Below, piece by piece: positions 1 through 52,079 of a DNA stretch of 52,079 nt (positions within the stretch are counted from its first letter, which is position 1; each line of letters begins with the position of its first letter). The notes under the pieces are model-generated. The model was not told the origin of the DNA and did no database searches. It saw only the letters and a list, made by a program, of their open reading frames with translations. Origin of the DNA: Anaerolinea thermophila. Lineage in GTDB: Bacteria > Chloroflexota > Anaerolineae > Anaerolineales > Villigracilaceae. The stretch is from NCBI GenBank assembly GCA_020722375.1, contig DYKX01000002.1, positions 1-52,079 on the forward strand, written 5' to 3'. The position numbers and the translations under genes were made by a program.

Positions 1-55
1 CTTCCCCCATTTGTGTTCTTCCAAATGGGGGAAGGACGGGATGGGGGTCAAGAAC
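1..55 (+). repeat. 55-bp palindromic repeat with G-rich tail, copy A
   Basis: CTTCCCCCATTTGTGTTCTTCCAAATGGGGGAAGGACGGGATGGGGGTCAAGAAC; identical to 230-284; internal stem CTTCCCCCATTTG/CAAATGGGGGAAG. Confidence 0.95.
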
Positions 56-130
56 TTCCTGTCTTCTTATAAAACAAATCCAACCCACTCAACAACTTCG
101 CAAACTTCCCCTCGAACGCGGACAGCAACC

Positions 131-174
131 CCCTCCCTGCCCTCCCCCATTTCAAAGAACGGAAATGGGGGAGG
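131..174 (-). repeat. Related palindromic repeat, inverted orientation, copy B
   Basis: CCCTCCCTGCCCTCCCCCATTTCAAAGAACGGAAATGGGGGAGG: same stem type with the C-rich (G-rich on minus strand) tail on the opposite side. Confidence 0.8.
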
Positions 175-229
175 AAAGCAACAGTATCTTGTTTGCGAAG
201 AATTGTTTTCATCCAAATCACTCATTCCC

Positions 230-284
230 CTTCCCCCATTTGTGTTCTTCCAAATGGGGGAAGGACGGGATGGGGGTCAAGAAC
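230..284 (+). repeat. 55-bp palindromic repeat with G-rich tail, copy C
   Basis: Exact copy of 1-55; contains the TGA stop codon (277-279, minus strand) of the R-M gene. Confidence 0.95.
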
Positions 285-3078
285 CCTCCACAATCCTGAC
301 CTCATCCACCGTCAACCCATACAACTCATAGACCTTCCTGTCAATCTCCTCATCCACAGACGCGATCTTCCTCTCCAGCGAGCGGACGTGATCCAAATCA
401 TCCTCCCGCCGCACGGACTGGCGCTCCTTTTGCAGGGACAGCATCTTCTCCACCGACTTGACAATCCCATCGTGCGCGGACTTCTCGGCCGCGTTTCCAA
501 AGTCAATGCGGCGGATGGGAAGTTGCCTGCCAGTTTCGGGGTTTATTTCAATTGCCATGCCAAGCATGTTTTGCAAATACCAAGTTGCTAACTTTGAATT
601 GAGAATGCCGAGCAAATAATGTAAATCGTATCGTTGAGAAAGTTTTGCTTCTTCTTCACTAATTTTTATATCTCTATGCTTCACATTAACAAGCATATCT
701 TTGCGAACTGCCAAATCAATTGTATGGTCTGTGTATAAATGGTTGTAGTCCAAAGTCGCTTTGACCTCAGTTGCGATTCTGGCAATCATTATTTTTTCGT
801 TCTCGAAAAGTTCTCTAAATTTTGGACGATGCACTTCATTTGGCTTGTAATCCAAGAATTTCGTACTTACGGGAGGCAAATATCGCCCAATCTCTTTTGC
901 TTCGATGTATGGTTTCAACCCCTTCTTGTTTTTCGTACTTATCAATCTTTCTTTTGACTCGCCAGTTTCTGAATTATGCAATACTGCGCCAGTAATCAAA
1001 TAACACACATCGCCAAATCGAACACTCTGAGCATCAATCTTTTCAACCAATTGCAAAATACTACTATCCAGATTCAGGCGGAAAGTATTGTTCGGTGTAT
1101 CCACAAAAACTTTCTGCGGAAGATGCTTCCCGATTTCAACAATTCCCTCATCGTAAGTATCCTGCCTGATGATTGAAACTTCATGCTGAGCACGCTTTTC
1201 TGGACTCGTCTCTTTTCGCAAAACAAGAATACACGTTGCAACGCTTGCGTCAGCGAATACCTTGTAATTGGTTAAATCTACAATCGTTTCGATTACACAA
1301 TTATCCAAAATAAACTTCCGTAGCATGAGAGCATAGTTTTGAGTAAATCCCGCGTACGGAATAATAAAGCCCAATCGTCCACCTTCTTTGAGCAATTTGA
1401 TTGCACGTTCAAGGAACAAAATGAAAATGTCAAATCTTCCATAGGCTGTTTCAAACGCGCCCGACATATAGTAATCGCGTTCTTCGCGCGGCATATTTTC
1501 AGCGCGCACATACGGCGGGTTTCCAATGATGACATCGAACCCCCACCCGGCCTCCCCCAAATCCGACTGGGGTTCGTCGGATTTGGGGGAGGTGCCGAAG
1601 GCGGAGGGGGTAAAAGTTTCAGGCCGCAAACTATCGCCATGCTGAATATTTTCCAGCATCGGCAGTTTCTCGCGGCTGTGCAAGGCGCGCAACAACAAAT
1701 TCAAGCGCGCCACATCCACGGCCTGCTGATCTTTGTCCACACCGAAGATGCAGTTCTGCAAAACTTCCAGTTGTCGGGCGCGGTCGAACACTGATAACTG
1801 ATTACTGCTCACTGATGACTGATTTCTCGAATTCATCACATACTTGTCAATCACATCGAAGGCTTCGATCAAAAACGACCCCGACCCGCAAGCCATATCC
1901 AGCACGCGCGGCGGGTGCGGATGATAGCCATGTTCATCCAGATAGCGCCCGACGGTCTGTTGAACAATGTATTTGGTCACAAAACTCGGCGTGTAATAAA
2001 TCCCCTGCGACTTGCGCTTTTTGCGGCGCGCCTCCACCGTCAGGCCTTCTTCGGGATTCAATCTGTCCCGTTTGGCGGTCTTTGTCTCTTGCGGCTGGTC
2101 GGTCACCACCGCGCCGAGATACTGCTCGTACACCGTCCCCAACACATCTGCGTCCATCGCATTGAAGTTATAGCGGATGAAGTTGCGCTCGTACAAACCA
2201 GTGATGACTTCCTCGATCACGCTCGGCGTCACGTAAAACCCTTCCGACGAATGTGGCGCGAACAATTCCGAGTTATACACGCCGTCCATTTCGCGGAACA
2301 GCGCCGCAAGCCCCTTCGACAAATCCTTGATCTGCCCTTTATCCTTCATCTCGCGGATCAACGCCAGCAGGCGCGGCGACTCAACGTCGCGGTCTTCCGC
2401 CGTGCGGATGAAGATCAAACGGTTCAGCATCCGCAGGACGGCGTTATCCGCCTCCGCCGTCGAGATCGAATTGAATCCCGTCAAATCTTTGGACAGTTTC
2501 CCGCGCCACGTCTTCAAATCGTCGAACAGAATCTGGCTGACGGGCTGGCGCTTGTCCTTCTTCCCGACCTTCTCCGCCTCCGCATCCAACCGACGTTGAG
2601 CGGTCTCTGCACGAGAGAGCCACCACAAGCGATTGAAGTCGCCCAGATACGTATCCACGTTGAACTCGATGAACTGCGCGCGGAACGGATTCTCTTCCTT
2701 CCATTCGGCGTTGAACACCCTCAGGCCCTCGAAGTCCGAGAGCAAAGCCCATGTCACCGATTTTGTCCACGAATAATCAATCGCCTGCTTCACCCAACGG
2801 GGATCGTTCAAATCTTCGGAGGCGCGCTTGGTTTCAAGGAAATAGCGCGGCACATTCCCGATGCGGAACGAAAAATCCACCCAGCCGCGCGACACCTTCT
2901 CTTCGGGGCTGACTTCGTTGTGGTTCTCGATGTCCCAACCCAGCGCGCGGAACATCGGCAGAATAAAGCCCAGCCGCGTCGCGTCCTCGTTCATGCCCTT
3001 GCGTTGAGCGCCCGACATCGCCTTGAACTTCTTCACGAGCCTGTCAATTTCGGTATAAGCAGTTTCTTGATCCGTCAT
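277..3078 (-). CDS. Type IIG restriction-modification enzyme (Eco57I-like N6-adenine DNA methylase/endonuclease)
   Basis: N-terminal PD-ExK-like VDFSF...FLETK, motif I VLDMACGSGSFLIEA, motif IV NPPYV; 933 aa. Confidence 0.88.
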   Translation of the reverse strand: MTDQETAYTEIDRLVKKFKAMSGAQRKGMNEDATRLGFILPMFRALGWDIENHNEVSPEEKVSRGWVDFSFRIGNVPRYFLETKRASEDLNDPRWVKQAIDYSWTKSVTWALLSDFEGLRVFNAEWKEENPFRAQFIEFNVDTYLGDFNRLWWLSRAETAQRRLDAEAEKVGKKDKRQPVSQILFDDLKTWRGKLSKDLTGFNSISTAEADNAVLRMLNRLIFIRTAEDRDVESPRLLALIREMKDKGQIKDLSKGLAALFREMDGVYNSELFAPHSSEGFYVTPSVIEEVITGLYERNFIRYNFNAMDADVLGTVYEQYLGAVVTDQPQETKTAKRDRLNPEEGLTVEARRKKRKSQGIYYTPSFVTKYIVQQTVGRYLDEHGYHPHPPRVLDMACGSGSFLIEAFDVIDKYVMNSRNQSSVSSNQLSVFDRARQLEVLQNCIFGVDKDQQAVDVARLNLLLRALHSREKLPMLENIQHGDSLRPETFTPSAFGTSPKSDEPQSDLGEAGWGFDVIIGNPPYVRAENMPREERDYYMSGAFETAYGRFDIFILFLERAIKLLKEGGRLGFIIPYAGFTQNYALMLRKFILDNCVIETIVDLTNYKVFADASVATCILVLRKETSPEKRAQHEVSIIRQDTYDEGIVEIGKHLPQKVFVDTPNNTFRLNLDSSILQLVEKIDAQSVRFGDVCYLITGAVLHNSETGESKERLISTKNKKGLKPYIEAKEIGRYLPPVSTKFLDYKPNEVHRPKFRELFENEKIMIARIATEVKATLDYNHLYTDHTIDLAVRKDMLVNVKHRDIKISEEEAKLSQRYDLHYLLGILNSKLATWYLQNMLGMAIEINPETGRQLPIRRIDFGNAAEKSAHDGIVKSVEKMLSLQKERQSVRREDDLDHVRSLERKIASVDEEIDRKVYELYGLTVDEVRIVEGS
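1541..1594 (-). repeat. In-frame palindromic repeat inside the R-M gene
   Basis: CCTCCCCCAAATCCGAC-TGGGGTTC-GTCGGATTTGGGGGAGG perfect 17-bp arms, with GGCCGGGTGGGGG-type tail on minus strand; same architecture as the repeats at 1-284. Confidence 0.85.
1790..1824 (-). repeat. Degenerate heptamer tandem repeat (ACTGATN)x5 inside the R-M gene
   Basis: ACTGATA ACTGATT ACTGCTC ACTGATG ACTGATT; encodes the QSSVSSNQLSV stretch on minus strand. Confidence 0.85.
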
Positions 3079-3173
3079 GGCCGACTTTTCCCTTGCTCCG
3101 ACTATCGAATAACGAATATCGTTTCGCCAAGCATACAGCCAAACCCACGATTAGACAAGAGATTTTCTGCCCT

Positions 3174-3210
3174 CCAAGTGACAGTCACCTGCCAGGCGAC
3201 TGTCACTTGG
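3174..3210. repeat. REP-like palindrome R1
   Basis: CCAAGTGACAGTCACCTG-C-CAGGCGACTGTCACTTGG, 18-bp arms, one mismatch; overlaps the transposase stop codon. Confidence 0.9.
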
Positions 3211-3814
3211 TTGGAATCTGCTTCTCCATTTCCTCCAAATACTTCTTTACATCGTCGGGCAATTGGCGGGACTTCAAATATTCGTGAACGAACAACTGGT
3301 AGTCTTTTGGGGTGGCGAAGTAGCGTTCGATGAATTCGCGGTCCACCAGTTTGCCGTCTCGTTTGCCAATCCATTCAAGGTAATGGGAATACGGCCAATC
3401 GGCGGGGTCGGCGATCAAGCCATCTTTCACGGGATTTGCATGAATGTAACGGCAAAGATGGAGCAGATGAGAGAGGGATTTAATGGGCTTTGCGCGGAAA
3501 CGCCCCTCAAAAAGTGTCCCGCTTTGGCCGTATCGTTTATTGTAGGCTTTTGTATAACTGTTGAAAACGGATTGCGGCACAATTCCCGCAGGTACGTCCC
3601 CGTCCTGGCGGCAAAGAAAATGATAATGATTGGGTTCCAGGCAATAAGCGATCATGGTGATATCGTTTGCCTGACTGTACTCCTTGATTTTTCGTATCAC
3701 CATCAGATAGTTTGTTGGTTCGCGGAAAATCGTTAATCGCCGCGCGCCACGGTTGTAAATGTGGTAATACAATCCCGCTTGCCAGACCAGTGTGTCCTTC
3801 CGCGCTTGTGGCAT
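3203..3814 (-). CDS. REP-associated / IS200-like Y1 tyrosine transposase (RAYT-like)
   Basis: GLYYHIYNRGARR...MIAYCLEPNHYHFLCRQ...VFNSYTKAYNKRYGQSGTLFEGRFRAKPI...YIHANPV...DWPYSH; start chosen at MPQARKD because the upstream ORF extension is translated repeat. Confidence 0.9.
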   Translation of the reverse strand: MPQARKDTLVWQAGLYYHIYNRGARRLTIFREPTNYLMVIRKIKEYSQANDITMIAYCLEPNHYHFLCRQDGDVPAGIVPQSVFNSYTKAYNKRYGQSGTLFEGRFRAKPIKSLSHLLHLCRYIHANPVKDGLIADPADWPYSHYLEWIGKRDGKLVDREFIERYFATPKDYQLFVHEYLKSRQLPDDVKKYLEEMEKQIPTK

Positions 3815-3828
3815 GTTGTCCTCCTGTG

Positions 3829-3872
3829 GCGCAAAGTGACAGTCACTTTCGGAAGTGACTGTCACTTTGCGC
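3829..3872. repeat. REP-like palindrome R2
   Basis: GCGCAAAGTGACAGTCACTTTC/GGAAGTGACTGTCACTTTGCGC, 22-bp arms, one mismatch. Confidence 0.92.
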
Positions 3873-3933
3873 TTTCGAAATCCTTCGGCGTGAGCAGCAT
3901 GTATCTTTTCCCTTTGCCTGATTTTACACGAAT

Positions 3934-3966
3934 AAGTGACTGTCATCTGCAAGATGACAGTCACTT
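3934..3966. repeat. REP-like palindrome R3
   Basis: AAGTGACTGTCATCTG-C-AAGATGACAGTCACTT; contains the stop codon of the Mut7-C gene. Confidence 0.9.
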
Positions 3967-4662
3967 CGCCACCTCCTCAATCACCTTCTGCATCCTCTCA
4001 TAATGCGACCCCTTCCAATACACCTGTCCACAGGCGGGACAGAGGTGGAATTCATCGAAGTATTTCTTCGTCAGCGGTTCGAGGCGGTCGAGGATCGCGG
4101 ACTTGTCCACTGGCTCCAACGGATGGTTGCAGCGCAGGCAGCGATGAAAGGGGTGAAACTTATCCGCCAAATTAAAGCGCTGGATGACCTCCGTCAGTTG
4201 TTCGAGCGGTTCGAGCGAGCGCAGGCAATAGCCGTGCTGGACCACTTTTCGCATCAGCAGGCGGCGGTCGCGGGTCAGGAGGATGCGTCCCTCCCGCTGT
4301 AATATTTCCGCCATCTGCGTATCTTCGTAGTCGTTTTGGTACAGGCAATCGAATCCCAACATACGCAGGTGCGCGGTCAGGCGTCCGAGGTGACAATCGA
4401 GCAGAAAGCGCGGCTCGACCGTACAGCCGTCTTCGATGGGATGGATTTCGACACGATCCCCGTCCTGCGCGATTCTCCCCAACGTCTCATCACCGCCATT
4501 GACTTGAATCCGCCCGATCTCGGGATGCGGCACTCCGAGCGATTCCGCCAGGTGCTTGATGGATTGCCGTCCCCGAAAATGGACGACGATCTCACGGTCT
4601 CTTTGATGCCGTTGCAGAAAATCGTTCAAACGGCCGCGAAATACAAAATGCGCCGCGCTCAT
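3961..4662 (-). CDS. Mut7-C RNase domain protein with N-terminal ubiquitin-like Mut7-C domain
   Basis: LLDCHLGRLTAHLRMLGFDCLYQNDYED...REGRILLTRDRRLL and CLRCNHPLEP...CPACGQVYWKGSHYERM. Confidence 0.85.
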   Translation of the reverse strand: MSAAHFVFRGRLNDFLQRHQRDREIVVHFRGRQSIKHLAESLGVPHPEIGRIQVNGGDETLGRIAQDGDRVEIHPIEDGCTVEPRFLLDCHLGRLTAHLRMLGFDCLYQNDYEDTQMAEILQREGRILLTRDRRLLMRKVVQHGYCLRSLEPLEQLTEVIQRFNLADKFHPFHRCLRCNHPLEPVDKSAILDRLEPLTKKYFDEFHLCPACGQVYWKGSHYERMQKVIEEVAK

Positions 4663-4741
4663 GGCGACATTATATTCCTTCAAACGAACCAATTTCAATC
4701 CCAGGGGGTTTCTTCTTTTAGTTCACCTCGGAGGCAAAATC

Positions 4742-5971
4742 ATGCAACAAAACGGCTTCAAAGTCTACGGTTATCGCTGGGTCGTTCTGCTGGCCTTCAT
4801 GGCCATCATTGCTCTCAACCAACTCTTGTGGATTACCTTCGCGGCCATCACCACCGATGCCATGCACTTCTACGGAGTATCCGACCTCAGCATTGGCCTG
4901 CTCTCTCTGATTTTTATGGTGGTCTACATTTTTGTATCATTCCCTGCTTCATGGATCATCGACACCTACGGGATGCGCGTCGGGGTCGGGATCGGGGCGA
5001 TTCTCACTGGGACCTTTGGGCTGGTCCGCGGTTTAATGGCCGACAACTACACCTGGGTCTTGGTCGCGCAGATCGGCATTGCAGTTGGACAACCGTTCAT
5101 CCTCAATGCCATCACAACGAATGCCGCGCGCTGGTTCCCTGCCAATGAACGCGCCACCGCCAGCGGACTTGGCTCGCTCGCGATTTACGTTGGCATTCTC
5201 GTTGGACTGGCGCTCACGCCCTACCTGGCGCTTCGCTCGGGCATCCCAGGGATGTTGACCATCTACGGCGCCGCCTCCGTGATAGCCATGCTGGCCTTCT
5301 TCCTGTTCAGCCGCGAGCGGCCACCCTCGCCTCCCTGTCCGCCCGAACAGGAAGCCCGTTCATTGGCGCTCGAGGGTTTAAACAAAATGATCCGCCAGCG
5401 GGATTTCATCTTCCTGATGGTCATCTTCTTTGTGGGGCTGGGCGCCTTCAACGCGGTCACCACGTGGATCGAGCAGATCCTCTCGCCGCGGCATTTCACC
5501 GCCACACAGGCAGGCGACGCTGGCGGGATGATGATCTTTGGCGGGATTCTCGGCGCGGTGATCATCCCCCCGCTTTCGGACAAGTCCCACAAACGCGTTC
5601 CATTCCTCCTCCTGGCCGTACTTGGCGCGGTGATTGGGCTGGCAGGCATCACTTATGCGACCAATTACGCACTCCTGCTCGCCTTCTCGTTCATCTTTGG
5701 ATTTTTCCTGTTGAGCGCGGGCCCAGTCGGGTTCCAATTTGGCGCGGAGATGACATACCCCGCGCCAGAGGGAACCTCCAACGGTCTGCTCCTGTTGATG
5801 GGACAAATCTCGGGGATTGCTTTCATCCTCGCCCTGGACGCGTTGAAATCACCTGAGACGGGTTCGATGAGTGCGCCTCTGCTTGCCCTGATCGGTTTGC
5901 TGGCGGTTTGTCTGATTTTTGGTTTCCAACTTAAGGAAGCCAAATTGGGCGGATCAAGTAAAAATGCCTAA
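4742..5971 (+). CDS. MFS transporter
   Basis: 12-TM-like hydrophobic pattern; MQQNGFKVYGYRWVVLLAFMAIIALNQLLW...; SD-like ggag upstream of ATG 4742. Confidence 0.85.
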   Translation: MQQNGFKVYGYRWVVLLAFMAIIALNQLLWITFAAITTDAMHFYGVSDLSIGLLSLIFMVVYIFVSFPASWIIDTYGMRVGVGIGAILTGTFGLVRGLMADNYTWVLVAQIGIAVGQPFILNAITTNAARWFPANERATASGLGSLAIYVGILVGLALTPYLALRSGIPGMLTIYGAASVIAMLAFFLFSRERPPSPPCPPEQEARSLALEGLNKMIRQRDFIFLMVIFFVGLGAFNAVTTWIEQILSPRHFTATQAGDAGGMMIFGGILGAVIIPPLSDKSHKRVPFLLLAVLGAVIGLAGITYATNYALLLAFSFIFGFFLLSAGPVGFQFGAEMTYPAPEGTSNGLLLLMGQISGIAFILALDALKSPETGSMSAPLLALIGLLAVCLIFGFQLKEAKLGGSSKNA

Positions 5972-6230
5972 ACCCGTCACAACCGCCGAAAAGATTCTTC
6001 GCGCCCGTGCTCTGATCCAAAAAGCGCACGAAGTACCCGTTCCCGCTGAATTGGGCAGGAACGATCTATCCTACATCGCTCAAGTCCGCGACTTATTGCG
6101 TCAGGCGCGCGACCTGGTCAAATTCATTCCACAGACGGTGGGAGTATCCGCAGAGATGAAGGAAGAGGTAAAGAAAATCTACGAGGAGATCGAAGAGGCA
6201 AATCGGACAATTCTCGGCAGGCCCGCCTAA
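5964..6230 (+). CDS. Hypothetical small helical protein
   Basis: Overlaps MFS stop (translationally coupled); MPKPVTTAEKILRARALIQKAHE... Confidence 0.65.
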   Translation: MPKPVTTAEKILRARALIQKAHEVPVPAELGRNDLSYIAQVRDLLRQARDLVKFIPQTVGVSAEMKEEVKKIYEEIEEANRTILGRPA

Positions 6231-6283
6231 TATGGGCATCACACAAAAAAAACGGATTGAAACTGCTTTGATTTCAAGTCAAA

Positions 6284-6312
6284 AGGGCCTTGAGAAAAAC
6301 TCAAGGCCCTGG
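6284..6312 (-). terminator. Intrinsic terminator for the tRNA
   Basis: AGGGCCTTGAG-TTTTT-CTCAAGGCCCTTTT on minus strand directly downstream of tRNA-Gln. Confidence 0.75.
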
Positions 6313-6313
6313 G

Positions 6314-6387
6314 TGGCTGAGGAGCCTGGATTCGAACCAAGATACCTACATCCAGAGTGTAGTGTCCTGCCGTTGGACGACTCCTCA
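6314..6387 (-). tRNA. tRNA-Gln(CTG), CCA encoded
   Basis: Minus: TGAGGAG TC GTCCAACGGCAGGAC A CTACACTCTGGATGTAG GTAT CTTGGTTCGAATCCAGG CTCCTCA G CCA; cloverleaf folds by eye. Confidence 0.92.
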
Positions 6388-6497
6388 ATATGCTTTCAGG
6401 ATGCCAGGCATCCCGTCCAGCGGGCGGTATTTTAGCACGCGCGTCCGTTTCAGGCAAGGTGTATAATTACCAAATTAAATAACCTCAAGGAACCAGA

Positions 6498-8210
6498 ATG
6501 ACCGAAGAGACCGTAAGCCGCATCCCTGCCTTCATCCGCGAAGCGGTTGCCGAAGACTTGAAAAATGGACGCTTCAACTACGTCCGCACGCGCCTGCCGC
6601 CCGAACCGAACGGCTACCTGCACATCGGACACGTCAAGGCATTTTTGATTGATTATTTCACGGCACAAGAATTCGGCGGCGAGCTGTACCTGCGCTTCGA
6701 TGACACCAACCCCTCGAAGGAAGAGACCGAATTTGTGGAAGCCATCGAGGACGACGCCGCCTGGCTGGGGATCAAATGGGCTAAAGTGACCTTTGCCTCG
6801 GACTACTTCGATCTTCTCTACGATTGGGCCGTGCGCCTCGTCAAGATGGGACTCGCCTACGTGGACGACCAGACCCAGGAGGAGATGAGCGAGCGACGCG
6901 GCACCCTGCCCAAAGGTACGAAATGGAGCGAGACCGAGTCCGCCATCAAGCCAGGGATCGATTCACCGTATCGCAATCGGTCAGTGGAAGAAAATCTCGA
7001 CCTGTTGGAGCGCATGAAGAACGGCGAGTTCGCAGAAGGAAGCCGCGTCCTGCGCGCCAAAATTGACATGTCGCATCCCAACCTGCTCATGCGCGACCCC
7101 GTTATGTACCGCATCATGAACGTGCGCCATCATCGCACAGGCGACAAATGGCACATTTACCCAATGTACGATTGGTCGCATGGACAGAACGACTCGATGG
7201 AAGGTATCACCCATTCGCTTTGCTCCAACGAGTATATGATTCACCGTCCGCTTTACGAGTGGTTCCTGCAAAAACTGGAGGCCTTTCCAAGCCGACAGAT
7301 CGAGTTTACGCGTCTCAACCTGACCTATGCCATGATGAGCAAGCGCAAAATGCGGAAACTCGTCGAGACGGGAGTGGTGCGCGGTTGGGATGATCCGCGC
7401 CTCACCACGCTTCGAGGCCTCCGCCGCCGCGGCGTCACGCCTGAAGCGATCATCAACTTTGTCACCAGCACGGGCGAGACAAAAAACGACAGTTACGTGG
7501 AGATGGCGCAGCTCGAGGCCATCATCCGCGATGACCTGAACAAACGCGCCCAGCGGCGGATGGCTGTCCTGCGTCCGTTGAAACTCGTCATTGATAACTA
7601 CCCCGACGGCCAGGTCGAGGAGATGGATGCGGTCAACAATCCCGAAGACCCGTCTGCGGGGACGCGCAAAATCCCGTTCTCGAAAGTCCTCTATATCGAG
7701 CAGGATGATTTCCGCGAAACGCCGCCGCCCAGGTATTTCCGTCTTTTCCCAGGAAACGAAGTCCGCTTGCGTTACGCGTATCTCGTCAAATGCACGAGCG
7801 TCGTCAAGGACGATGCGGGGAATGTGACCGAAGTCCATTGCACATACGATCCTGCCACGCGCGGCGGCGACGCGCCCGATGGACGAAAGGTCAAAGGCAC
7901 GATTCACTGGGTCTCGGCCGCGCATGCCCTGCCTGCGGAAGTCCGCATGTACTCGCAACTGTTTACGGTCGAGCGTCCCGATGACGGCGACCTGGACAGC
8001 ATCATCAATCCCAACTCGCTCGAAGTGCTCAGCAGTTACGTCGAGCCGTCACTCAAAAAGATGCGCGTTGGCGCGTCGATCCAATTCGAGCGGACAGGCT
8101 ACTTCACGCCCGATCCCGATTCCACGCCCGAGAAACCCGTCTTCAATTTGACAGTAACACTGAAAGACACATGGTCGAAGTTGGAGAAAAAAGGGAATCC
8201 GTCGTCTTGA
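6498..8210 (+). CDS. glnS: Glutaminyl-tRNA synthetase
   Basis: [30 protein letters not shown] motifs; 570 aa. Confidence 0.95.
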
Positions 8211-8229
8211 TCGCCGAACAATTTGGAGC

Positions 8230-8266
8230 GAAACGCCTCGCGGAAACGCGGGGCGTTTATTTTTTC
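8230..8266 (+). terminator. glnS intrinsic terminator
   Basis: AAACGCCTCGCGGAAACGCGGGGCGTTTATTTTTT. Confidence 0.75.
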
Positions 8267-8286
8267 AATTGCGGTATGATTACAGC

Positions 8287-9708
8287 ATGGAAATCGTTAC
8301 TGGAAAAATTCTTAAATTAAACGGCTGGCCCGACGGAAAAATCATCGCCGTCGCCAAGGATGCGGCCGCGCGCCTTCTTGAGTCGGGACTCGACCGCGAC
8401 ACGGTTCTCGCGCGACTTTCCGCCGTGCGCGCGGACCCAGGCAGTTTCCTCGCTGACGAGGTCCTGTCCGATTTGGCGCGTGAATGTCTCCGTGTAAATC
8501 AACCCAGGGAGAAAGAAGTCGCTGACCTGCGAGAGGAAGCGATGTCCTATCCGATTTGGGGGCGCGAAAATATCGACGACCAATCTCTCGCCCAAATGGA
8601 CAACGCCATGCGTCTGCCCATCACCGTGGCGGGCGCGCTCATGCCCGATGCGCACGTGGGCTACGGCCTGCCCATCGGCGGCGTACTCGCCACGGAAAAC
8701 GCCGTCATCCCGTACGCCGTCGGTGTGGACATCGCCTGCCGCATGCGCCTCTCCATCTACGAAGTCTCTCCGCACCTGCTGGGACAAAAACCCGCGCTGT
8801 TCGAAAACGCGCTGTGGAACGAGACCGCCTTCGGCATGGGATCGGAGTGGAAAGGCTCGCGCCGCGCGAGTCATCCCGTGCTGGACGACTCCGCCTGGAG
8901 CGCGACGCGCCTGCTTCAGACCCTGCACGATAACGCCGTCAAACAACTCGGCACCAGCGGCACAGGAAATCACTTCGTGGAATGGGGAACGTTCCGCCTG
9001 CATGAACCACTCTTTGGTCTGCAGCCAGGCGAGTATCTCGCGCTTCTCTCCCACAGTGGATCGCGCTCGGTGGGATTCAAAATCGCCGACCGCTACAGTA
9101 AACTGGCAATGGAGAAGCATCCCCATCTCGATAAGAGCGTGCGCCGCCTCGCCTGGCTCTCGCTGGATTCCGAAGAGGGACAGGAGTATTGGCTCTCGAT
9201 GGAACTCGCGGGCCGCTTCGCTTCGGCCAATCACTACATCATCCATCACCGCGTAGCCGAGGCGGTTGGACTGAAAGAAGCCGCGGTGGTGGAGAACCAT
9301 CACAACTTCGCCTGGCGGGAAAGGCTCCCCGATGGACGCGAAGTCATCGTCCATCGCAAAGGCGCCACGCCAGCAGGCAAGGGAGTGCTGGGAGTCATTC
9401 CTGGGTCAATGGCAGACGCGGGTTATCTGGTCAGGGGGCTTGGGGTGGCGGCGTCGCTCCAGTCGGCCTCACACGGCGCGGGTCGGATGATGAGCCGCAA
9501 GGCCGCGCTGAACTCCATCGCCAAGTCGGCGCGGGACGCGTATCTCAAAGAGCGCGGCGTCACGCTCCTCGGCGGCGGCCTGGACGAATCTCCGCAGGCG
9601 TACAAGCCGATTGACACGATCCTCGCCGCGCAGCACGATTTGGTGGAAGTGGTCGGAAAGTTCTCGCCGCGCATTGTCCGCATGGCGGATGAGGCGGGAG
9701 AGTTTTAA
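8287..9708 (+). CDS. rtcB: RtcB-family RNA ligase
   Basis: MPDAHVGYGLPIGGVLAT, GVDIACRM, GTGNHFVEWG, HSGSRSVG, ENHHNFAW, RKGATPAGKGVLGVIPGSM. Confidence 0.9.
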   Translation: MEIVTGKILKLNGWPDGKIIAVAKDAAARLLESGLDRDTVLARLSAVRADPGSFLADEVLSDLARECLRVNQPREKEVADLREEAMSYPIWGRENIDDQSLAQMDNAMRLPITVAGALMPDAHVGYGLPIGGVLATENAVIPYAVGVDIACRMRLSIYEVSPHLLGQKPALFENALWNETAFGMGSEWKGSRRASHPVLDDSAWSATRLLQTLHDNAVKQLGTSGTGNHFVEWGTFRLHEPLFGLQPGEYLALLSHSGSRSVGFKIADRYSKLAMEKHPHLDKSVRRLAWLSLDSEEGQEYWLSMELAGRFASANHYIIHHRVAEAVGLKEAAVVENHHNFAWRERLPDGREVIVHRKGATPAGKGVLGVIPGSMADAGYLVRGLGVAASLQSASHGAGRMMSRKAALNSIAKSARDAYLKERGVTLLGGGLDESPQAYKPIDTILAAQHDLVEVVGKFSPRIVRMADEAGEF

Positions 9709-9725
9709 CCCCGCTTAAAATACGG

Positions 9726-9812
9726 TACACGGATTACGCGGATGCTTCGCGGACGGATTTCACGGAATTTTTTTAAATTCCGTGAAATCTTTTTGTCCAT
9801 GTAATCCGTGTA
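9726..9812. repeat. Inverted-repeat element, CACGGATT family
   Basis: TACACGGATTACGCGGA...GGATTTCACGGAATTTttttAAATTCCGTGAAATC...GTAATCCGTGTA. Confidence 0.85.
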
Positions 9813-9824
9813 CGGATTTAGAAA

Positions 9825-10466
9825 TTACACTTCGCGGATATCCCAGATCTTGCTGACGAGCGGACTGAGCGCCTTTTTGACCTGCGCCTGCTCCATGCCG
9901 TTGATCTTGAAGGTGAGGACGCGCGAACTCACATCTTCGCCAACGAACTGGCCAAAGGCAATGAAGTTTCCGCCCGCATCTGCAATAGCCCTGGTGATCT
10001 TGGCCAGTGTGCCTGGCTTGTCTTCGATCAGGGCCGTGACGCGCACACCCTTCTCGCGGGCGCCCATCAACTCGAGGAACATCTTGAACAGGTCGGTCTC
10101 GGTGATGATGCCGACGACGCGCGAACCCTTCACGACGGGCAGGCCGCCGATCTTGTTGTCCGCCATGATGCGGGCCGCCTCCTCGATGGGCGTATCCTCG
10201 GAGACGGTGATCACGTTTTTGGTCATCACTTCCGCGGCGGTCAATTTGCTCAGCAGGTAATGCATCTCCCAAACGCTGAGGGTGGTGGCAGGAGAGGGGG
10301 ACGCGTTCAGCAAGTCCTTTTCAGAGACGATACCGACGAGCTTGCCGCCCTTGATGACGGGCGCGCGGCGGATGTGTTCCTTCTTGAACAGGGCCAGCGC
10401 ATCGTGGATGCTCATTTCAGGCCCAATGATGATGGGCGGACGGGACATTCTTTCGCCAACTAACAT
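9825..10466 (-). CDS. CBS-domain pair plus ACT domain protein
   Basis: MLVGERMSRPPIIIGPEMSIHDALALFKKEHIRRAPVIKGGKLVGIVSEKDL...TALIEDKPGTLAKITRAIADAGGNFIAFG. Confidence 0.85.
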   Translation of the reverse strand: MLVGERMSRPPIIIGPEMSIHDALALFKKEHIRRAPVIKGGKLVGIVSEKDLLNASPSPATTLSVWEMHYLLSKLTAAEVMTKNVITVSEDTPIEEAARIMADNKIGGLPVVKGSRVVGIITETDLFKMFLELMGAREKGVRVTALIEDKPGTLAKITRAIADAGGNFIAFGQFVGEDVSSRVLTFKINGMEQAQVKKALSPLVSKIWDIREV

Positions 10467-10587
10467 TCGTACCTCCTGTTTTTACGCGGATATTCTTAGG
10501 ACAACTTATTAGATTATATACGCACGTCTGATTTCAATCCAGAGGCGGTTTGTCACATTCAGAGAAGGCGGGGGGAACCAAAGCCAA

Positions 10588-10620
10588 TAAAAAGCCTCGC
10601 GTCCCACTCCGCGAGGCTTC
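10588..10620 (-). terminator. Intrinsic terminator downstream of the M20 peptidase gene
   Basis: AAGCCTCGCGGAGTGGGACGCGAGGCTTTTTATT on minus strand. Confidence 0.75.
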
Positions 10621-10631
10621 TGCCCTCTGCC

Positions 10632-11993
10632 CTACTTTCCCTCCCCAAATTCCCTCACCACCCGCGCCATGTGACGCGCGTGCTTGAGATACAAATCGAG
10701 TCGAATATTCTCATTCGGCGCGTGCGCCTTGGTATCGGGATAACCAAGTCCCGCCGTCGCGACGGGCAGTCCCAGCACATGGACAAATGGATGATTCGGT
10801 CCCGATCCACCCACCAGCGGGACGAGGCTCATCGGCTTTTCGTATACCTCCTCTGCCGCCGCCACGACCAATTGGATGAACGGATGGTCGGGATCGGTAC
10901 GCGCGGGCGCGTCGCCGCCGAGATCGGTGATCTTCACATCAGTGAAGCCGAGACGATCGAGGTGGGCGCGCAGTTTCTTCAGGATGTCGCTCGGGTCCTG
11001 GTCGGGGATGAGGCGGAAGTCCACTTTGGCGGAGGCGCGGGCAGGCAAGACGGTCTTCGAGCCTGGGCCCTGGTAGCCGCTGGTCAACCCGCAGATGGTA
11101 CAGGTCGGCGAGAAGACTTCCTCGATCTTGAGTTCGTCGCCGCCTTTCAAGCCTTTGATGAAATACGGCACGCCGTAACGCGATTTGTATTCCTCGGTCA
11201 CGTCCGCCAACGCGGACATGAGTTCGCGGTCGCGTGCAGAGGGCGGTTTCACGTCATCGTAAAAGCCAGGGATGAGGATGCGCTCGTCCGCGCCCTTCAG
11301 CGTGTTCAACGCCCAGACGAGTCGCCACGCCGCGTTCGGAAAGATGGAACCGCCCAGTCCCGAATGAACGTCCGTCGAGAGCAAATCCACCGAGAGTTCC
11401 ACATACTGGATGCCGCGCAAGCCGAGATATTGCATGGGCGTATCGGTGTGGTCCACGCCGCCGAATTCCCAGATGCACGCGTCCGCTTTGAGCAAGTCGG
11501 TATTCTCATGGATGAATTTCGCCAAATTCACGCTGGCGGTTTCCTCCTCCCCCTCCACGATGAACTTCACATTGCACGGAAGTTCGCCCTCGGCCAGCAG
11601 CGCGTCCAGTGCGAAGAGACGCGCCACGAGATGGCCTTTGTCATCGCTCACGCCGCGTCCGTACATCTTGCCGTCACGGATCTGCGGCTCGAACGGCGGA
11701 GAATCCCACAGTTCCAGCGGCTCGGGCGGCTGCACATCGTAGTGGTTGTAAAAGAGCAAGGTCTTGTCGCTTTTGCCTTTTCGCTCCGCCACCACAACGG
11801 GCGAACCCGCCGTCGGATAAATATTCGCCGTGAAGCCGCGCGCGCGCAGCATCTCTGCCACCAGCGCGGCACACTCGTTCAGCCCGATCTTCTGCGCGGA
11901 GATGCTGGGCTGGGCAACCAGCCGTCCAAGTTCGCGCAGGCTGGCGTCCAGGTTTGAAACGAGGAACGCGTCCACGTTTGAGTAGTCGGTCAT
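10632..11993 (-). CDS. M20 family dipeptidase/metallopeptidase
   Basis: LLFYNHYDVQPPEPLELWDSPPFEP, MYGRGVSDDKGHL, EGEEE, GGSGP; start MTDYSNVDAF chosen over the long ORF. Confidence 0.9.
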   Translation of the reverse strand: MTDYSNVDAFLVSNLDASLRELGRLVAQPSISAQKIGLNECAALVAEMLRARGFTANIYPTAGSPVVVAERKGKSDKTLLFYNHYDVQPPEPLELWDSPPFEPQIRDGKMYGRGVSDDKGHLVARLFALDALLAEGELPCNVKFIVEGEEETASVNLAKFIHENTDLLKADACIWEFGGVDHTDTPMQYLGLRGIQYVELSVDLLSTDVHSGLGGSIFPNAAWRLVWALNTLKGADERILIPGFYDDVKPPSARDRELMSALADVTEEYKSRYGVPYFIKGLKGGDELKIEEVFSPTCTICGLTSGYQGPGSKTVLPARASAKVDFRLIPDQDPSDILKKLRAHLDRLGFTDVKITDLGGDAPARTDPDHPFIQLVVAAAEEVYEKPMSLVPLVGGSGPNHPFVHVLGLPVATAGLGYPDTKAHAPNENIRLDLYLKHARHMARVVREFGEGK

Positions 11994-12001
11994 ATCGTCT
12001 C

Positions 12002-12541
12002 CTATCGAAATAAGAGCGGAATCGACGCTGATCCCGCGAAAGCAAACGTCGCCATTTTGATGGTCTGTCCGATCCAGCAAAAGATCAAAAATTTCCAGAC
12101 GGGCATTTTGGACGCGCCCGCCGCGACGCCTGCCAGATCGAAGAACGGATTCGGGATCGCGGCCAGCGCGAGCACCGCCCATCCGCCCCATTTCTGGACC
12201 CAGGGCTGGACGCGCGCGTACGCGGCCGTATTCTCCACCACGGCCTGTCCGCCGAAGCCCGCGAGGTAGCCGCTCAACTCGCCGAGCGCGCCGCCCGCGC
12301 CCGCCGCCAGCGCCACGCCCAGCGGATGGAACACGCTCCCCATCGCGAACACGATTGCGATCCCTGGCGCGGGAAGAAGAACTGTGGCATTCGACAGCAA
12401 CGCGATGAGGAAGATGCCAGGGTAGCCGTAGGCCGCGAACTCGTCCACGCGCTCACGGATGGAGAATACGTACGCGCTGATGCCAATGACCGCCAGCACC
12501 GCGAGGATTCGCAGGATGGTCGTCCGCGTTTTTGGGTTCAT
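12002..12541 (-). CDS. VTT/DedA-like (SNARE-associated) membrane protein
   Basis: GYPGIFLIALLSNATVLLPAPGIAIVFAMGSVF...GALGELSGYLAGFGGQ...NPFFDLAGVAAGASKMPVWKF. Confidence 0.82.
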   Translation of the reverse strand: MNPKTRTTILRILAVLAVIGISAYVFSIRERVDEFAAYGYPGIFLIALLSNATVLLPAPGIAIVFAMGSVFHPLGVALAAGAGGALGELSGYLAGFGGQAVVENTAAYARVQPWVQKWGGWAVLALAAIPNPFFDLAGVAAGASKMPVWKFLIFCWIGQTIKMATFAFAGSASIPLLFR

Positions 12542-12550
12542 TCGATGCAG

Positions 12551-12639
12551 TACACGGATCTCACGGATGGGATGGATTTACAAGGAAGTTTAAAAAAGGA
12601 AATCCGTGTGACGCTGTAAAATCCGCGTAATCCGTGTAC
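12551..12639. repeat. Inverted-repeat element, CACGGATT family
   Basis: TACACGGATCTCACGGAT...AAATCCGTGTGACGCTGTAAAATCCGCGTAATCCGTGTA. Confidence 0.8.
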
Positions 12640-12646
12640 AAAAGAT

Positions 12647-13156
12647 TCAACTCTCAACAATTTCAACGCTGAGAATTTTCACACCAGGATATTCAGGTGA
12701 CTGCGGGTTGCGCGGCTTGATCGCCATCAACACGTCCAGGCCTTCGACAACCTGCCCGAAGACGCTGTGACGACCATCCAGGTGCGGCGTCGGGACGTGC
12801 GTGATGAAGAACTGTGAACCGTTGGTGTTCGGTCCCGCGTTCGCCATCGAGAGCACACCCGGCTTGTCGTGCTTCAGCGAGGGATGGAATTCATCCTCGA
12901 AACGGTAGCCGGGTCCACCTGAGCCAATTCCCGTCGGGTCGCCGCCCTGCGCCATGAAATTGGCGATGACACGGTGGAAGATGACGCCCTCGTAAAATCC
13001 CTGACGTGCGAGGAACACAAAGTTATTGACCGTTTTCGGGGTCTTGTCCGCGAACAACTCAATGACCATCGTGCCGACATCCGTTTTCATGTGGGCGGTG
13101 TATTTCTTCTTCGGGTCAATTTCCATTTCGGGCGGTTTATTCCATTGCTTTTTCAT
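12647..13156 (-). CDS. Cyclophilin-type peptidyl-prolyl isomerase
   Basis: [50 protein letters not shown]; upstream ORF extension [10 protein letters not shown] is translated tandem repeat. Confidence 0.93.
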
Positions 13157-13182
13157 TTGGGGGCTCCTTGGGAGTGATGATA

Positions 13183-13270
13183 ACGTACACAGGTAAATGG
13201 GTAGACAGGTACACAGGTAAACAGGTAAACACATACACACGGAATACGCAATACGCAGTACAAACTACGA
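13183..13270. repeat. Octamer array followed by TACG heptamer-like array
   Basis: ACGTACAC AGGTAAAT GGGTAGAC AGGTACAC AGGTAAAC AGGTAAAC then ACATACACACGGAATACGCAATACGCAGTACAAACTACGA. Confidence 0.85.
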
Positions 13271-13280
13271 GGCCATGCGA

Positions 13281-13907
13281 CTATCCGACCAACAGCGCCT
13301 CGATGCGCGCCGCCACCATATCCAACGCGGCCACGTTCATCCCTCCTTCAGGGATAATCACGTCCGCATAGCGCTTGGACGGTTCCACAAACTCCAGGTG
13401 CATCGGGCGGACAGTGTTGAGATACTGCTTCACCACCATCTCCACGGTTCGTCCGCGCTCGGCGATGTCCCGCTGAATGCGGCGGATGAGGCGGATGTCC
13501 GAGTCGGTGTCCACGAAAATTTTCACGTCGCAGATATCGCGCAACGCGGGTTCCACAAAGATGAGAATCCCCTCTACGAGAATCACGCCGCGCGGCTGGA
13601 CAGTGAACGTCCGATCCGTGCGGCTGTGATGCGCAAAGTCATAGATGGGGACTTCGACGGATTGTCCGCTCTTGAGTTGTTCGATGTGCTTGATGAGCAA
13701 TTCTGTTTCGAGCGAGTTGGGGTGGTCAAAGTTGACCTCCGCGCGCTGGGCGGGCGGCAGTCCGCTCAAATCTTTGTAGTACGCATCGTGTTGAAGAAAG
13801 GCAATTCGAGAAGGGCCGACGCGCTGCAAAATCTCCTGCGCGACGGTCGTTTTGCCCGAACCCGATCCGCCCGCGATGCCGATGACGAGTGGCGTGGAAT
13901 GAGTCAT
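13281..13907 (-). CDS. udk: Uridine kinase
   Basis: VIGIAGGSGSGKTTVAQEIL...FLQHDAYYKDL...NFDHPNSLETELL...YDFAHHSRT...FVDTDSDIRLIRRIQRDIAERGR. Confidence 0.93.
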   Translation of the reverse strand: MTHSTPLVIGIAGGSGSGKTTVAQEILQRVGPSRIAFLQHDAYYKDLSGLPPAQRAEVNFDHPNSLETELLIKHIEQLKSGQSVEVPIYDFAHHSRTDRTFTVQPRGVILVEGILIFVEPALRDICDVKIFVDTDSDIRLIRRIQRDIAERGRTVEMVVKQYLNTVRPMHLEFVEPSKRYADVIIPEGGMNVAALDMVAARIEALLVG

Positions 13908-13940
13908 GCCCCGATTATACCCGCCTGAAATAAGGAAACC

Positions 13941-13978
13941 AGAACCCCCGTTTTTTTTTGGAAGAAAACGGGGGTTCT
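13941..13978. terminator. Terminator-like hairpin
   Basis: AGAACCCCCGTTTTTTTTTGGAAGAAAACGGGGGTTCT. Confidence 0.7.
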
Positions 13979-13981
13979 GAA

Positions 13982-14212
13982 TTAGGAATGGCTCATGCGC
14001 TCGCGCCACCAGCCTGTGATCGCCCGCCAGATCGGACAGCGGTCATACACACCCAGGAACGCCAGCAACGCACCCAGCACGATCAACAACCAGTTTCCGC
14101 CGCTGATGCCCACCACCGCGAGGGCCGTCCCCGCGCCGAGGCGGAAGATGCGATCCAGTGGTCGAAGCGAAATTTGCACAGACGACTGTCCAGTTGCCAG
14201 CGCTTCGAACAT
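13982..14212 (-). CDS. DUF2892-like small membrane protein
   Basis: RPLDRIFRLGAGTALAVVGISGGNWLLIVLGALLAFLGVYDRCPIWRAITGW. Confidence 0.7.
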   Translation of the reverse strand: MFEALATGQSSVQISLRPLDRIFRLGAGTALAVVGISGGNWLLIVLGALLAFLGVYDRCPIWRAITGWWRERMSHS

Positions 14213-14272
14213 GGCACGGAAATTCTCGCGGCTTTGCGTGCCTGTAAACCTGCCAACTCCAAAAACTTGTGA

Positions 14273-14308
14273 CAAAAAACCGCCTCATCCCGACGGAGGA
14301 GGCGGTCT
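14273..14308 (-). terminator. Intrinsic terminator downstream of degV-like gene
   Basis: ACCGCCTCCTCCGTCGGGATGAGGCGGTTTTTT on minus strand. Confidence 0.75.
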
Positions 14309-14323
14309 CGTCTCGACAGGCGT

Positions 14324-15178
14324 TTACATCCCGTACATGTACGCCAGCCCGACCGTCCCCGGCCCGGCGTGGTTCCCAATCACCGGACTGACTTCCGTGA
14401 AAATGCTTTCCGTGGCGTTCAACTCTTTCGCGGCGCGGTCCAGAAGCGAGCGCGCTTCGTCTGGCGCGTTGGCATGTAAGGAGGCGATTCGGATGGGAGA
14501 TTGTCCCTTTGTCTTCTCGGCGACCAGTTCGAGCACGCGATCGAGCGCCTTGCCCTTCGTGCGGATGCGTTCGATGGCTTCCACGCGTCCGTCAATGACG
14601 GCCAGGACCGGCTTCATATTCAATGCCGTACCGATGAAACGCGTTGCGCCGCCGATGCGTCCGCCGCGATGCAGGAATTCCAGCGTCTCCACCGCGAAGT
14701 AGACGCCGGTGTGGTCGCGCGCTTTTTCAGCAACGGCTTTGGCGTCTGCTGCGCTGGCGCCATCGGCAACTGCGCGGGCCGCGGCCAATACCTGAAACCC
14801 CATCGCCATGGCGGTGGACTGACTGTCCACGATGTGGACTTTATCCTGTCCCTTGCTGAGCGCCTCCCGTCCCTGAATGGCCGATTGAATGGTCCCGGAA
14901 AGTTTCGAAGAGATGAAAACGCCAAGGACGTCGAATCCCTTGTCGAGCAGTCCCTCGAAGATGTTTTGCATGGTCACGATCGGCACCTGCGAGGTGGTCG
15001 GCATCACTTTGGCGGTCTTGATGCGGGCGTAGAATTCCTGCGGCTGGATATCCACGCCGTCGTTCAGGTTTTCCTCCTCCCAAATGAGCACCAGCGGGGC
15101 AACAGTGATATTGTACTGGTCAATGAATTCCCTGGGAATCCAGGCGGTGCTGTCGGTTACAATCGCGGTCTTGGACAT
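14324..15178 (-). CDS. DegV family fatty-acid-binding protein
   Basis: AIVTDSTAWIPREFIDQYNITVAPLVLIWEEE...PTTSQVP...ISSKLSGTIQSA...VIDGRV...GPGTVGLAY. Confidence 0.92.
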   Translation of the reverse strand: MSKTAIVTDSTAWIPREFIDQYNITVAPLVLIWEEENLNDGVDIQPQEFYARIKTAKVMPTTSQVPIVTMQNIFEGLLDKGFDVLGVFISSKLSGTIQSAIQGREALSKGQDKVHIVDSQSTAMAMGFQVLAAARAVADGASAADAKAVAEKARDHTGVYFAVETLEFLHRGGRIGGATRFIGTALNMKPVLAVIDGRVEAIERIRTKGKALDRVLELVAEKTKGQSPIRIASLHANAPDEARSLLDRAAKELNATESIFTEVSPVIGNHAGPGTVGLAYMYGM

Positions 15179-15271
15179 GGGTTCCTCCCGAATGAAAAGG
15201 TTGAAGAAGTTCTTGAAATAGTAACCCCAATCTGACCGAAATCGTTACGCAAATTCCATTAAAAAACCTCA

Positions 15272-15280
15272 TGGTATAAT
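15272..15280 (+). promoter_or_regulatory. Putative extended -10 promoter of the mreB cluster
   Basis: TGGTATAAT 5 nt before the nested palindrome; -35 weak. Confidence 0.5.
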
Positions 15281-15284
15281 ACTA

Positions 15285-15375
15285 AGAACCTATCCGAAAA
15301 AACCTCGGAGCGCGGACTTGAGTCCGCCCGGCCAGGCAGACTGGAAGTCTGCAATCCGATATTCGGATAGGCTCT
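15285..15375. repeat. Nested palindromic element in the mreB leader
   Basis: AGAACCTATCCGAA...TTCGGATAGGCTCT outer arms enclosing GCGGACTTGAGTCCGC and GCAGACTGGAAGTCTGC. Confidence 0.85.
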
Positions 15376-15416
15376 AAACCAGCAAGTTCACGCAGACTTT
15401 CACTGAGGAGCCCACT

Positions 15417-16487
15417 TTGGCCTTCAACCCATTAAACTGGCTTTTAGGCCTTTTCTCTCTCGACATTGCCATTGACTTGGGCACCGCGAACACCCTGGTG
15501 CATGTCCGAGGCAAGGGGATCGTAATCAATGAGCCGTCCTGGGTGACGATTGATAAACGCCTTCGACAGCCACTTGCGATCGGCTTGGAAGCAAAAGAGA
15601 TGGCAGGACGCACCCCCACAAACGTGGTGGCGGTCCGCCCGTTGCGAGACGGCGTCATCTCGGAATTCGATGTGACCCAAAGCATGTTGGAATACTTCAT
15701 CGGCAAGGTCCACGAGCAAAGCGTGGTCCCATTGCCGCGCCCGCGCGTGGTGGTGGGCATCCCCACTGGCGTGACCGAAGTGGAAAAACGCGCCGTCTAC
15801 GACGCGGTCATGGCGGCGGGAGCGAGACAGGCCTTCCTGATCGAAGAGCCGATCGCGGCCGCCCTCGGGGCGGGTCTGCCCATCGGCGAGATTCGCGGCT
15901 CGATGGTGGTGGACATCGGCGGCGGGACGACCGAAGTGGCGGTCATGTCCATGAGCGGCGTGGTCGTCTCCAGGTCCCTGCGCGTGGCGGGCGACGAGAT
16001 GGATCAGGATATCGTCCAGTACCTGCGCAACAAGTACAACCTGTTGATCGGTGAAGGGGTCGCCGAGCAGCTCAAATGGAACATCGGCTCGGCCTATCCC
16101 CTGCCCGCCGAAAAGACCGCCGAGGTGCGCGGGCGCAATCTCGTCACTGGCCTGCCAGAGACCATCCAGGTCTCCTCCGTGGAAATGCGCGAGGCGCTGG
16201 CCGTCTCGGTGCAGGTGATCGTGGATACGGTGCGCGACGCGCTGGACGAGATCCCCCCTGAGATTGTCGCTGATCTGATGGATGTAGGCATCTGCCTCGC
16301 AGGCGGCGGTGCGCTCCTGCAGGGATTGGCCGAACGCCTTTCAGACGAATTAAAACTGCGCGTTTGGGTGGCGGAAGATCCGCTCACCTGCGTGGCGCGC
16401 GGCGCTGGTATGATCTTCGAAGATTTTGAAAACCTGAGTCGGTATCTGGTCGGGCTGGAACGCGGCAGCACACGCCACAGCGCGTAA
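15417..16487 (+). CDS. mreB: Rod shape-determining protein MreB
   Basis: LDIAIDLGTANTLVHVRGKGIVINEPS...VVVGIPTGVTEVEKRAV...VVDIGGGTTEVAVMS; TTG start inferred. Confidence 0.95.
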   Translation: MAFNPLNWLLGLFSLDIAIDLGTANTLVHVRGKGIVINEPSWVTIDKRLRQPLAIGLEAKEMAGRTPTNVVAVRPLRDGVISEFDVTQSMLEYFIGKVHEQSVVPLPRPRVVVGIPTGVTEVEKRAVYDAVMAAGARQAFLIEEPIAAALGAGLPIGEIRGSMVVDIGGGTTEVAVMSMSGVVVSRSLRVAGDEMDQDIVQYLRNKYNLLIGEGVAEQLKWNIGSAYPLPAEKTAEVRGRNLVTGLPETIQVSSVEMREALAVSVQVIVDTVRDALDEIPPEIVADLMDVGICLAGGGALLQGLAERLSDELKLRVWVAEDPLTCVARGAGMIFEDFENLSRYLVGLERGSTRHSA

Positions 16488-16504
16488 CTGCCCGCCAATC
16501 AAAA

Positions 16505-17350
16505 ATGAGAGACCTGCTTTCCCGTTCATTACAGACAACGATCATATTTCTGGTGGTAGGGGGAATCCTGGCGCTGGCTTTTGGCGGCTACTTCAGTTCC
16601 GCCTCCAACTGGTTCACTGGCTCGCTCGTTGACATTCAAAGTTGGTTTTCCACGCGCTATGTTGCCATTCAGGATTTTTTCGCCGCGCCGCGTGACGTGG
16701 CCTCCCTGCGTCAGCGGAACGCCGAACTGGAATCGGAGAACGCGGCCTTGCGCGCACAAGTCATCGAACTATCGGAGCGCGCCAGCCAGGTGGACACCCT
16801 CGCCGCGCTCGTGGACTACTCGCGGGCCAACCCCGAATCGAGTTACGTCGCGGCGGACGTGATCGGGCGGGACCCGAGTCCGTTTTTGCATTACATCATC
16901 ATCAACCGCGGCTCGAACGACGGCCTCCTGCGCGGCATGCCCGTCATCACCGAGCAGGGTCTCGTTGGCCGCGTGGACGCGGTCATCGCGGACGCGGCCC
17001 GCATCCAGTTGATCACCGACCCCGTGTCAGCGATCAACGTCCACCTGCAAAACTCGGACATCGAGGCAATCCTGAGCGGGTCTGTCACCGGCGATCTTTC
17101 TCTGAACCTGATTCCGCAGGATGTGACCATCGAGGATGGCGATCTCGTCCTGACGTCGGGGCTGGGAGGCGGCTACCCGACCGACCTGATCATCGGGCAG
17201 GTGACCAACATCCGTAAGCGCGAAGCAGACCTCTTCCAGCAGGCGTCCGTCCAGCCGGCCGTCGATTTTTCGCGACTCGCCATCGTCCTCATCATTACCA
17301 ACTTCCGTCCCGTCAACATCGAGTCGCTGATCCCCACCGTTACGCCCTAA
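16505..17350 (+). CDS. mreC: Rod shape-determining protein MreC
   Basis: N-terminal TM, coiled coil, VIGRDPSPFLHYIIINRGSNDGL.RGMPVITEQGLVGRV. Confidence 0.93.
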   Translation: MRDLLSRSLQTTIIFLVVGGILALAFGGYFSSASNWFTGSLVDIQSWFSTRYVAIQDFFAAPRDVASLRQRNAELESENAALRAQVIELSERASQVDTLAALVDYSRANPESSYVAADVIGRDPSPFLHYIIINRGSNDGLLRGMPVITEQGLVGRVDAVIADAARIQLITDPVSAINVHLQNSDIEAILSGSVTGDLSLNLIPQDVTIEDGDLVLTSGLGGGYPTDLIIGQVTNIRKREADLFQQASVQPAVDFSRLAIVLIITNFRPVNIESLIPTVTP

Positions 17351-17354
17351 TCCT

Positions 17355-17855
17355 ATGCGCCATCTTGTTGCTTTTCCCATTTTGGCGCTGGCTGTCATTT
17401 TGCAATCTGCCGTCGTCAGCCGCATTTCTCTCCTGGCCGGTTACGCCGACCTGACGTTGGTCATTGTCATCGCCTGGGCGCTCCAGGAGGGCGTGGAGAC
17501 TGCCTGGCACTGGGCTGTACTCGCCGGGGCAATGGTGGCAATTGTCACGGGTCTGCCATGGATAGTTCCTTTTGCCGTGTTTTTGGCGGCCGTTTTCATT
17601 GCCAAGGCGCTGCAAAAAAGGATCTGGCAGGCCCCCCTGATTGCCATGTTTACGGTCACATTTCTCGCGTCCGTGTTCTCGCATTTGCTCACGTTCATCA
17701 CAATCAACTTAACCGGAGGGTCCCTTCCCGTCGGCGATACGTTCAGCCTGGTAACCCTGCCGAGCATGTTGCTGAATTTATTATTGGCAATTCCTGTATT
17801 CTGGTTAATACGTGACCTGGCACAATGGGTCAACCCTGTCGAGGAGGAAGATTGA
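17355..17855 (+). CDS. mreD: Rod shape-determining protein MreD
   Basis: Small multi-TM protein between mreC and pbp2. Confidence 0.85.
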   Translation: MRHLVAFPILALAVILQSAVVSRISLLAGYADLTLVIVIAWALQEGVETAWHWAVLAGAMVAIVTGLPWIVPFAVFLAAVFIAKALQKRIWQAPLIAMFTVTFLASVFSHLLTFITINLTGGSLPVGDTFSLVTLPSMLLNLLLAIPVFWLIRDLAQWVNPVEEED

Positions 17856-20044
17856 GTTCTGGTCCCGTTTCCCAACCCATGCTGGAACCACGGCGCATGT
17901 TGATCGTCTACGCGGTGGTGGCGGGGGTGCTTTTTCTGTTGATCTCGCGCCTGATCACCTTACAGGTGGTGCAAAATGCAGACTGGCTGGCGCAGGCGGT
18001 GGAAAATTACACCACCAGCATCAGCGAGCCCGCGCCGCGCGGCATCATCTATGACCGAAACGGTTATGTTTTGGCGCGCAACGTTGCTTCTTACAATATC
18101 GTAATCACTCCCGCAGAACTTCCAGACGACGATGCGGATATCCAAAGCATTTATCGTGAGTTGTCGACGCTGATCGATGTCCCTGTCAATCAGGGCACGG
18201 TGGAAGAGGCGAAACTCTTCGCGGCCTGCGTGGAAGGCCCGGGCATCGCGCAGTTGGTGGAATTGGGAGACTCGAACTCCCCATATACTCCCGTCAAAGT
18301 GAAATGCTATGTAGACGAAACGACGGCACGCATCGTGAACGAGCGCGCCATGGACTGGCCCGGCGTTTCAGTGGAAGTGGAACCGATTCGCGACTACCCG
18401 ACCGGGTCTCTGACCTCCAACGTGATCGGGTTCCTTGGGCCGATTCCCGCCGCGCTGGAGGCAGACTACCGCGCACGCGGATTCGTCCCCGGGCGGGATA
18501 AAGTGGGCTATGCCGGCGTGGAACTCTCGCTGGACGAAATTCTCTCTGGCACGAACGGCACGCGCATCATTCAGGAGGATGTGGCCGGGAAGGAATTACG
18601 CAACCTCGAACCACCCGTCGCGGCCGTCCCGGGGCACAACGTCATCCTGACGATTGATACGCGTCTCCAGTCCGCGGCGGAGGCGGCGCTGGTCAACGAG
18701 ATCAAGGAGTGGAACACGTGGTTCGGAGAGGAGCGCATCTCGAGCGGCGTCGTCATTGCCATGAACCCCAAGACTGGCGAAATCATGGCGATGGTCACCT
18801 ATCCAACTTACGAAAACAACCGCATGTCGCGCTTCATCCCAGGCTACTATTACGAGCAACTCAGCCAGGATCCGCGCAAACCGCTTTTGAACAACGCCAT
18901 CTCCAGCGAATTCCCGCCAGGCTCGACGTTTAAATTGTCCACAGCCACCGGCGCGCTCAACGAGGGCGTGGTCACGCTCGACAAGATTATCGAGGCGCCC
19001 GGCAGGTTGGTGATCACTGAAAAATTCGCAGCCAACGAAGCGGGGATCGAACGTCCCTTCGTGGACTGGACCTACAACCTGAACGGCGTGATCAACGAGG
19101 AAGGCTTCAAGACCATTGACTTCCTGCACTGCATCGCCTATTCGTCCAACGTCTGTTTCTATAAATTGGGAGGCGGCTACAAAGATGAAATTCCACAGGG
19201 ATTGGGCATCGAGCGCCTGCGGGAATATGCCCGCGCCATCGGCTACGACCAGCCTTCGGGCATTGCCCTGCCAGCCGAACAAGGCGGATTGATCCCCACC
19301 CCGCAATGGAAACGTATCAACAAGGGCGAGAACTGGTCCACAGGCGACACATATATCGCCAGCGTGGGGCAAGGCTACGTCCTCGCCACACCGTTGCAGG
19401 TACTTATGTCGGGCGCGACCATCGCGAATGATGGAAAATTGATGCAACCCACCATTGTCCGCGAGGTGCAGGACGCCGAGGGGAATGTGGTGGAAAAATG
19501 GTATGACCCGACCACGTTCCTGGTCACGGATTCAAAGACAAGCCCGGCCAGTTACCAGATCTCGCCGTTCAACCCCACGATGAAATGGGACATTACACAG
19601 ACACCACTGATCCGCGATTACATCTGTGAAGGTCCCTATTGCACAGAAACAGACAACTTCAAGACCGTGAGTCCGTTCGTTGTGGAGAAAGTGCAGGAGG
19701 GAATGCGCCTGGCCGTCATTGACAACCAGGGCGGCATCCATCGCGGCACGTTGAACAAGGTCTTCGGCGACCCTGTCAAATTCCCGATTGCCATTGCGGG
19801 AAAAACAGGCACTGCCGAGTATTGCGACAACGTGGCGCTGGCCGCCAATCGCTGTCGGTTTGGCGCCTGGCCCACCCACGCGTGGACATTGGCCTATGCC
19901 CCCTTCGAAGACCCCGAGATCATCATCCTGGCGTTTGCCTATAACGGCGGCGAAGGCGCGTCCGTGGCGGCGCCCATCGTGGCGCGTGTCATGCAGGCCT
20001 ATTTCGAGATCAAAGCCATTGACCTGGCCGCAGGCGGCGGATGA
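17852..20044 (+). CDS. mrdA: Penicillin-binding protein 2 (class B, elongasome)
   Basis: RGIIYDRNG, PPGSTFKLS, SSN, AGKTGTAE; TTG start overlapping mreD stop after GAGGAGGAAG. Confidence 0.92.
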   Translation: MSSGPVSQPMLEPRRMLIVYAVVAGVLFLLISRLITLQVVQNADWLAQAVENYTTSISEPAPRGIIYDRNGYVLARNVASYNIVITPAELPDDDADIQSIYRELSTLIDVPVNQGTVEEAKLFAACVEGPGIAQLVELGDSNSPYTPVKVKCYVDETTARIVNERAMDWPGVSVEVEPIRDYPTGSLTSNVIGFLGPIPAALEADYRARGFVPGRDKVGYAGVELSLDEILSGTNGTRIIQEDVAGKELRNLEPPVAAVPGHNVILTIDTRLQSAAEAALVNEIKEWNTWFGEERISSGVVIAMNPKTGEIMAMVTYPTYENNRMSRFIPGYYYEQLSQDPRKPLLNNAISSEFPPGSTFKLSTATGALNEGVVTLDKIIEAPGRLVITEKFAANEAGIERPFVDWTYNLNGVINEEGFKTIDFLHCIAYSSNVCFYKLGGGYKDEIPQGLGIERLREYARAIGYDQPSGIALPAEQGGLIPTPQWKRINKGENWSTGDTYIASVGQGYVLATPLQVLMSGATIANDGKLMQPTIVREVQDAEGNVVEKWYDPTTFLVTDSKTSPASYQISPFNPTMKWDITQTPLIRDYICEGPYCTETDNFKTVSPFVVEKVQEGMRLAVIDNQGGIHRGTLNKVFGDPVKFPIAIAGKTGTAEYCDNVALAANRCRFGAWPTHAWTLAYAPFEDPEIIILAFAYNGGEGASVAAPIVARVMQAYFEIKAIDLAAGGG

Positions 20045-20051
20045 TGGGACA

Positions 20052-20060
20052 TGCTATAAT
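20052..20060 (+). promoter_or_regulatory. Putative internal extended -10 promoter before minC
   Basis: TGCTATAAT; 43 nt upstream of minC ATG. Confidence 0.4.
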
Positions 20061-20102
20061 TCGCCCGTTGACCCGGGAAAATCCCTGCACAGGGAAATTT
20101 GA

Positions 20103-20789
20103 ATGAGCGATTCCGATTCCCTGATTCAGATCAAAGGTTTGCGCGACGGCCTGCTCGTCTCCCTCGGAAATGCTCCGTGGGAGGAGTTGCGAACCGCGCT
20201 GATGGAGCAGATCGAAGCGCGCGGCTCTTTTTTTCGAGGAGCGCGCGTTGCCATTGATGTTGGCAGTCGGATCTTCCACGTCAACGAACTGTCCGACCTG
20301 CGCGACAGCCTGTCGGAACAGGGCGTGAACCTTTGGGCGGTGGTGAGCGAATCTCCCACGACGGAGAAAACCGCTCAACTGCTCGGACTGGCGACGCGTA
20401 TTTCGAAACCGCGCCCACAGGAGATGACGCGTCCGCCTGCAGAGGAAGTGGGCGAGGGCGCGGCAATGTGGGTCGGGCGGACGCTCCGCTCGGGGACGCG
20501 CATCGAGTCCCCTGGCAACATCGTTGTGATGGGAGACGTGAACCCTGGAGCGGAAGTGATCGCCAACGGGAACGTTCTTGTTTGGGGGCGGGTGCGCGGA
20601 CTCGTCCACGCGGGGGCGGCAGGCGACGCGTCCGCGTGCGTGTGCGGGCTGGACCTGTCAGCGGCGCAAATCCGCATCGGAGGCGCGGCCGCCACCCCGT
20701 CGAAAAGAAGCGGCGAAGCACGTCCCGAAAAATATTTTTTGGCAGATGGAATCATCCAATCGGAAACATGGCAGGCGAATCAATCTTAA
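20103..20789 (+). CDS. minC: Septum site-determining protein MinC
   Basis: C-terminal RSGTRIESPGNIVVMGDVNPGAEVIANGNVLVWGRVRGLVHAGAAGD. Confidence 0.93.
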   Translation: MSDSDSLIQIKGLRDGLLVSLGNAPWEELRTALMEQIEARGSFFRGARVAIDVGSRIFHVNELSDLRDSLSEQGVNLWAVVSESPTTEKTAQLLGLATRISKPRPQEMTRPPAEEVGEGAAMWVGRTLRSGTRIESPGNIVVMGDVNPGAEVIANGNVLVWGRVRGLVHAGAAGDASACVCGLDLSAAQIRIGGAAATPSKRSGEARPEKYFLADGIIQSETWQANQS

Positions 20790-20797
20790 GGTGAATC

Positions 20798-21592
20798 ATG
20801 GGCGCACAAGTCATTACGATCACATCTGGAAAAGGCGGCGTGGGCAAGACTACTGCGGTCGCGAACCTGGCCGTGGCGCTTGCCGCGGACGGGGCCCGCG
20901 TCGCATGCATTGACGGGGATATTGGCCTGCGAAATCTCGATGTGGTGATGGGACTCGAAAACCGAATCGTGTACGATGTGGTGGACGTGATCGAGGGGCG
21001 CTGCCGATTGCGGCAGGCCATGATCCGCGACAAGCGACTGCCCGATCTGTATCTCATCCCTGCCGCGCAGACGCGTGACAAGTCCGCCGTGACGCCATCC
21101 GACATGGTGCGGTTGTGCAACGAGTTGCGCAGTGAAGTGGACTGGGTGTTGATCGATTCGCCCGCGGGCATCGAACGCGGCTTCAAAAATTCCATCGCCG
21201 CGGCGGACCGCGTGCTGGTGCTGACCAACCCCGAAGTCTCGGCGGTACGAGACGCGGACCGCGTCATCGGCATTCTGGAGGCCGAGGAAAAGGGGACGCC
21301 CTCGTTGATCATCAATCGTCTCAATCCCGTAATGGTGAGGCAACACGATATGCTTTCGGCGGATGATGTGCTCGACTTGCTGGCGATCAAGTTGATCGGT
21401 GTCGTGCCCGAGGACGAGGGCGTGATCGTCGGGACGAATCGCGGCAACCCGGTAGCGCTCGACCCAAAGAGCCGCGCGGGACAGGCCTTCCGCAATATTG
21501 CCAAACGGCTGAAGGGCGAGGATGCGCCCTTGATGGATTTGGAAGCGGGCAACGGTCTGTGGGCGCGCCTGACGAAGTTAGGGAGGAAGTGA
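20798..21592 (+). CDS. minD: Septum site-determining ATPase MinD
   Basis: ITSGKGGVGKTTAVANLAVALA...NLDVVMGLENRIVYDVVDV... Confidence 0.96.
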   Translation: MGAQVITITSGKGGVGKTTAVANLAVALAADGARVACIDGDIGLRNLDVVMGLENRIVYDVVDVIEGRCRLRQAMIRDKRLPDLYLIPAAQTRDKSAVTPSDMVRLCNELRSEVDWVLIDSPAGIERGFKNSIAAADRVLVLTNPEVSAVRDADRVIGILEAEEKGTPSLIINRLNPVMVRQHDMLSADDVLDLLAIKLIGVVPEDEGVIVGTNRGNPVALDPKSRAGQAFRNIAKRLKGEDAPLMDLEAGNGLWARLTKLGRK

Positions 21593-21846
21593 TGTTCAAT
21601 TTCTTGAAACCAAAACGAAGCGCCGCCAGCGCCAAAGAGCGATTGCAGTTGGTCCTGATCCATGACCGCACCGACCTGACAGCGGGCGAATTGGACGCGC
21701 TGAAAGACGACCTGCTGGACGTTATCTCGAAGCACGTGGACATCGAGCCAGATAAAGTACGCATCGGACTGGAACGCGACGGGCGTTCGCAGCGACTGGT
21801 GGCCGACATTCCCCTCAGGAGCACGGTGCGTAGCCGCGGTGGATAG
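21592..21846 (+). CDS. minE: Cell division topological specificity factor MinE
   Basis: MFNFLKPKRSAASAKERLQLVLIHDRTDLTAGELDALKDDLLDVISKHVDI; start overlaps minD stop. Confidence 0.92.
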   Translation: MFNFLKPKRSAASAKERLQLVLIHDRTDLTAGELDALKDDLLDVISKHVDIEPDKVRIGLERDGRSQRLVADIPLRSTVRSRGG

Positions 21847-21849
21847 TGA

Positions 21850-22950
21850 ATGGCTCGCGGAATTTCATGGCGTCATTTTGATTTCTGGTTGTTGGGCGTG
21901 ATCATCCTCGCCATTGCGTTTGGCGTGGCGATGATCCGCTCTGCCATCGCAGGCAACGCCGAGATCGAACAATCGGTGACGCGCCAGATCCAATTCGCGT
22001 TCATCGGGCTGGTGGTCATTTTTCTGGTGGCGGGCATTGATTACCGCTACTGGACCGCGCTTTACATCCCGATGTACATTGTGATGATGATCCTGCTCAT
22101 CATGATCTACATTAGCGCCCAGCCGCAATTCGGCGCGGCGCGTTGGTTCCAAATCGCAGGTCTGTTCATCCAGCCCACGGAACTGGCCAAGGTGGTGGAG
22201 GTGGTGATTCTGGCGCGCTATTTCGAGTTGACGAAGGATAATCCGCGCGACCTGAACTGGATTCTCGGAAGCCTGGCCTGGGTTTGGGGGCTCGCCATCT
22301 GGATTTTGCTCCAACCCAACCTGAGCAACGTCATCGTGATGATGGTCATCTGGGCCGCAATGATCTGGGTCAACGGAATTCAGATCAAGCATTTGCTCTG
22401 GGGCGCGCTGATTGGAATCATTGGGGTTGGCGTTGCCTTTCCTTTCCTTGAGCCATATCAGCGTGACCGCGTCTTGACCTTTTTATTTCCCGATGCAAAC
22501 GCTACATACGGCGCAACGTACAACGTGCAACAGGCATTGGTCGCCATCGGCTCGGGCGGATTGCTCGGGCAGGGATACGGTCACGGGACACAGGTACAAT
22601 TGCGCTTCCTCAAGGTCCGCCATACCGACTTCATCTTTTCCGCCATCTCGGAGGAGTTCGGCATGATCGGCGCGGGACTGGTGCTTTTCATTTTGATTTT
22701 CATCGTCTGGCGCTGCCTGCGAGCCGCGCACCTCGCCAAGGACCTTACGGGTGCGATGATCGGTTATGGAATCGCCGTCTTGATCTTCTTTCAGGGCGCG
22801 GTCAACATCAGCGTGAACATGAATATCATCCCCGTTTCTGGACTGCCGCTTCCATTCATCAGTTATGGCGGATCGGGTCTCGTCTCGCTCATGCTTGGCA
22901 TCGGGCTGGTGGAAAGTGTGATACTACGACATCGGCAAATGGAGTTCTGA
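21850..22950 (+). CDS. rodA: RodA/FtsW-family glycosyltransferase
   Basis: FQIAGLFIQPTELAK...GSGGLLGQGYGHGTQ...HTDFIFSAISEEFGMIG...SVNMNIIPVSGLPLPFISYGGSGL. Confidence 0.94.
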   Translation: MARGISWRHFDFWLLGVIILAIAFGVAMIRSAIAGNAEIEQSVTRQIQFAFIGLVVIFLVAGIDYRYWTALYIPMYIVMMILLIMIYISAQPQFGAARWFQIAGLFIQPTELAKVVEVVILARYFELTKDNPRDLNWILGSLAWVWGLAIWILLQPNLSNVIVMMVIWAAMIWVNGIQIKHLLWGALIGIIGVGVAFPFLEPYQRDRVLTFLFPDANATYGATYNVQQALVAIGSGGLLGQGYGHGTQVQLRFLKVRHTDFIFSAISEEFGMIGAGLVLFILIFIVWRCLRAAHLAKDLTGAMIGYGIAVLIFFQGAVNISVNMNIIPVSGLPLPFISYGGSGLVSLMLGIGLVESVILRHRQMEF

Positions 22951-22997
22951 GGCAATAAGACGCCTCAACGTGAATTTCGCAAACAGGAGTAAATCCT

Positions 22998-24479
22998 TTG
23001 ATCACCAAACCCATTCGCACCCGCTTCGCCCCCTCCCCTACAGGACGTATGCACATCGGCAACGCGCGTTCGGCGCTCTACCCGTTCCTGCTTGCGCGCC
23101 GCATGGGCGGCAAGTTCATCCTCCGCATCGAAGACACCGACCAGAAGCGTTACGAGCCTGGCGCCGAACAGGAATTGATTGACGGCCTGCATTGGCTCGG
23201 CCTGCATTACGATGAAGGCCCCGATATCGGCGGACCGCATGGACCGTACCGCCAATCCGAACGGCGGGCGATCTACCACGAGCACGCCTGGAAATTGGTG
23301 GAACTCGGCAAAGCCTTCCCCTGCTTCTGCACCCCTGACCGCCTGGAAAAAGTGCGGCAGGAACAGATGAAAAACAAACAAAACCCGCGATACGACGGAA
23401 CCTGCCGCCTCCTCGCGCCCGAGGAAGCGCGCCGCCGCGTGAACGCGGGGGAGAAATACGTCATCCGCTTCAAAATGCCAAAGGACGGTTCGATCACCAC
23501 CACCGACCTCCTGCGCGGCTCCATCACCACCGAAAATTCCGCCCTCGATGATTCCGTCCTCCTGAAATCCGACGGCCTGCCCACCTATCACCTTGCCGCG
23601 ATGGTGGACGATCACCTGATGGGCATCACACACGTCATCCGCGGCTCCGAGTGGCTGCCCTCCATGCCGTTGCACATTCACGTCATCCGCGCTTTCGGCT
23701 GGGAGGAGCCCATCTTCGCGCATCTCTCCGTCTTCCTCAAACCCAGCGGCAAGGGCAAGATGAGCAAGCGCGACCGCGCCGAAGCCATGAAGGACGGCCA
23801 CTCCATTTTCCTCGGCGATATGAAAGAACTCGGCTACACCCCCGAAGGCGTCCTCAATTGGATCGCGCTCATGGGCTGGGGCGTGGCGGAGGATGATGTG
23901 ATGACCCTCGACCAGATGGTGAAGCGATTCAACATCGACAACCTGACGCCCTCGCCCGCCGCGATCAACTTCCAAAAACTGGATCACTTCAACGGGACGC
24001 ACATCCGCCTCCTCCCGACCGAGGAACTGGCCGCGCGTATCAAGCCATACTTCCTCGCTGACGGCCTCAAAGTGGAGGATGACACTCTGCTGAAAATCAC
24101 CCCGCTCCTCCGCGAGCGCCTCGTCACCCTGGACGATTGTCTCGCGTTTGGCGCGTTCTTCTTCCGCGAGAGCGTCCAGCCGAACGCGGAGGAGTTGGTC
24201 GCCAAGGGATTGGACGCGAAACAATCGGCGGAGGTCGCTCGAAGGGCGTACCAGATCCTTTCCGCGCTGCCCGACCTCAGTCACGCGCGAGCCGAGCCGC
24301 CGATGCGCGCCTACGTCGAAGAATCGGGCCTCAGTCCCAATCAGGTCTTTGGTATCGTCCGCGTCGCAGTGACGGGACAAAAGGTCAGCCCGCCGCTGTT
24401 CGAGAGTATGGAGATCATCGGGAAAGAAAAAGTACTGGAACGGCTGGAGAAGGCCGCGCAGATGCTGGAAACGATGTAA
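22998..24479 (+). CDS. gltX: Glutamyl-tRNA synthetase
   Basis: RFAPSPTGRMHIGNARSALYPFLLARRMGGKFILRIEDTDQKR; KMSKRD. Confidence 0.96.
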   Translation: MITKPIRTRFAPSPTGRMHIGNARSALYPFLLARRMGGKFILRIEDTDQKRYEPGAEQELIDGLHWLGLHYDEGPDIGGPHGPYRQSERRAIYHEHAWKLVELGKAFPCFCTPDRLEKVRQEQMKNKQNPRYDGTCRLLAPEEARRRVNAGEKYVIRFKMPKDGSITTTDLLRGSITTENSALDDSVLLKSDGLPTYHLAAMVDDHLMGITHVIRGSEWLPSMPLHIHVIRAFGWEEPIFAHLSVFLKPSGKGKMSKRDRAEAMKDGHSIFLGDMKELGYTPEGVLNWIALMGWGVAEDDVMTLDQMVKRFNIDNLTPSPAAINFQKLDHFNGTHIRLLPTEELAARIKPYFLADGLKVEDDTLLKITPLLRERLVTLDDCLAFGAFFFRESVQPNAEELVAKGLDAKQSAEVARRAYQILSALPDLSHARAEPPMRAYVEESGLSPNQVFGIVRVAVTGQKVSPPLFESMEIIGKEKVLERLEKAAQMLETM

Positions 24480-24482
24480 AGA

Positions 24483-24510
24483 AACTGGCTCCCTTTCGGG
24501 AGCCAGAATT
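24483..24510. terminator. Shared terminator between convergent genes
   Basis: CTGGCTCCCTTTCGGGAGCCAGAATTTTTATT. Confidence 0.8.
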
Positions 24511-24511
24511 T

Positions 24512-25537
24512 TTATTGCTTCGGCCAGATGGCCAGTTCGAGCGTGATGCGTTCGAAGTAACTTTTATCGGGCAGGTTGCCGCGGCCATACTCGAGGTCCA
24601 CCACGGTGGCGAGGAGTTGGAGGGTGGCGGTTTCGAGCACCACTTGTCCCTGCGGCTGAATCAGGACCAGTTCGCCTTTGGCCTCCAGCCGTGCGCGGAT
24701 GTTCGGGTCGGCGTATGCGTGCGCGCTCATCAGGACTTTGGTGGCGGTCTTGATGTCGTTCTTGTCGAACAGCCAGATCTCGACGGCGGTCACTTTCTTG
24801 GGCTCACCCACCCCCATGGTCTCAGAGACACCCACGCCGTATTCGCCGAGGAATTCACCCGCTGGCGAATCGATGCTGAACGACTCGTCGTACAGGTCAT
24901 CGCCCAGAACGTAGGTGGTCATGTTTTGCGTAATGGGCTTGGCCAGGCCAAGACCTGTAAAATCGGTTTTCTCCACCGAACGATTGATCTGCTGCGCTTG
25001 CTGTGCCGCGGAGACTTCTCCTGTTGCGGGTCGTTTCGCAAAGAGAGGTTTGAGCAGGTATAAATAGACCGCGCCGCCAATGACGCCCAATGCAAGAATG
25101 GAACCGACAAGCCAGACCCAGGGGCTGACTGGGCTCGATGGTGTTGCCGCGGGTTCTTCAGCGGCTGAAGTCGGCGGGGGTGTATCGGGAGAGGCAGGGA
25201 TGGGGCCGAGCTGACTTTCGATCGCCGCCCGAAAATCCTCTACGGCATTTCGTCGCGAGCCTGGGTTATCTTCAACTGCCTGGAGAAGGGCTGGGGCGTT
25301 TGGCCCGAGATCGGCCCAACGCTGGAGCGCCAGTCCCACATCCTTGTTAAGACGATACGAATCCACTGCCATGCGCAGGTATTCCTCCTGATAGCGTTGA
25401 CTCAGGATTTTGGGCACAGCGTCTGTGTATTGCACTGGCCATAGTACCCAACCTACCAACAGGCCAAGGGCCAATCCAAGGACAACGCCTGTGATCGCGG
25501 CAACTCGAGGGGTCTTGAAAAATTCAGGAAGGCGCAT
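24512..25537 (-). CDS. Membrane-anchored hypothetical protein
   Basis: N-terminal TM VAAITGVVLGLALGLLVGWVLWP, second TM WVWLVGSILALGVIGGAVYLYLL; no family recognised. Confidence 0.75.
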   Translation of the reverse strand: MRLPEFFKTPRVAAITGVVLGLALGLLVGWVLWPVQYTDAVPKILSQRYQEEYLRMAVDSYRLNKDVGLALQRWADLGPNAPALLQAVEDNPGSRRNAVEDFRAAIESQLGPIPASPDTPPPTSAAEEPAATPSSPVSPWVWLVGSILALGVIGGAVYLYLLKPLFAKRPATGEVSAAQQAQQINRSVEKTDFTGLGLAKPITQNMTTYVLGDDLYDESFSIDSPAGEFLGEYGVGVSETMGVGEPKKVTAVEIWLFDKNDIKTATKVLMSAHAYADPNIRARLEAKGELVLIQPQGQVVLETATLQLLATVVDLEYGRGNLPDKSYFERITLELAIWPKQ

Positions 25538-25606
25538 ACCTCGCTCCTTATTCGTTGATACTTCCATTATACAGTTTCCTGCCCAAACCGCCAACGTACA
25601 AAGGGA

Positions 25607-26998
25607 CTATTTCTTCCTCTCAAGCAAGTACATTCTTCGCTCAGACTGGTTTACATCCACAGATGCGCGGATGTGGAAGCGCGTCCCGAAGGCGGATTCA
25701 AAGCCCTCGCGCGTGTACCCGTCGAAGATGTCCCTGCGCGTTCGCAGCAATTTCTGGACCTGGGAGTCGGTCTTTGGGACCCATTCGATGACCAGCCACC
25801 GACAGAGCCCCGTGAAGAAATCCGCCAGACGCGGGAGCGGGACGTTGTTCGAGATGGCCAGATGGTGGATGAGCGCCAGCGTGAAGACCATGTCCACGGG
25901 GCCGCGTTGACCGAGAGAATCGCGCTCCTCGTTGGCCCACCCCAGCGCGGGGCTGGGATTGGTCAGGTCGAGCACCAGCGGAAGCAGGCTCTGCTCCTTC
26001 TCGGATCTGATTCGCAGGTAATCCTGCTCCACGGCGGAGGGATCGATATCCCATGCGACGGTGGGGATTCCCAGCGTGCTCGCGAGGCGGCTGAATTCGC
26101 CGTTGTTCGCGCCCAGATCCCAAACGGACGCGGGAGCCACATCCTTCAGCCAGCCAGAGATGATTTCCTTCTTGTGCGTGAAGGCGGTATCCGTGTAATT
26201 AGTGATCTCGTAGTAATTGCCCCACTCCGTGCCAGCAGGTTTCCACGCCAACTTTTTGACCGCGCCTTCGAGGCTCTCGATCAAACCGATGAACGCGTTC
26301 CTGCTCACGCCGCCTTTCGGAGCAGATAATTTGACGTCTGCGTCGGCGTAACGCGTCTGGGCGGAGGCGTGGAGGTGGATGTGCGCCAACAGCCCAAAGT
26401 TCAGGCGCGTGGAGGCGGGAAGCAGGCGGCTGGCCAGGTCGAGCGGGATACCGTCAATGTAGACGCGCAGGAGTTGTCCGAGGCGGATATCCACGTGCGA
26501 CATCAACGCCAGCGGCGCGAGGAAGTGCTGGCAGAACTGGCGATACGCGTCCCACGGTCTGCCTTCCTGGTAGGTCTCGAACGAAAGCGTGTCGATCAGA
26601 ATCGGCTTGCCATTGACGAATTGGATGTTGTACGCGCTGGCGTCCTTGAGCGACATGCCCGCCTTGAGGGCGCGCTTTTGGATGGAAAGCGTCGCGAGCG
26701 CGGCATCCTTCAACTGAGAGAACGACCACTCGTACGGATACGAGATGAACGGCACGCGCTCGGGACGGATGACCTTGAATGCCAGCGCAGGCTCGGCGGG
26801 TTTCTCATCCACTTCGGCGTGCGGGATGAGCAACCCCGCCTTGACGAGTTTTTCGTAGAGACCCGATTCGGTCAGGCGCGAAAAATCGTCGGCGCAGGCG
26901 CGGTTGACCTGTCGGTAGAGAATCCCGCCGCGAGAAAACAGGAATCCGCTCGGGTCCCGAAAGGAGGCGCCGAGGGAGTCGTTATTTTTCGTCGGCAT
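25607..26998 (-). CDS. SAM-dependent methyltransferase-like protein
   Basis: VWDLGANNGEFSRLASTLGIPTVAWDIDPSAVEQDY...DMVFTLALIHHLAISNNVPL. Confidence 0.8.
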   Translation of the reverse strand: MPTKNNDSLGASFRDPSGFLFSRGGILYRQVNRACADDFSRLTESGLYEKLVKAGLLIPHAEVDEKPAEPALAFKVIRPERVPFISYPYEWSFSQLKDAALATLSIQKRALKAGMSLKDASAYNIQFVNGKPILIDTLSFETYQEGRPWDAYRQFCQHFLAPLALMSHVDIRLGQLLRVYIDGIPLDLASRLLPASTRLNFGLLAHIHLHASAQTRYADADVKLSAPKGGVSRNAFIGLIESLEGAVKKLAWKPAGTEWGNYYEITNYTDTAFTHKKEIISGWLKDVAPASVWDLGANNGEFSRLASTLGIPTVAWDIDPSAVEQDYLRIRSEKEQSLLPLVLDLTNPSPALGWANEERDSLGQRGPVDMVFTLALIHHLAISNNVPLPRLADFFTGLCRWLVIEWVPKTDSQVQKLLRTRRDIFDGYTREGFESAFGTRFHIRASVDVNQSERRMYLLERKK

Positions 26999-27161
26999 CG
27001 TCGTCAGTCAATTCGTCCGCCTGGCCTTTTCCAAAAAGTTTTTTGATCTTGCCCCACGAAGCCCGCACGGCAACGCCGATGGCAAGCAGGGCCGCGAGCA
27101 GAATCTGGAGCAGGAACGAACCAGAACCAGGATCGAGATATGCAAGAGGAGTGAAATGCAT
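26982..27161 (-). CDS. Small single-TM hypothetical protein
   Basis: MHFTPLAYLDPGSGSFLLQILLAALLAIGVAVRASWGKIKKLFGKGQADELTDDDADEK; overlaps next start by 17 bp. Confidence 0.6.
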   Translation of the reverse strand: MHFTPLAYLDPGSGSFLLQILLAALLAIGVAVRASWGKIKKLFGKGQADELTDDDADEK

Positions 27162-27176
27162 GGTTTCCTTTCTGCA

Positions 27177-27221
27177 GCGCAAAATGCCATTTTGCGCACG
27201 GAACAAGTTGGCAACTTGTTC
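27177..27221. repeat. Two consecutive perfect 21-nt palindromes
   Basis: GCGCAAAATG-C-CATTTTGCGC and GAACAAGTTG-G-CAACTTGTTC; second abuts topA stop codon. Confidence 0.9.
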
Positions 27222-29536
27222 TACACTACAACTTCAGGCTGGACATCTTCCAACAAAAATGTTTCAGAGCAATTTGTGCATTGCGCCTCGCGCTTATTGG
27301 CGATGACGAGCAATCCGTGACATTTGGGACACGGAACCGAGAGCGGTTTTTTCCACGTGGTGAAATCGCAGTTCGGATAATTTGCGCATCCGTAGAACGT
27401 GCGGCCGCGGCGGGTTTTGCGTTCCACCATTTCGCCGCCGTCCTTCGGACATTTTACGCCGATCTTTTCGAGCCACGGCTCGGTGTAACGGCAGGTGGGG
27501 AAATTGGCGCACGAGATGAATTTGCCGAAACGCCCGTAGCGGATGACCAACTCGCCGCCGTCTTCGGGACATTGCCGCCCGATCGGTTCAGGACCAGACT
27601 TGGTGACGGGCATCTCGGCCTGCGCCCGCGCCAGGTCGGCGGAGAACGGGACCCAGAATTCGCGCATCACATGCACCCAGGTGTCCTGTCCCTCGGCGAT
27701 CTTGTCGAGGTCTTCCTCCATGCGCGCCGTGAACTGATAGTCCACGATGTCGGTGAAGTATTGCATCATCAGGTCGTTGACGAGGACACCCGTCTCGGTT
27801 GGGACGAGGCGCTTGTCCACGCGTTCGACGTAGCCGCGTTGCTGGATGGTGGAGATCGTCGGCGCGTACGTGGACGGGCGGCCGATCCCGTTTTCTTCGA
27901 GCGTGGCCACCAGCGACGCTTCGCTGTAACGCGGCGGGGGCTGGGTGAAATGTTGTTCGGGGATGAGGCGGACCAGTGCCTGGCGCTGTCCCTCCTCCAG
28001 TCCCGCGGGGATGCGGACGCTTTCTTCCTCATCCTCCTCGGATTTGACATCCTCGTTCCTGGCTTCCTGGTAGACAATGTGAAAGCCGAGGAACTTGACC
28101 ACCGAGCCCGAAGCGCGCAGGAGGTATTCGTGCGCGTCGGTCCTGCCCGTCACTTCCACCTGCAATGTGTCGTACACGGCGGATTCCATTTGCGAGGCGA
28201 CGAATCTCTGCCAGATGAGTTGATACAGTTTGAACATGGCAGGCTCGAGGAACGCCTTTACTTTTTCGGGTTCGCGCATCACCGAGGTGGGACGGATGGC
28301 CTCGTGCGCTTCCTGCGCGTTCGCGCTGCGGGTGCGATAGACAGGCGGTTCATCGGGCAGGTATTCCGCGCCGTATTTACCCATCACGTATTCGCGCGCT
28401 TCCTTCTGCGCCAGTTCGGAGACGTTGGTCGAATCGGTGCGCATGTAGGTGATAAGACCCGTCGTGCCGCCGTTGCCCACATCCTGGCCTTCGTAGAGTC
28501 CCTGCGCGAGCGCCATCGTCCGCTTGGCGGTGAAGCCCAGTTTGCGCGAGGCCTCCTGTTGCAGGGTGGACGTGGTGAACGGCGCGTACGGTTTGCGCCG
28601 ACGCTCGCCGCGCTTGATCTTTGTGATGCTGTACGCGGCCTTTTCCATATCCACGAGGATGGGCTTGACCGCCTCCTCGTTGGGCAGTTCGGGTTCCACA
28701 TCATCAATGCGCGCCAGTTTGGTGAGGAAAGATTGCTTCAGGCCTTCGGGCTGGAATTCGGCCCCGATGGACCAGTATTCCACGGGGATGAAATTCTCGA
28801 TCTCGCGTTCACGGTCCACGATCAGGCGCAAAGCCACCGATTGCACGCGTCCCGCCGAGAGGCGCGAGCGCACCTTTTCCCACAGGATCGGGCTGATGCT
28901 GTAACCGACGAGTCGGTCCAGCACGCGGCGCGCCTGCTGGGCGTTGACCAGGTTCATGTCGATCTCGCGCGGATGCGAGAACGCATCGTGGATGGCAGGC
29001 TCGGTGATCTCATGGAAGACCACGCGGCGCGTCACGCTCGGTTCGATCTCGGCCGCTTCCATCAGGTGCCACGAGATCGCCTCGCCTTCGCGGTCGGGGT
29101 CGGTGGCGAGATAGACTTCGGCGTGCTCCTTCGCCAGTTTTTTCAATTCCTTGACGACGCTCTTCTTCTCGTTCGGCACGCGATACTTCGGCGCGAAATC
29201 GTTTTCCACGTCCACCGAGAGCGACGAACGCAGGAGGTCGCGGATGTGACCGACCGAGGCGCGCACGGTATAACCCTTGCCGAGGAAACGTCCCACCGTT
29301 TTGGCTTTGGCGGGCGATTCCACGATCACCAGTTTACCGTGACGCGGCTTCTCGATTTTGGCTGGCTTCTCAGGCGGGGTCAGTGACGCGTGCGCGTCGG
29401 TCCTGCCCATCCGATACAACTTCGTTCCACAAACGGGACACACGCCGATCGTCACAGGCGACCCCTTGGCGTTAAATCCCGCCTGCGGGTCTTTCATTTC
29501 CTGCTTGGTCTTACACTTCATGCAATACGCTTCCAC
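27221..29536 (-). CDS. topA: DNA topoisomerase I with N-terminal zinc-ribbon (DUF5679-like) domain
   Basis: LVIVESPAKAKTVGRFLG, YLATDPDREGEAISWHL, YMRTDSTNVS, C-terminal Zn fingers; N-terminal CMKCKTKQEM...CPVCGTKLYRMG; GTG start. Confidence 0.94.
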   Translation of the reverse strand: MEAYCMKCKTKQEMKDPQAGFNAKGSPVTIGVCPVCGTKLYRMGRTDAHASLTPPEKPAKIEKPRHGKLVIVESPAKAKTVGRFLGKGYTVRASVGHIRDLLRSSLSVDVENDFAPKYRVPNEKKSVVKELKKLAKEHAEVYLATDPDREGEAISWHLMEAAEIEPSVTRRVVFHEITEPAIHDAFSHPREIDMNLVNAQQARRVLDRLVGYSISPILWEKVRSRLSAGRVQSVALRLIVDREREIENFIPVEYWSIGAEFQPEGLKQSFLTKLARIDDVEPELPNEEAVKPILVDMEKAAYSITKIKRGERRRKPYAPFTTSTLQQEASRKLGFTAKRTMALAQGLYEGQDVGNGGTTGLITYMRTDSTNVSELAQKEAREYVMGKYGAEYLPDEPPVYRTRSANAQEAHEAIRPTSVMREPEKVKAFLEPAMFKLYQLIWQRFVASQMESAVYDTLQVEVTGRTDAHEYLLRASGSVVKFLGFHIVYQEARNEDVKSEEDEEESVRIPAGLEEGQRQALVRLIPEQHFTQPPPRYSEASLVATLEENGIGRPSTYAPTISTIQQRGYVERVDKRLVPTETGVLVNDLMMQYFTDIVDYQFTARMEEDLDKIAEGQDTWVHVMREFWVPFSADLARAQAEMPVTKSGPEPIGRQCPEDGGELVIRYGRFGKFISCANFPTCRYTEPWLEKIGVKCPKDGGEMVERKTRRGRTFYGCANYPNCDFTTWKKPLSVPCPKCHGLLVIANKREAQCTNCSETFLLEDVQPEVVV

Positions 29537-29577
29537 AAAACCTCCAGGATCGGAGAGCGGTTGATCTGCTCGCTGTC

Positions 29578-30681
29578 CTAAATATATTTTTCTCGCTTCG
29601 AATTTTTCAAATTTTCCACGACGTTACGGACCTTCTGGGCGTGGTCCTTGTGACAGACCAACAGAACGTCGCCCGTGTCCACCACGATCAGGTCATCCAC
29701 GCCAATCGTGACGACCAGTCGCTCGCTATTATTACCATACACCAGCGAATGATGCGTATCTTCGCCAATGTGATTCCCGGCGAAGACGATGTTGCCATTC
29801 TTGTCGGGCAGGAGCACATCGAAGAGCGAATCCCACGAACCGACATCGCTCCACTCGAGTCCACCCGCGGGCAGGACGGCCACCCTGTCGGCGTTTTCCA
29901 TGACTCCATAGTCAACAGTGACCGTCTCGAGGTCCAGCCAGACGCGCTGGAGGATCTCCTCGCGTCGCGCGGACGTGGAGGCGGCCGCGATCTCCTCGAG
30001 CGTTGACTTCAACTTCGGCAGTTGTCTGCCAATCTCTTCCAGGATGGAGTCCGCGCGCCAGACGAACATGCCCGAGTTCCACGAGTGGTCGCCCGTCGAA
30101 AGCATCTCGCGTGCCTGCGCCTCGCTGGGCTTCTCCTTGAACTTCGAGACGCGGTACACGGGGTAGATGACACGCTCGGGAATCGCCTCGCCGCGTTGGA
30201 TATACCCGTATCCCGTGGCCGCGTAGGTGGGCGTGATGCCCAGCGTGACGAGGTAGCCCTTCTCAGCCACGTCCACCGCCACGCGGATTAACAAATGAAA
30301 CAGGTCGCGGTTACGGATGAAATGGTCGGCGGCCAAAACGGCCATCACCGCTTCGGGGTCGCGCTCGCGCAAGACCTGCGCCGCCAACCCAACCACTGAG
30401 GCGGTGCCGCGCGGCACAGGCTCGAGCAGAAAATTTTCCGCGGGGATTTCAGGCGATTGCTCGCGCAGACTGTCGGCCTGCTCGGCGACGGTCACCACGT
30501 AGATGCGGTCGGGTGTCAACAACCCGTCCAGCCGCTTCACGGTGGTCTGGAACAACGTATGATGCTGCTCCAACAGCGGGAGCATCTGTTTGGGTTTGTT
30601 GCGGCGCGACAACGGCCAGAGGCGTGTACCGCCACCGCCCGCCATGATCACGGCGTAAGTATGGTCAAGAATATCGGTCAT
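29578..30681 (-). CDS. manC: Mannose-1-phosphate guanylyltransferase
   Basis: YAVIMAGGGGTRLWPLSRRNKPKQMLPL...VLAADHFI...FKEKPS...WNSGMFVWRAD... Confidence 0.92.
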   Translation of the reverse strand: MTDILDHTYAVIMAGGGGTRLWPLSRRNKPKQMLPLLEQHHTLFQTTVKRLDGLLTPDRIYVVTVAEQADSLREQSPEIPAENFLLEPVPRGTASVVGLAAQVLRERDPEAVMAVLAADHFIRNRDLFHLLIRVAVDVAEKGYLVTLGITPTYAATGYGYIQRGEAIPERVIYPVYRVSKFKEKPSEAQAREMLSTGDHSWNSGMFVWRADSILEEIGRQLPKLKSTLEEIAAASTSARREEILQRVWLDLETVTVDYGVMENADRVAVLPAGGLEWSDVGSWDSLFDVLLPDKNGNIVFAGNHIGEDTHHSLVYGNNSERLVVTIGVDDLIVVDTGDVLLVCHKDHAQKVRNVVENLKNSKREKYI

Positions 30682-30690
30682 TTTAGTTCG

Positions 30691-30780
30691 TTGGTTACGT
30701 AGTTTGATGGTTACATGGTTCGTACTGCGTATTCCGTGTGCACGTGTGTACGTGTACCTATGTACCTGCGCATATCTACT
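30691..30780. repeat. TACG/octamer-type degenerate repeat
   Basis: GTACTGCGTATTCCGTGTGCACGTGTGTACGTGTACCTATGTACCTGCGC; aligns with the minus strand of 13183-13270. Confidence 0.75.
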
Positions 30781-31885
30781 CGTCTACTTCATACACGCCC
30801 TGCCCCTCGCGAACGGAGATGTAGTTCATCCCGCCCACCTGTCGCACCATTCCTTTTAATTCCATCAACGTAAGTGTAGCGGAGACTTTCTCAATCGGCA
30901 AGCCCGTCGCGTTGCGAATCTCGTCCACATGGACAGGTTCATCGCCAAGCGCCGAGAGCAATTGCGCCTCGAGCGCGTCGGCAGGGATGGCTTTGCGCGC
31001 GGCTTTGAATTCTCCCGCACGCGTCAGGTTGAGCGCCTGCACCAGGTCCTGCGGAGATAATAACGGGTGCGCGCCATTCTGGATGAGTTTGTTCGTGCCT
31101 TTGCTCTGCGGGGCAAGAATGCTCCCAGGCACTGCAAAGACTTCGCGTCCCTGCTCGGCGGCGAACTCAGCGGTGATAAGCGCGCCGCTGGTCACGCCCG
31201 CTTCGATGACGACAGTCGCCATCGAAAGCCCCGAGATGATGCGGTTGCGCGGCGGGAAGTTGGTTGATTCGGGCGCGGTCCCAACAGCATAATCGCTGAC
31301 CACTGCGCCCTGCTTCATCATTTTCTCAGCCATCGGCAAATGTTCGGGCGGATAGATTTTATCCACACCCGAGCCGAGCACGCCGATCGTGCGTCCGCCC
31401 GCCTTGAGCGCGGCGGAGTGCGCCGCCGCGTCCACGCCGCGCGCCAGGCCAGAGACGACCGTCACGCCCTGGCCCGCGAGGAAGGATGCCAACTCTTCGG
31501 TGATCTGCCTTCCATACGGGGTGATGCGGCGCGTCCCAACTATGGCAACCGCGAAATGATCGTCCAGAGTGATGCCGCCGCGAACGTAAATGACAGGCGG
31601 GGGTTGCTCGATCTCTTTCAGCCGCGGCGGATACAGTTCATCGTCCCATGTCAGGACGCTGATGCCCTGCGCTTCGATCTGGGCCCAGATCTTTTCCAGG
31701 TCCACGCCCGCGCGGACTTTCGTCACCATCTCGATCAATTTGGAACTGAGGCCTGCTTCCTGCAATTGATCGGGGGAGGCGCGCCAGGCGTCTTCGAGCG
31801 AATCGAAATATGCAAGCAGGGCGCGCATCCGCACCGCGCCGATGCCTTTCACAAGATTGAAGCCGACCCAGAAGCGTTTATCCAT
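30776..31885 (-). CDS. dprA: DNA processing protein DprA
   Basis: VAIVGTRRITPYGRQITEELASFLAGQGVTVVSGLARGVDAAAHSAAL...GTAPESTNFPPRNRIISGLS. Confidence 0.94.
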   Translation of the reverse strand: MDKRFWVGFNLVKGIGAVRMRALLAYFDSLEDAWRASPDQLQEAGLSSKLIEMVTKVRAGVDLEKIWAQIEAQGISVLTWDDELYPPRLKEIEQPPPVIYVRGGITLDDHFAVAIVGTRRITPYGRQITEELASFLAGQGVTVVSGLARGVDAAAHSAALKAGGRTIGVLGSGVDKIYPPEHLPMAEKMMKQGAVVSDYAVGTAPESTNFPPRNRIISGLSMATVVIEAGVTSGALITAEFAAEQGREVFAVPGSILAPQSKGTNKLIQNGAHPLLSPQDLVQALNLTRAGEFKAARKAIPADALEAQLLSALGDEPVHVDEIRNATGLPIEKVSATLTLMELKGMVRQVGGMNYISVREGQGVYEVDE

Positions 31886-31890
31886 AACAG

Positions 31891-31948
31891 GCGTTATGCA
31901 ACACGCAGTACGCAATTAAGGGTACTTCGTATTTCGTACTACGTATCC
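31891..31948. repeat. TACG heptamer-type repeat
   Basis: AACACGCAGTACGCAATTAAGGGTACTTCGTATTTCGTACTACGTATCC; contains rimM stop codon. Confidence 0.75.
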
Positions 31949-32499
31949 GAAACCAACCCATCCAGCAAATGCACTTGAATCTCGCCCTGTTCCACATCGG
32001 TTTTCAAAATCACGTCGGGAATGGCGGGGAGCAGGATTTCTTTATTGTCCGCTGTTTGTACCACGTAAACGCGATTTGCGCCTGTATCGAAAATGTCCGT
32101 CAATGTTCCCAGTTCGCGGCCCTCGTCGGTGACGACGCGCAGGCCGAGGATTTGATGCTGGTACAACTGTCCATCGGGCAGGGGCGGACGGTCCGCGGCC
32201 GCGACATAGACCCAGGTGTTGCGGAGCGCGCCCGCCTCCTCGGGAGAGCGGACTCCCTGAAACGCAACCAGCATCGAGGTCCCATGCGGACGCGCCGAGG
32301 CGAGTTTGGCGGGTTTGTGTCCATCGCCGAGGAAGACTTTCGTCCCCGCGCGCAGTCGCTCGGGGAAGTCCGTATGAATGTCCATGATAAGTTCGCCGCG
32401 CACGCCATGCGGACGTCGGATAAATCCCACCGTCAAATAGACAGGCTCGCCGCGTGGCGAGCCTGAACCAGCGGGCGCTGGGGAAGTTCTGCGGGGCAT
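31939..32499 (-). CDS. rimM: Ribosome maturation factor RimM
   Basis: VGFIRRPHGVRGELIMDIHTDFPERL...LPAIPDVILKTDVEQGEIQVHLLDGL. Confidence 0.92.
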   Translation of the reverse strand: MPRRTSPAPAGSGSPRGEPVYLTVGFIRRPHGVRGELIMDIHTDFPERLRAGTKVFLGDGHKPAKLASARPHGTSMLVAFQGVRSPEEAGALRNTWVYVAAADRPPLPDGQLYQHQILGLRVVTDEGRELGTLTDIFDTGANRVYVVQTADNKEILLPAIPDVILKTDVEQGEIQVHLLDGLVSDT

Positions 32500-32732
32500 C
32501 AGGGTTCCAAAACGTCGAGCGTGACCTGTTTGCCGTCGCGCTCGGCAGCCACACGCAACAGGGTGCGGATGGCATTCGCCACCCGTCCGCTTCTGCCGAT
32601 GACGCGGCCCATATCGTCCGCGTGGACTTTCAGTTCGAGGCGGACGCGGCTGCCACTTCCCGATTGGGTCACTTTCACTTCCTCGGGATGATCCACCAGC
32701 GATTTGGCGATGTATTCGATCAGGTCTTTCAT
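32499..32732 (-). CDS. khpA: KH-domain RNA-binding protein
   Basis: KVHADDMGRVIGRSGRVANAIRTLLRVAAERDGKQVTLDV. Confidence 0.9.
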   Translation of the reverse strand: MKDLIEYIAKSLVDHPEEVKVTQSGSGSRVRLELKVHADDMGRVIGRSGRVANAIRTLLRVAAERDGKQVTLDVLEP

Positions 32733-32743
32733 GCGGGCTTCCT

Positions 32744-32796
32744 TACACAATACGCAGTACGCAATAACGGGTATTGCGCACTGCGTAACGAATACT
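32744..32796. repeat. TACG-type inverted repeat
   Basis: TACGCAGTACGCAATA-ACGGG-TATTGCGCACTGCGTA between khpA and rpsP. Confidence 0.85.
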
Positions 32797-33130
32797 ACTT
32801 GGCCTTCTTCGGCGCGCGCTTGGCGATTGCCTCCGCGCCTTCCGCGACAAGCGTTTCCACAGCCTCGCCCTTCTTGAAGCGCTCGAAGCGGTCGAGGATT
32901 CCCGCGCTCTTGAAGATCTGCTCCACCGACTCGGTCGGCTGGGCGCCGTTCTTCATCCAGTGGTAGATGCGGTCTTCCTTGACGGTGAGCGTGGAGGGAT
33001 CATTGCGCGGGTTGTAGTGACCCAGGATTTCGAGGAAGCGGCCATCGCGGGCGTTTTCCTTCTCTGCCGCCACAATGCGATAGGACGGCTGGCCTTTGAG
33101 GCCGATGCGGCGTAAACGAATGCGAACCAT
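32795..33130 (-). CDS. rpsP: 30S ribosomal protein S16
   Basis: MVRIRLRRIGLKGQPSYRIVAAEKENARDGRFLEILGHYNP. Confidence 0.96.
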   Translation of the reverse strand: MVRIRLRRIGLKGQPSYRIVAAEKENARDGRFLEILGHYNPRNDPSTLTVKEDRIYHWMKNGAQPTESVEQIFKSAGILDRFERFKKGEAVETLVAEGAEAIAKRAPKKAK

Positions 33131-33255
33131 CGAACACGTACTCCTTGTAGGTGAAAGTTTCGGTTTGAATTGCAGGTTCAGCAGGTGAGAGAGGGGTGCG
33201 TCAAAGGAAACGCGCTCACGGGCTGGAACTGACAGGGCAGTATTTTACCAGAGAA

Positions 33256-34578
33256 TTACCCAAACAACTTCCCCAACCCCTTCATTCCCGATTTCTGCAG
33301 AGTCTTCATCATCTTCTGCATCTCGCGGAACTGCTTCATCAGGCGGTTCACATCCTGCACTTCGACTCCCGAACCAGCCGCGATGCGGCGGCGGCGCGAA
33401 GCGTTGAGCAGGTCGGGGTCACGCCGTTCCTTGACCGTCATCGAGTTGATGATGGCTTCGGTCATCTTGAAATTCTTTTCCACATCTTTGGGGTCGATCT
33501 GTTTCGCGGCCGCGCCCAACTTCCCAGGCATCATGTCCATGATCTGGCTGAGCGGCCCCATCTTTTTCATCTGCTTCAGTTGGTCGAGAAAATCTTCGAG
33601 CGTGAACTGTCCCTTCATCATTCGCTCGGCGGATTTTTGCGCCTGCGCCGCGTCGAACGCGGACTCGGCCTTTTCGATCAGCCCGATCACGTCTCCCATG
33701 CCGAGAATGCGCGACGATAACCGCGACGGGTCGTACGCTTCGAGCGCGTCCAACTTCTCGCCCACGCCCAAAAATTTGATCGGTACGCCCGTCACCGAGC
33801 GGACGGAGATGGCCGCGCCGCCGCGCGCGTCGCCGTCCATTTTGGTCATGATCAGGCCTGTGATGTTCACGTTATCGCGGAATCCCTGTGCGATGTTGAG
33901 CGCTTCCTGGCCGATCATCGCGTCCACCACGAGCAGCGTGTCCACAGGATTGACCTTCGCCGCGACCGCCTTCAACTCGGACATCAACTCCGCGTCCAAC
34001 TGCGACCGACCAGCCGTGTCCACGATCACGACGGTGTATCCGCCCTTTTGGGCTTTGTCCAACGCGCGCGCCGCCAGTTCGGGCGGCTTGACGTTCAGAT
34101 CGGCCTCCACGGGGACATCCACGCGTTCGCCGAGTTGTTGCAGTTGCGTCACCGCGGCGGGACGGTACGGATCGCCCGCCACCAGCATCACGCGTTCCCC
34201 GCGCGAGCGCAGGAGACGCGCCAGTTTGCCGGCGGCAGTCGTCTTGCCCGAGCCCTGCAAGCCAGCGAGGAGAATCACGCGCGGCCTGGGGCCCGTCAGA
34301 TTCAACGGCGCGGGGTCGCCCAGCAAGGCGATCAATTCCTCGTTGACAATCTTGACCACTTGTTGACCGGGGTTCAACGCCTTCGATACCTCCGCACCGA
34401 CAGCGCGTTCGCGCACTTTGGCGAGAAAGGTTTTCACGACGCTGAAATGCACGTCCGCTTCGAGCAGTGCGAGACGTACTTCGCGCAACGCGGCATCCAC
34501 GTCCGCTTCGGAGAGTTTTCCGCGGCGGCGCAGTTGGTCAAAGACCTGGTTGAGGCGGGAGGTAAGGTTTTCAAACAT
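33256..34578 (-). CDS. ffh: Signal recognition particle protein Ffh
   Basis: GLQGSGKTTAAGKLARLL, VDTAGR, KMDGDARGGAA, M-domain. Confidence 0.96.
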   Translation of the reverse strand: MFENLTSRLNQVFDQLRRRGKLSEADVDAALREVRLALLEADVHFSVVKTFLAKVRERAVGAEVSKALNPGQQVVKIVNEELIALLGDPAPLNLTGPRPRVILLAGLQGSGKTTAAGKLARLLRSRGERVMLVAGDPYRPAAVTQLQQLGERVDVPVEADLNVKPPELAARALDKAQKGGYTVVIVDTAGRSQLDAELMSELKAVAAKVNPVDTLLVVDAMIGQEALNIAQGFRDNVNITGLIMTKMDGDARGGAAISVRSVTGVPIKFLGVGEKLDALEAYDPSRLSSRILGMGDVIGLIEKAESAFDAAQAQKSAERMMKGQFTLEDFLDQLKQMKKMGPLSQIMDMMPGKLGAAAKQIDPKDVEKNFKMTEAIINSMTVKERRDPDLLNASRRRRIAAGSGVEVQDVNRLMKQFREMQKMMKTLQKSGMKGLGKLFG

Positions 34579-34751
34579 AGGGGTAGGCGAAGGGCATTTT
34601 AGTCGGGAAACCGCGCAAGGTCAAGAAAGAGGCGTTTCGAGGGCGCGTCGCGCCTCACAGGTGGAATCGTCTCATCGAGCAGAAAAATCCAGAAGGAAGA
34701 GAGGGTCTGTCGAAAAAGGTGCGACGCGCCCCCTGATGGCCGCGTTTTGTG

Positions 34752-34780
34752 TTGACATCCCCATTCTATTCTGATAACAT
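34752..34780 (+). promoter_or_regulatory. Putative sigma70-type promoter of the A-type carrier gene
   Basis: TTGACA-N17-TAACAT with TG extension. Confidence 0.65.
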
Positions 34781-34816
34781 GTGTCAACTTTTAACGTACG
34801 CTCAAAGGAGAGAAAC

Positions 34817-35194
34817 ATGCTCAACGAAATCGAAACCCAGGTTATGGATATTTCCCCCGCCGCGGCAGAGGCTGTGCAAAACATTCTCGCCGAGCGCAAA
34901 CTGGAGGGCTACGCCCTGCGCGTCTACGTCTCCAGCGGCGGATGCTGCGGCGTGAACTTCGGCATGGCGCTCGACAACAATTTCCGCGATGTGGACACCA
35001 CCTTCGACGCCAATGGCGTCAAACTGGTGGTGGACAACGCCTCGATTGACTACCTGCGCGGCGCATCCATTGATTTTGTGAACGACCCCGTCAAAGGGAA
35101 CGGATTCGTGATCAACAATCCGAATCAGGCCCACGACCACGAAGGCGGATGCGGCGACGGGTGCGGCGGCGGTTCGTGCTCGTGCAATAACTGA
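34817..35194 (+). CDS. HesB/IscA-family iron-sulfur carrier-like protein with Cys-rich tail
   Basis: VYVSSGGCCGVNFGMALDNNF...NPNQAHDHEGGCGDGCGGGSCSCNN. Confidence 0.82.
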   Translation: MLNEIETQVMDISPAAAEAVQNILAERKLEGYALRVYVSSGGCCGVNFGMALDNNFRDVDTTFDANGVKLVVDNASIDYLRGASIDFVNDPVKGNGFVINNPNQAHDHEGGCGDGCGGGSCSCNN

Positions 35195-35208
35195 CAGTTG
35201 GTTGATAC

Positions 35209-35237
35209 AAAAAAGGCGGCCAAATGGCCGCCTTTTT
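35209..35237. terminator. Bidirectional intrinsic terminator
   Basis: AAAAAAGGCGGCCAAATGGCCGCCTTTTTT. Confidence 0.85.
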
Positions 35238-35861
35238 TCATCGTCCTCGCAGGAAGGAAATGGCCGCGATCAATCCGCCCACAAATCCAAGAAACAGGAC
35301 GATCAGCCCCAACGGGACGCGCGAGGCGGTCTCGGCGTTGTCTGCAAAAATGGGATTCTCCAACGGCGGGGGAGGAGTAAACGTCGGTAGACGCGTCGGA
35401 GTTTGAGGCGGGATGAAGGCCGCTTCGAACGTGGGGTTGATGGTCGGCGAGGCAGGCGGGGTGGGCGTTGGCGGCGGTTCCACAATTGGCAGAAAACCAG
35501 CAGAATTGAGACTGACATTGGGAGCGTATACCCAGCCTGTATTACCGGGCACCCCCACATAGTAAACCTGAATCCATGAGCCATCGGGCGAACGCCCCAG
35601 CGCGGGCGCGGTCTGTCCGCGCAACAGGATACCGATGATCTTGGGATAAAAATACTCGCTCGGACCAGAGCGCACGTTCACAAAATCCACATCGAGGTTG
35701 ACGGTGATATAGGGGCCGCGCGGGGTGCCTGTCACCGTGGGTACCGATCCTGTCGGCTGTTGCGCCTGCGCCGTCCGCGTAAAAGGCAGGGCGAGCGCCA
35801 ACATCCCCACTCCCAAAAAGAGAAGGAAGAAAATCAAAAATTTTACCGAACGCGAAACCAT
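35238..35861 (-). CDS. Secreted bacterial SH3-domain protein, C-terminal TM tail
   Basis: Signal peptide; VNVRSGPSEYFYPKIIGILLRGQTAPALGRSPDGSWIQV; TPT-rich linker; C-terminal TM + RGR. Confidence 0.8.
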   Translation of the reverse strand: MVSRSVKFLIFFLLFLGVGMLALALPFTRTAQAQQPTGSVPTVTGTPRGPYITVNLDVDFVNVRSGPSEYFYPKIIGILLRGQTAPALGRSPDGSWIQVYYVGVPGNTGWVYAPNVSLNSAGFLPIVEPPPTPTPPASPTINPTFEAAFIPPQTPTRLPTFTPPPPLENPIFADNAETASRVPLGLIVLFLGFVGGLIAAISFLRGR

Positions 35862-35868
35862 GAAAAAC

Positions 35869-36495
35869 TCAATGTTTGAAAAGGAAAGACAGGAGCAGGA
35901 TCGCCAATCCAGGCACGCCGATCACAAGGATCAAAGCGCCCTGCAAATTTCCGTTCAAAGAGATCGTGGGCGTTTCTGTGAACGTGGGAAGCAAGTGCGG
36001 CGCGGCGGGAGTGAAGGTTGGCAAACGTGTCGCTGTGGGCTGAACGGGTGGAAATTCCGCGGCCAGCGCCGGGTCCACGGTGTCGGTGATCAGCGGCGTG
36101 GCGGTGGGAGGGATGGTGACCACAGGCAGTTCGCCAGCCGCGGTCAACGTTACGTTGGCGGCATACACCCAACCCGTGCCGCCGAACGCGCTCGGACACG
36201 AGATCTGAATCCATTCGCCGCCCGGGGATCTTCCAACCGCGGGGGCGGATTCGAACGTGAGAAGGATTCCGATCTTGCCATACTGGTAGGAATTCGGTCC
36301 GCTTCGCACGTTGACCTGGGCCTGATCGCTGTTTACAGTGACGTACGTCTCGCCCAACGCCCCCCCCGACGCGGCGCATGAAACGATCTGCTGCGCGCGG
36401 ACAACCGTCGGCGCGGAAAAAATCAGGAAGGCGGCCAGCAGACCTACGGTCAGGAAGGCGGCGAGGGTTCGTTGTTTAAAACTAAGGTGATTCAT
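35869..36495 (-). CDS. Secreted bacterial SH3-domain protein, paralogue
   Basis: VNVRSGPNSYQYGKIGILLTFESAPAVGRSPGGEWIQI; same layout as 35238-35861. Confidence 0.8.
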   Translation of the reverse strand: MNHLSFKQRTLAAFLTVGLLAAFLIFSAPTVVRAQQIVSCAASGGALGETYVTVNSDQAQVNVRSGPNSYQYGKIGILLTFESAPAVGRSPGGEWIQISCPSAFGGTGWVYAANVTLTAAGELPVVTIPPTATPLITDTVDPALAAEFPPVQPTATRLPTFTPAAPHLLPTFTETPTISLNGNLQGALILVIGVPGLAILLLSFLFKH

Positions 36496-36544
36496 TTTCG
36501 TAATCATTATCAAAGAGGATGCAAAGAAGATTATAATGCAAAAC

Positions 36545-37129
36545 ATGAATCGACGATTTTTCCACGGCAAAATCACCCCGGTGGATGTGGCGCAGGCCCT
36601 GCTGGCGGAATTCAACCGCACCAACATCCACGCCCAGACATTTGGCGCCAGCGACAAAATGTTCGTCCAGATTGGCACGCGGCCTGGCACACAATCGGGC
36701 GGGCAGACCGCGCTCACCGTCACCATCGAGGACGCGCCCGACGGCGTGATGATCGAAATGGGGCAGCAGGCCTGGATGGGCACCGCCGCCAGCCTCGGCT
36801 GGAGCGCGTTGACCGCCCTGCGGAATCCGCTTTCGTTATTGGGGCGCATTGACGATATCGCGCAAGACCTGGAAAATCTGCAACTCCCCGAAACTGTTTG
36901 GAAGACCGTGGAGCGCGCCGCCGAGGCCGCGGGCGCATCTCACGAACTATCGGAGCGATTCAAGCGTGTCACGTGCGAGTATTGCGGCGCGGCCACTCCT
37001 GTCGGCGATGCCACCTGTCCCGCCTGCGGCGCCCCGCTCGGAAAATCCCAACCCACGTCCTGTCGCCATTGCGGTTTCGTAATCCTGCGGGGGGAAACCA
37101 TCTGCCCCAATTGCGGAAAGATGATTTAA
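36545..37129 (+). CDS. Zinc-ribbon domain protein
   Basis: C-terminal CEYCGAATPVGDATCPACGAPL...CRHCGFVILRGETICPNCGKMI. Confidence 0.75.
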   Translation: MNRRFFHGKITPVDVAQALLAEFNRTNIHAQTFGASDKMFVQIGTRPGTQSGGQTALTVTIEDAPDGVMIEMGQQAWMGTAASLGWSALTALRNPLSLLGRIDDIAQDLENLQLPETVWKTVERAAEAAGASHELSERFKRVTCEYCGAATPVGDATCPACGAPLGKSQPTSCRHCGFVILRGETICPNCGKMI

Positions 37130-37184
37130 GAATTGATGTGATACAAAGTGCGTCGCACCTTTGATGCGGCGCGCTACACAATGG

Positions 37185-38159
37185 TTAAGAATACACCTCG
37201 GGGTTGACACAATTCGGGAGCCGCCTCCCATCCAACCCAGACAGCAAATTTTCACAAGCCATCTCAGCCATGCGTTTGCGCGTCCCATGCGTGGCCGAGC
37301 CAATGTGGGGCAGGATGAAACAATTCGGCAGGGAATACAAAACATGGTCGGGCGGAAGCGGCTCAGGGTCGGTCACATCCAGCGCGGCAAAACGGATCCA
37401 ATTTTCCGTGAGAGCGCGCACCAGCGCGGGCGTATCCACAACGGGACCCCGCGCGGCGTTGACCAAGATCGCCGAGGGTTTCATCTTCCGCAACGCGGCC
37501 TCGTCAATGAGTCCGCGCGTGGATTCGTTGAGGGGACAATGCAGCGTGACGAAATCACTGGTGGACATCAACTCATCGAACGTGACGTACCGCGCCCCCG
37601 CGGCCGCTTCATTCTCTGGACTTGGAGCGGGCTTCCAGTAGACGAGGCGGAGTCCAAACCCGCGCGCCCGTTCGGCCACCGCCCTGCCGATCTTTCCCAA
37701 CCCGATGATGCCCAGCGTCGCGCCGCGCAGGTCTGCGCCCAGCCACCCTGTAGGAGACCAGGTCCGCCAGCGCCCCTCGCGCGCGTCCCGCGAAGATTCG
37801 GGCAATCGCCGCGCGGCCGCCAGCAAAAGCGACAGGGTCAAGTCGGCGGTTGCGTCGGTCATTGCGCCGGGGGTGTTTCCAACTGGAATTCCTCTTCGAG
37901 TACAGGCTTTTACATCAATATTGTCCACTCCGACAGCCATATTACTGACTATACGCAAACGCGGCATTTTCTCGAGGAGGACTTCGTCAATGCGATCGGT
38001 TAATAAAGAAAGAAGCCCGTCCGCACGAGATATGGACTCGGTCACGTTCGCGGACCAGCCAGTTTCCTGCTCGGCGCCGACGATGAGTTCCACCCGCCCA
38101 TCGAGCGAGGAGATCCAATCAGGCGGAAGTGGATGAGGAAGCAAAACAACGGGTTTCAT
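37185..38159 (-). CDS. D-isomer-specific 2-hydroxyacid dehydrogenase (glyoxylate reductase-like)
   Basis: LRGATLGIIGLGKIGRAVAERARGFGLRLVYW, ILVNAARGPVVDTPAL, FILPHIGSAT. Confidence 0.92.
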   Translation of the reverse strand: MKPVVLLPHPLPPDWISSLDGRVELIVGAEQETGWSANVTESISRADGLLSLLTDRIDEVLLEKMPRLRIVSNMAVGVDNIDVKACTRRGIPVGNTPGAMTDATADLTLSLLLAAARRLPESSRDAREGRWRTWSPTGWLGADLRGATLGIIGLGKIGRAVAERARGFGLRLVYWKPAPSPENEAAAGARYVTFDELMSTSDFVTLHCPLNESTRGLIDEAALRKMKPSAILVNAARGPVVDTPALVRALTENWIRFAALDVTDPEPLPPDHVLYSLPNCFILPHIGSATHGTRKRMAEMACENLLSGLDGRRLPNCVNPEVYS

Positions 38160-38292
38160 GGAATGCGTCCCTTTCGAAGAGGCTTCAGGTGCAGTAGCGC
38201 GCCAAAAGTCCAGAATGAAGCGAATCGGATTTGGTCGGACAAAGTATATCAGAATTGGTCAAGTGTAATTTTTATGATATTTATCTATATTA

Positions 38293-38321
38293 TTGACAAG
38301 TTACAAGGGGACGGGTATACT
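38293..38321 (+). promoter_or_regulatory. Consensus-like promoter TTGACA-N17-TATACT
   Basis: TTGACA 38293-38298, TATACT 38316-38321, ATG 38329. Confidence 0.8.
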
Positions 38322-38328
38322 CGCCCCC

Positions 38329-38940
38329 ATGAAAAGCACGCGTGATCGAATTCTGCAAACGCTTTTGCGCTCGCCCCGTTCCACCATTAACGAGTTGGCA
38401 GAGGCCGTGGGGATCAACCCCATCTCGGTGCGTCATCACCTGACCAATCTTCAAATGGAAGGACTGGTGGACGCACAGGAGGAACGCCACGGAGTTGGAC
38501 GGCCGCGCCTGGTGTACGTTCTTACCGACGAAGGCATGGAACGCTTCCCCACCCGTTATCTGCGGTTGACGACGCGGCTGCTGGCGCAGATGAAAGAGTC
38601 CATGTCGGGACCGTTTGTCAGCAAGCTTTTCTCGCAAGTGGCGGAAGACCTCGCCTCGGAATATACCCAACAGGTCAAGGGGCTGAGCATGGAAGAGCGC
38701 CTTGAAACCGTCAAGGATTTGCTGGCCGAGGAAGGGTTCACTGTGGAATGGGAAAAAGCCGAGGATGGTTATCGCATCCACGAGATCACCTGTCCGTATT
38801 ATCAGATCGGACAAAGTCATCCCGAGGTCTGCGTCGTGGACCAAACGTTGATCTCGAAAATGCTGGCTGTTCCGGCGAGTAAAGTTGAGTGCATTCTCGA
38901 AGGTAGTGCCCATTGCACTTACCTGGTCAAACCTAAATGA
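38329..38940 (+). CDS. SufR-like HTH regulator with Cys-rich C-terminus
   Basis: INELAEAVGINPISVRHHLTNLQMEGLV; C-terminal CPYYQIGQSHPEVC...VECILEGSAHCTYLV. Confidence 0.83.
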   Translation: MKSTRDRILQTLLRSPRSTINELAEAVGINPISVRHHLTNLQMEGLVDAQEERHGVGRPRLVYVLTDEGMERFPTRYLRLTTRLLAQMKESMSGPFVSKLFSQVAEDLASEYTQQVKGLSMEERLETVKDLLAEEGFTVEWEKAEDGYRIHEITCPYYQIGQSHPEVCVVDQTLISKMLAVPASKVECILEGSAHCTYLVKPK

Positions 38941-38949
38941 TGGTGAGTT

Positions 38950-39300
38950 ATGAGCGAAAATTCGGAAACCAAACAAATCCAGTGGAAGATACACAGCACA
39001 CATCCCGATAAAGTGGAACCTGTACGCGCCTCCCTTTCGGAGGTGGTGGACCCCGAGATTGGGATGAACATCATCCAATTGGGCCTCGTGCGCGACATCC
39101 AGATCGAAAATGATATGGCGCGGTTGAAGATGATCCTGACCACGCCGTTTTGTCCGTACGGCCCGGCCATGATCGAGATGACCAAGGCAAAAGCCACGGA
39201 AGGCCTGAAGATGCCGGTGACCATTGAAATGGGCATGGAAATGTGGGATTTCTCGATGATGGAAGACCCCTCCGCACTGGATTGGGGCATGTACGCCTAG
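38950..39300 (+). CDS. DUF59/MIP18 (SufT/PaaD-like) Fe-S assembly protein
   Basis: VRASLSEVVDPEIGMNIIQLGLVRDIQIEND...TTPFCPYGPAMIEMTKAKA. Confidence 0.85.
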   Translation: MSENSETKQIQWKIHSTHPDKVEPVRASLSEVVDPEIGMNIIQLGLVRDIQIENDMARLKMILTTPFCPYGPAMIEMTKAKATEGLKMPVTIEMGMEMWDFSMMEDPSALDWGMYA

Positions 39301-39319
39301 CCCATCTTGCCTTGTTTGT

Positions 39320-39355
39320 TGCCCGTTGAGAATACTTCTCAATGGGCATTTTGTT
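39320..39355 (+). terminator. Intrinsic terminator
   Basis: TGCCCGTTGAGAATACTTCTCAATGGGCATTTTGTTT. Confidence 0.75.
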
Positions 39356-39599
39356 TACATTGGGGCGTACAACACAATATGACAACCCGCATTGTGAATA
39401 ATGACACATGGCACACTCCTGTCGGAGGCGCCCATTTCAGATTGGCTTTTCGTCCTCAAACCCAAACCCTGATTTGGAGAATGTGCATATGAACTCAAAG
39501 AAGTTTTTGGCACGCCAAAGCGCTGGGATAACCGCCGGGTTCAGGCGGCAGTTGAACTTCCGCCCTATCGGTTTGGTGCGCTAACAATTTAATCTTTAG

Positions 39600-39642
39600 C
39601 CACGGATTTACCCTTCGGACACAATGTCACAGATTTCTGTGG
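39600..39642. repeat. CACGGATT-family inverted repeat, degenerate
   Basis: CCACGGATTTACCC...TCACAGATTTCTGTGG. Confidence 0.55.
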
Positions 39643-39676
39643 CGAATTTCTTAAGTTTGGGGTTAATTATGTTTCT

Positions 39677-40291
39677 CTAATCCGTTACCACGTGCTGATG
39701 CAACGCAAGGCCGCTATCGTTCTCAGAGAAATCCGCCAGCATGATCAGGGCGTTGACGACGGTGTTGCCGGGGTTTCTCCACCGATGGCGGAGTTTTGCC
39801 GCAAACAACAGGCTGTCACCCGGCTCCAAGAGGTAGACCTTCTTCTCGATCTGATACTCCAGTGTCCCTCTCAGACAGAAAACAAATTCGTGCCCACTAT
39901 GCAGCATGGAATTGGGTCCGCTCCCGCCGCCGTTCTCCAGGGTCAGGATGAATGGCTGCATACGGCCAACAAATTCGGTGCCGCCCAAATCCTCCCATAC
40001 CCCGCGTACAAAGGAGACTCGGGGCCGCTCCGCCGCCTTCAGAAAAACAACAGGCTGGCGCTCGACCGGTTCGCCAAAGAATGCCGTAATGTCCACGCCC
40101 AGCGCTTCGGATAACTTATACAAAGTGCTTACCGAGGGGCTGGTCTTCCCCCGCTCGATCATACTCAATGCATTAGCCGAAAGACCGCTTTTCGAGGCCA
40201 GGCCGCGCATTGAAATGTTGCGTGCCTCGCGCAATTCGCGCAAGCGATTGCCGACATTGATAGAGGGTGCATCTTTGGCTGGCATTACCAT
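39677..40291 (-). CDS. XRE-family regulator with C-terminal cupin
   Basis: LRELREARNISMRGLASKSGLSANALSMIERGKTSPSVSTLYKLSEALG...; cupin HSGHEFVFCLRGTLEY. Confidence 0.88.
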   Translation of the reverse strand: MVMPAKDAPSINVGNRLRELREARNISMRGLASKSGLSANALSMIERGKTSPSVSTLYKLSEALGVDITAFFGEPVERQPVVFLKAAERPRVSFVRGVWEDLGGTEFVGRMQPFILTLENGGGSGPNSMLHSGHEFVFCLRGTLEYQIEKKVYLLEPGDSLLFAAKLRHRWRNPGNTVVNALIMLADFSENDSGLALHQHVVTD

Positions 40292-40363
40292 GGTTTATCT
40301 CTCCTTGTCCCCATTATAAGGGCTAATGGTGATTCTGATATAAAAATAAACTCCAAGTGCAAA

Positions 40364-40417
40364 CCACTGAGACACGAAGACACTGAGAAAAAACTCCGTG
40401 ACTCCGTGCCTTCGTGG
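40364..40417. repeat. CACGAAG/CTCCGTG inverted repeat
   Basis: CCACTGAGACACGAAGACACTGAGaaaaaaCTCCGTGACTCCGTGCCTTCGTGG. Confidence 0.8.
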
Positions 40418-40609
40418 TTCGATTTTCATGCTTCGGGGTGAGCCTCGTTCATGGTGGAAGAATACCTGCGCGTGTCATTCGCAAATTCACGGCATTCGCG
40501 TTGAGGAAGTTTCGACTTTGAGAAAGCCATGTGACTTTAATAAACGACCAGATGAAATTGGATAAAACAAGGCTATAATAAATCAACCAACCGCAAAAAG
40601 GAGACCGCG

Positions 40610-40978
40610 ATGAACCCTGATGGAAAAAAGAAACTCAAGGGCAAGAAAATTCCCAACTATGATTCGGACATCGAAGTTGACATCGGAAGTGAAAACGCGA
40701 AAAAGTACGAGGTGATCAGCAAGACGATCCCCGAACCCACCTCCTACGATGGCGGGACGATCACCTGGTTCAACGCGTATGGCGTGGTCGATTCGGCGAC
40801 AAAAGCCCCCGCCAAGATCAAATATACTGTTACCCTGAGTGAACTGCCTGCTGGGAAGAAAAAACTTTTCGCTCTTGTCAACAATACCCCTCAGGAATTG
40901 GAATTCAAGACGACCGGAAGCGGCAAGATCGAATTCACCTGGGACGAGGGCGATCCGCCCATCGGAATCTGGCCCTAG
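40610..40978 (+). CDS. Hypothetical protein
   Basis: SD AAGGAG upstream; Lys-rich N-terminus, beta-rich; no family recognised. Confidence 0.65.
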   Translation: MNPDGKKKLKGKKIPNYDSDIEVDIGSENAKKYEVISKTIPEPTSYDGGTITWFNAYGVVDSATKAPAKIKYTVTLSELPAGKKKLFALVNNTPQELEFKTTGSGKIEFTWDEGDPPIGIWP

Positions 40979-40985
40979 GACGCAA

Positions 40986-43900
40986 CTAGTTCGTCTGGTG
41001 AATGGCGCGCCGCCACGGGACATTCTCCACGTACATACGCCGCGCGCTTTCATCCCTGAACTTCGAGACCTGCGCCTCAAGCAGACGTTTTGCGCCTTTC
41101 AGAACGTCCCGCGAGCGCGGGTCTTTCATTTTGTGCAAAGCCTGATAGCAAACGTAATAGACGCGTAATGGGTCCTCTGCTCCCGAAAGGTCCCTGTCCT
41201 TTTCCATGATCGAAAGGACGGCTTCCGTCCGCTCTGCCAACGCGGCCAACTCATCTTTGAAGAGCGCGATTTGAATCAACCCCGCCAGCGCCTCCGCCGA
41301 CAAATTTGGCTGGCGCATTTCTGTGCGGATGAAAAACGACTGTTCGTACGCCGCTTGGGCGGGTTCCAAATCCTCGGTCAGGATGTAGGAGTGACCCAAA
41401 TTCAGCAGAGCCCAGGCCTCTCCCGATCGCTCGCCGATCTTGCGGCACAATTCAAAGCCAAGGATGGCGCATTCCCGCGCACTGACTGGGTCACCTTGAA
41501 TCCCCAGCAGCGCGCTCAAATTGATCAGGGTATAGGCTTCCTGGTGCTGATTCCCAACTTCACGCGCGATCTTCAATGCCTGCTGTTGATAGGTACGTGC
41601 CGCCTCGAAGTCACCCCGCATCCCCGCCGCCCATCCCAGGTTATTCAGCATCATCCCTTCACCGCTTCTATCGCCGCGCGTCTGGAATCCCCGATAGGAG
41701 CGTTCGTAACATTCGTACGCCATGGAGTAATCGCCAAGCGAGGCCGCGGCGTTCCCAAAGTTGTTCAAGGCGCTGATCTCGATCACCTCATCCGCGATCT
41801 GACGCGCGATATTGATGGACTGTTCCAGGTAATCCATCGCATCCAGGATCTTGTTTTGCTCGATGGAGATCAATCCCATCCCGCTTAGCATCTGCGCTTC
41901 GCTCCTCTTCGCCCCAGCCTGGCGCGCCAGGGCCAAGCCCGCGCGTGCCTTCGCGAGGCTCTCGTCCAATCTGCCAAGGCGGAACAGGGAGGATGCCAGA
42001 TACGAATACGCTTCCAGAGTGATTTCGGGGCTTTGTGATTTCGTCAGATTGATTACGTTTTCGGCAATGGTGATCGCGGTCGAGTAATCGCCTATGGCCG
42101 AGCAATAATTCGCGCGCGCCAGGAGGGCCTGGGCGGTAAAAGTCGCGTCATCCAAAAGACCAGCCAGAACATCCAGTACGCCGATGTCGGCGAGCTCCGC
42201 CTTTCGGTCGCCCATGCGATGGAGTACCTGCACGCGCTTGTGCAAAAGTTCGAAACGCACACGCGATTCCTGTTCGGGGATCAGCGCCAGCACGCGGGTG
42301 AGGTAATCCACCGCCTGGGCGTTTTGATACGCGTCCATTGCCTGTGCGCCCGCCAGAGGCAGGTAATGGATCGCCTTGTCAGTCAGGGCGGCGCTTTCGG
42401 CATGGTGCGCCAGTTCGCCATAGTGCGATTCGATCTCGTTGGAATACAACCGCTCCAGGGCATCCATCACTGCGGCGTGGAGTTCCCGCCTGCGCGCGCG
42501 CGTCTGCATGGAATAGGCCGCGTCCCGCAATAAACCGTGCCTGAACATGTAGCGGTGTTGATTTACAGGCAATAGGATTTCTGCTTGTACCGCCTCTCGA
42601 AGCAGGTCGGGCAGGGAGATGCCGTCCCCCAGCACAGCGCCCAGGGTTTGCGAATCAAACTCACGTCCAAGAACGGAGGCGGTCTGGATGATGTCCCGCA
42701 CCGCGTCGCTCAACTGATCGAGGTGGGCCATCAACAGTGCGCGGATATCGGCTGGCAGGGACGCGTCTCGAAGGGCGCGCGAGGCGCGCCAGCCTCCCTC
42801 CCCCGTTTCCAGCAGCCCCTCCTCCTGTAGATAGACCAGGATCTGCTCCGCAAAATAGGGGTTACCCTCCGAACGCTCCTGGAGAAAATCCACCAGTTCG
42901 GGAGAGGCGGTCCCGCCCAGATAGATCTCCGCGAGGCTGGATATTGCCTGCGTGGACAGCGCCCCCAACTCGATCATCGCATCAGACAACGACTCGAGGG
43001 CAGAATCGGAGCCAGACCGCCGCGCCGAGACGATCATCGCAACGGAATAATCTGCCAGGGCGCGCTTGAGGCGCGGCAGGAATGCGGCGGAATCTTCATC
43101 GAGGAATTGCGCGTCTTCGATGAAGATGACCACAGGCTGGCGCAAACTTTCAGCCTTGAGCAGGGACGTGAGCGCCAGTAACGTATTGTTGTAACGACCC
43201 TCAGCGTCGAGTTTTTCGTAGAATGAGTCGGGCCAATACAGGTCCAGCAGGGCAGCGAGGGCGGAGCGGACGCGTTCGAGATCGGCCGCCAGTTCGGGGT
43301 CGGGAAGAGAGGCGAGCAGGTCATCCAGTTTTTGATTGAAGGCCTGCTTGCGCGCATCGTCGCTCATCTCGGAGGTCAGGCCGAAGTAACGCAACAGCCA
43401 ATATCGGAATGGGTTGAACGAGTGACGCAGGACCTGGTCCGAATGGCAGAATGCCCAGAGCACATTGCGACCTTCCAACGCGGGCGAGGCGCGTAACTCG
43501 TACACGAGTCGACTCTTCCCGATGCCTGCATCGCCCCAGACGGAGATCAGCCCCGCGGATTTTCCCTGCCAAAGCGGTTGCAAAAATTCCGTCAAACGGG
43601 AGAGTTCGGCCGAGCGGCCGACAAGTTCCCCTTCATGCGGCGCCTCGTCGTGCGGTTTACGTCGCTCCAGTTGGTACACTTTTTGTTCGGTGTCAAATCC
43701 CTTGAAGCGCTGTGCCCCCAGGTAGGTAAAGTCGAAGCGGTTCCTGATGCGCCGCGCCACGCGTTCGTCAATCCATGTGTGCCCGTCGGGGGCGGACATC
43801 ATGAAGCGGGAGGCGAGGTTCGCCCCCCAGCCATAGCAGGTGTAGCATTCAAAGATCTCGCCGCCCAGAAAGCCCGCGTGGGCAATGTAATATGTGACTC

Positions 43901-44861
43901 CCGTGGTGATGGGAAAATCCACGCTGGCTTTGAGATCGAGCAGGAAGTTGAGGGCGCGGCCGATATCGTTTTCATAAGCAACGGGAGCACCCCACAACAT
44001 AAGCATGTTACAGCCCTTATCACCAAAATCGAGGCGATTGATCAGCCCGCCATACTGTTCCTTCAATCGGAACAGGGTTTGGACGAATTCCTGCAACTTC
44101 TCGTTCGGCAGGTCGGGGAAGCGCATGAACAGGTTGACCGCCTGGCGGAACTCGCCGCGCTCGTCGCGATGGAGAATGGTCTCTGGAATGAACACCCGCG
44201 AGATGGTCTCGTCGAAGGGCGGGAATTTCAGAGCGCTGGGAGCGGGCAATCGCGAGCGGACCCCAGCCAGACGAACGAAGGCCTCGCCGTCTTCGACCAG
44301 GATATCCTCCCGCAAAACGTCCGCGAGCGAACGGGAGAGATAGGTCTCCCCCGCGCGTGCCAGATGTTCGGCATTGGCACAGTCGTCCACGGCTTTTCCA
44401 CGGAAGTAGTAGGTGGACTGATCGAGAGCGGCGGAGGACAAAATTCCCCAGGAGACGTCGCCGAGGGACAAACCGATCTTGGCGGAAAACGAGAACGAGC
44501 CAAAGGGAGTCGTTTGGACGGCGCGCGAAGCCAGGTTCCGCTGGATCCACCAGGCGGAGGCCAGCGCATTCAAGACGATGGCGCGTTCGTCCGTTTCGAT
44601 GGGGAAGAGCGCCAGAATGCCGTCGCCTGCGAAGCCGACGATCTTGCCGCCGTGTTTGAACACACTGGCGACCAGCGGATCGAACACATTGTGCATCAAG
44701 CCCACGAGAATTTCCGCACCGTATTGTCCCTGCCTGGCGAGCGCGTCGGTGAGGGCGGAAAAGCCCGACAGGTCAAGGAACATTCCCGCGGCGCGGAAAG
44801 AGCCGCTGAATTGCCCGGCGTGATATTTTTCCATGATGAATTCGGGGACAACGCGATGCAT
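40986..44861 (-). CDS. Class III adenylyl cyclase-like tandem domains + STAND/AAA ATPase + TPR, soluble-AC-like
   Basis: MFLDLSGFSALTDAL...GGKIVGFAGDGILALFP; FGDKGCNMLMLWGAP...YGWGANLASRFM; SVWGDAGIGKSRLVYEL; C-terminal TPRs. Confidence 0.88.
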   Translation of the reverse strand: MHRVVPEFIMEKYHAGQFSGSFRAAGMFLDLSGFSALTDALARQGQYGAEILVGLMHNVFDPLVASVFKHGGKIVGFAGDGILALFPIETDERAIVLNALASAWWIQRNLASRAVQTTPFGSFSFSAKIGLSLGDVSWGILSSAALDQSTYYFRGKAVDDCANAEHLARAGETYLSRSLADVLREDILVEDGEAFVRLAGVRSRLPAPSALKFPPFDETISRVFIPETILHRDERGEFRQAVNLFMRFPDLPNEKLQEFVQTLFRLKEQYGGLINRLDFGDKGCNMLMLWGAPVAYENDIGRALNFLLDLKASVDFPITTGVTYYIAHAGFLGGEIFECYTCYGWGANLASRFMMSAPDGHTWIDERVARRIRNRFDFTYLGAQRFKGFDTEQKVYQLERRKPHDEAPHEGELVGRSAELSRLTEFLQPLWQGKSAGLISVWGDAGIGKSRLVYELRASPALEGRNVLWAFCHSDQVLRHSFNPFRYWLLRYFGLTSEMSDDARKQAFNQKLDDLLASLPDPELAADLERVRSALAALLDLYWPDSFYEKLDAEGRYNNTLLALTSLLKAESLRQPVVIFIEDAQFLDEDSAAFLPRLKRALADYSVAMIVSARRSGSDSALESLSDAMIELGALSTQAISSLAEIYLGGTASPELVDFLQERSEGNPYFAEQILVYLQEEGLLETGEGGWRASRALRDASLPADIRALLMAHLDQLSDAVRDIIQTASVLGREFDSQTLGAVLGDGISLPDLLREAVQAEILLPVNQHRYMFRHGLLRDAAYSMQTRARRRELHAAVMDALERLYSNEIESHYGELAHHAESAALTDKAIHYLPLAGAQAMDAYQNAQAVDYLTRVLALIPEQESRVRFELLHKRVQVLHRMGDRKAELADIGVLDVLAGLLDDATFTAQALLARANYCSAIGDYSTAITIAENVINLTKSQSPEITLEAYSYLASSLFRLGRLDESLAKARAGLALARQAGAKRSEAQMLSGMGLISIEQNKILDAMDYLEQSINIARQIADEVIEISALNNFGNAAASLGDYSMAYECYERSYRGFQTRGDRSGEGMMLNNLGWAAGMRGDFEAARTYQQQALKIAREVGNQHQEAYTLINLSALLGIQGDPVSARECAILGFELCRKIGERSGEAWALLNLGHSYILTEDLEPAQAAYEQSFFIRTEMRQPNLSAEALAGLIQIALFKDELAALAERTEAVLSIMEKDRDLSGAEDPLRVYYVCYQALHKMKDPRSRDVLKGAKRLLEAQVSKFRDESARRMYVENVPWRRAIHQTN

Positions 44862-44883
44862 GGTTCGATTTTAACATGGTTAC

Positions 44884-44919
44884 GAGACCCTAAAGGTTTT
44901 TGGAAACCTTTAGGGTCTC
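44884..44919. repeat. Perfect 16-bp-arm palindrome between divergent genes
   Basis: GAGACCCTAAAGGTTT-TTGG-AAACCTTTAGGGTCTC. Confidence 0.92.
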
Positions 44920-44983
44920 CGATTTTTCTCTTGCCTTGTGATATCAGTTGTTGTATAACGGTGCAACACACAAGGAGCCGCGC

Positions 44984-46042
44984 ATGGACCTGACCATCTA
45001 CAACTGTCACATCCACACATTCACTGCCGAGCACATCCCCGACCGCTTCCTGCCGCTGGGATTGGTACGCGCCCTGCGACGCCCGTTCCTGCGGGGACTG
45101 ATCCTATGGTTGTTCGAGAAACTCATCCCGCGCTCGAACAAGGATGCGGCGGCACGGACGGGACGATTTTTGGCGCGCGGTGCGTTCGAGAGCCAGGCAA
45201 GGGTGTTCGAGTACGTGCAGTTGCAATATCCCGCGGGGACACGTTTCATCGTCCTGCCGATGGATATGGAATTTATGGCGGCAGGCAAGCCCGAGGTCCC
45301 GTATGAGGCGCAGTTGAGGGAACTGGCGGAGTTACGCGACGCGTCGAAAGGCACGGTCATCCCGTTCTGCGCGGTGGATCCGCGACGTCCGAATGTGGTC
45401 GAGGAGTTCAAGCGCTGGCACAAGGAATACAAAATCAGGGGCGTGAAGTTGTATCCGAACCTGGGGTATTTTCCCGATGACCCCGTGCTGCTGGAAATTT
45501 ATGCCTATTGCGAAAAGAATAAATTACCCATCATAGCCCACTGCTCCACAGGTGGAATCCGCATGACGGGGTTGAGCCGCGCGGAAGCGCAGAAGTTCGC
45601 TCATCCCGCCAACTATAAAGGCGTGCTGAAACAGTTTCCCAAATTGAATTTCTGCCTGGCGCATTTCGGCGGCGCGGACGAGTGGGAGCGTCACCTGACG
45701 GGCGAGACGCCGCGCAAAGGCGAGGATGCCACCTGGTTGACGGTCCTCATGGAGATGCTCAGGTCGAAGAAATACCCCAATCTGTACACGGATGTTTCGT
45801 ACACGCTGTTCGTGGAGAAGCCCGATTACCGTCCGTTCAATTACTTCGAGTTCCTGAAGGTGTTGCTGGTCGAGAAGTGTGTACGCGAGCATGTGCTGTT
45901 CGGGACGGATTATTACATGGTGGAGCGTGAGAAAGTGAGCGAAAAGGAGGTCTCGATCGCGTTGCGAAGCCATTTAGGGGAGCAGGTGTATTTCCAGTTG
46001 GCGCATCATAATCCGAAGAAGTTTTTGTATAACCACAGGTGA
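44984..46042 (+). CDS. Amidohydrolase-family (TIM-barrel) protein
   Basis: NCHIHTFT, GVKLYPNLGYFPDD, IIAHCSTGG, FCLAHFGGADEW, VLFGTDYY. Confidence 0.85.
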   Translation: MDLTIYNCHIHTFTAEHIPDRFLPLGLVRALRRPFLRGLILWLFEKLIPRSNKDAAARTGRFLARGAFESQARVFEYVQLQYPAGTRFIVLPMDMEFMAAGKPEVPYEAQLRELAELRDASKGTVIPFCAVDPRRPNVVEEFKRWHKEYKIRGVKLYPNLGYFPDDPVLLEIYAYCEKNKLPIIAHCSTGGIRMTGLSRAEAQKFAHPANYKGVLKQFPKLNFCLAHFGGADEWERHLTGETPRKGEDATWLTVLMEMLRSKKYPNLYTDVSYTLFVEKPDYRPFNYFEFLKVLLVEKCVREHVLFGTDYYMVEREKVSEKEVSIALRSHLGEQVYFQLAHHNPKKFLYNHR

Positions 46043-46112
46043 TGGACGCCTGCAACCACCTCATTGCCAAAAGGGACAGAGAGACTTGAACGGCACGCAA
46101 TCGAGCAATCAA

Positions 46113-46121
46113 TGATATAAT
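46113..46121 (+). promoter_or_regulatory. Putative extended -10 promoter for carD-like gene
   Basis: TGATATAAT. Confidence 0.5.
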
Positions 46122-46150
46122 GACTTCATTCCCCCAGATCGACAGGTCCC

Positions 46151-46190
46151 AGACGCCAGTCCTTTTGCAAGGCTGGCGTCTTGTCTTTTT
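46151..46190 (+). terminator. Terminator-like hairpin in the carD-like leader
   Basis: AGACGCCAGTCCTTTTGCAAGGCTGGCGTCTTGTCTTTTT. Confidence 0.75.
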
Positions 46191-46213
46191 AGACTGACTG
46201 CCAGGAGGTCCGA

Positions 46214-46717
46214 ATGAATTACCGAAGAGGCGATGTTGTCATGCACTGCATCCACGGGCTTGGGAAAATTGTCCAGGCAGAGGAGCGATCAGTATATGGC
46301 CCCGCCATGCTGTATTACGCCGTCCAGATCGGCGATATGACCGTCTGGGTGCCAGCGGACGACAACCTGGGGACGCGCCTGCGCCCGCCCACGCGAGGAG
46401 ACGATTTTCAGCGCCTGCTGAACATCCTGAATAGCCCTGGCGACCTGCTTCCAGACGACCGCCACGAGCGGAAAGAATTGCTGACAGAATGGCTGAGCGA
46501 CGGCCGCGCCGAATCGCTTTGCCGCGTGATCCGCGGTCTCTTCCGCTACCGACAGTCTCACTCCCTGAACGACAATGACCAGATCATCCTGAGACGAACA
46601 CAACGTGCATTCGTGGACGAGTGGAGCCATTCCCTGTCCATTACACCTGCGCAGGCGGAAAACGAATTACAACATTTGCTGGCGTCCACCGTCGCCATAA
46701 ATCGAGGTCTGCCATGA
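46214..46717 (+). CDS. CarD/CdnL-family transcriptional regulator
   Basis: YRRGDVVMHCIHGLGKIVQAEERSVYGPAMLYYAVQIGDMTVWVPADD; C-terminal helical domain. Confidence 0.85.
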   Translation: MNYRRGDVVMHCIHGLGKIVQAEERSVYGPAMLYYAVQIGDMTVWVPADDNLGTRLRPPTRGDDFQRLLNILNSPGDLLPDDRHERKELLTEWLSDGRAESLCRVIRGLFRYRQSHSLNDNDQIILRRTQRAFVDEWSHSLSITPAQAENELQHLLASTVAINRGLP

Positions 46718-46953
46718 TGTCAGAGGAAAAACAAATCATTCTCAAGGCCGTGGAACATTTCCTTCAGACAGGAAATACCAACGATCTCTCGATAAAGGTC
46801 ACACGCATTCCCGACAACAAAACCAGTTACGTCGAACAGAGTTCCGGGGACGGCCGCTCCATCATGCTGGACGAATACCGCCTCAATGGCAAAACCATTT
46901 GGGCGGGCTATAGCAGCCGCTCTGGCATGGTCTATCTGAGTCTCGTGGGATAA
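46714..46953 (+). CDS. Hypothetical small protein
   Basis: ATGA overlap with upstream stop; MMSEEKQIILKAVEHFLQTGNTNDLSIKVTR. Confidence 0.65.
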   Translation: MMSEEKQIILKAVEHFLQTGNTNDLSIKVTRIPDNKTSYVEQSSGDGRSIMLDEYRLNGKTIWAGYSSRSGMVYLSLVG

Positions 46954-46975
46954 TTTTCCACACAACCGATCGAAG

Positions 46976-47003
46976 AGCCGCCTCAAAGTGGGCGGCTTTT
47001 TTT
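46976..47003 (+). terminator. Intrinsic terminator
   Basis: AGCCGCCTCAAAGTGGGCGGCTTTTTTT. Confidence 0.8.
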
Positions 47004-47093
47004 CGATTCTGGGACAGCCACAAAAAAGAATATGACAAATCTCCCACTTTTTCCATGACCAGCGCGAGGTTTTATTCGGAATATAATCACAGC

Positions 47094-47912
47094 ATGACCA
47101 AACTCCTTAACCGACAGATTGCCCTGCCGCAGGACCACGGCTCATGGGTGTTCATCCTCAGCCCGCTTCTTATCGGACTGTTCGCGGGCGGCACGTTCGA
47201 TTACGCGTCTCTCGCGCTGACGGCCGCGGCGATGGCCGCCTTCCTCATCCGCCAGCCGTCGGCGGTAATGACAAAGGCCTACGCGGGCAGGCGTCCGCGC
47301 AGTGACCTGCCCGCGGCGCGCTTCTGGTTTGTCCTCTACGGCATCCTCGCCATTCTGTCACTGGCAGAACTTTTTTATCTTGGACAGGGTTACATCGCCC
47401 TGCTCGCCATCCCTGGGATTCCCGTCTTCGCCTGGCATCTCTATCTCGTCAGCAAACGCGCCGAGCGGAGGCAGGCTGGCGTGGAAGTCGTCGCGACAGG
47501 AGTCCTGTCCCTCGTCGCCCCCGCCGCCTTCTGGGTGGGACTCGGTCGCTACGACGCGATGGGCTGGTGGCTGTGGACGTTGACGTGGCTGCAGTCCGCC
47601 GCCAGCATCGTCTACGCGTATCTGCGTCTCGAACAGCGGGAACAGGCCGAAGGTCAGGAAAGAAGCGAGAAATGGAAACGCGGGCGGCGCGCCTTTCTGT
47701 ACACATCCTTCAACCTGGCCGCGGCGCTCGTCCTCGGCTGGAGCGGAATCCTGCCGCAGTGGATCTTCGTCCCGTATCTGATTCAGTGGCTGGAAACGGT
47801 CTGGGGGATCGAGAACCCCGCCACGGGTTGGAAGCCGACGCGCATTGGCATCCGCCAGTTGATCGTCAGCACGCTGTGGACGATCCTGTTTATTGTCACA
47901 TGGAGGTTGTAA
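47094..47912 (+). CDS. YwiC-like membrane protein
   Basis: ALPQDHGSWVFILSPLLIGLFAGG...; multi-TM. Confidence 0.78.
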   Translation: MTKLLNRQIALPQDHGSWVFILSPLLIGLFAGGTFDYASLALTAAAMAAFLIRQPSAVMTKAYAGRRPRSDLPAARFWFVLYGILAILSLAELFYLGQGYIALLAIPGIPVFAWHLYLVSKRAERRQAGVEVVATGVLSLVAPAAFWVGLGRYDAMGWWLWTLTWLQSAASIVYAYLRLEQREQAEGQERSEKWKRGRRAFLYTSFNLAAALVLGWSGILPQWIFVPYLIQWLETVWGIENPATGWKPTRIGIRQLIVSTLWTILFIVTWRL

Positions 47913-48163
47913 TGGAACAACTCAAGTGGACAAAACTCACCGACATTTACGGACGCTTTCAAGCCGAGTTGATCGAAAACTATCTCGAATCGAACGGCAT
48001 TGACGTGGAACTTTTTCAAGAGGCGGTGGGAAACAGCATTTATCCCACCACCATTGACGGGCTTGCGAAAGTGCAGATCTTCGTAGAAAAAGAGAACCTG
48101 CCTGAAGCGCGCAAACTGCTCGAACGATTTAACGAAGAAACCAACGACGAGGAAACAGAATGA
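47912..48163 (+). CDS. DUF2007-like putative signal-transducing protein
   Basis: YGRFQAELIENYLESNGIDVELFQEAVG...AKVQIFVEKENLPEARKLLERF. Confidence 0.75.
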   Translation: MEQLKWTKLTDIYGRFQAELIENYLESNGIDVELFQEAVGNSIYPTTIDGLAKVQIFVEKENLPEARKLLERFNEETNDEETE

Positions 48164-48498
48164 AAAACACCGTCATTCTCATCAACGACAACGGCATGGG
48201 CAAGGGAGAACTGCCGCTTCAACAAACGCTCATCGGCAAGTATCTCGAACTGCTTTTGCAACATGATCAACTTCCCGCCGCCATCTGCTTCTACACCGAA
48301 GGCGTGCGGCTGGTCTGCAAAGATTCGCCCGTGCTCGAAAGCCTGCGCGCCCTCGAAGCGCGCCGCGTACGCCTCATCGTGTGCAGTACCTGCCTGAACT
48401 ATCTTAACCTGACCGATAAAGTGCAGGTCGGCATCGTGGGCGGGATGGGCGACATCCTCGAAGCACAGATCAAAGCAGACAAGGTGATTACGCTCTAG
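48160..48498 (+). CDS. DsrE/YedF C-terminal-like protein
   Basis: VILINDNGMGKGELPLQQTLIGKYLELLL...VRLIVCSTCLNYLNLTDKVQVGIVG. Confidence 0.82.
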   Translation: MKNTVILINDNGMGKGELPLQQTLIGKYLELLLQHDQLPAAICFYTEGVRLVCKDSPVLESLRALEARRVRLIVCSTCLNYLNLTDKVQVGIVGGMGDILEAQIKADKVITL

Positions 48499-48499
48499 A

Positions 48500-50320
48500 A
48501 TGACTGAACGTTCCAGACATCCCCGTCTCATCCGTACCCTTCGGCTTCGCTCAGGGCAAGCATTCGGCCTGTTCCTGATTCTATTGAGCGGATTCATGCT
48601 GTTGACGATTCCCGCCGCGGCCTCCCCCGCGTTGGATTCCGCCACCGCCACTGTCACGCCTGCCATCTTCGTGACGCCCTCCCCCACCATGTATCTGGTG
48701 ACACTGACTCCGACGCCCACCATCGCGCCGACTCCCACCTTTGACGTCAGCCGCCTCAACAAGCCGATCGTGGACGAACCCCCCTCCCAACTGGACGAGG
48801 GGCTGCTCGTCTACTGGGGCGTGTGCATGGCCTGTCACGGCGACACGGGACAGGGTCTCATCGACGCGTGGCGCGATTCCTTCGGCGAAGACCGCGATTG
48901 CTGGACGTCGAAATGTCATGCCTCCAATCATCCGCCGCAGGGATTTGAATTTCCGCGCATCGTCCCCGCGCTGACGGGCACAGGCACGCTCCTGCGCTTC
49001 GTCAACGCGGAGCAGTTATATCGGTACAACCTTGCCAACATGCCCTGGTGGGACCCTGGCTCATTGACCAAAGAAAAAGCGCTGGCGGTCACTGCCTACC
49101 TTCTGAAGATGAACGGCAAACTTCCCGAAGGTGTCACTCTCACCGCCGCCAACGGACACTTCATCCCCATCCAATACGCCGTCAAGGAACCGCCCACACA
49201 AAACAACCTGTGGAAATTTCTCCTCGCAGGCGCGTTGATCCTGGCGGGAGTGGGAATCGGGATTCAATCCGTCCAGCCGCGCACAGGGAAACGTCCCAGT
49301 TTCATCCTGCACCTGCATCCGCCGACCATCCCCGCTTTGCAGGCGCGCTTCCGTTACACGCTCGGCGCGGGCGGACTGGCCGTCTTCCTTTGCCTCGTCC
49401 TGCTGGTGACGGGCCTGCTGGAGATGTACTACTACATCCCCTCGGTAGAACGCGCCGCCGCAACCATTCAAGAGATCACCTTCCTCGTCCCCTACGGCGG
49501 ACTCGTCCGCAGCCTGCATTTCTGGTCGGCGCAGGCGCTGGTAATGGCAGCCGCCATCCATTTACTGCGCGTGGTCTTCACGGGCGCATTCACCAAACCG
49601 CGCCGCTTCAACTACCTGCTCGGCCTGGGATTGTTCGTCATCGTGCTGCTACTCGACTTCACGGGCTACGTCCTGCGCTGGGACGAGGGCATCCGCTGGG
49701 CGCTGATCGCGGGGACCAACCTGCTGGGTTCCGTCCCGAAGATCGGCGAGGGACTCGTCCGCTTCGTTTCTGGGAACCTCGAGCCGGGTCCCGCCATGCT
49801 GATTCGATTCTACGCCTGGCATCTCTTCGGTCTCGCCATCCTCGGCGGCATCCTGATGATCTGGCACCTCTTCCGCGTCCGCCGTGACGGAGGCATCGCC
49901 GCCGCTGTTGCGCAAATTGGCAATTTGCGCAACAACGAGCGCATCTCCCGCGCCGAACTCCTGCGCCGCGAAGTCGTCGCCATGCTGGTGGCAGGAGGAA
50001 TTCTCCTGCTGTTTTCCACTTTCATTCCCGCGCCCATCGAACAGCCGATGAGCTCCACCCTCGTCAGCCTGGCAGAATCGCGGGCGCCGTGGTTCTTCCT
50101 GTGGGTGCAGGAACTGCTCAAGATCGGCGACCCATTCCTGTGGGGCGTGGCCGCGCCGCTAATCGTCCTGCTGATGTTGGGACTCATCCCCTGCATCTTC
50201 CCGCGCGTGCACGAATCCGAGATCGGACGCTGGTTCCCCCGTTCGGGCCGCGCCGCGCAACTCTTCCTCGCCATCCTGCTGTTGACCATTATCACGTTGA
50301 CCATCCTCGCCACGCGGTAA
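48500..50320 (+). CDS. Cytochrome c - cytochrome b fusion (bc-type complex subunit)
   Basis: CMACHGDTGQG heme-c site, CWTSKCH, then cytochrome b with HFW...HLL and WHLF...WHLF heme b ligands. Confidence 0.88.
   Translation: MTERSRHPRLIRTLRLRSGQAFGLFLILLSGFMLLTIPAAASPALDSATATVTPAIFVTPSPTMYLVTLTPTPTIAPTPTFDVSRLNKPIVDEPPSQLDEGLLVYWGVCMACHGDTGQGLIDAWRDSFGEDRDCWTSKCHASNHPPQGFEFPRIVPALTGTGTLLRFVNAEQLYRYNLANMPWWDPGSLTKEKALAVTAYLLKMNGKLPEGVTLTAANGHFIPIQYAVKEPPTQNNLWKFLLAGALILAGVGIGIQSVQPRTGKRPSFILHLHPPTIPALQARFRYTLGAGGLAVFLCLVLLVTGLLEMYYYIPSVERAAATIQEITFLVPYGGLVRSLHFWSAQALVMAAAIHLLRVVFTGAFTKPRRFNYLLGLGLFVIVLLLDFTGYVLRWDEGIRWALIAGTNLLGSVPKIGEGLVRFVSGNLEPGPAMLIRFYAWHLFGLAILGGILMIWHLFRVRRDGGIAAAVAQIGNLRNNERISRAELLRREVVAMLVAGGILLLFSTFIPAPIEQPMSSTLVSLAESRAPWFFLWVQELLKIGDPFLWGVAAPLIVLLMLGLIPCIFPRVHESEIGRWFPRSGRAAQLFLAILLLTIITLTILATR
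48536..48560. repeat. In-frame CCCTTCGGCTTCGCTCAGGG repeat in the signal-peptide region
   Basis: ACCCTTCGGCTTCGCTCAGGGCAAG, encoding TLRLRSGQA. Confidence 0.75.
49907..49933. repeat. Perfect 27-nt palindrome inside cytochrome b CDS
   Basis: GTTGCGCAAATTG-G-CAATTTGCGCAAC. Confidence 0.92.
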
Positions 50321-50357
50321 CACCACCGACCACCTGACCACTTAGACTATTCAGACC

Positions 50358-50774
50358 ATGAGACACCTCCCGCGAAGAAACTTCATCAAACTCCTCAGCA
50401 ACTCCCTGCTCGCCTTCAGCGGCGCACTCGGATTGGGCGGACTGGCGCGCTACTTCAGTTTCCAGGCCGACCCACCGCCGCCCAAAGAGTTCGACATCGG
50501 TCCCGCCGCGAACTATCCGCAGGGATCGGTCACCGTACTGTTGCAAATCCCCGCCACCCTGCGGCACACGTCCAGGGGCTTCATCGTCATCAGCATGAAA
50601 TGCACGCACCTGGGATGCACCGTGGAAAAACCTGGCGACACGTTCGAGTGTCCCTGCCACGGTTCGCGCTTCGACGAATTCGGCAAGGTGACGCGCGGCC
50701 CCGCCACACGCGACCTGCCGCATTTCGAGGTGATTCAAAACGAAGACGGGAATCTGATCGTCCGTGTAAGTTAG
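50358..50774 (+). CDS. Rieske [2Fe-2S] protein
   Basis: CTHLGC...CPCHGSRFD; twin-arginine-like RRNFIKLL N-terminus. Confidence 0.93.
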
Positions 50775-50813
50775 GCGGCGATATAATGGAATATATCGGA
50801 AAAGAATTTCCCG

Positions 50814-50880
50814 CCACGAATTTCACGAATTTACACGAATTGGAGAAATAAAAATCCGTGATAATCCGTGAAATCTGTGG
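50814..50880. repeat. CACGAATT-family inverted repeat
   Basis: CCACGAATTTCACGAATTTACACGAATT...AATCCGTGATAATCCGTGAAATCTGTGG. Confidence 0.85.
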
Positions 50881-50920
50881 CAAAGAATAGATCGTCAACC
50901 CAAACTGGAGGAGCGACATC

Positions 50921-52066
50921 ATGGATTTCGACCTGAACGAAGAACAACGCATGTGGAAGAAAACCGTCCACGAGTTTGTGGCGGCCGAGGTGCAGCCCAA
51001 AGCCCGCGAGGTGGACGAAACCGACCAGTTCAATTGGGAGGCGGTGCGCAAGGGGGGGGCGATCGGCCTGCTCGGGCTGAGCATCCCCGAAGAGTACGGC
51101 GGCGCGGGCGTGGATAGCATCAGCACGATGATCGCCATCGAGGAACTCGGCTGGGGGTGCGGGTCCACCGCGTTGGCGCTGGCGGCGCACAACGGTCTCG
51201 GCACCGCGCCTCTCGTCAAGTATGGAAGCGAAGAACTCAAGAAGAAGTGGCTTCCCCTCGTCTCCAGCGGCAAGGGCAAACTCGCCGCGCTGGTGATGAC
51301 CGAACCCGGCGCAGGCTCCGACATTCAGGGCGGCATCACCTGCCGCGCTGAAAAGGTGGGGAATGACTGGGTGCTGAACGGCGCGAAGATGTGGTGTACG
51401 AACGCGTCGATTGCGGAATACATCATCGTCGTCTCGCGCACGGACCGAGGAGGCGGGTCCCGTTCCCTGAGCATGATCCTCGTCCCGACCGATACGCCCG
51501 GTCTGCACATCGCTCCGCCCGAAAAGAAGATGGGACTGCACGGCTCCCCCACCCACGCGGTGACGCTGGAAAACGTCCACGTGCCGCTCGGCAACCTGGT
51601 CGGTGAGGAAGGACGCGGCCTGCATCAGACGCTCGCCACGCTCGACGGCGGACGCATCTCCATCGGCGCCATCTCGCTCGGACTGGCCGAGGCCGCGCTC
51701 GAAGCCGCGCTGGCCTATGCCAAGGAACGCAAAGCCTTCGGGCAGGCCATTGCCAACTTCCAAGCCCTGCAGTGGAAACTGGCTGACGCCGCCACCGAGA
51801 TCGAACTGGCGCGCAGCATGCTCTACAAAGCCGCCTGGCTCAAGGATCAGAACCGTCCCTACACCACCGAGGCCGCCATGGCCAAACTCTTTGCCAGCGA
51901 AATGGCCGAACGCGTCTGCTACAACGCCATCCAGATCCACGGCGGATACGGATACAGCCGCGAATACCCCGTGGAGCGCATGTACCGCGACGCCCGCCTG
52001 ATGACCATCGGCGAGGGGACGAGCGAGGTGCAACGCCTGGTGATTGCGCGCGCCACGCTGAGGTAG
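50921..52066 (+). CDS. Acyl-CoA dehydrogenase
   Basis: MTEPGAGSDIQGGITCRAEKVGNDWVLNGAKMWCTNA...YGYSREYPVERMYRDARLMTIGEGTSEVQRLVIAR. Confidence 0.95.
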   Translation: MDFDLNEEQRMWKKTVHEFVAAEVQPKAREVDETDQFNWEAVRKGGAIGLLGLSIPEEYGGAGVDSISTMIAIEELGWGCGSTALALAAHNGLGTAPLVKYGSEELKKKWLPLVSSGKGKLAALVMTEPGAGSDIQGGITCRAEKVGNDWVLNGAKMWCTNASIAEYIIVVSRTDRGGGSRSLSMILVPTDTPGLHIAPPEKKMGLHGSPTHAVTLENVHVPLGNLVGEEGRGLHQTLATLDGGRISIGAISLGLAEAALEAALAYAKERKAFGQAIANFQALQWKLADAATEIELARSMLYKAAWLKDQNRPYTTEAAMAKLFASEMAERVCYNAIQIHGGYGYSREYPVERMYRDARLMTIGEGTSEVQRLVIARATLR

Positions 52067-52079
52067 GCTGTTTATCACT

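Follow-up and report, generated by a model that had tools for sequence, protein, structure and literature searches.

How a long, perfect palindrome came to be translated within an enzyme gene, directly before a catalytic motif, and whether the enzyme has any use for it, are the questions raised by this locus. The window (the whole 52,079-nt stretch of Anaerolinea thermophila DNA that was analyzed) carries the gene, which encodes a restriction-modification (R-M) enzyme, near its beginning. An earlier note, made from the sequence alone, had proposed that a mobile palindrome was domesticated there as a peptide insert beside the active site.

The R-M gene and its palindromic insert

The features in and around the gene were as follows.

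1–55, unstranded: repeat related to the palindrome, lying downstream of the R-M gene and identical in sequence to 230–284 (R1 model, E = 0.016); the contig begins in the repeat
129–172, unstranded: related palindromic repeat in opposite orientation (inverted pairs I1/I2, 82% complementary to 3–46 and 232–275)
230–284, unstranded: related palindromic repeat, the edge of which overlaps the R-M stop codon at 277–279 (R1 model, E = 0.012)
277–3078, minus strand: type IIG-like R-M enzyme, 933 aa, with an HSDR_N-like N-terminus, an Eco57I/N6-MTase core and a TaqI_C-type specificity domain
1510–1521, minus strand: catalytic NPPY motif, intact, residues 520–523, at the C-terminus of strand beta-4 (514–519 in the model)
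1540–1611, minus strand: site B insert, 72 nt or 24 codons, residues 490–513, peptide TPSAFGTSPKSDEPQSDLGEAGWG; one copy of a structured palindromic element
1540–1548, minus strand: 3′ outer box GGGTGGGGG, partner of the 5′ box in the consensus fold
1551–1567, unstranded: main palindrome, 17-bp arm paired with 1576–1592
1576–1592, unstranded: main palindrome, 17-bp arm paired with 1551–1567
1594–1602, minus strand: small hairpin GCC-TTC-GGC, helix 2 of the alignment
1603–1610, minus strand: 5′ outer box CCCCCTCC, helix 1 of the alignment
1789–1821, minus strand: site A insert, residues 420–430 (QSSVSSNQLSV), a short array of the heptamer ATCAGTN

The R-M ORF matched the Pfam families Eco57I (1.1e-37), N6_Mtase (3.6e-31) and TaqI_C (1.5e-11) and the PADLOC model REase_MTase_IIG (1.9e-107). 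Motif I (CGSGSF) and NPPY were both intact, and NPPY was invariant across 33 aligned homologues. The nuclease region was recognized by a sub-threshold HSDR_N match together with the conserved residues D68, E82 and K84. The solved folds nearest to the R-M model were those of CamA, BrxX/PglX, M.BseCI, BpuSI and M.TaqI, and the named relatives of the gene were Anaerolineae and Chloroflexi MAGs. Judged from its sequence, the ORF encodes an apparently intact single-chain type IIG enzyme with nuclease, methyltransferase and specificity regions and unbroken motifs, the product of which is probably made and active. It resembles the Eco57I/BpuSI-type type IIG enzymes in domain order and motifs, but differs from them in carrying two repeat-derived peptide inserts.

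The main palindrome consisted of perfect 17-bp arms separated by an 8-nt loop, whereas no palindrome with arms of at least 17 and a loop of at most 20 arose when the window was simulated 30 times with a first-order Markov model. The insert peptide was read in frame within the 933-aa ORF and adjoined FDVIIGNPPYV directly upstream. Coordinates, ORF and simulations thus bore out the earlier note on this point. The palindrome proved, however, to be the main stem of a larger unit, 1540–1611, which extends beyond the segment first noted. In the window copy, 1603–1610 paired with 1540–1547 as an outer stem; in the minimum-energy fold of this copy alone, the small hairpin opened.

Fold and covariation of the element

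A covariance model, R1, was seeded from five well-aligned copies, because MAFFT misaligned the copies of the element. The copies folded into three helices, formed by the outer boxes, the small hairpin and the main hairpin. Across 17 distinct aligned copies, 97.5% of the cells were standard pairs, and two-sided changes were present in 14 of the 27 pairs. Paired cells made up 94.8% in helix 1 (the outer stem) and 98.4% in helix 2 (the small hairpin), the latter with two-sided changes in three of its five pairs. Compensatory cells numbered 57, compared with 17.6 in shuffles and 2–9 when the partners were slid; the seed copies fit R1 by construction and the model guided the alignment, but the slid controls, which keep the relatedness of the copies, gave far lower values. 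The covariation says that the copies were spread or maintained as hairpins, which is compatible with either DNA or RNA.

The copies began and ended in C/G runs. REP sequences have a conserved tag such as GTAG or CGTC at one end (PMC3733652); no tag of this type was found where the aligned copies begin or end, and none was constant in their flanks. At the Rfam gathering score, the insert region remained below threshold and the only match in the window was a tRNA gene (RF00005, 6317–6387, minus strand). The excess of stop-free frames was considered as a special coding adaptation and rejected: 5.2 of six frames were open, compared with 4.8 in shuffled copies and 3.9 in windows taken at random, and such closeness to the shuffle level means that the openness mostly reflects base composition.

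Copies in the genome and in the family

The genome that contains the window (2.95 Mb, 88.9% complete) was surveyed by pattern and covariance-model searches. The pattern CCCCCAAAT..ATTTGGGGG was present at four places and CCCCCATTT..AAATGGGGG at 18 places, whereas the reversed control patterns had no matches. R1 recognized 19 distinct places at E ≤ 0.01, and the copies were 55–76 nt long. BLAST of each R-M insert against other places on its own contigs gave few matches, and the covariance searches were needed to find the copies. The insert itself (1540–1610, minus strand) matched R1 with E = 1.8e-8 in the whole-genome search. The site B insert is thus one member of a palindromic repeat family dispersed in the genome, as had been supposed when it was called a mobile palindrome inserted as a peptide. 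The proposed match to the repeats at 1–284 holds at the level of the family but not more closely, R1 giving E = 3.2e-9 for the insert compared with 0.012 for 221–274 and 0.016 for 1–45.

Of the approximately 19 copies, 11 were read in frame within ORFs and had coding-like flanks, and 10 of these 11 belonged to recognizable families: RimO, RdgB, isopentenyl phosphate kinase, MocA, TlyA, a glycosyltransferase, a ThyX-like protein, the R-M enzyme and two xanthine dehydrogenase-type genes, both with the copy at one and the same position. Against the solved RimO, RdgB and TlyA, the element appeared as an alignment gap.

In the bacterial family, 102 of 152 genomes had an R1 match at E ≤ 1e-6. At 24 of the 29 loci read, one of the 24 being marginal, the copy lay inside an ORF whose codon scores were positive to its left and right. 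This fraction is no census, since the loci are the top matches of their respective genomes, drawn from those that scored highest. Two xanthine dehydrogenase-type genes of one genome (L127 and L132) had the element at the identical position. The relatives L155, L164, L165 and L175 likewise carried it there, in both orientations.

Repeats at two loops of the R-M homologues

Among the 33 aligned homologues, the native loop B resembled W..xFPEVMKDGGFDVIIGNPPY. The insert was absent from most homologues, and by comparison with them the window element seems to replace approximately 11 native residues, with no clean insertion. The conservation in distant homologues that the earlier note had named as counting against its reading was looked for and not found: homologues of approximately 30–63% identity either lacked the segment or carried a different repeat. 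Other G-rich repeats occupied loop B in L016, L070/L096 and L092. At L018 (2670–3350, G298), a tandem repeat array at loop B shifted the frame, and this homologue is probably a broken gene.

Loop A contained palindromic or G-rich repeats in L013, L016, L017, L018, L065, L067, L070/L096, L092, L094 and L102, the remaining state among the homologues being a short native loop. In the congeneric L013 (G272), the window's element type was at A and B was empty. On a tree built without the columns of either loop, the state changed at least eight times at site A and at least three times at site B. A scan of close homologues found no further recurrent repeat sites in the R-M enzyme; one repeat was observed between NSLI and FNW in L100. 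The heptamer pattern ATCAGTN had 112 matches genome-wide, compared with none for the control. Arrays of this heptamer were common in the window's genome, and one of them was translated in the R-M enzyme.

TlyA as an independent case

The loop of TlyA between LLPVxxxW and ALIKPQFEA was 5–11 aa long in 20 of 88 orthologues and 12–37 aa long in the other 68. Its fillings belonged to at least five repeat types; 33 of the 68 folded much better than shuffles (z < −3), and others look decayed. No insert of 9 aa or more was found elsewhere in TlyA among the 88 proteins. The TlyA tree required at least 15 changes of presence and roughly 45 changes of type, the latter figure being approximate because types were assigned by hand-written patterns, of which at least one assignment was wrong (the R1-type filling of G272 was labelled FPLSSF). 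Some short loops look like scars left by deletion from a filled loop, such as GKWKVES in G356 compared with KWFAHFPLSTLEGNGKWKVES in G202. In the TlyA genes L176 (G000) and L177 (G311), the element was present in opposite orientations, with nearly identical flanks and at almost the same base pair. The opposite orientations suggest an in-place inversion or a precise reinsertion.

Predicted structure of the loops

The AlphaFold model of the R-M enzyme (33 sequences) had a mean pLDDT of 84.7, with values below 50 at residues 61–65, 327–358, 422–427 and 497–510. The third of these segments lies within insert A (420–430) and the fourth within insert B (490–513), so that both inserts are predicted to be disordered, although a thin alignment would likewise lower the confidence in such segments. 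In the model, loop A lies between helices 401–417 and 430–442, and insert B between a short helix and strand 514–519, with NPPY next after the strand. In TlyA, the sole segment with pLDDT < 50 was 169–184, between helix 154–165 and strand 187–192.

The earlier note had suggested a structure prediction to see whether the insert is a surface loop, and the model returned a floppy loop, predicted to be disordered, between helix and strand. The description "beside an active site" was right for the linear sequence but is not supported by the predicted fold, in which the insert leads into the N-terminus of strand beta-4 whereas NPPY follows from the C-terminus. In Rossmann-like methyltransferases, the two ends of such strands lie at opposite edges of the sheet, and helix-to-strand loops of this kind are on the edge opposite the active site.

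Origin of the inserts

We consider it likely that mobile palindromes and other repeats enter genes frequently and that selection filters them to permissive in-frame surface loops. The element would be a short mobile palindrome (approximately 55–76 nt), the single strand of which, DNA or RNA, would fold to a three-way junction, and it would have spread through the bacterial family. Both the window-type element and several unrelated repeat types would enter genes often, and selection would purge nearly all insertions save in-frame, stop-free ones in permissive surface loops, the permissive site typically running from the end of a helix to the start of a beta-strand. A surviving insert would be a disordered, functionally near-neutral peptide, which may later decay, be deleted in frame or be replaced by another repeat. 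In the window R-M gene, the outcome would be the heptamer array in loop A and the palindrome in loop B. The analysis shows the element and its covarying fold, the in-frame copies in several conserved genes, the lack of the insert in most homologues and the recurrent filling of the same loops, and it predicts disorder; we infer both the neutrality of the inserts and the combination of frequent insertion with a selective filter. Insertion was not observed in the act, and the comparison yielded no target-site duplication, there being no clean empty site among close relatives and the native loop residues having been replaced, and no parental transposon was identified for the element.

If the peptide had instead been kept because it tunes how the enzyme binds DNA, admits its cofactor or is regulated, as the word "domesticated" had implied, its position next to motif IV in the sequence and the intact ORF and catalytic motifs would fit. 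However, the peptide was kept by no homologue; the orthologous loops hold short native sequence or unrelated repeats and are a site of turnover; residues 497–510 have pLDDT < 50, in line with predicted disorder; and the pattern recurs in unrelated enzymes, all of which makes a retained function very improbable. The recurrence of inserts could also reflect targeting, without any filter on loops, by machinery that recognizes a DNA sequence or structure. Such a hotspot would account for the oppositely oriented copies that share nearly one base-pair position in the TlyA congeners G000 and G311 and for the confinement of all inserts of at least 9 aa in 88 TlyA proteins to one place, but one element-specific target would not explain unrelated types in one loop, and at least five unrelated types occur in the TlyA loop, whereas the heptamer array and palindromes both use R-M loop A. 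The flanks in different host genes also had no obvious common motif by eye, and we regard targeting as unlikely.

A single site shared across several genera (TlyA, xanthine dehydrogenase and the kinase) in both orientations, with matching peptide ends (T/APL..EGG), would be expected of one old, vertically inherited insertion, the part of which between the outer C/G boxes flipped in place and which later diverged, with no repeated insertion. This scenario fails for unrelated repeat types at one loop and for close relatives with filled and empty loops, and the R-M element type occupied different loops in two congeneric genomes; we judge it improbable. A native low-complexity loop with palindromic codons arisen by chance, and no repeat insertion at all, would be consistent with the variability of the loops and with nothing further. 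The covariation, the copy number and the zero controls speak against it, the genome-wide copies already refute it, and we give it practically no credence.

Copies that occupy one site in both orientations and have matching outer boxes could have arisen by separate insertions or by inversion in place. It is conceivable, if rather doubtful, that certain protein loops in this bacterial family are shared landing pads for many unrelated mobile repeats, at which an element-independent process inserts, and even flips, hairpin repeats in place. Were this true, conserved enzymes of bacteria other than intracellular symbionts would gain new loop sequence rapidly and largely through repeat insertion.

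Comparison with known repeat systems

Rickettsia palindromic elements (RPE) and the protein-coding palindromic repeats of Wolbachia lie in frame in conserved genes and also between genes, and a guanylate kinase bearing an RPE is still active (PMC2229807, PMC10969869). The Rickettsia analogy drawn in the earlier note was apt, the window element being likewise a long stem-loop, or palindromic repeat, in frame in conserved protein genes. It differs in length (approximately 55–76 nt, compared with 105–146 bp for RPE; PMC2229807), in its G+C-rich three-way junction, in its host (Anaerolineae-type Chloroflexota rather than obligate intracellular alphaproteobacteria) and in that several repeat types, unrelated to each other, recur in one and the same loop. 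By analogy, the element appears to work like RPE yet to form a separate family; the comparison is by description, and RPE membership is not claimed.

MITEs and the enterobacterial RU/ERIC repeats also have in-frame intragenic copies (Delihas 2007, as cited in PMC2229807). Like them, the element belongs with the non-autonomous inverted repeats of which some are fused in frame to genes, and its outer stem corresponds to the terminal inverted repeats of MITEs; unlike in MITEs and RU/ERIC, more than half of the copies of the window element in its own genome lie inside genes.

In the papers found, protein-coding palindromes are mainly those of Rickettsia and Wolbachia (PMC2229807, PMC10969869). No report of such palindromes in Chloroflexota was found within the open-licence papers. 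The Chloroflexota pattern is dense, with extra, mostly repeat-derived sequence in the TlyA loop of 68 of 88 orthologues. Small populations are a ready explanation for the palindromes of Rickettsia and Wolbachia, and Chloroflexota are, to our knowledge, not known as intracellular. Because nature offers many variants of a single enzyme, in which the loop is empty, filled, inverted or decayed, neutrality, movement and loop growth are directly testable. The pattern is also a warning that "inserts" of metagenomic proteins may be repeats and not adaptations.

The resemblance to REP/RAYT systems lies in the dispersal of short palindromes in the genome and in a Y1 transposase gene that adjoins the R-M gene. 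A Y1 transposase was considered as the mover but found no support, the genome's three Y1 genes having no R1-type palindrome within approximately 1.5 kb (in an assembly that is 88.9% complete). Unlike in REP/RAYT systems, R1 flanks no Y1 gene, and the palindrome that does so, GTGACAGTCAC..GTGACTGTCAC, is of another family. The Y1 gene in the window (IS200-like/RAYT-type, 3203–3964, minus strand) was accompanied by palindromes at 3174–3210, 3828–3873 and 3933–3967, and exact copies of the Y1-flanking palindrome were present at 21 places in the genome.
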